Shown here: positions 1 through 33,647 of the stretch, in pieces | Layout: every line of letters starts with the position of its first letter | Numbering within the stretch: the stretch's first letter is position 1 | Assembly: GCA_947564425.1 (NCBI GenBank) | Contig: CANOBU010000014.1 | Span: 1 to 33,647, forward strand | Source: an uncultured Eggerthellaceae bacterium | GTDB taxonomy: Bacteria > Actinomycetota > Coriobacteriia > Coriobacteriales > Eggerthellaceae | Direction of reading: 5' to 3' | DNA length: 33,647 bases | The notes under the pieces: generated by a model | Seen by the model: the letters and a program-made list of their open reading frames with translations, nothing else | Databases searched by the model: none | What the model was told of the DNA's origin: nothing | Translations under genes and position numbers: made by a program

Positions 1-518
1 CGCATGTTGTGCAGGCGGTCGGCCAGCTTGATCACGATGACGCGGATGTCCTTGTTCATGGCCACCAGCATCTTGCGGATGGTGGCGGCCTGCTCGTCGG
101 TCAGGCTGCCCACCTCGATGCGGGTGATCTTGGTGACGCCCTCCACCAGGGTGGCCACGTCCTCGCCGAACAGCTGCACCACGTCATCGCGGGAGGTCTC
201 GGTGTCCTCGATGGTATCGTGCAGCAGGGCGGCGGCGATGGTCTCCACGTCCATGTGCAGCCCTGCCAATATGATGGCCACCTCGATGGGATGCGCGATG
301 AACGGCTCGCCCGATTTGCGCTTCTGCCCCTCGTGAGCTTGGGCGGCGAATTCGTAGGCGCGGGCCAGCATCGCCTCTTCGTCGGGGGTAAGATAGGCGG
401 CCGTGAGCTCCTGCAGATGGGCGAAGCGCTCCTCGGGGGGCTGCTGGCCCCCGTGGCCGAAACCGTGCTCGTGGGAATCGGGCGCCAAGGCCGTCTCGAC
501 CACATCGCCGTACGCCAT
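1..518 (-). CDS. RelA/SpoT-family (p)ppGpp synthetase/hydrolase, N-terminal part (runs off window)
   Basis: The first 172 codons of an alarmone (p)ppGpp enzyme are visible; the rest lies beyond base 1. The frame opens at ATG 518 behind an AAAGGGG ribosome site and has no stop. Residues about 45-173 match the HD hydrolase domain of RelA/SpoT/Rel proteins: AHP at 75-77, the metal-binding HD pair at 100-101 followed by TIEDTE, and KLADRLHNMR at 164-173. The family cleaves pppGpp/ppGpp and, in bifunctional members, also makes it from GTP and ATP in the stringent response. The intact HD motif argues for a hydrolase-competent protein. Synthetase, TGS and ACT domains cannot be seen here, so bifunctionality is inferred. 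It follows the RecJ fusion gene on the same strand after 89 bp, and a palindromic element fills part of that gap. Confidence 0.9.
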   Translation of the reverse strand, partial: MAYGDVVETALAPDSHEHGFGHGGQQPPEERFAHLQELTAAYLTPDEEAMLARAYEFAAQAHEGQKRKSGEPFIAHPIEVAIILAGLHMDVETIAAALLHDTIEDTETSRDDVVQLFGEDVATLVEGVTKITRIEVGSLTDEQAATIRKMLVAMNKDIRVIVIKLADRLHNM

Positions 519-580
519 AGCCACCCCTTTCCCTTTCCCATCCGGTCAGTGAATCCCTATGATACCACCGGCCCTTTACC

Positions 581-608
581 GTTCCGAATACCGTCAGGCA
601 TTCGGAAC
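581..608. repeat. Perfect 9-bp-arm palindromic element, first of two copies
   Basis: Arms GTTCCGAAT (581-589) and ATTCGGAAC (600-608) are exact inverse complements around the 10-base centre ACCGTCAGGC. The last base falls in the stop codon of the RecJ fusion gene. A close relative, with nearly the same centre, lies at 17756-17782. Here it sits just upstream of a possible minus-strand -10 (TATCAT, 559-564) for the RelA/SpoT gene, so it could be an operator. It could also be a transcript-end hairpin or a small dispersed repeat. Confidence 0.6.
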
Positions 609-3600
609 TACAACGGTAATATCGGGCGGATAATGCGGCGGCGCAGGGCTTCGGCGGTCTCCTTCAGGGCCCAGGCCTTGAAGGAGGCGAAGATTGCCTG
701 CTCGTCCAGACCCTCCTGATAGCGCACCGAGCTCTCCAGCTCCACCTTGTCGGCGCCGGGTATCAGGCGCACCAGGCGCGTGACCTCGCCGGAGGTGAAT
801 TCTGAGCGCGTCTCGATCAGCCCCAGCTCGCGGAATACCGCGATGGCGCATTCCACGGAATCCTGGGATACCGGCCGGCCCAGCTTCGAGGCCCGCTCGG
901 CGGCCTCCACGTTGCTGAGGGCGAAGAAGCACCCCTTGTGCCCGGGTTCGGCCTGGGCCTGGCGCAGCGCCTTGTAGATCTGCACCATGCAGGGGCGCTC
1001 GGGGGTGGTATCGCCCAGGATGCCCTCGTTGATGTCGGCATCGCGGCGGGAATACAGCAGATGCACGCCGGCGGGGGCGCCGTCGCGGCCGGCTCGGCCG
1101 CTCATCTGGTTGAACTCTATCTCGTTGTACGGCAGGTGGTACAGCACCACGTGGCGGATATCGGGTATGTTCACACCCTCCCCGAAAGCCGAGGTGGCTA
1201 TGAGCACCGTGAACTGCCCGCTGCGGAACATCTCCTCGACCCGGGCCCGCTCGGACCGCGTGAGGCCGGCGTTGTAGAAGCCGATCATAAGGGCGATCTG
1301 CGGCACCCGCTCGCGCAGCTCGCGCGCCAGCTGAACCGAGCTCGTGCGCGAATTCACATAGATGACGGTCTTCTCGCCGCTGGCCACCAACTTCGCCAAG
1401 TAGTCGTTGCGGGCCTTCAGGCCGCGCTGGTCGTCCACCGCCAGGTTGGGCCGCTCCGACTCGTCGCAGATGCAGGCATCGATGGGCAGAATGCGGGTGA
1501 TATCCTGGGCCACCGCGCTGTCGGCTGTGGCGGTGAGGCCCAAGGTAACGGGGTTGCCCAGGGTTTCCACGATAGCGCGGAGCTCCTTGTAGGCCAGGCG
1601 ATTGCCCGCCTTCGCCAGCCCGATGTGATGGGCCTCGTCCACCACCGCGAACCCGATCTTCGCCGCGCGGGCGATGCGCTCGGCATGGATGGCCAGGAAC
1701 TCGGGGGTGGTCAGCACGATGTCGATCTCGCCTGCGGCCAGGCGCCCGTAAATGGAGTCGCGCTCTTCGGGGGTGGTCTCGCCCGTCAGCACGCAGGTGG
1801 TGATGCCGAATTGCGCCAGCGCGTTGTTCAAATGGAAGGCCTGATCGGCGATGAGCGCCCGCAAGGGGTACACGAACAGGCTCACGGTGCGGTCCCGCAG
1901 GGCGCACAGGGCGGCGAACACATGGAAGATGAGCGACTTGCCGCGGCCGGTGGCCATGACGCACAAGGTGGATTTCCCGGCATTCAGCGAATCCAGCACC
2001 TCGCGCTGCTTGGGATGCAGCGGTGCCTCGCCGATGAGCGCCCGCACCACATCGGCCTCGAGCTTCTGCGGCTCGCTGGCGGCGCGGCGCTCCCAGAACT
2101 CGCGGCTGGCGGTGCGGGTGTCCTCGTAGGCCTGCACGGCAATGGGACATTCCGTGCGCGATTCGCAGAGCTCCTCGTCGCTGGCGGCGAACAGGGTGGT
2201 GGCGAACTGGCAATCGTGGGGGTCGAGCCACGATTCCAGGGCGCTGCAGGTTTGGGCCGGCGCCACCGATTTCAGCATGGCCTTCACGGTGCGCCGGCCG
2301 CGCCATTCGTCAATCTGCGCTTCGAAGGCTGCGTTCACCAGGCTCTTCGTATGCGAGAGCAGCTCTATGTCGGCGCAGTGGAACATGATGGCGGCAACGC
2401 TGGTGCGGCCATCGGTCAGCGTGCACGAGAAGTGGTTCTTCTCGGCGCCCACGGCCCGGGCGTTGGCCAGCATCACGTCGGAGGCCAGCAGGCAGGGCAC
2501 GCGGTTCTCCTGGCCGAAGGGGGCCAGGCGCGAAAGTTCCTCCACGCTGGCCAGGGTGAGCTCTTCCAGGGACACGCAGGCATCTATCTCGATGAGCGGA
2601 TGGAAGGCATCTTCCGGCAGGCTGTCCATGAAGGCGCACAGGCGCTCGGCGAACTCGTCCAGCTTCGCCGCGGGAAGCGTCACGCCCACCGCCGCCTCGT
2701 GGCCACCGAAGCGCGTGAGGATATCCCGCGTGCTCTCTACGGCCTTGAACAGGTTCACCTGGCCCACGGTGCGCCCGCTGCCCCGGGCCTCGTCGCCGTC
2801 GATGGTGAACAGCAGCACCGGCACGCCATAGGTATGCACCAGGCGGCTGGCCACGATGCCCTTCACTCCTTCATGCCAATGCTCGCCGGCCACCACCAGG
2901 GCCCGCTGGCCCCGGTATACCTCCAGAGCCCGGGCGCGGGCGACCTCGGACAGCTCGGCCTCGATGGCGCGGCGCTTGTCGTTGATGGACTCCAAGGCCG
3001 CCGCCAAGGTGCAGGCGGTGTCGAAGTCATCGGTCATCAGCAGGTCCAGGGCCTCCTGGGCATCGCCCAGGCGCCCGGCCGCATTCAGGCGCGGTATCAC
3101 CGAGAAGCTTAAGTCCGTGGCCGATATGCGCTTCCCCGCGATGCCCGTCTGACCGATCAGCGCGGCGATGCAGGGCCGCGGGTCGGTGTTTATATGGGCC
3201 AGCCCGTCAGCCACCAGGGCGCGGTTCTCGTCCCGCATGGGCATGAGGTCGGCCACGGTGCCCAGGGCAGCCAGATCGGTATACGAGCGCCACAGGTGGG
3301 GGAAGCCGAAGCGGGCGCCCAGGGCCTGGATCACCTTCAGGGCAACGCCCACACCGGCTAGGATGGCGCTGGGGCACGCGTCGCTGGTCTTGGGGTCGGT
3401 CAGGGGCACGCCCACCGGCGGGTTCTCGGGGGGCTCGTGATGGTCGGTCACCACCACGTCCACGCCGTCGGTTTGCACCGCGGCTATCTCGTCTTTGCAG
3501 GCTATGCCGCAGTCCACCGTTACGATGAGCTCGGGATCGAGCTCCTTCACGCGCTGGTAGGATGCCTCGGTCAGCGCGTAGCCCTCGTCGAAGCGCCGGG

Positions 3601-3940
3601 GGATGAACGGCGTGACGAAGGCGCCCAGGGCCCGCAGGCCGCGGGTCATCACGGCCGTGGCCGACACGCCGTCCACATCGAAATCGCCGAACACGACGAT
3701 ATGGCGCCGGCCGCGGATGGCTTCCTCCAGGGCATCGACCACATCGCCCATGCCGGGGATGCTGTACGGGTCCAGCCAATCGCGGTCGAGGGAGGGATTC
3801 AGGAAGCGCTCGGCCTGCTCCACCGTCTCGATGCCCCGCGAGGCCATGATGGCCGCGATGAAGCCGGGCAGGCCGAAATGCTCTTCCAGGCGTGCAACGA
3901 CCTGCGGGTTCGCCGCATTGACTTTATAAGTGGCTGACAT
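608..3940 (-). CDS. recJ: RecJ single-strand exonuclease fused to a RecQ-like DEAH helicase
   Basis: This 1110-residue protein joins two DNA-repair activities. Residues 1-560 are RecJ: motif DFDVDG at 86-91, the DHH motif at 166-168 (VVVTDHHEP), and the DHHA1 motif GGHEAAVG at 412-419. RecJ degrades single-stranded DNA 5' to 3' in recombination and mismatch repair. Residues 640-1010 are a superfamily-2 helicase: Walker A GRGKS 665-669, DEAH 768-771, TATA 803-806 and motif VI GRAGRDG 948-954, most like RecQ. The C-terminal 100 residues look like a winged-helix tail. Ordinary RecJ is about 550-800 residues, so the helicase is an added module. RecQ and RecJ cooperate in end resection, so the fusion makes functional sense. 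ATG 3940 was chosen for the RecJ N terminus; its ribosome site (AGAAAG) is weak. A TGATACAAT extended -10 lies 37 bp upstream. Confidence 0.93.
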   Translation of the reverse strand: MSATYKVNAANPQVVARLEEHFGLPGFIAAIMASRGIETVEQAERFLNPSLDRDWLDPYSIPGMGDVVDALEEAIRGRRHIVVFGDFDVDGVSATAVMTRGLRALGAFVTPFIPRRFDEGYALTEASYQRVKELDPELIVTVDCGIACKDEIAAVQTDGVDVVVTDHHEPPENPPVGVPLTDPKTSDACPSAILAGVGVALKVIQALGARFGFPHLWRSYTDLAALGTVADLMPMRDENRALVADGLAHINTDPRPCIAALIGQTGIAGKRISATDLSFSVIPRLNAAGRLGDAQEALDLLMTDDFDTACTLAAALESINDKRRAIEAELSEVARARALEVYRGQRALVVAGEHWHEGVKGIVASRLVHTYGVPVLLFTIDGDEARGSGRTVGQVNLFKAVESTRDILTRFGGHEAAVGVTLPAAKLDEFAERLCAFMDSLPEDAFHPLIEIDACVSLEELTLASVEELSRLAPFGQENRVPCLLASDVMLANARAVGAEKNHFSCTLTDGRTSVAAIMFHCADIELLSHTKSLVNAAFEAQIDEWRGRRTVKAMLKSVAPAQTCSALESWLDPHDCQFATTLFAASDEELCESRTECPIAVQAYEDTRTASREFWERRAASEPQKLEADVVRALIGEAPLHPKQREVLDSLNAGKSTLCVMATGRGKSLIFHVFAALCALRDRTVSLFVYPLRALIADQAFHLNNALAQFGITTCVLTGETTPEERDSIYGRLAAGEIDIVLTTPEFLAIHAERIARAAKIGFAVVDEAHHIGLAKAGNRLAYKELRAIVETLGNPVTLGLTATADSAVAQDITRILPIDACICDESERPNLAVDDQRGLKARNDYLAKLVASGEKTVIYVNSRTSSVQLARELRERVPQIALMIGFYNAGLTRSERARVEEMFRSGQFTVLIATSAFGEGVNIPDIRHVVLYHLPYNEIEFNQMSGRAGRDGAPAGVHLLYSRRDADINEGILGDTTPERPCMVQIYKALRQAQAEPGHKGCFFALSNVEAAERASKLGRPVSQDSVECAIAVFRELGLIETRSEFTSGEVTRLVRLIPGADKVELESSVRYQEGLDEQAIFASFKAWALKETAEALRRRIIRPILPL

Positions 3941-3976
3941 GCTGCAGCTTTCTGCGCGTTCGCTCGTTTCGCAGCT

Positions 3977-3985
3977 ATTGTATCA
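3977..3985 (-). promoter_or_regulatory. Extended -10 promoter for the RecJ fusion gene
   Basis: The minus strand reads TGATACAAT, a TGn extended -10, about 30 bp plus a start-site gap before ATG 3940. No convincing -35 box is visible. It lies between the gene and the large hairpin at 4032-4111. Confidence 0.5.
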
Positions 3986-4031
3986 CGGGCACCGAGGCAT
4001 AACGCGATGCCGGGGTACCAGGCATGCCACA

Positions 4032-4111
4032 CGTGTCAGGGGACGTTCACTTTTGGCACACCGCAGGGAACCCTCCCTGCGGTGTGCCAAAAGTGAACGT
4101 CCCCTGACACG
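4032..4111. repeat. Perfect 38-bp inverted repeat (hairpin) abutting the cysteine synthase stop codon
   Basis: Bases 4032-4069 and 4074-4111 are exact inverse complements with a 4-base loop (ACCC). The arm begins CGTGTCAGGGGACGTTCACT and contains GGCACACCGCAGGGA next to the loop. The right arm ends one base before the TAG stop (4112-4114) of the minus-strand cysteine synthase gene. No T-run follows on either strand, so it is not a textbook intrinsic terminator, though such a stem would stabilise the mRNA 3' end. Size and perfection suggest a REP- or MITE-like mobile palindrome; this is inference. Confidence 0.85.
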
Positions 4112-5038
4112 CTAGCGGAAGAGCGGGGTGGAGAAGTAGCGCTCGCCGGTGTCGGGCAGGACGGTGACGACCGTTTTCCCCGGCCCCAGCTTCGCGGCCA
4201 GGCGCCGGGCCGCCGCCACGTTGGTGCCCGATGACACGCCGCACATCAGGCCCTCCTCGCGGGCCAGCGCGCGGGCGGTCTCCAGGGCCTCCTCGTCGCT
4301 CACCACGCAGATGTCATCGTATATCTCGCGGTCGAGTATGGCGGGGATCAGCCCGTCGCCGATGCCCATCTGCAGATGGCTGCCTATGCCGCCGCCCGAC
4401 AGGATGGCCGCGTTCTCGGGCTCCACCGCCCATATCTCGATGTCGGGGTACAGCCGCTTCAATGTTTGGCCGATGCCCGATATGGTGCCCCCGGTGCCGA
4501 TGCCGCTGACGAACCCGTGTATATGGCAGCCGGCGTCCTCGGCTATCTCCAGGGCCGTGTGGTTGCGGTGGGCCCGCAGGTTGTCGATGTTCTCGAATTG
4601 CTGGGGCACGTACACGCGGGGGTCCTCGGCAGCCATGTCCTGTGCGATGCGGATGCATTCGTCGATGGCCTTGCCGATATCGCCCTCGTCGTGCACGATA
4701 ACCGCCGTGGCGCCGTAGTGCTCTACCAGCAGGCGGCGCTCCTCCGATACGGAATCGGGCATGATGATGCGGGCCTCGTAGCCCTTCACGGCGCACACCA
4801 ACGCCAGGCCGATGCCCTGGTTGCCGCTGGTGGGCTCCACGATGATGCTGCCGGGGCCGATATCGCCGCGACGCTCGGCCTCCTCGATCATCATGGCTGC
4901 CGTGCGCGTCTTGACCGACCCGCCTATGTTCACGCCCTCGTACTTCACCAGAATCTGCGCCATGGCGGGCTCCACCAGCCGCTGCAGCCTTATCAGCGGC
5001 GTGTGGCCCATGGCCTCCAACACGTTGTCGTAGATCAC
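4112..5038 (-). CDS. cysK: Cysteine synthase (O-acetylserine sulfhydrylase), PLP-dependent
   Basis: This 308-residue fold-type II PLP enzyme makes L-cysteine from O-acetylserine and sulfide in the cytoplasm. K43 in NIGGSVKTR is the Schiff-base lysine (family usually NPGGSVKDR). TSGNQG at 70-75 binds substrate, GTGGT at 181-185 cradles the PLP phosphate, and SSGTN near 269-273 faces the pyridine nitrogen. Length is typical. The start is GTG 5038 behind AAGGGG; the nearby ATG at 5043 is out of frame. A TATAAT box at 5071-5076 gives the gene its own promoter, separate from the ABC exporter genes upstream. Cysteine is the sulfur donor for the SufS desulfurase encoded further on. A cystathionine beta-synthase-like activity cannot be excluded from sequence alone. 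Confidence 0.92.
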   Translation of the reverse strand: MIYDNVLEAMGHTPLIRLQRLVEPAMAQILVKYEGVNIGGSVKTRTAAMMIEEAERRGDIGPGSIIVEPTSGNQGIGLALVCAVKGYEARIIMPDSVSEERRLLVEHYGATAVIVHDEGDIGKAIDECIRIAQDMAAEDPRVYVPQQFENIDNLRAHRNHTALEIAEDAGCHIHGFVSGIGTGGTISGIGQTLKRLYPDIEIWAVEPENAAILSGGGIGSHLQMGIGDGLIPAILDREIYDDICVVSDEEALETARALAREEGLMCGVSSGTNVAAARRLAAKLGPGKTVVTVLPDTGERYFSTPLFR

Positions 5039-5043
5039 GTCAT

Positions 5044-5076
5044 CCCCTTGCTATCGTTTTCTCAAGGGGGATTATA
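5044..5076 (-). promoter_or_regulatory. cysK -10 box and leader hairpin that covers the ribosome site
   Basis: The minus strand has TATAAT at 5076-5071, then CCCCTTG (5069-5063) and its inverse complement CAAGGGG (5050-5044) 12 bases later. The second arm is the ribosome-binding sequence for GTG 5038, so the hairpin could mask it. No -35 box is clear at normal spacing. Confidence 0.45.
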
Positions 5077-5107
5077 GCCAATCACAACGGCCGGAGGCGC
5101 TTCGATG

Positions 5108-6313
5108 CTACATCACCACCTCGGCGGCGGCGTTGCCGCCGGCCTCGCTGGTCTGGGCCCGCAGCTTGGCGGCCACGAGCGCGGTGGCGAACAGCGCGAC
5201 CGCGAACAGCAGCAGCACACCCCAGCAGGACAATGCCCCCTGCCATCCGTCGGAGGTCAGCGCCTCGGTATACCAGAATCCGGGAAGGAAGCGGGCCACC
5301 ACCTGCACACCCTGAGGCGCCAAATCCAGCGGCATCCAAGCGCCGCCCAGAAACGACAGCACCAGCGCGATGATGTTGCCGATGCCGTTGGCGGCGGGAC
5401 CGCCCAGGCGGAACTGCCCCAGCAGGTACCCCAGTCCCAAAGGCACCAGCGAGAACACCGGCACCGTAAGCACCATGCGCGCCAGGGTATCAGCGCCCAT
5501 AGCTGCCGCCGACCCATGGAACACCGCCAGCCCCAGGCCGAGGGTCCAAACATCGATGACCAGCACGATGACGAAGCAGGCAAGGATGGTCTGGGCGTTG
5601 TAGGCCCCATAGCTGACCGGCGACGAAAGGTTGCGCCGCCGCACATCGGTGCGGTCGAGGGTGCTCAGCAGCATGCTCACGCATACCACGATGGAAGCGA
5701 ACAGCGAGTAGATGCTGAATTCCAGGAAGAACGAGAAGCCCCGCGCCGGACCCGCTTCCTCGCCGCCTGCGTAGGAGACCGCAGCCTGCTGCGCCGCAGC
5801 ATCCAGGGCGGCACGCACCTGCTGCTGCCCGGACGCCGAAGGGTCGGCCGCGATAGAGGCGGCAAGAAGGCTGGCGAAGCCGGACAGCTGCGCATCGGCC
5901 AGGGATCCCTCGGCGGAATAGAAGCTGTAGACGCATTCCACAGTGGGCAGCGGGGCACCTTCCCGTGCCGCGCTGGCGAAGGCATCGCCCCAGCCCTCGG
6001 GGATGATTAGGATGTAGTCCGCCTGGCCCTTGGCCACGGCATCCTGCAGGGCCAGGGGCGTATCCTGCAGGGGCACCTGCTGGCCGCGGGTTGCCAGGAA
6101 GTCGCCGACCCCCTGGGCCAATGCCCCGCCGTCGCGGTCGATGAGCGCATAGTCCACTGCCGCCCGCTGGGGTTGCGGGTCCTCCGGGGCGCTCTGGCCG
6201 CCCGCAACGCCGAAGGCCATGGCCACCCCCATGAAGCTGAGGGCCACTGTGTAGATCAGCCAAGGCAGGGGGTTGCGCAGGACCAGTTTCAGGGCGCATT
6301 TAAAGACTCGCAT
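5108..6313 (-). CDS. ABC-2 type exporter permease (second of pair)
   Basis: A 401-residue membrane protein of ABC-2 type. An N-terminal membrane segment at about 15-37 is followed by a large extracytoplasmic domain of about 190 residues, then roughly five membrane segments in the C-terminal half, including hydrophobic stretches rich in L, V and G around 220-375. This layout is usual for drug, lipid or peptide exporters, but the substrate cannot be told. Its ATG (6311-6313) overlaps the end of the first permease by 14 bases, so the two are translationally coupled and probably form a heterodimer with the ATPase upstream. The stop at 5108 is followed by the separate cysK promoter, with no terminator hairpin in between. 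Confidence 0.85.
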   Translation of the reverse strand: MRVFKCALKLVLRNPLPWLIYTVALSFMGVAMAFGVAGGQSAPEDPQPQRAAVDYALIDRDGGALAQGVGDFLATRGQQVPLQDTPLALQDAVAKGQADYILIIPEGWGDAFASAAREGAPLPTVECVYSFYSAEGSLADAQLSGFASLLAASIAADPSASGQQQVRAALDAAAQQAAVSYAGGEEAGPARGFSFFLEFSIYSLFASIVVCVSMLLSTLDRTDVRRRNLSSPVSYGAYNAQTILACFVIVLVIDVWTLGLGLAVFHGSAAAMGADTLARMVLTVPVFSLVPLGLGYLLGQFRLGGPAANGIGNIIALVLSFLGGAWMPLDLAPQGVQVVARFLPGFWYTEALTSDGWQGALSCWGVLLLFAVALFATALVAAKLRAQTSEAGGNAAAEVVM

Positions 6314-7508
6314 AGCGCTGCCTCCTTAGAGCCGCCGCCGAGCAGGCGAGCAGCACGGCCGCCATAACCAGCAGCACGGCGATATGGGTGAGGAAGGGGG
6401 CCAGGGTGTCGTAGTACATAAGCGAGAACATGGCCTGGGAAACCTGCACCGCCGGGTTCACCCATTGGGAGGCCGGGCAGGCAGCGGCCACGGTGTCGGC
6501 CAATTCCATCGTGGGCTGGCCGTACAATCCGGCGAACAGCGCCGCGATGCAGACGAGGGCGGTCAGCAGCCCCGCCTTCGCGTTGCTGTTCAGCCGCGGC
6601 AGCACGGCGATGGCCGCCCCCAAAGCCGTAGCCATAAGGGACGAAGCCGCCAGCGCCGCCAGGCACAGCAGGTCGCGTCCGGCGAAATCGACCCCGGCCA
6701 CGAAGCGCATGAACAGGTAGGCCACCACCAGGCACGCAAACGATACGATCCAGCAGGCTGCCAGGGTTCCCAGCAGGCTGCGCAACCGCGAGGTGCCGCC
6801 CACGCTGCGGCGGGCCCCCAGGGCGCTGGTGCGGGGCAACAGCCACAGCACGGCGGTCAGGCTGCCCTGGGCGCCCATCACCGCCGCGAAGCCCAGCAGG
6901 GCGAAGTAGTAGCGCACCGATTCCTTGGGCGCATTCTGGGTTACCGACACCTTCTGCGTCAGGGGCTCCACCGCCGACAGGGCATCGGTCACCGCCTGGT
7001 TCGCCAACGCCCGCGGGTCGTCTTCCATCAGGTCGGTGACGAGCTGCCGACGGCTGGCGTAGCTATCGGCCGCGGTAACCAGGATGCTCTGGTACACGCC
7101 GCCCATCTGGGGGTCGTCGCTGGAGGTCATGTTGTTCAGCAGGACCTCCGGCAGGCCCCCGCCGCCTACCAGCAGCACCCCTTCGATGGGGTGCTCATCT
7201 TGCGCCGAGGCCGCCATCCGCGCCGTTGCTTCCCCGCGGGTGGGGGCGAACTCGACGGCCAGCAGCGGCTCTTCGCCCTCGGCGCTGCCCGAGATGCCCT
7301 CGATGAAGGACCGGAACGCCTCGTCGCCATCATAGGCGGCGTCCTGCACCACCACCGTGCGCACCGGCTCGGTCTGACCGATGTTGTCAAGCCCCGCGAA
7401 CATGAAGATGAAGCAGGTGGAAAGTATGATGGGGAAGGCCAGCGACCATATCATCATGTCCCTGTCGCGCACCAGGGCCAGCACCAGGTATTTGAATGTG
7501 TTCGCCAT
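6300..7508 (-). CDS. ABC-2 type exporter permease (first of pair)
   Basis: A 402-residue membrane protein beginning MANTFKYLVLALVRDRDMMI, with a first membrane segment at about 20-40 and an extracytoplasmic region to about residue 220. Several membrane segments follow, ending in a short basic tail (RRQRYASL). The pattern matches ABC-2 family permeases. It starts 9 bp after the ATPase stop and overlaps the second permease, so the three genes form one transcription unit (ATPase, permease, permease). The pair of unequal permeases suggests a heterodimeric exporter. The cargo is unknown. Confidence 0.86.
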   Translation of the reverse strand: MANTFKYLVLALVRDRDMMIWSLAFPIILSTCFIFMFAGLDNIGQTEPVRTVVVQDAAYDGDEAFRSFIEGISGSAEGEEPLLAVEFAPTRGEATARMAASAQDEHPIEGVLLVGGGGLPEVLLNNMTSSDDPQMGGVYQSILVTAADSYASRRQLVTDLMEDDPRALANQAVTDALSAVEPLTQKVSVTQNAPKESVRYYFALLGFAAVMGAQGSLTAVLWLLPRTSALGARRSVGGTSRLRSLLGTLAACWIVSFACLVVAYLFMRFVAGVDFAGRDLLCLAALAASSLMATALGAAIAVLPRLNSNAKAGLLTALVCIAALFAGLYGQPTMELADTVAAACPASQWVNPAVQVSQAMFSLMYYDTLAPFLTHIAVLLVMAAVLLACSAAALRRQRYASL

Positions 7509-7517
7509 ATGAGCCGC

Positions 7518-8453
7518 CTAGTCCCGCAGCTCGCGGCCGGTTATCTCGAGGAATACATCGTTCAAGGTGGGCGGCTGGGCCCAGATGCGCCCGGGAGCCG
7601 CTCCGCATTCCGCCAGCACGGCCAGCACATCGGCCGTGTTGTGGTCGCCGTTCTCGCAGGTAAGGTAAAGGGTGGGCGCCTCGTAGCGCAGGGCCTGCAC
7701 CGCCGGCAGCGCCTGCAGGCGCAGGGCCGCGGCCTGGGGCAGGTGCTCGAGGTCGATCTCGATGCGCTCCCGGGCGCCCGATTCGGCCTTCAGCTCCGAG
7801 GGCGTGCCCAGGGCCAGAGCGCGTCCGTGGTCCATGATCATAAGGCGCGTGCACACCTCTTCGACCTCTTCCATATAGTGGCTGGTGTACACCACCGTGG
7901 TGCCGGCCTCGTTCATGGCCTGGATGCCCGCCAGGATGGAGGCGCGGCTCTGCGGGTCCACCGCCACCGTGGGCTCGTCGAAGAAGGCGAGGTCCGGGCG
8001 ATGGGCGATGCCGCAGGCGATATTCAGGCGCCGCAGCAGGCCGCCGGAGAGCTTCCGCGGGCGGGTGCGCTCGAAATCCTCCAGGCCCACGAACTCGATG
8101 GCATCGGCCACCAGCCTGCGGCGCTCGGCGGCATCGTCGATGTACAGGCCGCAGAAGTAATCAATGTTCTCGCGCACAGTGAGCTCTTCGAACACCGCCA
8201 CGTTCTGGGGCACGATGCCGATGCGCCGCTTCAAGTCGTAGCGGGTGGGGCCCATGGGCTGGCCGAACAGCTCGATGGACCCTTTGTCATAGGTGAGCAG
8301 CTGCAGGATGCAGTTGATGGCCGTGGTCTTGCCGCTGCCGTTGGGTCCCAGCAGCCCGAATATCTCGCCCTCTTCTATGGAAAGGTTGAAGTGGTCCAGG
8401 GCGAGCAGGTCGCCGTAGCGCTTCACCAGATTCTGCACCGATACAATGGCCAT
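7518..8453 (-). CDS. ABC exporter ATP-binding protein
   Basis: A 311-residue nucleotide-binding subunit. It carries Walker A GPNGSGKT at about 36-43, a Q-loop VPQN, the signature LSGGLLRRL (a variant of LSGGQ), Walker B LAFFDEPT and the switch-region SHYMEE. The C-terminal 90 residues form the extension typical of ABC-2 drug or lipid exporters (CcmA/NodI-like ATPases). ATG 8453 was chosen because AAGGAG lies 5 bases upstream and the conserved N terminus (IVSVQNLVKRYG) starts there; the open frame extends further upstream without similarity. It is the first gene of the exporter operon and is divergent from the LuxR-type regulator, sharing a 186-bp control region. Confidence 0.93.
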   Translation of the reverse strand: MAIVSVQNLVKRYGDLLALDHFNLSIEEGEIFGLLGPNGSGKTTAINCILQLLTYDKGSIELFGQPMGPTRYDLKRRIGIVPQNVAVFEELTVRENIDYFCGLYIDDAAERRRLVADAIEFVGLEDFERTRPRKLSGGLLRRLNIACGIAHRPDLAFFDEPTVAVDPQSRASILAGIQAMNEAGTTVVYTSHYMEEVEEVCTRLMIMDHGRALALGTPSELKAESGARERIEIDLEHLPQAAALRLQALPAVQALRYEAPTLYLTCENGDHNTADVLAVLAECGAAPGRIWAQPPTLNDVFLEITGRELRD

Positions 8454-8532
8454 GGGGCTCCTTCCCGCACGGGTGCGTTTCATGCATCTGCATGCTCGCT
8501 CCATTGTGCGCACCCCGGCCCGAAACCGCCAT

Positions 8533-8546
8533 ATGACAAATGTCAT
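8533..8546. promoter_or_regulatory. Dyad ATGACA-AA-TGTCAT, likely operator between exporter and LuxR gene
   Basis: A perfect 6-bp inverted repeat with a 2-base centre lies in the divergent control region, 80-93 bp upstream of the ATPase start and about 94 bp upstream of the regulator start. Short dyads with GAC/GTC halves are typical NarL/LuxR-type sites, so the neighbouring LuxR protein is the natural binder. That assignment is inference. Confidence 0.5.
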
Positions 8547-8627
8547 GGATGCAAGAATCCCCCGGTCGCAAGCACCTAGGGGAAAACCGGCAGCCATTCG
8601 AAGGCCGATAGCCCAAAGCGGACGGGG

Positions 8628-8633
8628 TACAAT
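8628..8633 (+). promoter_or_regulatory. -10 box TACAAT placed for a leaderless LuxR-family transcript
   Basis: TACAAT ends 6 bases before the ATG at 8640, which puts the expected transcription start at or next to the A of the start codon. No ribosome-binding sequence precedes the ATG. A leaderless mRNA is therefore likely. No clear -35 box is seen. Confidence 0.45.
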
Positions 8634-8639
8634 GCAACC

Positions 8640-9377
8640 ATGGAACCCCTTCTGGATAGAACCGTGCTGCTGGCGGGATGCCTGGCCGCCTTCCTGACGG
8701 TGCCGGCCGATGCGGCATCGGTGGGACTGCTGTTGGCCGCCTATGCGGTATCGACCGTCGCCTATCTGCTGCCGGAACGGGTGGGCCTGGGATTGCTGCT
8801 GGCCTACCTGGTATTCGCCTGCGCCGTCCCCTTGGCGGCCGTGTTCCTGGCGCCGGTGGTCTATGGCTGCGCCTGCAGCCGCTACCGATGGATGGCCCTT
8901 GCGTGGCTCGCACCCCTTGGGGGCGCCTTCCTGCGCCTTCCCTTGGAATATGCCGCCTTCGCCGCTGCCCTGGGGCTTCTGGCTTGGGCCCTGGGACGCC
9001 GGGCGGCCCAGTTGACGGCGGAACGCCGGCAATCCCGAGTGCTGCGTGATGCCGTGAGGGAGCAGTCGCTGGCTCTGGCCAGGCGCAACCACACGCTGCG
9101 CGATCGGGTGACCGAATTGGAAGACGCCGCCGGGCAATCGATCGAACCCTGGGGCGATGCCGCGGGCCCTTGCCCCGAACTCGCCTTGGACAGCCTGACG
9201 GAGCGCGAATTGGAAATCGCGGCTTTCGTGGCCCGGGGCCTCGACAACAAGGAGATAGCAGCCGCGGTGTTCGCCAGCGAGGGAACCGTCCGCAACCACA
9301 TAAGCGCCATCCTGCAGAAATCGAACCTGCGCAACCGCACCCAGCTGGCCGTAGCCTACCTGAACACGCGCCGCTGA
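8640..9377 (+). CDS. Membrane-anchored LuxR-type transcription regulator without receiver domain
   Basis: A 245-residue protein. Residues 1-119 contain about five hydrophobic membrane segments, 120-165 form an amphipathic, probably coiled-coil linker rich in R, L and E, and 183-245 form a LuxR-type helix-turn-helix (LTERE at 186-190, EIAAAVFASEGTVRNHISAI around 205-224). There is no phospho-receiver and no kinase ATPase domain. The layout resembles the 5-helix sensor half of a DesK-type kinase joined straight to the DNA-binding half of its usual partner. It is divergent from the ABC exporter operon, which it probably controls in response to a membrane or envelope signal. ATG 8640 is the first start in this frame; the ATG at 8632 is out of frame. 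Confidence 0.85.
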   Translation: MEPLLDRTVLLAGCLAAFLTVPADAASVGLLLAAYAVSTVAYLLPERVGLGLLLAYLVFACAVPLAAVFLAPVVYGCACSRYRWMALAWLAPLGGAFLRLPLEYAAFAAALGLLAWALGRRAAQLTAERRQSRVLRDAVREQSLALARRNHTLRDRVTELEDAAGQSIEPWGDAAGPCPELALDSLTERELEIAAFVARGLDNKEIAAAVFASEGTVRNHISAILQKSNLRNRTQLAVAYLNTRR

Positions 9378-9381
9378 CCGG

Positions 9382-9410
9382 TTGACCGCACTCCCTCTTT
9401 GTATTACAAT
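9382..9410 (+). promoter_or_regulatory. Sigma-70-type promoter of the DinJ/PIN operon
   Basis: TTGACC (9382-9387) and TACAAT (9405-9410) are separated by exactly 17 bp. This is one of the two best-matched promoters in the window. It starts only 5 bp after the LuxR stop codon and leads into the antitoxin gene. Confidence 0.75.
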
Positions 9411-9437
9411 ATTACGGCGTTGAAAGGCAGGTTCGCC

Positions 9438-9764
9438 ATGGATGCCATCGTCACCGCACGGGTGCCCGTCGAGATAAAGGACCAGGGCAATAGAATCCTG
9501 AAATCGCTGGGGTTATCGCCGACGGAGCTCATCAATGCGGCTTACCGCTTCGTGCTGGCAGAGAAGAGGCTGCCGCAAGCCGAACCCCTGAACGGGGCTG
9601 CCCGCAAGCAGGGATCCCGCAAGCTGAATGCCTCGCAGAAAGATGCGCTGCGGCGTTCCTTCGAAGCGATGAAACTGGCTGCACCCCTTGAATACCCCAA
9701 CGGGAAGAGCTTCGAAGACCTGCTGAACGATGCGAGGGACGACCGCTATGCGCCTTCTGCTTGA
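9438..9764 (+). CDS. RelB/DinJ-family antitoxin
   Basis: A 108-residue protein whose first 50 residues (ARVPVEIKDQGNRILKSLGL, then SPTELINAAYRFVLAEKRLP) match the ribbon-helix-helix DNA-binding domain of RelB/DinJ antitoxins. The C-terminal part, with GKSFEDLLND, would wrap the toxin. ATG 9438 is chosen because an AGGCAGG ribosome site precedes it and the conserved beta strand begins there; an upstream ATG at 9399 lies inside the promoter. The gene overlaps the PIN toxin start by 17 bases, which is usual for toxin-antitoxin pairs. The antitoxin probably represses its own promoter. Confidence 0.8.
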   Translation: MDAIVTARVPVEIKDQGNRILKSLGLSPTELINAAYRFVLAEKRLPQAEPLNGAARKQGSRKLNASQKDALRRSFEAMKLAAPLEYPNGKSFEDLLNDARDDRYAPSA

Positions 9765-10194
9765 TACCAACATATTGATCGATTTCTACACCCAGCGGGA
9801 GCCTTTCGGGCAAGACGCCCGGAAGCTCGCCATCATGAGCACCTTCGGCGATGCCGACCTGTGGGTATCCGCGAAATCCTTCACCGATATCTTCTATGTG
9901 CTCTCGAAGGACAACGCGGCCGATGACATATACCGAGCATTCGCGGAGAGCTACCGGTACTTCCAATTCTGCAGCGTCGAGGGAGCCGACGTGCAGATGG
10001 CCACCGACCGCGCCTGGCCCGATTTCGAGGACTGCCTGATTGCGATCTGCGCCGAGAAAATCAAAGCCGACTACCTGCTGACCCGCGACAAAACCGGCTT
10101 CGCCGCAAGCACCATCCCCCCGATAAGCCCTGCAGACTTCTTCCAAATGATCGAACGCGACTACAACCTGATCTACGACGAGGTCCCCTTCTAA
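9748..10194 (+). CDS. PIN-domain ribonuclease toxin (VapC-like)
   Basis: A 148-residue PIN-domain protein. It starts MRLLLDTNILIDFY with the first catalytic aspartate at D6; further acidic residues lie at D92/D95 (WPDFEDCLIA) and D114 (LLTRDK). The family cuts RNA, often tRNA or rRNA, with Mg2+ or Mn2+. ATG 9748 is preceded by GAGGGA at good spacing; an in-frame ATG at 9730 would add six residues of poor fit. It overlaps the antitoxin gene. PIN toxins are most often paired with VapB, so a DinJ/RelB-like partner is a less usual pairing. Confidence 0.82.
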   Translation: MRLLLDTNILIDFYTQREPFGQDARKLAIMSTFGDADLWVSAKSFTDIFYVLSKDNAADDIYRAFAESYRYFQFCSVEGADVQMATDRAWPDFEDCLIAICAEKIKADYLLTRDKTGFAASTIPPISPADFFQMIERDYNLIYDEVPF

Positions 10195-10230
10195 CCCGAC
10201 CCCCGCCTGTAAGGCATAACCTATCTCAAT

Positions 10231-10412
10231 AACCCGCCAGCGAGATTCAGCCTGCAACGGGCCCCGGGGAAGCGGCGGGACCGGCGAGGGGTGGGCACCG
10301 CTTGCGCAGGCGCTGGTTCAACACCAAACAACCCGCCAGCGAGATTCAGCCTGCGATGCGCCCCGCCGCCGCGGAAGGGCCTGGGAGGGGTTGCGGCCGC
10401 TTGCGCAGGCGC
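10231..10412. repeat. Two imperfect tandem copies of a repeat with 99-bp period
   Basis: A 25-bp sequence beginning AACCCGCCAGCGAGATTCAG occurs exactly at 10231-10255 and 10330-10354. The 16-bp sequence CCGCTTGCGCAGGCGC occurs exactly at 10298-10313 and 10397-10412, again 99 bp apart. Between them the units differ but keep a G/C-rich GCCCCG...GAGGGG core. No reading frame of coding quality is present. The 10195-10503 gap (309 bp) between the convergent PIN and sufU genes contains only this repeat and the overlapping inverted repeat. Confidence 0.8.
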
Positions 10413-10500
10413 GGACAGACAAACAGGAAGGTTCGAGCCATCGCGCCGAGCAGCTGTAGGCCGCAGCCCCTCCCAGGCCCTTCCGCGGCGGCGGGGCGCA
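10357..10500. repeat. 42-bp inverted repeat with one mismatch downstream of sufU
   Basis: Bases 10357-10398 and 10459-10500 are inverse complements at 41 of 42 positions (the single mismatch is T/C at 10391), separated by 60 bases. The arm includes GCCCCGCCGCCGCGGAAGGG. The right arm ends 3 bases before the TAA of sufU, and the left arm is part of the second tandem unit. No T-run follows, so any terminator role would not be of the classical type. Confidence 0.85.
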
Positions 10501-10503
10501 CCG

Positions 10504-10929
10504 TTACAGGATGTTGTCGAGCGTCCTCCAGGCAAGCTCGGCGCATTTCACACGGGCGGGCATGCGCGAGATAGACTGCAGCTGGTAGGCCTCGTCGAGG
10601 TCCTCCACCTCGTCCGGCGACAGCTCATCGCCCTGGATCATGCGCACGAACAGCCCGCTGAGGCGCTTGGCCTCTTCCACCGTCTCGCCGGTGATCAGCT
10701 CGGCCATGATATCGGCCGAAGCCTGGGAAACCGCGCAGCCCGATCCCACGAAGGCGGCCTCCTCGATGGTGGAGCCGTCGTCGGACAGGCGCAGCTTCAG
10801 CGTCATCTCGTCGCCGCAGCTGGGGTTCACCCCCTCGTGCTCGTGGGTGAAGTCGTCCATATCGTACTTGTAGTCGGGATGGGCATTGTGCTCCATCAGG
10901 GCTGCGGTGTATATAGCATCATTGGCCAT
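10504..10929 (-). CDS. sufU: SufU zinc-dependent sulfur-transfer protein
   Basis: A 141-residue member of the SufU/IscU-like family. Ligand residues are all present: C38 and D40 in NPSCGD, C65 in GSGCAVSQAS and C129 in RVKCAELAW. In Gram-positive bacteria SufU takes the persulfide sulfur from SufS and passes it to the SufBCD scaffold. The zinc-site Asp and the insertion typical of SufU, rather than IscU, are visible. ATG 10929 has GGAG 8 bases upstream and overlaps the sufS stop by 11 bases; the earlier in-frame ATG at 10947 lacks support. It is the last gene of the suf operon, followed at once by the large inverted repeat. Confidence 0.93.
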   Translation of the reverse strand: MANDAIYTAALMEHNAHPDYKYDMDDFTHEHEGVNPSCGDEMTLKLRLSDDGSTIEEAAFVGSGCAVSQASADIMAELITGETVEEAKRLSGLFVRMIQGDELSPDEVEDLDEAYQLQSISRMPARVKCAELAWRTLDNIL

Positions 10930-12232
10930 GGAACATACTCCAAACATGGTTGAGGCCGTCGATCAGGCGGTCGATATCGGCAGAATCGTTATAGAAGGCG
11001 AACGACGCCCGGCAACAGGAATCGATGCCCAGGAAATCCAGCAGCGGCTGGGCGCAATGGTGCCCGGCGCGGATGGCCACGTTGTCCATATCCAGGATGC
11101 TGGCCACATCGTGAGGATGCACGGTGCAGACGTTGAAGCTGATCACCCCGTGGTGGGCCGCGGGATCGGCAGGCCCGATGATGCGCACGAAATCGAGCTC
11201 GGCCAAGCGGCGCATGCACTGAGCCACCAGGGCCTTCTCCCGCGCCTCCATCGCCGGATAACCGACGGATTCCACGTAGCTCAGCGCCGCATCCAGCCCG
11301 TAGATGCCGGCGGCATCCTGGGTGCCTGCCTCGAACTTCTCGGGAACGGGAGCCCAGACAGCCGTCTGCTCCGTCACGGCATCGATCATCTCGCCGCCGG
11401 TGAGGAACGGCGGCATGGCCTCCAGCAGCTCATGGCGCCCCCACAGCACGCCCACGCCCATGGGCCCGAATATCTTATGCCCCGAGAACGCGAAGAAATC
11501 GCAGCCCAGGTCGTTCACATCCACCGGGAAATGGGGCACCGACTGGGCGCCGTCCACGATCATAGCCGCCCCGAACTCATGGGCGATCTTCCCCATCAGC
11601 TTCACATCGTTCGCCACACCCAGCACATTGGACACGTGGGCAGCCGACACGATCTTGGTCTTGGGGCCGATCTTCGCCCGCATCTCATCCTCGGAGATGA
11701 CCCCTTGGTCGTCCGGATACATATAGACCAGCTCGGCCCCGGCGGCACGGCACGCCTGCTGCCAGGGAATCAGGTTGGAGTGATGCTCCATGATGGTGAT
11801 GCACACCTCGTCGCCGGGCTTCAGCACCAGGGAACCGTAGGAATAGGCCAGCAGGTTCAGCGCCTCGGAGGTATTGCGGCAGAACACGATATCGCAGGCA
11901 TCCTTCTTGCCGTCCAGGCCGATGAAGCGCGCCACATGGGCCCGCGCGTTATCGATGGCCTCGGTGGCCTGCACCGACAGGTCGTAGAGGCCCCGCAGGG
12001 CGTTGGCGTTCATCTCCTCGTAGAACGAACGCTGGGCATCCAGCACCGCCGCAGGCCGCTGGGCCGTGGCCGCGCTGTCCAGGAAGGCGAGGTCGGGCTT
12101 GGTAGCCAGAAGCGGGAAATCCTTCTTGTAGGGCGAGGCGGCCAAAGCCGATGCCTTCGCATCGCGGCTCTGCCATTCCGCGCGGCCGTCGGCCGTCAGC
12201 ATATCCTCGCCGTGCAGCGTGCGATTCGCCAT
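10919..12232 (-). CDS. sufS: SufS cysteine desulfurase
   Basis: A 437-residue fold-type I PLP enzyme that removes sulfur from cysteine to give alanine and an enzyme persulfide. K253 in FSGHKIFGP is the PLP lysine, DGAQSVPH at about 227-234 holds the cofactor ring, and C393 in RAGHHCAQPL is the persulfide cysteine of group II desulfurases. The first 30 residues are a short extension compared with most SufS proteins. The gene begins one base after the sufD stop (TAG-C-ATG), which shows translational coupling. Its product donates sulfur to SufU, encoded next. Confidence 0.95.
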   Translation of the reverse strand: MANRTLHGEDMLTADGRAEWQSRDAKASALAASPYKKDFPLLATKPDLAFLDSAATAQRPAAVLDAQRSFYEEMNANALRGLYDLSVQATEAIDNARAHVARFIGLDGKKDACDIVFCRNTSEALNLLAYSYGSLVLKPGDEVCITIMEHHSNLIPWQQACRAAGAELVYMYPDDQGVISEDEMRAKIGPKTKIVSAAHVSNVLGVANDVKLMGKIAHEFGAAMIVDGAQSVPHFPVDVNDLGCDFFAFSGHKIFGPMGVGVLWGRHELLEAMPPFLTGGEMIDAVTEQTAVWAPVPEKFEAGTQDAAGIYGLDAALSYVESVGYPAMEAREKALVAQCMRRLAELDFVRIIGPADPAAHHGVISFNVCTVHPHDVASILDMDNVAIRAGHHCAQPLLDFLGIDSCCRASFAFYNDSADIDRLIDGLNHVWSMFHGQ

Positions 12233-12233
12233 G

Positions 12234-13526
12234 CTATGCCTCCTCGTCGAACAGGTCGGAGAAGCCCGGCTTCAACCGATTGCCATAGGAAAGGGCCGCC
12301 TGGCGGGCCCGGTCGTCTGCCGCATCGAGCACCGCCTGCTCTGCCAGGGCGCTCACGAACATGCGCTCGGCCGCCTCTTGGGACAGGCCGCGGCTGGCCA
12401 GGTAGAACAGCTGCTCCTCGCGAACATGCCCGATGGTGGCCCCGTGGTTGCCGGCCACATCGTCCTCGTTGCACAGCAGCGTGGGCACCGTCTTGTTGCG
12501 CACGCCCTCGTCCACCAGAAGCACCGTCTCGTTCTCGGAACCCTCGGAGCCGCAGCAGCCGCGCACGAAATCGATGGTGCCCCGCAGGCACTTGCTGCTG
12601 GCGCCCGCCAGCACGCCGTTAGCTGCCAGGCTGCTTTCGGTCTTGCGCCCGTGCTGGCGCACGATGTAGTTGAAATCGCGCTGCTGGTCGCCCTGGCCCA
12701 GATAGCGCGTATCGATGGTCAGATTCGATTGGTCACCCCGCAGATCGCAGGCCAAGCCGGTGTAAGAGGACCGGGCCCCCAGGACCGTCTGGCGCACATC
12801 GATGCGCCCGTTTTCGGCGGCGAACAGGGCCATATCGTCGATGTCCACGGCGCCATCGCACAGGGCCTGCAGGCGGGTGACGGAAACCTTCGCCCCCTCG
12901 TCGGCGAACACCCGGATGGTCGAACCCGCCACGGCGTTCTGCAGCTCCACGGCACCGTCGGCGCATTCCACCACCACCGACAGGTCCAGCACGGCGCCCT
13001 CGCCGGCTATGGCATCGACGGCCGCCACGCTGACGGCATCGGCCACGGCGCTTACCACCACCTGGGCGCTCACCGTCTGGCCCGGGTCCGCGTTCACCAC
13101 CACGCGGTCGCCGGCCGCATAGCGCAGGTAGGCCGCCACCTCGTCGTCGACCCCGTGCTCGAAGGCATCCACCAGGGAGCGGGCCTCGGCCACGGCATCG
13201 GCGGTTTCCTGGTAGGTCGACCGCGCCGTGCCGCCGTAGGTAGCCCCGGCCTCGGCCTCCCGGGCCTCCTCCAAAACCGCCACCTCGGCCGCCGTGGGCT
13301 CCGGATGGGTGGCCTCCCAGCGCTCCTGGGCATCGGCCAGGGCGTTTTCGAACTCGTCGGCCGCACCCCGGGCCAACCAGGGTTCGCTCACCTCCACGCA
13401 GGGGGCCAGGGCCAGGCCGGCGGGAATCTGTATGCGCGCATCGTTCATCTGAAGGTAGTGCCAGGTGATGGCCGGCATCTGACTGGCACCGATGAAGTCC
13501 ATGGCTGTGGTTTCCTTGGCTGCCAT
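12234..13526 (-). CDS. sufD: SufD subunit of the Fe-S assembly scaffold
   Basis: A 430-residue protein that pairs with SufB in the SufBC2D scaffold. The C-terminal half has the right-handed beta-helix character of the family and the motif GNHGATIGHV (conserved His region), followed by EEQLFYLASRGLSQEAAERM, close to the matching segment of SufB. The N-terminal half is divergent and alanine/glutamate-rich. The start is ATG 13526, which shares one base with the sufB stop (TAATG); an open frame continues upstream but lies inside sufB. Assembly acts in the cytoplasm with SufC as ATPase. Confidence 0.9.
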   Translation of the reverse strand: MAAKETTAMDFIGASQMPAITWHYLQMNDARIQIPAGLALAPCVEVSEPWLARGAADEFENALADAQERWEATHPEPTAAEVAVLEEAREAEAGATYGGTARSTYQETADAVAEARSLVDAFEHGVDDEVAAYLRYAAGDRVVVNADPGQTVSAQVVVSAVADAVSVAAVDAIAGEGAVLDLSVVVECADGAVELQNAVAGSTIRVFADEGAKVSVTRLQALCDGAVDIDDMALFAAENGRIDVRQTVLGARSSYTGLACDLRGDQSNLTIDTRYLGQGDQQRDFNYIVRQHGRKTESSLAANGVLAGASSKCLRGTIDFVRGCCGSEGSENETVLLVDEGVRNKTVPTLLCNEDDVAGNHGATIGHVREEQLFYLASRGLSQEAAERMFVSALAEQAVLDAADDRARQAALSYGNRLKPGFSDLFDEEA

Positions 13527-14938
13527 TACCCGATCGCCCCCTCCATCTCGAGCTTGATCAAGTTGTTCATCTCCACCGCGTATTCCAACGGCAGCTCCTT
13601 GCTGATGGGCTCGGCGAAGCCGTTCACTATCATGGTGCGGGCCTCTTCCTCGGAGATGCCGCGGCTCATCAGATAGAACACTTTGTCGTCGCCGATGCGC
13701 CCGATGGTGGCCTCGTGGCCTATGTCCACGCTCTTGCAGCGGATGTCCATGGCGGGGATGGTATCGGAGCGGCTGCGGTCGTCCAGCATGAGCGACTGGC
13801 ACGACACCGTGCAGCGGGAGCCCGCAGCCTTCGGCGTGGCCACCACCGAGCTGCGGAACGTCTGGATGCCGCCGTCCTTCGAGATGCCCTTGGTCTCCAC
13901 CGAGGCGGAGGTGTCGGGCGCGCCCAGCACCACCTTGCAGCCGGTGTCGAGGTTCTGACCGCGGCCGGCGAAGGTGATGCCCGTGAACGACGATTGCGAC
14001 TTGCGACCGGCCAGGATGGACATCGGGTACAGGTAGCCCACATGCGACCCGAAGGACCCGCTGATCCATTCGATGGAGCCCTCCTCGTCGCAGCGGGCCC
14101 GCTTGGTGTTCAGGTTGTACATGTTCTTCGACCAGTTCTCGATGGTCGAGTAGCGCAGGTGCGCCCGCTTGCCCACGAACAGCTCCACGGCGCCGGCATG
14201 CAGGTTGGCCACGTTGTACTTCGGGGCCGAGCAGCCCTCGATGAAGTGCAGGTCGGCGTCGTCCTCCACGATGATCAGCGTGTGCTCGAACTGGCCGGCC
14301 CCCTTCGCATTCAGCCGGAAATAGCTCTGCAGCGGATAGTCCAGCTTCACGCCCTTGGGCACGTAGACGAAGGAGCCGCCGGACCATACCGCGCCGTGCA
14401 GGGCGGCGAACTTGTGGTCGGTGGGCGGGATGAGCGTCATGAACTTCTGCCGGATGAGGTCGGCGTACTCGCCTTCCAGGGCCTCTTCGATACCGGAGTA
14501 CACGATGCCCATCTGCGCGGCGCTGTCCTGCATGGAATGGTAGACCAGCTCGGAATCGTACTGGGCCCCCACGCCGGCCAGGTACTCGCGCTCGGCCGAG
14601 GGGATGCCCAGGCGGTCGAAGGTGTCCTTGATATTGTCGGGCACGCTCTCCCAATCGGATTGCTGGTCGGTGTCTGGCTTCACGTAGGTCACGATGTGGT
14701 CCATGTCCAGCCCTTCGATGGAAGGGCCCCAATCGGGGATGGGCATGCTGTTGTATACCTCGAGGGACGTCAGCCGGTGCTGCAGCATCCAATCGGGCTC
14801 GTTCTTGCGCTCGGATATCTCGCGGACTATCTCGGGGGTCAGGCCCTCGTTCTTGCGGTCGGCGGCGGCATCTTCGTTGCGGAAGTCGTAGAGGCTCCGG
14901 TCGATGTCCTCGACGTAGGTGCGTTTCTTCTCGGCCAT
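13526..14938 (-). CDS. sufB: SufB subunit of the Fe-S assembly scaffold
   Basis: A 470-residue protein matching SufB over its whole length. Recognisable stretches are GVKLDYPLQSYFRLN, HFIEGCSAPKY, SGSFGSHVGYLYP, and the C-terminal DIRCKSVDIGHEATIGRI containing the conserved cysteine that receives sulfur. SufB is the core on which the cluster is built with SufD and SufC. ATG 14938 begins the conserved MAEKKRTYVED; only a weak ribosome site (AGTAGG) precedes it, 10 bases after the sufC stop, so coupling to sufC is likely. Confidence 0.95.
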   Translation of the reverse strand: MAEKKRTYVEDIDRSLYDFRNEDAAADRKNEGLTPEIVREISERKNEPDWMLQHRLTSLEVYNSMPIPDWGPSIEGLDMDHIVTYVKPDTDQQSDWESVPDNIKDTFDRLGIPSAEREYLAGVGAQYDSELVYHSMQDSAAQMGIVYSGIEEALEGEYADLIRQKFMTLIPPTDHKFAALHGAVWSGGSFVYVPKGVKLDYPLQSYFRLNAKGAGQFEHTLIIVEDDADLHFIEGCSAPKYNVANLHAGAVELFVGKRAHLRYSTIENWSKNMYNLNTKRARCDEEGSIEWISGSFGSHVGYLYPMSILAGRKSQSSFTGITFAGRGQNLDTGCKVVLGAPDTSASVETKGISKDGGIQTFRSSVVATPKAAGSRCTVSCQSLMLDDRSRSDTIPAMDIRCKSVDIGHEATIGRIGDDKVFYLMSRGISEEEARTMIVNGFAEPISKELPLEYAVEMNNLIKLEMEGAIG

Positions 14939-14948
14939 GGCGATGCGC

Positions 14949-15725
14949 CTACTTCGCCGAAGCCTGCTGGGCCGCAAGCTCGTTCTCGTATTCCTCGAAG
15001 CCGTTCGCATCGATCCGGTCGATCAGCGACGCCGGCCCCTGGGCCACCATATGGCCCTGCACCATCACATGCACCTCGTCCACCTGCAGGTGCTCCAGGA
15101 TGCGCGTGTTGTGGGTGATGATAAGCAGCGTGCCGTCGCAGCGCTCGCGGTACAGCTCCATGCCCCGCGACACCACCGACAGCGCGTCCACATCCAGGCC
15201 CGAATCGGTCTCGTCCAGAATGGCCAGCTTCGGCTGCAATAACAGCAGCTGCAGCATCTCCACCTTCTTCTTCTCGCCGCCGGAAAAGCCCACGCCCAGC
15301 TCGCGGTTCAGGTAGGACTTGTCCATGTCCAGCTCGTCGGCCAGCTCGGCGATCCTCTTCTTGAACTCCTTGTTCTTCATCTTCATGCCCTCGCGGCCCT
15401 CGATGGCGGCGCGCAGGAAGCTGGAAAGGGGCACGCCGGGGATCTCCACCGGCGCCTGGAAGCTGAGGAACAGCCCCAGGCGGCTGCGCTTATCCGGCGA
15501 CAGATCGGTGATGTTCCGGCCGTCGAAGAGCACCTCCCCGCCGGTGACGTCATAGACGGGGTCGCCCATGATCACATGGCCCAGGGTGGATTTCCCGGCA
15601 CCGTTGGGGCCCATGAGCACATGCACCTGCCCTTGGGGGATATCCAGATCGATGTCGAACAGGATGGGTTTCTGGTCCACCGAAGCCGACAGGCCCCGGC
15701 AGCTAAGCAACGGGTTGCTCGTCAT
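14949..15725 (-). CDS. sufC: SufC ATPase of the Fe-S assembly scaffold
   Basis: A 258-residue ABC-type ATPase that drives SufBCD. Walker A GPNGAGKST is at 39-47, signature FSGGEKKK at 147-154 and Walker B with DETDSGLDVD at 171-180; the last two are hallmarks of SufC rather than transport ATPases. It is the first gene of the operon, which runs sufC, sufB, sufD, sufS, sufU. A TGCTACATT extended -10 lies 83 bp upstream. No SufR, IscR or SufA gene is adjacent. Confidence 0.96.
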   Translation of the reverse strand: MTSNPLLSCRGLSASVDQKPILFDIDLDIPQGQVHVLMGPNGAGKSTLGHVIMGDPVYDVTGGEVLFDGRNITDLSPDKRSRLGLFLSFQAPVEIPGVPLSSFLRAAIEGREGMKMKNKEFKKRIAELADELDMDKSYLNRELGVGFSGGEKKKVEMLQLLLLQPKLAILDETDSGLDVDALSVVSRGMELYRERCDGTLLIITHNTRILEHLQVDEVHVMVQGHMVAQGPASLIDRIDANGFEEYENELAAQQASAK

Positions 15726-15807
15726 GATGGTTCCTATTCCTCTGGTTGGCGGCAGCGCCTCCGATACGTCGTTTGCGCCTTGCCGCCGTTCTCTTTTCTC
15801 GGGGGTT

Positions 15808-15816
15808 AATGTAGCA
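15808..15816 (-). promoter_or_regulatory. Extended -10 promoter for the suf operon
   Basis: The minus strand reads TGCTACATT in the 201-bp gap between the ABC-F gene and sufC. No good -35 box is visible at 16-18 bp. No palindromic operator or terminator was recognised in the rest of this gap. Confidence 0.4.
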
Positions 15817-15926
15817 CATCGGCCCGGGCGGATACGCGGAAGAGCCGGAGGGGCGGCCCGATGCGGCGAACCGTTGAGATTCTGTAATAAACCGTTGCGC
15901 TCGGAAGCGGCGCTGCGGGCGGAAGG

Positions 15927-17735
15927 CTACTGGCCCAGGGCCTCGGCATGCTCGAGCCACTCCAGCTCGAGCTCATCCAGGGCCGCGCGGAAGCCGTCTA
16001 TCTCGGCCTGTATCTCGCCGAGGGCCTGGTAATCGGTGGGATCGGCCTGCTGCAGGCGCTCTTCGGCATCGGCTATCTTCCCGCGCAGGGTGCCCATGCG
16101 GCGCTCGGCCGATTGCAGCGCCTTCTTCAGGGCCCGCTGCTCCTGGTTGGTCAGGCCGCCCGGGGCGCCTTCGGGGGATGCGGCCGCCGGGGCGTCCTTC
16201 GCAGGGGCAACCTGGGCCGCCCGGCGCTGCTCGCGCTGGTCGTACAGGCGCAGGAACTCGTCGATGCCGCCGGGCAGATGGCGCAGCTTGCCGTCCATCA
16301 GGGCGTATTGGTCGTCGGTGACGCGCTCCATGAGGAAACGGTCGTGGGTTATCAGGATCAGCGTGCCGGGCCAGCCGTCCAGCAGGTCCTCCACGGCAGC
16401 CAGCATATCCACATCCAGGTCGTTGCCCGGCTCGTCCAGTATCAGCACGTTGGGCTCTTCCAGCAGGATGAGCATCAGGGCCAGCCGGCGCTTCTGGCCG
16501 CCGGAGAGGTCGCGCACCGGCTCGTTCATCTCGGCGTTGCCGAAGCCCAGCCGCTCCAGCAGCTGCTTGGGGGTCTGGTCCTTGCCGTCCAGCATGATGG
16601 CGTGGCCGAAGCGCCCCACCACCTGGCGCACGCGGTCGTCGCCCAGGGCGTTCAGCTCGTCCAAGTGCTGGGACAGCACGGCGAACTTCACCGTCTTCCC
16701 CACCTTCACGAAGCCATCGGTGGGGCACAGCTTCTTCTGTATGACGTTCACCAGGGTGGTCTTGCCGGCGCCGTTCTCGCCCACGATGCCCAGGCGGTCC
16801 CCGGGGCCGATGAGCCATTCCACGCCGTCGAGTACCTTGCGGCCGTCGAACTCCACGGTGACGTTCTTCACATCGACCACCTGCTTGCCCAGGCGCGTGA
16901 TGGCCATGCGCTTCAGCTCCAACGGGTCGCGCAGGGGCGGCACATCGGCGATGAGCTCCTGGGCCGCCTTCACATGGAACTTCGGCTTGGTGGCCCGGGC
17001 CCGGGCCCCGCGCGACAGCCACGCCAGTTCGCGGCGCAGCTTGTTCTGGCGGCGCTCTTCGGTGACGCGGGCCACGCGCTCGCGCTCGACGCGCTGCATG
17101 ATATAGGCCGAGAAGCCGCCCTCGAAGGGCTCCACCCGGCGGTCGTGCACCTCCCACATGGAGGTGCATACCTCGTCGAGGAACCAGCGGTCGTGGGTTA
17201 CCACCAAAAAAGCCCCCTGGCCCTGGCGCCAGCGGGTGCGCAGGTGCTCGGCCAGCCAGTGGATGGCCCGGATGTCCAGGTGGTTGGTGGGCTCGTCGAA
17301 CATCAGCACATCGTAGTCGCCCACCAGCAGCCGCGCCAGGTCCACCCGGCGGCGCTGGCCGCCCGACAAGGTGCCCACAGGGGCGTCCCAAGGGATATCC
17401 CCCACGATGCCGGCGATGATCTGGCGTATGCGGGAATCGCCGGCCCATTCGTGTTCCGGCATATCGCCCACCACGGCCCGCTGCACCGAGGCTTCGTCAT
17501 CCAGGCTGTCGGTCTGCCCCAGCAGCCCCACGCGCACCCCGTTGGTGCGTATGACGCGTCCCTCGGTGGGCGGGACGACGCCCGCCAGCACCTTCAGCAG
17601 CGTGGACTTGCCGTCGCCGTTGCGCCCGACGATGCCGATGCGGTCGCCGGTATCCACCCCCAGCGAAACATCCTGCAGCACCGTCTTGGACGGGTAGTCG
17701 ACCGTAACCTTCTCTGTACCCAATAAGAATGCCAT
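15927..17735 (-). CDS. ABC-F ATPase, Uup-like ribosome-associated protein
   Basis: A 602-residue soluble protein with two ABC domains and no membrane segments. Walker A motifs are GRNGDGKST (37-45) and GENGAGKTT (319-327), signatures LSGGQ at 123-127 and 410-414, and Walker B DEPTN (147-151) and DEPGND (434-439). The interdomain linker (about 211-280) is highly basic, as in ABC-F factors that act at the ribosomal E site. Residues 528-600 form a charged coiled coil, typical of Uup. ABC-F proteins assist stalled translation, and some give antibiotic resistance; which applies here cannot be told. The second Walker B has G where T is usual. It starts at ATG 17735, divergent from the Phd/ParE pair. 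Confidence 0.9.
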   Translation of the reverse strand: MAFLLGTEKVTVDYPSKTVLQDVSLGVDTGDRIGIVGRNGDGKSTLLKVLAGVVPPTEGRVIRTNGVRVGLLGQTDSLDDEASVQRAVVGDMPEHEWAGDSRIRQIIAGIVGDIPWDAPVGTLSGGQRRRVDLARLLVGDYDVLMFDEPTNHLDIRAIHWLAEHLRTRWRQGQGAFLVVTHDRWFLDEVCTSMWEVHDRRVEPFEGGFSAYIMQRVERERVARVTEERRQNKLRRELAWLSRGARARATKPKFHVKAAQELIADVPPLRDPLELKRMAITRLGKQVVDVKNVTVEFDGRKVLDGVEWLIGPGDRLGIVGENGAGKTTLVNVIQKKLCPTDGFVKVGKTVKFAVLSQHLDELNALGDDRVRQVVGRFGHAIMLDGKDQTPKQLLERLGFGNAEMNEPVRDLSGGQKRRLALMLILLEEPNVLILDEPGNDLDVDMLAAVEDLLDGWPGTLILITHDRFLMERVTDDQYALMDGKLRHLPGGIDEFLRLYDQREQRRAAQVAPAKDAPAAASPEGAPGGLTNQEQRALKKALQSAERRMGTLRGKIADAEERLQQADPTDYQALGEIQAEIDGFRAALDELELEWLEHAEALGQ

Positions 17736-17755
17736 CCGCCCATTCTAGCACCGGC

Positions 17756-17782
17756 GTTCCGGATACCGCAGGCATTCGAAAC
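17756..17782. repeat. Second copy of the palindromic element, in the ABC-F/Phd divergent region
   Basis: GTTCCGGAT (17756-17764), centre ACCGCAGGC, and ATTCGAAAC (17774-17782) match the element at 581-608 except for one centre deletion and two arm substitutions. The palindrome here is imperfect (7 of 9 pairs). It lies 10 bp upstream of the antitoxin -10 box and could act as an operator or be a dispersed repeat. Confidence 0.55.
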
Positions 17783-17789
17783 AAAGATG

Positions 17790-17798
17790 TGGTACAAT
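17790..17798 (+). promoter_or_regulatory. Extended -10 promoter of the Phd/ParE pair
   Basis: TGGTACAAT is a TGn extended -10, followed 27 bases later by ATG 17826 with a near-perfect ribosome site (GGGAGGTGAT). The -35 region falls inside the palindromic element. Confidence 0.55.
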
Positions 17799-17825
17799 TA
17801 GGCCACAATAGCGGGAGGTGATCTC

Positions 17826-18092
17826 ATGGCGATGTGCGTACCAGTACGGGACATGAAGAATACGGCGGATTTCGCCGCACTGGTGGAGCAAGAGGGAGAC
17901 GTTGCCGTCACCAAGAACGGATACAGCGCCTTCCATTGCCTGAGCGAAAGCGAGTACCGCATCCTGCATGAGGAGTCGGCGAAGGCGAAGCTGCTCTCCC
18001 GCATGATGCTCGCCGAAGAAGAGGCGGCAGCGGGGCGCTATGCCGATTTCGACGATTTCGCGCAGACCATAAGAGCCGAATATGGCTTATAG
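17826..18092 (+). CDS. Phd/YefM-family antitoxin
   Basis: An 88-residue protein beginning MAMCVPVRDMKNTADFAALV, followed by DVAVTKNGYSAFHCLSESEY. This is the Phd/YefM DNA-binding fold, in which the N-terminal half binds the operator and the acidic C terminus neutralises the toxin. The ribosome site GGGAGGTGAT is strong. It overlaps the toxin gene by 11 bases. Autoregulation at its own promoter is expected from the family. Confidence 0.85.
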   Translation: MAMCVPVRDMKNTADFAALVEQEGDVAVTKNGYSAFHCLSESEYRILHEESAKAKLLSRMMLAEEEAAAGRYADFDDFAQTIRAEYGL

Positions 18093-18387
18093 GGTCGTAA
18101 TCCTGGAAGAAGCCCAGCGGGAATACCGCGGCATCGTCGATTACCTTGCGAATGTGCTGAAAAGCCGCCAAGCAGCCATCGGCTTCATGGATGAATTCGC
18201 CCGTCAGGTTGCGTTGATAGAAGAGAATCCCACCCTGTTCGCGCTGTCCCGCCTGCCGGAACTCGCCGCTTATGGATATCGGACTTGCTGCGTCAACAAC
18301 TACATCATGCTGTATAAGACCGCCGAGGACCTGGTGATGATCGCCCACATCTTCCACCAATCCCAGAACTACGCGAAATCGGTGTAG
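18082..18387 (+). CDS. ParE/RelE-family toxin
   Basis: A 101-residue basic protein with the ParE/RelE pattern: YRVVILEEAQREYRGIVDYL at the N terminus, a central VALIEENPTLF helix and strand, and the C-terminal IAHIFHQSQNYAKSV. RelE-type members cut mRNA on the ribosome and ParE members poison gyrase; the N terminus favours ParE, but the activity cannot be fixed by sequence. It overlaps the antitoxin and ends 1 base before the tRNA-Leu gene on the other strand. Confidence 0.83.
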   Translation: MAYRVVILEEAQREYRGIVDYLANVLKSRQAAIGFMDEFARQVALIEENPTLFALSRLPELAAYGYRTCCVNNYIMLYKTAEDLVMIAHIFHQSQNYAKSV

Positions 18388-18388
18388 G

Positions 18389-18473
18389 TGGTAGGAGCGG
18401 TGGGACTCGAACCCACATTCCCGAAGGAGGCGGATTTTAAGTCCGCTGCGTCTGCCAGTTCCGCCACGCTCCC
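18389..18473 (-). tRNA. tRNA-Leu, anticodon TAA, with encoded CCA
   Basis: The 85-base minus-strand sequence folds as a class II tRNA. The acceptor is GGGAGCG with CGCTCCT, the anticodon stem-loop GCGGA-CTTAAAA-TCCGC places TAA, there is a variable arm (CTCCTTCGGGA), the T arm is GTGGG-TTCGAAC-CCCAC-like, and discriminator A is followed by CCA. It decodes UUA/UUG leucine codons. A perfect TATAAT lies upstream at 18487-18492. Confidence 0.95.
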
Positions 18474-18486
18474 CCAACGACGCATC

Positions 18487-18492
18487 ATTATA
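18487..18492 (-). promoter_or_regulatory. -10 box of tRNA-Leu
   Basis: The minus strand reads TATAAT 13 bases before the tRNA 5' end. The upstream 50 bp to the phosphatase stop codon contain a GCCTGCAGGC palindrome but no clear -35. Confidence 0.55.
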
Positions 18493-18541
18493 GCGCCATC
18501 GCCTGCAGGCAGGCTTCATTATTCCTGAGCGGGAAGAACGA

Positions 18542-19534
18542 TTATGACTGCAGGATATCCGCTTCCGAGGCCATGGCCAGCACTATGCCGTGGAGGATAT
18601 CCAGCTCGCTCACGATGAAGCCGGGGGCGCCGGTGCGCTCGATGATCGCCTGCAAGATGAGCAAACCGGCCACGATGACCTCGGCTCGACGGGGCTCCAA
18701 CCCCACCACATCGCGGCGCTGGGCGAGCGGGAGCGCAGCGAGCCGCTGCAGCAGGGCCTCCACATCGGCACTGCTCACGAATGCGCCGTGGACCAGGGCC
18801 GGATCGTACTCGCGCACCCTGTCGCGCATGGTGACGCAGCTGGTGGCCGTACCCGCCACAGCCACGAACGGTGCGGCGAAGCAACCTGCCTCGGCGAGCT
18901 CATCCAGGTAGGCATCCATCTGGGCGTGCAGCCATGCACGGCCCTCGGCAAGCTGCTCCGGCGCCGGCGGATCGGCGTGCAGGAAACGCTCGGTCAGACG
19001 CCGGCAGCCCACGTCGAACGACCGGGCGAATGCGGGAGCACTCCCGCCCGTTCCGGCGATGACCTCGGTTGAGCCACCGCCTACATCCACCACAGCAACC
19101 GGCTGGGCGGGAAAGGCGGCCGATGCGCCGGCAAACGAGAAGGCAGCCTCCTTCCCGCCCGGGATGACGTGAAGGACGACGCCTGCCGTTTCCAAGCGCG
19201 CACGGAACTCATCGGCGTTCTCGGCATCGCGGGTCGCTGATGTGGCTACGGCATAGGTGGGTACGGGGATGCCGTCCAAGGCGCTCCAGCGGGCGATCTC
19301 TGCGGCAAACCCATCCACTGCAGCTCCCACGCGCTCGATGGCCTGGGAGCTCAGGCGATGCGTCTCGTCCACGCCCTCGCCCAAGTTGCAGATCGCCATC
19401 TTGCGCTGCACGTCTTCCACCGCCCCATCGGGCGTGACCTCGGCAACCAGCAGGCGGCAGGTCACGGTTCCTATGTCGATGGCCGCATAGCGCCCCGGGC
19501 GAAGCGGGCGGTTCGGCGAGGGTTCTATTCGCAT
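18542..19534 (-). CDS. Ppx/GppA-family exopolyphosphatase or pppGpp phosphatase
   Basis: A 330-residue protein of the ASKHA fold. The phosphate-1 loop is AAIDIGTVTCRLLV near 17-30 (usual family form is IGTNSxRL), and the second nucleotide loop is VVDVGGGSTEV, followed by the conserved VGCRRLTERF. Family members remove the terminal phosphate from polyphosphate or turn pppGpp into ppGpp. At this length it is a two-domain form without the C-terminal HD domain of long Ppx proteins. It starts at ATG 19534, 15 bases after the FtsB-like gene, and is probably co-transcribed with it, an order seen in other Gram-positive genomes. Confidence 0.88.
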   Translation of the reverse strand: MRIEPSPNRPLRPGRYAAIDIGTVTCRLLVAEVTPDGAVEDVQRKMAICNLGEGVDETHRLSSQAIERVGAAVDGFAAEIARWSALDGIPVPTYAVATSATRDAENADEFRARLETAGVVLHVIPGGKEAAFSFAGASAAFPAQPVAVVDVGGGSTEVIAGTGGSAPAFARSFDVGCRRLTERFLHADPPAPEQLAEGRAWLHAQMDAYLDELAEAGCFAAPFVAVAGTATSCVTMRDRVREYDPALVHGAFVSSADVEALLQRLAALPLAQRRDVVGLEPRRAEVIVAGLLILQAIIERTGAPGFIVSELDILHGIVLAMASEADILQS

Positions 19535-19549
19535 GGTGCGGCCTGCTGG

Positions 19550-20449
19550 CTACTCGACGCCGAAAAGCGCATCGAGGATGGGCGTGTACCATTCCTCCGG
19601 GGCCTTCACGCTGCTGGACAGCACGTTGGCCTCGATATGCTCGCTATCGCGCAGAGCGTCGGTGGTCTCCTCGGACAGACCGGTGACGATGGCGGTCTCC
19701 TCGCCCTCTTTCACATAGCCGAACTTCTGGCGCACCGCATCCTCGATGCCGGCATCGCTGGTCAGGATGTCGTTTTGCACATCGAGCGCCTCGTTGCGGC
19801 TCTCGATGCTGGCGTATTCCGCCGTCAGGCGATCGTATTCGCGTTGGGCCTGGTAATACTGCTGGGCCGGCGTGTACAGGAAGGTGCAGGCGAACACCAG
19901 GCAGGCGAGCACCGTGATTATCTTCAGGGAGCGGGGGGTGAGGGACGTGCGGCGGACGATGGCCGAAGCGCCTTCGCGGGCCGCGCCGGCTGCAGCTCCG
20001 GCCAGGGCACCGGCCGCGGCACCCGCCCCCGGAATGGAAGCCGTAGCGACAGCGGAACCGCCCCCTTGCATCCGGGAGGCCTTGCGGTGGGAAGGGCCCA
20101 TCTTGCCCTTGTACACGGCAGCCCGGGGAGAACCCTCGGCCGATGCGGCCGCATCGGCGCCTCCGAATTGGCGGTCGAACATGCGGCCGGCCCGCTCCTT
20201 CGAGCGTTGGCGGCGCCGGCGGTCGCGGGCACCGGCCCGGGAAACCTCCAGCTCGCCTGCGCTATCGGCTGCCGCAGGGCTGCGGCGTGCGTCTTCGTAT
20301 TGCTCGCGGGCTTCTTCGGCATCGTACCAAGAAGGATTGCCGCGGCGCGCAGTGCGAGTGGGAGCGGGAGATGGAGCGGTGCGGCTGCGCTGCTGGCGGG
20401 AAGAGCCGGTCCGGCCCGTCTGCGCTATGTTCCTGGTGCTTCCGGGCAT
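19550..20449 (-). CDS. FtsB/DivIC-like septum formation protein with long cytoplasmic N-terminal region
   Basis: A protein of about 299 residues. Residues 1-170 are low-complexity, rich in R, S, P, A and G, and would be cytoplasmic. A single membrane segment lies at about 174-193, a coiled coil at 196-230, and the GIEDAVRQKFGYVKEGE motif of FtsB/DivIC proteins at 234-250. The family links FtsL/FtsQ in the divisome. The start is uncertain. ATG 20449 was chosen because G/C-rich codon third positions begin there and GGAGGGG lies upstream, though a little far (11 bases). In-frame ATGs at 20473 and 20512 are alternatives. The phosphatase gene follows after 15 bases. Confidence 0.78.
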   Translation of the reverse strand: MPGSTRNIAQTGRTGSSRQQRSRTAPSPAPTRTARRGNPSWYDAEEAREQYEDARRSPAAADSAGELEVSRAGARDRRRRQRSKERAGRMFDRQFGGADAAASAEGSPRAAVYKGKMGPSHRKASRMQGGGSAVATASIPGAGAAAGALAGAAAGAAREGASAIVRRTSLTPRSLKIITVLACLVFACTFLYTPAQQYYQAQREYDRLTAEYASIESRNEALDVQNDILTSDAGIEDAVRQKFGYVKEGEETAIVTGLSEETTDALRDSEHIEANVLSSSVKAPEEWYTPILDALFGVE

Positions 20450-20603
20450 ATCCGCGTGCGCCCCTCCATGCATCTTCGTCCGACTGGGTTTCCTTTGATG
20501 CGCTGATGGCATCAGGATACCATGGGGCGCCGCCTCTTCACGGTTTATCGACCAACTTAACGCAAACGGCCCCGCTGAACCGCGGGAAAGGCCGGAAGCC
20601 GCG

Positions 20604-20993
20604 TTAGTCCTCCATGATATCCAGGCGGTCGATGTAGGCCACCCATTTCTTGAAGGACGCATCGCTTATGGCGTGCTCCATAAGGCAGGCTTCCCGCTCG
20701 GCCGTCTCGGGGGCTATGCCGAGTTCCTTGGCAAGGAAGGTAGTGAGGTACCGGTGGCGTTTGTAGATGGCGCGGCCGTATTTCTGGCCGGAGGCCGTGA
20801 GGGTTATGCCCCCGTAGAAGGGCTGGTCGACATAGCCGTTGTCTTTGAGGTAGTTCACGGCCTTGTTGACCGACGCCTTCGACACCCCTAGGCGGTTGGC
20901 GACATCGACGGAGCGCACCGCCTGCTTGGTCGTGCCGCCCAGCATGACGATGGCTTCGAGGTAGTCCTCGTTCGACATGGACATTTTTTCCAT
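20604..20993 (-). CDS. DtxR/MntR-family metal-dependent repressor
   Basis: A 129-residue regulator with a winged helix at about 8-66 (VDVANRLGVSKASVNKAVNYLKDNGYV) and the dimerisation/metal domain after it. There is no C-terminal SH3-like domain, as in MntR. Probable metal ligands are D10, E13, H80, C103, E106 and H107. Asp at position 10 is MntR-like, while Cys at 103 within EACLMEH is like DtxR/IdeR. The family represses metal uptake genes when loaded with Fe(II) or Mn(II). ATG 20993 is preceded by AAGGAG; an upstream in-frame ATG at 21023 is unsupported. A roughly 200-base leader with terminator-like structure precedes it. Confidence 0.88.
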   Translation of the reverse strand: MEKMSMSNEDYLEAIVMLGGTTKQAVRSVDVANRLGVSKASVNKAVNYLKDNGYVDQPFYGGITLTASGQKYGRAIYKRHRYLTTFLAKELGIAPETAEREACLMEHAISDASFKKWVAYIDRLDIMED

Positions 20994-21060
20994 AGGATGC
21001 TCCTTGGTCCGTCGGTTCATCATAGCACGGCTATCCGGCCGATGCTCTCCGGCGTCCCGG

Positions 21061-21192
21061 GAAAAACGACGGTCCGCAAAGGGAGAGAGGGGGAGACCTT
21101 TGCGGACCGTATTTTGCGGCAGATGCTGCCGAAGCAGGAATCGGCCGCCGGGTTAACGTTGAATCGGCGGGAGGAGGTCCTCCGATTCGACA
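21061..21192 (-). ncRNA. Candidate small RNA or attenuator leader with C-rich loops
   Basis: A well-formed promoter (21199-21227) predicts a start near 21192. The transcript would open with a hairpin, GTCGAATCGG paired to CCGATTCAAC (one G-T pair), whose loop holds CCTCCTCCC. It would end at the 14-bp terminator-like stem with a C-rich loop and T-run, giving about 130 bases. C-rich loops that can pair with ribosome sites are known in trans-acting small RNAs such as staphylococcal RsaE. It may also be a regulated leader of the metalloregulator gene. No known riboswitch class was recognised. Confidence 0.45.
21062..21110 (-). terminator. Rho-independent terminator-like hairpin in the DtxR-family leader
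   Basis: On the minus strand ACGGTCCGCAAAGG (21110-21097) pairs perfectly with CCTTTGCGGACCGT (21082-21069), and CG plus five T residues (21066-21062) follow. The 14-base loop is TCTCCCCCTCTCTC. On the plus strand the same stem is followed only by ATTTTG. The position is 69 bp upstream of the DtxR-family ATG. Confidence 0.7.
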
Positions 21193-21198
21193 AGTGTT

Positions 21199-21227
21199 AA
21201 TTTAAGATAACTTTTATCAGAGGTCAA
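21199..21227 (-). promoter_or_regulatory. Promoter for the leader/DtxR-family transcript
   Basis: On the minus strand TTGACC (21227-21222) and TAAATT (21204-21199) are 17 bp apart. The spacer contains the small dyad GATAA-CTT-TTATC (21206-21218). The predicted start falls at the base of the first hairpin of the leader. Confidence 0.65.
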
Positions 21228-21244
21228 CCGCTGCGGGCAGTTCA

Positions 21245-21262
21245 TAAGTTATCCATAACTTA
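21245..21262. promoter_or_regulatory. 18-bp palindrome TAAGTTAT-CC-ATAACTTA, likely operator
   Basis: The two 8-base arms are exact inverse complements. The A/T-rich sequence stands out in G/C-rich DNA and lies 18 bp upstream of the -35 of the leader promoter and about 72 bp upstream of the thrC -10. The core ATAACTT recurs in the promoter spacer. A DtxR/MntR-type autoregulatory site is plausible but not shown. Confidence 0.55.
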
Positions 21263-21331
21263 CTTATTGGGAAAAGGGGGCAGGGGCGGCATCCCGCTCG
21301 GCCCCCGCATCGCCGCCGTAGGGAGCGCCTT

Positions 21332-21340
21332 TGCTATACT
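21332..21340 (+). promoter_or_regulatory. Extended -10 promoter of threonine synthase
   Basis: TGCTATACT is a TGn extended -10, with ATG 21372 about 25 bases after the expected start. Therefore the hairpins at 21062-21191 are not part of the thrC leader. Confidence 0.55.
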
Positions 21341-21371
21341 TGCGCTATCGAATCCGAGAAGAGGGCGAATC

Positions 21372-22937
21372 ATGGGCGAGAACAGCGAGAACCGTTATAT
21401 CGACACGCGGGGTGCGGTGGAAAACCCCGTCAGCTTCACGGAGGCCGTGGTGTCCGGTTTGGCACCGGGCGGCGGCCTGTTCGTGCCCCAGCGCATCCCC
21501 GCCCTGGAACTCGACGAGATCTGCAAGCTGGCCGACCTTCCCTATGCCCAGCAGGCAGCTTGGATATATAACGCCTTCGAGGGCGACCTTCCAGCCGAGC
21601 AGATACAGCGCATCGCCGAGGAGGCCTACGGCGCCAACTTCGACACGCCGGAAATCTGCCCTATCGAAGAGCTGCCCGGCGATATGTACATGCTGGAGCT
21701 CTGGCATGGCCCCACCAGCGCCTTCAAGGACATGGCGCTGCAGTGCCTGCCCCGCTTCTTCAGCGCAAGCGCAGCCCAGCTGCGGCAATCCGGCAAGCTG
21801 GAAGACACCCATATGATCCTGGTAGCCACTTCCGGCGATACGGGCAAGGCAGCCCTGGAGGGCTTCTGCGATGTGGATGGCGTGACCATCGGCGTCATGT
21901 ATCCCGATGGCGGCGTGAGCGACATCCAATTCAAGCAGATGGCCACCCAGCGCGGCGGCAACGTGACCGTTTGGGGCGTCCGCGGCAACTTCGACGACTG
22001 CCAGACCGGTGCCAAGAAGGTCTTCGGCGACCCCGCATTCGCCCAGCAGCTACATGACGATTACCGCGTGGCGCTGTCGAGCGCGAACTCCATCAACTGG
22101 GGGCGCCTGCTTCCCCAGATCGTCTATTATGTATCGGCCTACGGGCGCATGGTGACCAGCGGCGCCATCGAGGCCGGCGACCCCATCGACGTCTGCGTGC
22201 CCACGGGCAATTTCGGCAACATCCTGGCAGCCTATTATGCGAAGCGCATGGGTACCCCCATCCGCCGCCTGCTGTGCGCCAGCAACGAGAACCGTGTGCT
22301 CACGGATTTCATCAACACCGGCACCTACGATATCGCCCACCGCGACTTCGTGAAGACGCCCTCGCCTTCCATGGATATCCTGGTTTCATCGAACCTCGAA
22401 CGGCAGCTGTTCGAGCTTACCGGCCGCGACGGCGATGCCATCAAGGGCTGGATGGCCGACCTCAACGCATCGGGGTGCTTCCAGGTCGACCGCGAGACCT
22501 TCGGCAAGATGCGCGAGCTGTACCTGGCCGACTCCGTCGACAACGAGACCTGCCTGGCAACCATCCGCGAGGTCTACGAGGACACCGGCTACCTGATGGA
22601 CCCCCATACGGCCGTCGCCTACCAGGTTGCCTCGAACCTGCGGGAAGATGGCGTGCCGGTGCTGATAGCCAGCACCGCCCACTGGGCGAAGTTCGGCAAC
22701 AACGTGTACCGCGCCTTGCACGGCATAGCCCTGGACGAAGAGCTTCCCGCAGACGTGGCCGCCCTAAGCGGCTGCGAGCTGAACCGCCTTGTTGCCGAGG
22801 AGGCAGGCGGCAAGCCCATTCCCCGCGGCCTGGCGGAGCTGGACGACCTGCCCCTGCGCTTCACCGAGGTCATCGACGGCACGCCCGATGCCATACAGGC
22901 GGCGGTGCGCAGCTTCCTCGGCAAACAGGGCCATTAA
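21372..22937 (+). CDS. thrC: Threonine synthase
   Basis: A 521-residue PLP enzyme that makes L-threonine from O-phosphohomoserine. The N terminus (YIDTRGAVENPVSFTEAV, then GLAPGGGLFVP) is typical of the bacterial ThrC class. K119 in HGPTSAFKDMALQ is the PLP lysine, ATSGDTGKAA near 160-169 binds phosphate, and GNFGNILAAYYAKRMG follows in the second half. Length fits the long bacterial type. ATG 21372 has AGAGGG upstream and matches the family start; the open frame extends further 5' without similarity. Its stop codon TAA sits 57 bp before the next plus-strand gene. Confidence 0.95.
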   Translation: MGENSENRYIDTRGAVENPVSFTEAVVSGLAPGGGLFVPQRIPALELDEICKLADLPYAQQAAWIYNAFEGDLPAEQIQRIAEEAYGANFDTPEICPIEELPGDMYMLELWHGPTSAFKDMALQCLPRFFSASAAQLRQSGKLEDTHMILVATSGDTGKAALEGFCDVDGVTIGVMYPDGGVSDIQFKQMATQRGGNVTVWGVRGNFDDCQTGAKKVFGDPAFAQQLHDDYRVALSSANSINWGRLLPQIVYYVSAYGRMVTSGAIEAGDPIDVCVPTGNFGNILAAYYAKRMGTPIRRLLCASNENRVLTDFINTGTYDIAHRDFVKTPSPSMDILVSSNLERQLFELTGRDGDAIKGWMADLNASGCFQVDRETFGKMRELYLADSVDNETCLATIREVYEDTGYLMDPHTAVAYQVASNLREDGVPVLIASTAHWAKFGNNVYRALHGIALDEELPADVAALSGCELNRLVAEEAGGKPIPRGLAELDDLPLRFTEVIDGTPDAIQAAVRSFLGKQGH

Positions 22938-22959
22938 TGTCTCGAAACGCATCCGGTAT

Positions 22960-22968
22960 TGCTATAAT
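22960..22968 (+). promoter_or_regulatory. Extended -10 promoter of the ModE-like gene
   Basis: TGCTATAAT, a perfect -10 with TGn extension, lies between the thrC stop and ATG 22994. The predicted leader is about 19 bases. Confidence 0.55.
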
Positions 22969-22993
22969 CGAATGCGTCGAAAGCGAGGACGCC

Positions 22994-23344
22994 ATGCCCA
23001 AAACCAAGAAGGCGACGATGATGCCCATCGTGCGGTTGGCCATCATGAGCGAGGACTCCAACAGCAACTCCCAGTTCGGACGCGGCATCGCCAATCTGTG
23101 CCAAGGCGTCCGCGAACAGGGATCGCTGAATGCGGCTGCCAAATCCATGAAGATGGCCTACAGCAAGGCATGGCGCATCGTGAAGGACACCGAATCGGCG
23201 CTGGGCATCCAGCTGCTCGATCGCGATGGAGCCCATGGGTCGTCCCTCACGCCGGAAGGCGCGAAGCTGCTGGATACCTACCTGGAGCTCGACGCCGAAC
23301 TGCAGGAGTTCGCCCGGAAGCAATTCGCCAAACGCCTGAAGTAG
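22994..23344 (+). CDS. ModE-type winged helix-turn-helix DNA-binding protein
   Basis: A 116-residue protein matching the N-terminal LysR-like domain of ModE: GSLNAAAKSMKMAYSKAWRI at about 43-62 is the recognition region, followed by LDRDGAHGSSLTPEGAKLL of the wing and long helix. The molybdate-binding MOP domains of full ModE are absent, so it may bind DNA constitutively or use another signal. ATG 22994 is preceded by GAGGA and its own promoter; an earlier in-frame ATG at 22937 overlaps the thrC stop but lies upstream of the promoter. Regulation of molybdenum enzymes is a possibility only. Confidence 0.85.
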   Translation: MPKTKKATMMPIVRLAIMSEDSNSNSQFGRGIANLCQGVREQGSLNAAAKSMKMAYSKAWRIVKDTESALGIQLLDRDGAHGSSLTPEGAKLLDTYLELDAELQEFARKQFAKRLK

Positions 23345-23371
23345 GCCCCGCGGACCCGAGCCGCCGCGCCC

Positions 23372-23992
23372 TCAGGATGCAAGCTCCACAGCACAGTCCC
23401 ATACGACCGCCCCGGCGTCGCCCCTGGTGGGCGTGAACCTGATGCAGAATCCCGGTGGCTGCGCTCCTGCGCCCAAGGGGCTTCCGGCCCCCGTTCCCGT
23501 TACCTGCACCCGAGCCATCGCTGCATCCTCTGCTGCGGATGCACCGGCATGATGCACCGCCCGGCCGCCTTCCGCCTGTTCCCCATCGAACCGATGGAGG
23601 CATCCGTAGCAGACCGATGCGTCATCGAATGCCACCGCCTGGCAAGTAGGACATACTTTCATAGCTTGCTCCTTTTTCTTCGAACGGCCCCTGCCTTTGC
23701 AGGGGATCTGCATATCAAGGCAATCGCCCGGATCGGGCCAAGGCTCCTTGCAGGCGAAACGCTCCAGCACGGCGGCGGCCTTCCGGCAGCGCAGGCGGCG
23801 CCCGGGCGGAACGCCCCGGTAAGAGGCGACCACCCGGCCTTCGGAGGCTACGAAGGCGATATCGATGGGGTGCTCCATACCGAACGTGTGCACATCGCGG
23901 CAGGGCGCCAGCATCAGCACGCCCCCGAACCCGCAGAGGCGCTTCAGCCCTCGCAGGCGGCTCCAGATGCTGCAGGCCAGATGCACCCTCAT
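23372..23992 (-). CDS. DUF192-like domain fused to a zinc-ribbon domain, last gene of the Tad locus
   Basis: A 206-residue frame. Residues 20-95 resemble DUF192 (CRDVHTFGMEHPIDIAFVAS, then GRVVASYRGVPPG). Residues 112-136 form a zinc ribbon (CPTC, then CYGC), followed by a linker and a hydrophobic C-terminal strand segment. ATG 23992 overlaps the previous stop by ATGA. The codons just before M111 (ATG 23662) spell a strong ribosome site, AAGGAG, at ideal spacing, so the 96-residue zinc-ribbon part may also be made by itself. No stop codon separates the two parts. DUF192 has no settled function, and its place in a pilus locus is known only loosely. Confidence 0.72.
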   Translation of the reverse strand: MRVHLACSIWSRLRGLKRLCGFGGVLMLAPCRDVHTFGMEHPIDIAFVASEGRVVASYRGVPPGRRLRCRKAAAVLERFACKEPWPDPGDCLDMQIPCKGRGRSKKKEQAMKVCPTCQAVAFDDASVCYGCLHRFDGEQAEGGRAVHHAGASAAEDAAMARVQVTGTGAGSPLGAGAQPPGFCIRFTPTRGDAGAVVWDCAVELAS

Positions 23993-24504
23993 CGCCGCAC
24001 CGCCCGGAACACCACGCTGACAGCATCGCCTACCTGCGTGCAGGTGGCCACCAGGCTCTCGTAGGGCCCCTCGCCTCCCAGGAAGGTGGCACCGGTCGGT
24101 CCACCCAGGGGGACCGCCGACCAGCCGCGCCGCCCCATAGCCTCTTCCAACGATGCCAGCACCTCCCCTTCGCTGCCCTCCACCGTGTACCCCGCCGTGC
24201 AACCGCCCTCATCGATTCTCAGGTCGCGGGCCTCCGGCAGCACCTCGATAGCCTGGAACAGATCGGTCTCGCCAGGTGGAACCCCGGTAGCCGCCATCTG
24301 CTGCTCCAGGCGCTCCAACACGTCGAAGGGGTCTTGCCGCGCAGCATCGGCAGGCATCTGGACGAAAAGCCCGGGGGCATCGGAGCCCGGGCTGGCAGCC
24401 TTCAGAATGCCATCAGCCAACGGGACGGACGCCAGAAGCGCGATGACGATGGTGCAGGCAGCCGGCAGCCGATACCGCCGGCGCCTCCTTCCGCGATAGC
24501 TCAT
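23989..24504 (-). CDS. Unknown membrane-anchored protein of the Tad locus
   Basis: A 171-residue protein I do not recognise. A basic N terminus (MSYRGRRRRRYR) and one hydrophobic segment at about 13-36 suggest a type II anchor or uncleaved signal. The rest is extracytoplasmic, mixed alpha/beta, with two cysteines (in GGCTAGYT and VATCTQVG) that could form a disulfide, and a C-terminal strand-rich end (DAVSVVFRAVRR). It overlaps its neighbours on both sides by 4 bases (ATGA), so it is firmly within the Tad operon and probably serves pilus assembly or anchoring. Confidence 0.75.
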   Translation of the reverse strand: MSYRGRRRRRYRLPAACTIVIALLASVPLADGILKAASPGSDAPGLFVQMPADAARQDPFDVLERLEQQMAATGVPPGETDLFQAIEVLPEARDLRIDEGGCTAGYTVEGSEGEVLASLEEAMGRRGWSAVPLGGPTGATFLGGEGPYESLVATCTQVGDAVSVVFRAVRR

Positions 24505-24938
24505 AGGAACACCCCCGGCTTATAGCAATCCAGCGTCAGCTGCGTGCGGTGGACCAGGGGCGGCAGCGCCACCCCCATCACCTCGGTGCGCAGTCCCAGC
24601 CCGAAGAGCGTGGGATGGTAGGTCATCTCCGCCGTGAACCGATCGAGGTCCGGGGCGACGCCCTGGTAGGCCACGCTCACCTCGATATCGGCCCGATCTT
24701 CGTAATGGTGGAACAGACCGTCCTCGATCAGGCTGCGGACCATCTCGGTATCCTGCCCATAGGCCGGGGAAGCCGCCACCGTACGCATGAAAGCATGGGC
24801 CGTGCGGTCGAACGAGCTGCATAGGCCGAAGAACTGCAGGGCGTTCATGGCTATGAACGCCACTGCTATGAGCACCGGGAACACCACGGCGAGCTCAACC
24901 GTCATCTGGCCCTGCGTGTCTTTCAGAAGCGGCCTCAT
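24501..24938 (-). CDS. TadE-like minor pilin
   Basis: A 145-residue protein with the prepilin signature TQGQMTVELAVVFPVLIAV at about 8-26: a Gly, then Gln, with Glu at +5, leading into the single hydrophobic helix. The remainder would be extracytoplasmic. ATG 24938 overlaps the preceding stop (ATGA) and has GGAG at proper distance; a GTG six bases upstream is the alternative. It is expected to be cut by a prepilin peptidase, which is not encoded here. Confidence 0.8.
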   Translation of the reverse strand: MRPLLKDTQGQMTVELAVVFPVLIAVAFIAMNALQFFGLCSSFDRTAHAFMRTVAASPAYGQDTEMVRSLIEDGLFHHYEDRADIEVSVAYQGVAPDLDRFTAEMTYHPTLFGLGLRTEVMGVALPPLVHRTQLTLDCYKPGVFL

Positions 24939-27085
24939 CGCCACACCTCCGATGGCGATACGCCGCCATGGAAGGCGCGAATGCGGTCGAACAGCTGCTG
25001 CACGGCAGCCGATCCCTGCTCCCTGACGGCCCGGGGCACGGGAATCGTGATGGGCAGAGAGGGACCATCGGGGCCGAGCAGCTCGATAGATGCGATTTCT
25101 ACGCTGTCGCCTATGGCGCCTATGCAGTCGAGGACCTCGCGCTCGGCATCGTTCATCACCATGCCGAACAGGTCATCGGCTCCCGAGGCCGCTGCAATCA
25201 CGCGGCTCTTGAAACCGACGAACCCCGCTGCGAAGCTGCCGGTGCCCTGCCGGGCCACATGGGCCGAATTCACCAGCACGGCCTTCTTGGCATTCAGCCG
25301 GGCCGGTTGGAGGCCCAAGGCGGCCACGGCTTCCTGGAACTTCCCCGATACCCACGACCCCAAGCCGCTCGCACCTGCCAGGGGCATGGCGTCGAGGGCG
25401 CTGCGCAGCCCCTCGGCTATGGCTGCAGGTGCATCGTTGTAGGCTCCCAGCAGGCGCGACCAGAGGTCGAGCACCAGCCCTGCGGCTCCCACTGCGGAAC
25501 CGCCATCGCGCCGCAGGCCATCCAAAAGGGAATTCAGCACGGTGCGCCCCTCGTCGGATTCCTCCTCTACCAAGGTTGCGGCGCTCAACGCCGCCCGGGG
25601 GCCCAAGGACGACCCCGCGGATACGAAGGCACCCCCCAGGCCGCCTTCCGGCGCCAGCGATCCTGCATTCACAGCGAAGACGATGGCCCCGTAGCGTCCC
25701 GGCGGCCGAGGCTGCAGGCGTGCATCGGCAAACGACCGCACGAGGCCGGCTATGCGGGACAGAAAGCCTCCCACCGCCTCTTTCACCTTGCCCTTGGGAC
25801 CCTCGGCCCGCTGCAGGGCCTCTTGGTACAGCTGCGCCTCATCGGCCACGGCCTCGTAATGGAACTCGAAGCCGTTATCGATGGCGGCGGAGGCGGCCGC
25901 CACCTTGCCCATGCTGGACGCCTTGAACTCGCAGAGGGGACACATCTTGAAACCGCCCGCCTCCATCTGGGCGATCGAGCCCACCGCAGTCGCCCCGGCC
26001 GCACCGGGGCAACCGTCCCAGGCATGCATGACAGAGGCAGAACCGCCCTCGGCGCCTTCGGAAGGAATGCTGCTGATGGGATATACGGCCTCGCTGTACA
26101 GCTCGGTCCGGCGCATGTCCTCGGTATTGCAGGGCAAGTGCGGGAAGAAGGCATCGAAGCCGTCCTCGGTTTCCGAGACATAGGCCGCCTGCATCTGGCG
26201 CACGGCGAAACGGTAGAAGTTCTTCCGCAGCGCCGACCGCGCCTGCGCCCCGACGGAATCGTCTTCGGGCGCCTCGGCGGCCAGGCGCCGGGGATAATAG
26301 GCTTTGGCGCGCTCGAGGGCCACCGAGAACGACCAGGCATCGACGGAGGCGTACAGCGGATTGTCGGCTCCTTCCATCCCCGCCAGATGGGCCGCCCGCT
26401 CGTACATGCAGTAGCCCGGATCATCGCCGCAATCGCGCCGGAACGCCCGCTCCTTCGATTCCTGGGCCTCCTGCGCGGCCTCCTCGGCCTCCCGGGCGCG
26501 CTTCCGCACATCCTCGGCACCGTCCTGGATGGAATCCAGAACCTCCCCGGCGGCATCGGCGGCATCCCAGGCGATCGCCTCGCCCTGCGATGGCACCAGG
26601 ATGGCAACCGCCAGGTAATCCGCCCCTTCGGAATCCCCGTTATTCGCCCTCGCCACAGCTGCGGCGCAAGCGGCACTGAAGAACGGGAGCGCCTCCTGCA
26701 GGCGGTTCAGCACCGAAGCCGCCCGGCGCCCGAAGGCATCGCGGACCTCCACCAGGTTGCGGGCCAAGCCCAGAAGCCCTTCGGACAAGGGGAAGGCCGG
26801 CGGCACGCAGAGGGCCGCAACCCCCAGCCCCGCGGTCGCAACGGAAGCCAGCGAAAGCGAGAGCACCACGGCATCGCAGAAGCGGGCCGCAACCATGAAT
26901 TCCGCCACCTGGTTCTGGGCCGACAGCACGGCGGCATCGGCTACGTCCTGGACCTCCGCGGCCGCCGACTGGATCCGATGCACCTGGGCCCCCGTGAACA
27001 CCAGGGCCAGGGTAAGCAGCAATGCCAGAACCATCGAAACGGTGGTGAAGCCCTCTTCGTCCCTGAATATGCGCCCTGCTGCCAT
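24935..27085 (-). CDS. Large TadG-like pilus-assembly protein
   Basis: A 716-residue protein with an N-terminal DEEGFTTVSMVLALLLTLAL segment, that is, one membrane helix at about 13-33 followed by QVHRIQSAAAEVQDVADAAVL, the usual start of TadG-like proteins. The rest is a large alanine-rich extracytoplasmic part with a charged helix near 198-222 (many E, A and R) and several cysteine pairs, including MCPLC. No von Willebrand domain was recognised. ATG 27085 starts 2 bases after the TadE stop and the gene couples to the next by ATGA. Its substantial size makes it a candidate tip or adhesion component; this is inference. Confidence 0.78.
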   Translation of the reverse strand: MAAGRIFRDEEGFTTVSMVLALLLTLALVFTGAQVHRIQSAAAEVQDVADAAVLSAQNQVAEFMVAARFCDAVVLSLSLASVATAGLGVAALCVPPAFPLSEGLLGLARNLVEVRDAFGRRAASVLNRLQEALPFFSAACAAAVARANNGDSEGADYLAVAILVPSQGEAIAWDAADAAGEVLDSIQDGAEDVRKRAREAEEAAQEAQESKERAFRRDCGDDPGYCMYERAAHLAGMEGADNPLYASVDAWSFSVALERAKAYYPRRLAAEAPEDDSVGAQARSALRKNFYRFAVRQMQAAYVSETEDGFDAFFPHLPCNTEDMRRTELYSEAVYPISSIPSEGAEGGSASVMHAWDGCPGAAGATAVGSIAQMEAGGFKMCPLCEFKASSMGKVAAASAAIDNGFEFHYEAVADEAQLYQEALQRAEGPKGKVKEAVGGFLSRIAGLVRSFADARLQPRPPGRYGAIVFAVNAGSLAPEGGLGGAFVSAGSSLGPRAALSAATLVEEESDEGRTVLNSLLDGLRRDGGSAVGAAGLVLDLWSRLLGAYNDAPAAIAEGLRSALDAMPLAGASGLGSWVSGKFQEAVAALGLQPARLNAKKAVLVNSAHVARQGTGSFAAGFVGFKSRVIAAASGADDLFGMVMNDAEREVLDCIGAIGDSVEIASIELLGPDGPSLPITIPVPRAVREQGSAAVQQLFDRIRAFHGGVSPSEVWR

Positions 27086-27087
27086 GG

Positions 27088-27585
27088 CTACCACTCCGCA
27101 ACCCAGGAAGCAGGGCCGCCCGAAACCGAGGATGCCACCCATCCGGGTTGGTTGGGAGCCCATTCCTCCACCTGGATGGCAAGATGGCCATCTGCATCCA
27201 CAGCCCCCAGCAGGCCCAAGGCGCCTCCGAAGAGGGGCAGCGGCTCTATGAGGTTGCGGATCTCCACTATGGCCGAGGCCGATTGCTCGTTTCCGCGCAC
27301 CTCGATCAACCAAGAGCACCCTCCCCCATGCACATGGAACAGGTCATGCTGCGGAATGGCGCTCAGGCGGTTCCTGATGAAATCCTGGCAGCCGGCGATG
27401 CCTTCGGCCCCTTCCGACACGGCCACAAGGCGGCAGGCCTCCGCCGCAGCCCCGCGCATGACGATATAGTCGTACAGCACGATGCCCGGCTGCAGCAGCA
27501 CCAGGAGCAGCAGGAACAGCACGGGGATCACCAACGCCGCCTCGACGGTGCCCTGACCCCTCTCATCATCCAATCGGCATAGCAT
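27088..27585 (-). CDS. tadE: TadE-like minor pilin
   Basis: A 165-residue protein starting MLCRLDDERGQGTVEAALVI. The GQGTVE motif, with Glu at +5, is followed by a long hydrophobic helix to about residue 33, as in TadE-family pseudopilins. The extracytoplasmic portion has cysteines near CRLVAVS, AGCQDF and GGGCSW. ATG 27585 has GGGAGGTG at 6 bases. It lies 23 bp after the stop of the small TadE-like frame and 2 bp before the TadG-like start. Confidence 0.85.
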   Translation of the reverse strand: MLCRLDDERGQGTVEAALVIPVLFLLLLVLLQPGIVLYDYIVMRGAAAEACRLVAVSEGAEGIAGCQDFIRNRLSAIPQHDLFHVHGGGCSWLIEVRGNEQSASAIVEIRNLIEPLPLFGGALGLLGAVDADGHLAIQVEEWAPNQPGWVASSVSGGPASWVAEW

Positions 27586-27608
27586 GCAAGCACCTCCCCG
27601 GGCAGCGC

Positions 27609-27845
27609 TCAGTACCGGAATATATCGGCAAGGAACGGAACGGGGACGTCCGCCAGATGGTGCGAGGCGGCAGCCAGGGCATGGCGCACCACCATGCCGC
27701 CCTCGAATCCGTGCCAGAGGGCTGCCAAGCCGCCGATGAGCCCCAGCAGGGCCGCCGTGACCACTGCGAACTCCACGGTGGATTGCCCCGACCGATCCCA
27801 TAGGGCGCCTAGAGGGTTGCCATGTTGGTTGCGATGGCATCCCAA
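27609..27845 (-). CDS. Small TadE-like frame overlapping flp, without ATG or GTG start
   Basis: The frame encodes DRSGQSTVEFAVVTAALLGL and a helix, then about 35 further residues, a clear prepilin signature (G-Q-S-T-V-E). It overlaps the last 37 bases of flp in another frame. No ATG or GTG lies upstream of the signature within this frame near it. The best candidate is TTG 27845, with AGGAG only 2 bases upstream, giving 78 residues; frameshifting from flp or a sequence error are alternatives. The C-terminal end is well supported, the start is not. Confidence 0.55.
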   Translation of the reverse strand: MGCHRNQHGNPLGALWDRSGQSTVEFAVVTAALLGLIGGLAALWHGFEGGMVVRHALAAASHHLADVPVPFLADIFRY

Positions 27846-28030
27846 AGCTCCTGCAGCTTGGGGCGGAATACCACGATGGCCACGATGGCGATGACCACCA
27901 GAACACCGACCAGGATGGCATATTCCGTGGTCCCCTGCCCTTCTTGGTTCCCCATGAAGCGCCTCGCCCGCACCGAAGCCGCCGCAGCCAGGCGCACCGC
28001 CGATTCCGACATTCTCGACCAGATACCCAT
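27809..28030 (-). CDS. flp: Flp-type major pilin
   Basis: A 73-residue prepilin. The basic leader (MGIWSRMSESAVRLAAAASV, then RARRFMGNQEG) precedes the cleavage motif GQGTTEYAILVG, where a prepilin peptidase should cut after Gly with Glu at +5, and the hydrophobic helix VLVVIAIVAIVVF. Flp pilins of the Tad system are just such short proteins and polymerise into adhesive fibres. ATG 28030 has AAGGA upstream. It follows tadC after 49 bp, a slightly wider gap than elsewhere in the locus, where a secondary promoter might lie. Confidence 0.92.
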   Translation of the reverse strand: MGIWSRMSESAVRLAAAASVRARRFMGNQEGQGTTEYAILVGVLVVIAIVAIVVFRPKLQELWDAIATNMATL

Positions 28031-28079
28031 TTCCCTTTTCCTTTCTCCTTGAAAACCAGCGCATCGCGCGCTCCTTCCC

Positions 28080-29036
28080 TTAGAAGCCGCCCGCCAGCTC
28101 GAGCAGCACGGGACCGATGATCAGAAGCAGCATGGCCGGCAGGATCAGCGCCCCCGTGGGAAGCATCATCTTCACCGGCGCCTTGGCCACGCGCTCTTCC
28201 AGGACCGCCTTGCAATTCGCCCGGGCCTGCCGGGCAGCCTCGTCGAGCACCCCGGCCAAGGCCGAGCCGAAGCGCAGGCTGCGCAAGATGCTTTCCACCG
28301 CGCGGCCCAGGGCCGCCACATCGTAGGAGGCGGCCAGATCCCGCAGGGCCTCATCGCGGCTGCAGAGCCCCAAAGCCCAGCTGCGATAGGCACGCGTGCA
28401 GGACTGCGCGAATCCGTTATCGAAATGGGTGCCGTAAAGCGCGAAGCTGCGGTCGAAGGTGAGGCCGCTGCGCAATCCCAGGGCCACCACCTCGAGCATC
28501 TCAGAGAGATGCCGCTCGGCCACCGCCGCCCGCCGGGCAATCGACCGGCGCACCGCCCCATAGGCCATGGCGCAACCGGCAACGCCCCCCGCGCAGCCCA
28601 GGGCAGTACCCAGCTCGGGCGATACCATCAGCCCCACCAGCAGCCCCGCCGCAGCCCCGGCCAACGCCATCCGCATCCTCAGCTCGCAGAAGGCCGCGAT
28701 GCTGATGGTCTTCGCCAAACCGGAATGGGCCCTGCGCTCCGCATACCACGCGCCGCACCGGGTGCGTTCGGCCCGCTTGGCCCGCACCGACGGCGAACAC
28801 GGCACAGCCGACCCGATCAGCAGCTGCCGCGTGAGTCCTTCGCCATAGCGCAGGATCCGGCTCTGCATCTCGGGGCGCTCCAGCCGGCGCACCAGCAGCC
28901 CCTGGCGGCCCAGGGCGCGATTGCGGCGCCTGGCCCGCATCCCCTTGCGTGCCAGGCAGAGCCCTGCCAAGGCACAGGCCCCTCCCCCGCACAGGCTGGC
29001 AACCGCCGCAAGGGCCGCAGGCAGGAGGGCGCTCAT
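28080..29036 (-). CDS. tadC: TadC inner-membrane platform protein
   Basis: A 318-residue protein of the T2SF/GspF type. Hydrophobic segments lie at about 5-30, 125-170 and near the C terminus (ALILPAMLLLIIGPVLLEL). The cytoplasmic T2SF region contains LSEMLEVVALGLRSGLTFDRSF. It joins TadB to form the membrane base acted on by TadA. ATG 29036 overlaps the tadB stop (ATGA); an open frame continues upstream inside tadB and is not used. Confidence 0.88.
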   Translation of the reverse strand: MSALLPAALAAVASLCGGGACALAGLCLARKGMRARRRNRALGRQGLLVRRLERPEMQSRILRYGEGLTRQLLIGSAVPCSPSVRAKRAERTRCGAWYAERRAHSGLAKTISIAAFCELRMRMALAGAAAGLLVGLMVSPELGTALGCAGGVAGCAMAYGAVRRSIARRAAVAERHLSEMLEVVALGLRSGLTFDRSFALYGTHFDNGFAQSCTRAYRSWALGLCSRDEALRDLAASYDVAALGRAVESILRSLRFGSALAGVLDEAARQARANCKAVLEERVAKAPVKMMLPTGALILPAMLLLIIGPVLLELAGGF

Positions 29037-30007
29037 GATACGCCCTCCACCGTAAGGGCCCGCTGCACCAGTATCACGCCGGCCGCCTGCATCAGCAGGG
29101 CCAGGGTCAGAAGGCCGTACCCGGCAGGGCTGCCGAAGAAGGGCTGGAGGAAATCGGGGCTGACCAAGCAGAACACCGCTATGAGTATGAAGGGCATGGC
29201 CGTCACGATACGCGCCGACAAACGGGCCTGGGCGGTTTGCACCTGCAGCGAGCGCCGCAAGGCCAATTCGCCCTTCACGCTCTTGGACGCCGTGGCCAGG
29301 ACCGGACCCAGGGCACCGCCGCTCTGATGCTGTATGCTCAGCGCCGCTATGACGAACCCCAACTCGGGGATGGATGCATCGCGGCGCAGGATATCCAGCG
29401 CATCGGGCACGCTGCCGCCCGTCTCGAGGCTGTGGGCGCTGCGACCGAAGAGCCCGCCCAAAGGGCCCCGAACCTCCCGCGCAACCTGCTGGAAGGTCTG
29501 CAGCAGCGTGAATCCCGACCCGAAGCATGCATTCATGAGTTCCAGTGCATCGGGAACCTCCTGGCGCACCGCCTCGCGGCGCCTGTCGCAAGCCCCCTCC
29601 GAAGCGACGACGGCAACGGCCCCGCAGCAGAGGGCCACGGCAGCGCCGGCTACGGCATTGCCCGTCAGAAGCCCTATGGCCGCAAACGAAAGCAGCAGCA
29701 CCGCAACCAGCACCGAGAGCGCGGTAGCGGCCGTCGCCTTCCAACCGCGGGCCGCCGCGAAAGCCGCCGTCTCGGCGCCCAGGCGCCCCAAGGGCTGCCA
29801 GCGCTCCAACCGCGAGGCCAGGGGCATCAGGAGCCCGATGCCCCCTTGCATCCGCAGCCCCAATAGGTTCTGCAGGGAGAGGGTGCGGCCCTGGGCACCC
29901 AACACCATGGCCTCGCGCTTCAACCAGAATCCGGCGACCCTCATGGCAAGGTAGGCGGCAGCGGAGGATGCCGCCACGCCTAGCAGAGCGAGCAGCGCCG
30001 CCTCCAT
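29033..30007 (-). CDS. tadB: TadB inner-membrane platform protein
   Basis: A 324-residue T2SF-family membrane protein. Hydrophobic segments lie at about 4-24, 93-137 and 267-318, and the T2SF core includes VPDALELMNACFGSGFTLLQ and LETGGSVPDALDILRR. It forms the pilus-assembly base with TadC. ATG 30007 is inside the last codons of tadA (28-base overlap) and is preceded by GGAGGTGG, a good ribosome site. Confidence 0.9.
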   Translation of the reverse strand: MEAALLALLGVAASSAAAYLAMRVAGFWLKREAMVLGAQGRTLSLQNLLGLRMQGGIGLLMPLASRLERWQPLGRLGAETAAFAAARGWKATAATALSVLVAVLLLSFAAIGLLTGNAVAGAAVALCCGAVAVVASEGACDRRREAVRQEVPDALELMNACFGSGFTLLQTFQQVAREVRGPLGGLFGRSAHSLETGGSVPDALDILRRDASIPELGFVIAALSIQHQSGGALGPVLATASKSVKGELALRRSLQVQTAQARLSARIVTAMPFILIAVFCLVSPDFLQPFFGSPAGYGLLTLALLMQAAGVILVQRALTVEGVS

Positions 30008-31299
30008 GCGTCCACCTCCTCTGCGCTAGCTATGCCCCGCACCGCCAACTCGGCGAGCCAAGGGGGCTCATCTTCCCAGGCACCCCGCCCCGATCCCAGC
30101 GGACGCTGGTAAAGGCGATGGGTGCGGCAGCGGCCGTTGGAGCGGTCGAAGGAGAAGCGCACCACCTCCGACACGCGCCGCGTGCCGTCCAAGGCGCGCT
30201 CCGTCTGCACCACCAGGTGGATGGCGCTTGCGATATTGGCCTCTATCACATCGATGGGCAGATCGGCTCCGAAGCGCACCATGGTGGCAAGCCGCGAGAC
30301 CGATTCCTCCGGGGAATTGGCATGCAAGGTGGTCAGCGACCCATCGTGACCCGTATTCATGGCCTGCAGCATATCGAGCGCCTCGAAGCCGCGGCATTCG
30401 CCCACCACGATGCGGTCGGGCCTCATGCGCAGGGCGTTCATGACCAGCTGGCGTATGGTCACCTCGCCGGTTCCCTCGGCGTTCTCGGGCCGCGCCTCCA
30501 ACCGCACCACATCGGGGTGCTCGAAGAAGCGCAGCTCGGCGGAATCCTCGATGGTGACGATCCTCTCATCGGCGGGGATGACGCAGGAGAGGGCGTTCAG
30601 CAAGGTCGTCTTCCCGCTGCCGGTGCCGCCGCTGACCGCCATGCTCTTGCGCGCCAGCACCGCCCAGCGCAGAAGCTGCCCCACCGGCTCTTCCACCGAA
30701 CCGCTGGCTTCCATCTCCTCCAGGGTTATCACGTGCTCGCTGAACTTGCGGATGGTCACATAGGGGCCGTCCAGCGCCACGGGAGGAACCACTATGTTCA
30801 CGCGGTGGCCTTGGGGCAACCGCGCATCCACCATGGGGGACGCCTCATCGATACGTCGCCCCAAAGGCCCCAGTATGCGGTCGATGAGGGAGCGCAGCTC
30901 TGCCTCGCCGGCGAAATGGCGGCCCGTGGGGCTGATTCTGCCATCGCGCTCGAAAAGCACGGTACGGGGGCCGTTCACCATAACCTCGGTGATGGTCTCA
31001 TCGCACAGGAGGTCCTCCAGCTCGCCGAAACCGAAGATGGAATCGAGCAGCTTCGCCACCAGGCGGCCGCGCGTATCGTCGGCGATGTAATCCCAAGAGG
31101 GCCCTTCGAAGATGCCGCGGCAGGCGCTCACCACCTCGTTGCGGGCATGGTCGGGGTTCTCCTGGAAGAGCCGAGCCAGCTTGTCGACGGATACCTCCTC
31201 TTGCAGCTGGCCGCGCAGGCGATTCAGCAGGTCGCCCTCGTCGGGAGCGCTGCTCTGCTGGGCATTGCCCGCCTGCCTCACCCGTTCGTAGAGGGACAT
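29980..31299 (-). CDS. tadA: TadA/CpaF secretion ATPase
   Basis: A 439-residue member of the type II/IV secretion ATPase family that powers pilus assembly from the cytoplasm. Walker A GGTGSGKTT is at 224-232, the Asp box TIEDSAELR at 249-257, the Walker B-like RIVVGECRG at 296-304 and the His box GHDGSLTTLHANS at 317-329. Residues 70-200 form the usual N-terminal domain with ITEVMVNG. Length is typical of CpaF. It begins 3 bases after the TadZ stop. Confidence 0.95.
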   Translation of the reverse strand: MSLYERVRQAGNAQQSSAPDEGDLLNRLRGQLQEEVSVDKLARLFQENPDHARNEVVSACRGIFEGPSWDYIADDTRGRLVAKLLDSIFGFGELEDLLCDETITEVMVNGPRTVLFERDGRISPTGRHFAGEAELRSLIDRILGPLGRRIDEASPMVDARLPQGHRVNIVVPPVALDGPYVTIRKFSEHVITLEEMEASGSVEEPVGQLLRWAVLARKSMAVSGGTGSGKTTLLNALSCVIPADERIVTIEDSAELRFFEHPDVVRLEARPENAEGTGEVTIRQLVMNALRMRPDRIVVGECRGFEALDMLQAMNTGHDGSLTTLHANSPEESVSRLATMVRFGADLPIDVIEANIASAIHLVVQTERALDGTRRVSEVVRFSFDRSNGRCRTHRLYQRPLGSGRGAWEDEPPWLAELAVRGIASAEEVDAWRRRCSLC

Positions 31300-31302
31300 A
31301 GC

Positions 31303-32613
31303 CTAACGCCCCCTCTTCTTCCCGCCATGGCGGCCGCGGCGCCGGAAGATGCCGCCGGACTCACGCGGGGCGACTTCCAGGGAATCATCCTCGGCACCCG
31401 GCAGCAGCACGCCCATCATGCAATCCACGCTGACTGCGAAGTCGTTGCTCGACGATGCGAGCTCGGCAGCGGCCCCGCCCGACAGGCACTCCTCTACCTC
31501 GATGCCGCCCTCGCGCAGCTCGAACACCTCGACCCCCTGCAGCATGGAAGAGACCTCCACAGCTGTGAACGGGGCATTCTTCGAGCAATGGTTCAAGGCG
31601 AACCGGAAGGGAACCGATGCGATGCCGCAACGGCCGCAGAGCTCCAGGGCATGGCGGCAGGCGCGAAGCGACGAGCTGCGCTGGTCGATGAGGAACAGTG
31701 CGATGGAGCTGCGCTCGAGCAGCAGGGCGTGCTGGTCGGCCCAAGCCGCCCCGGTGTTCGCGATGATCACATCGTAGGCGGCCGCCAACCGGTCGAGCAA
31801 TGCGGGCAGTCCCTGCACCACCGTCTCGGCGGCCTCGAGCCGTGCAGGGCACGACAGCACCGCCACCGGCACCCGGCGCTCCATGAACCGCTGGAGGCGA
31901 TCGGGCTGGGCCAGGGCCGTATCCACTTCCAAGATATCTTCCGTACCGGCCATCACGGCCATATCGCCGAATTGCAGGTCGTAATCGAGCAGCAGCACGC
32001 GCAGGCCCCGCCGGGCCGCGCTGAGGGCGGCCATCACCGCCACGCTGCTCTTGCCGGCACCCCCGCTGCCGCTGACAACGGACATCAGGAACCCCCTGCG
32101 GCTGCGGGGACGATCCAAGGCCATCGATGCCCCCGGCGCCTGCCCGGCACCCCCGCCGCCTTCGCGGGCGTGGAGGGGGCCTCCGGCAGGCGCGTCCTCT
32201 GCCGAACCGCAGAGCGCAGCCGCCGCAGGCCGCTCGCCCAATGCATCCCGCGCCCGCTGCTTCTCTTCGACATAGCGGCGGACGAAGGCGCTCTGGTCCA
32301 GCACCTCGTCGATACGGGCCGTGCGGGCACGGCTGCACAGGCTGCCGCACCGCTCACCCGCCACCAGGCTGACCTGCAGATCGGCACGGTCGGCCTTCAA
32401 GGCGGCTGCAAGGTTTATGGGCTCCACGTCATCCGCCGACGCCACCCAAACCCGGTCCATCTCGCCTGCAGCGCCGATGGAATCGCGGGCCAGGGCCCCT
32501 TCGCTGTATACGGACAGCCAATCCTGGGCTTCCAGAGCCTCGCCCTCCAGGCCTATCAGCGATGGGTCCCGCAGCGACTGCCCATCGATGCAAAGCGCGA
32601 CTTTCCTATTCAT
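31303..32613 (-). CDS. tadZ: TadZ/CpaE-like polar localisation ATPase
   Basis: A 436-residue protein with an atypical receiver-like N-terminal region (about 1-120), a disordered, A/G-rich linker (125-170) and a ParA/MinD-like ATPase domain from 175. The phosphate loop is SGSGGAGKSS at 181-190: the usual first Lys of the MinD-type loop (KGGxGKS/T) is Ser183, while the second Lys remains. LLLDYDLQFGD follows as the second motif. TadZ positions the Tad machine at the cell pole. It overlaps the cpaB stop by 8 bases. The C-terminal tail (RRRGRHGGKKRGR) is strongly basic. Confidence 0.88.
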   Translation of the reverse strand: MNRKVALCIDGQSLRDPSLIGLEGEALEAQDWLSVYSEGALARDSIGAAGEMDRVWVASADDVEPINLAAALKADRADLQVSLVAGERCGSLCSRARTARIDEVLDQSAFVRRYVEEKQRARDALGERPAAAALCGSAEDAPAGGPLHAREGGGGAGQAPGASMALDRPRSRRGFLMSVVSGSGGAGKSSVAVMAALSAARRGLRVLLLDYDLQFGDMAVMAGTEDILEVDTALAQPDRLQRFMERRVPVAVLSCPARLEAAETVVQGLPALLDRLAAAYDVIIANTGAAWADQHALLLERSSIALFLIDQRSSSLRACRHALELCGRCGIASVPFRFALNHCSKNAPFTAVEVSSMLQGVEVFELREGGIEVEECLSGGAAAELASSSNDFAVSVDCMMGVLLPGAEDDSLEVAPRESGGIFRRRGRHGGKKRGR

Positions 32614-33268
32614 ATCCCTTATCCCCTTTCAAGGATTCTCCCGGCAATACGCAATGGAGGCTGGTCTTGTTGGAGGCCACGATGACCTCCTGCACCCGCT
32701 CGGGCTCGAGGGCCAGGGTGATCCAGCCTGCCTCGGATGACGACAGCACGCCGCCCTCGCCCGCAGAGGTATCCAGCACCACCACATTCCTGGCCAGGGC
32801 AGCCGTGGCATTGTCGCCCGATGCATAGATGTCGACGCTCATGCCCGGGCGCAGGATGCCGCCGACCGCCTGCACCGTCTTCACCGGTACGCTCACAGCC
32901 TGCTTGCCGGCGGGCACATCGAGGGATTCGCGATCCTCCTCGAAGCGCTTCTCGGCGATGACCTCGCCCTTCAAGATGGAGGTTGTGGCAACGCGCCCGA
33001 TGGCATCGCCGCTTTCCCTCACCGCCCCCTCGGGCAGAAGCCCCGCCACCCATGGCTTGGTTTCGATGGCGCCGAAGTCGATGCGCTCCCCTGCGGCGAT
33101 ATCGCGGGTTGCCACGCATACATCGATCTGCTCGCCCCCGTAGCGTGCCAGCGCTTCGGCCCGGGCCGCATCGGCCTGACCTTGGACCGAGGCCGTGAAC
33201 AGCGCGATGCACAGGGCGGATGCCGCCCCGGCCGCCACGGCCATCATCTTCATCGTTCTCTGCTTCAT
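32606..33268 (-). CDS. cpaB: CpaB/RcpC-like pilus-assembly protein with SAF domain
   Basis: A 220-residue protein with a signal or anchor helix at about 8-28 and a SAF domain around 48-110 (VATRDIAAGERIDFGAIETK, then LKGEVIAEKRF). A second beta-rich half contains LRPGMSVDIYAS. CpaB/RcpC proteins assist assembly or modify pili at the cell surface. ATG 33268 is preceded by GAGGAGG. It is the first gene of the Tad operon, read from the promoter at 33300-33327. Confidence 0.85.
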   Translation of the reverse strand: MKQRTMKMMAVAAGAASALCIALFTASVQGQADAARAEALARYGGEQIDVCVATRDIAAGERIDFGAIETKPWVAGLLPEGAVRESGDAIGRVATTSILKGEVIAEKRFEEDRESLDVPAGKQAVSVPVKTVQAVGGILRPGMSVDIYASGDNATAALARNVVVLDTSAGEGGVLSSSEAGWITLALEPERVQEVIVASNKTSLHCVLPGESLKGDKGYE

Positions 33269-33299
33269 CGAGCCTCCTCGGCTTCGCGGTTCGTGAAGC

Positions 33300-33327
33300 A
33301 GTATGCGCGGCGAACCTTGCCATTCAA
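33300..33327 (-). promoter_or_regulatory. Promoter of the Tad pilus operon
   Basis: On the minus strand TTGAAT (33327-33322) and CATACT (33305-33300) are 16 bp apart, with ATG 33268 about 30 bases further on. The 325-bp gap 33269-33593 has no gene of coding quality; it also contains GTTTCCACA and TGTGGGAAAC, an imperfect inverted pair at about 33531-33566. Confidence 0.5.
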
Positions 33328-33593
33328 TCCGTCGCAGCGCAGCCCCGTTCCATCGAATCCGAAACAGGAACTGACAGGATTTCGCCTGCTTCCAACCGGA
33401 ATGTCAGCATCCATCCCGGCAGGATCCGGGGGCTTTCGCCATTTGGGGAAGATGAAAAGAAGGCCGGGAAGGGAAGCCCAGATCACCGGCCCGCAATCGG
33501 CCCACCGTTTCGGAGGCGGGATAACGCGACGTTTCCACATTGCGGATTTCCCCAACTTGTGGGAAACTGAACAGCGCTCTAGGAGCGATTTCC

Positions 33594-33647
33594 GGTCGAG
33601 TGGCGCAGCGGGAGCGCAGGTGCCTTACAAGCACAAGGTCGGGGGTT
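33594..33647 (+). tRNA. tRNA-Val, anticodon TAC (5' part, cut by window end)
   Basis: The acceptor 5' strand GGTCGAG (33594-33600), D arm GCGC-AGCGGGA-GCGC, and anticodon arm GGTGC-CTTACAA-GCACA with TAC in the loop are visible, followed by the start of the T arm (GGGGGTT). The closing base pair of the anticodon stem would be G-A. The 3' acceptor strand lies beyond the window. It is divergent from the Tad operon. Confidence 0.85.

Follow-up and report, generated by a model that had tools for sequence, protein, structure and literature searches.

A predicted small RNA of Eggerthellaceae, often encoded upstream of dtxR and probably part of the iron regulon

The minus strand in front of a metalloregulator gene in an uncultured Eggerthellaceae bacterium raises the question of whether it encodes a small RNA that acts on its own or a leader that controls the gene behind it. 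Both possibilities had been proposed in an earlier note on the window, by which we mean the whole stretch of 33,647 nucleotides that was analysed (contig C14 of a 1.67-Mb draft genome). The observation made there was confirmed as a whole and the small RNA reading is strongly supported; judged by comparison of related genomes, the locus is almost certainly a real small-RNA gene. The gene behind it begins, as had been noted, with an ATG at position 20993, and its 129-amino acid product exceeds the cut-offs of both PF01325 (N-terminal DNA-binding domain) and PF02742 (metal-binding and dimerisation domain). This DtxR/MntR-type protein is the probable regulator of the RNA. The thrC gene lies divergently in front of the predicted RNA locus, the parts of which are listed in Table 1. 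Elsewhere in the window, at 17826-18387 (+), two short overlapping open reading frames resemble a Phd/YefM-type antitoxin and a RelE/ParE-type toxin, as judged by eye from their translations, and a tRNA gene at 18392-18473 (-) directly adjoins them.

Table 1. Positions, within the window, of the predicted small RNA, its promoter and operator elements and the adjacent regulator gene.
Feature	Position	Strand	Basis
Predicted small RNA, about 130 nt, from a start near 21192 to the T run	21061-21192	-	Promoter at the spacing of the family; terminator stem and TTTTT; fold z -7.2
Region, with middle hairpin and C-loop hairpin, that matches the Eggerthellaceae RNA family	21072-21157	-	40.4 bits, E 5e-6
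Putative operator box 2, AGTTATCTTAAATTAACA, GTTA-N8-TAAC palindrome spanning the -10 element	21195-21212	-	Present in 54 of 57 copies
Putative operator box 1, second and weaker copy of the same type, 5' of the -35 element	21247-21264	-	PWM 14.6
-35 element TTGACC	21222-21227	-	Relatives keep TTGAC at 17-nt spacing
-10 element TAAATT	21199-21204	-	Promoter match, conserved spacing
5' hairpin, loop CCTCCTCCC at 21177-21169	21157-21190	-	Folding; specific to the window copy
Middle hairpin	21116-21148	-	Folding, family alignment
Terminator hairpin, perfect 14-bp stem, 14-nt C-rich loop (21096-21083)	21069-21110	-	Sequence, folding; stem covariation
Terminator T run	21062-21066	-	Sequence
DtxR/MntR-type metalloregulator gene (dtxR), 129 aa	20604-20993	-	PF01325 3e-15, PF02742 1.6e-15

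The minus strand of this 132-nt element folds at -58.6 kcal/mol, compared with -34.8 kcal/mol for shuffled sequences (z = -7.2; 0 of 200 shuffles folding as well). The promoter that had been read as TTGACC-17-TAAATT is present at 21227-21199; such a match alone is not unusual, 0.6 sites of this kind being expected by chance per region, and the promoter becomes credible because relatives keep a TTGAC-like -35 element at the same 17-nt spacing. At the other end, the perfect 14-bp stem followed by five T residues was borne out: the arms ACGGTCCGCAAAGG and CCTTTGCGGACCGT (21110-21097 with 21082-21069) enclose the loop TCTCCCCCTCTCTC, and the dinucleotide CG stands between the stem and TTTTT. A hairpin is also found at the predicted start of the transcript, less regular than the 10-bp stem described before, with seven perfect pairs (GAATCGG/CCGATTC) flanked by two 2-bp stretches. 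GAATCGG does occur twice on the plus strand, exactly at 21138-21144 and 21161-21167. The structural switch that had been built on these two copies proved weak, since the far pairing has a probability of about 0.004 in the full transcript and is favoured, by 2 kcal/mol, only in a 60-nt nascent piece; the repeat was not seen in the relatives, and the switch is not conserved. The most informative part of the RNA is the middle hairpin (21148-21116), which the earlier note did not mention and the loop of which is the most conserved part of the RNA family in relatives.

A DNA similarity search with the element in 60 relatives gave no real match because the sequence diverges while the structure is kept, and synteny with dtxR was therefore used instead. 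Alignment of the regions upstream of orthologous dtxR genes in 15 relatives, from which the window was excluded, revealed two shared hairpins: the first begins with (C)TGACCCGGCGG and has a loop containing CUCUCGUCUG, and the second has a long C/U-rich loop. Standard pairs occupy 98.5% of the pair cells in this alignment, a share that falls to 34-62% when the partners are slid, and 14 of the 23 pairs show changes on both sides. Compensatory changes, which had been named in advance as a test of the proposal, are abundant here and also in a larger alignment of 57 copies, in which double changes affect 22 of the 23 pairs and 307 cells, against 27-45 cells with slid partners. This second alignment was fitted to the covariance model; the alignment of 15 relatives is therefore the cleaner test of covariation. 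C-rich loop regions are found throughout the family, and a T run lies at most 70 nt away in 40 of the 57 copies. Comparison thus shows a conserved structured RNA with, by prediction, its own promoter and usually its own terminator.

A covariance model built from the 15 relatives without the window (R1) recovered the window copy as a held-out member, the next match in the window having an E value of 0.24, and a search of the whole genome of the window with the same model returned this locus alone (E 2.6e-4). Altogether 85 copies were found in 65 of 138 Eggerthellaceae genomes, representing 21 of 48 genera, with one to three copies per carrier; all 15 genomes of the window's genus carry the RNA. 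A pattern scan put names to some carriers, namely Eggerthella sinensis, Paraeggerthella hongkongensis, Gordonibacter, Rubneribacter and Ellagibacter, and from these the bacterial family is identified as Eggerthellaceae. With the second of the two models that define the family (R1 and R2), which was used for the order- and phylum-wide searches, no member was found outside Eggerthellaceae in samples drawn from the order (299 genomes) and from the phylum (396 genomes). No Rfam family matches the element at gathering or relaxed thresholds, and literature searches returned no small RNA described in Eggerthella or Eggerthellaceae. As far as these searches go, the family is previously undescribed and belongs to a known functional class.

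The window copy has peculiarities of its own. The motif UCGUCU occupies the middle loop of 56 of the 57 copies, the window copy being the sole exception, with a CUGC-UUCG-GCAG tetraloop hairpin in its place. Its 5' hairpin, which carries CCUCCUCCC, has no counterpart at that place in relatives of the genus, and other genera carry an unpaired CCTCCTCTT at this position. The promoter, operators and terminator predicted for the window copy are intact, and it is therefore probably expressed; having lost UCGUCU, it could be drifting or could act on other targets.

The promoter region links the family to iron. Across the family the promoter takes the form TTGAC-N17-TAnnnT. A -35 element that matches at 4 or more of its 6 positions can be recognised in 47 copies, and 43 of these keep the 17-nt spacing; the GTTA-N8-TAAC palindrome spans the -10 element in all but three of the 57 copies. 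A -10 element can do without the left half of this palindrome, and that half therefore points to an operator. Second boxes are found further upstream in the family, with a median score of 10.4 against -10.5 in shuffles. In the genome of the window, WGTTA-N8-TAACW has exactly two sites, one at the RNA promoter (21195-21212) and the other before feoAB (C18:3598-3615), and the reversed control has none; the corresponding counts in three larger genomes are 6, 15 and 7 against 3, 2 and 1. Strict palindrome sites upstream of feoB or feoA in relatives number 19 in 31 kb, where 0.2 would be expected, and the gene order feoA-feoB-RNA-dtxR is frequent. The iron link had only been hinted at in the earlier note and came out strongly. 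Its strongest evidence is the putative operator shared with feoAB, from which the predicted small RNA very likely belongs to the iron regulon and, by this comparison, its promoter would be under an iron-responsive repressor. The boxes presumably bear a loose resemblance to DtxR/IdeR boxes; from this likeness and from the position of the genes, we infer that they would be read by the DtxR-type protein encoded next door and not by Fur or some other regulator.

Genes at further operator sites in three relatives are a mixed set according to Pfam, with MATE and ABC transporters, CbiQ, a Trep_Strep membrane protein and a FIVAR surface protein; such a set is compatible with a metal regulon and is not proof of one. 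The palindromes form clusters in G103 (C1, 438473-442650 and 3576817-3577004) and in G115 (C1, 3100166-3100345), near genes for a MATE transporter, a Trep_Strep membrane protein and a FIVAR-domain surface protein, which are candidate regulon members. Outside the window's genus, five copies (L024, L026, L072, L078 and L094) carry a longer conserved promoter motif, TGTGGAGGAATTGTAAACCATGGTAAACTT, which ends shortly before the -35 element and the left part of which, GGAGGAATTGT, reaches beyond the operator box. One genome, G132, holds two near-identical RNA copies at different places (L099 on C93 and L100 on C76). No operator can be recognised at about the usual distance in either of them, and a repeated GCAGCAGG-like sequence precedes both; they are possibly recent duplicates read from elsewhere.

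The position of many copies invites a reading in which the RNA acts in cis, as a leader or attenuator that governs read-through into dtxR. Forty-six of the 85 copies do lie 40-350 nt upstream of dtxR on the same strand, dtxR paralogs included, and in two close relatives (L022 and L023, with a gap of only 68 nt) dtxR shows no obvious promoter element of its own. An attenuator or riboswitch of dtxR would nevertheless be expected always in its leader, and for the other 39 copies no dtxR gene was found directly behind the RNA, a few of them being cut off by contig ends. Five of these are within 5 kb of feoB; for 34, the contig has no dtxR immediately behind the RNA and no feoB at a distance of up to 5 kb. 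Short contigs limit some of the 34, but the complete genomes G103 and G104 also have such copies. Furthermore, 19 of 30 dtxR genes (0.12 expected) have an extended -10 element of their own, conserved and mostly 36-40 nt before the start; it is present also in genomes without the RNA there, while no conserved antiterminator was seen and the alternative pairing is weak and specific to the window. The dtxR promoter element and the copies away from dtxR therefore make the leader the second-best model, and an unlikely one; the attenuator proposed in the earlier note is not supported. In six genomes (G021, G115, G124, G131, G138 and G139) there are two dtxR paralogs, each with its own RNA 40-230 nt upstream, which suggests that the pair was copied as a unit. 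It is a tentative idea, and a rather doubtful one, that dtxR and the RNA form a paired module copied together in which each regulator may control its own RNA; if true, such pairs would give parallel, possibly metal-specific, small-RNA circuits within one cell. The DtxR-type regulator has 9 matches in genome G112 and 8 in G133, against the usual one or two.

The hairpins might also be nothing more than the terminator of an upstream unit, only promoter and terminator being of importance. A strong terminator is indeed present and the divergent thrC gene is close by, but a terminator would not need anything like the conservation seen in the loops and the middle hairpin, the family has copies at unrelated places, and its promoter points towards the hairpins; covariation already made this reading unlikely, and taken with the rest we regard it as highly improbable. 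A different possibility is an iron-regulated trans-acting RNA that mainly binds a protein, as a sponge or a chaperone ligand, through UCGUCU and the C-rich loops. Such recognition would account for a near-invariant middle loop on a stem that covaries, as is expected of a recognised loop, yet the window copy lacks UCGUCU and C-rich loops pair with mRNA in known Gram-positive and actinobacterial small RNAs (PMC9410917, PMC8628891); we give protein binding as the main function little credence. The best explanation, and in our opinion a likely one, is a free-standing, trans-acting small RNA with C-rich loops that would be regulated by DtxR, induced by iron starvation and devoted to sparing iron.

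Since the RNA gene and the iron-uptake genes share this putative DNA switch, the RNA probably turns off enzymes that use iron when little of it is available. In the mechanism that we propose, the metal-loaded DtxR-type protein would sit on both GTTA-N8-TAAC boxes and block the RNA promoter as long as iron is plentiful. When iron falls, the RNA would be made together with FeoAB, and its C-rich loops would pair with the Shine-Dalgarno regions of mRNAs for iron enzymes; this pairing would lower the translation of iron-containing enzymes and so save iron, as with IsrR, FsrA and MrsI. C-rich loops that could serve as seeds of the FsrA/IsrR type are found in the window copy and in the family. The loops are conserved, so that the pairing with ribosome-binding sites suggested in the earlier note is plausible, and we lean towards iron sparing through loop pairing with some reserve. 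A search for complements of the loop before ATG codons was dominated by likeness to Shine-Dalgarno sequences, which is partly why such sites are common, and gave few recurrent genes. In the genome of the window, one of three loop-complementary sites precedes a gene for a 4Fe-4S protein, the search having used the loop of the family, which is missing from the window copy.

Eggerthellaceae such as Eggerthella, Gordonibacter, Paraeggerthella and Ellagibacter are frequent in the gut and have many enzymes that depend on iron, for respiration or for the conversion of drugs or polyphenols. Through a conserved RNA tied to their iron operon, one could begin to study how these bacteria ration iron. Iron-sparing small RNAs, a class that includes RyhB, PrrF, FsrA, IsrR and MrsI, arose independently in several lineages.

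Among structured RNAs of other kinds, the 6C (B11) RNA of Actinobacteria has two stem-loops with C-rich loops and comes from the same phylum; to our knowledge it is not linked to iron, and its Rfam model gave no match in the window region (E up to 10) or in six relatives (E up to 1). The best sub-threshold Rfam match was the alphaproteobacterial ar14 (RF02344), at 27 bits against a cut-off of 58.8; it shares CCUCCUCCC loops, a likeness of loops only with an RNA of another phylum. The likeness to IsrR, FsrA and MrsI is one of function and layout, with no homology claimed. IsrR of Staphylococcus is an iron-sparing RNA with three C-rich single-stranded regions and two Fur boxes (PMC9410917). It shares with the Eggerthellaceae RNA the C-rich regions, a promoter with two (there putative) metal-regulator boxes and a terminator of its own, and its conservation within one bacterial genus is a further likeness (PMC9410917); it differs in being regulated by Fur and not, as is probable for the Eggerthellaceae RNA, by a DtxR-type protein, in phylum, in genomic place and in structure. 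FsrA of Bacillus subtilis, as summarised in PMC9410917, is an iron-sparing RNA with a C-rich motif directed against Shine-Dalgarno sequences; in contrast to the Eggerthellaceae RNA, the probable regulator of which is of the DtxR type, it is regulated by Fur, needs the helper proteins FbpABC and belongs to another phylum. MrsI (ncRv11846) of Mycobacterium tuberculosis has a box for IdeR, a member of the DtxR family, in its promoter and an iron-sparing role (PMC8628891). Like the Eggerthellaceae RNA it is actinobacterial, and it has a promoter box of the DtxR-family type, as is proposed for that RNA, but it comes from another class and its gene is flanked by blaI and rv1847, with neither dtxR nor feo next to it. 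With the RNA family described here, the iron-sparing RNAs would gain a member that is probably under DtxR control.
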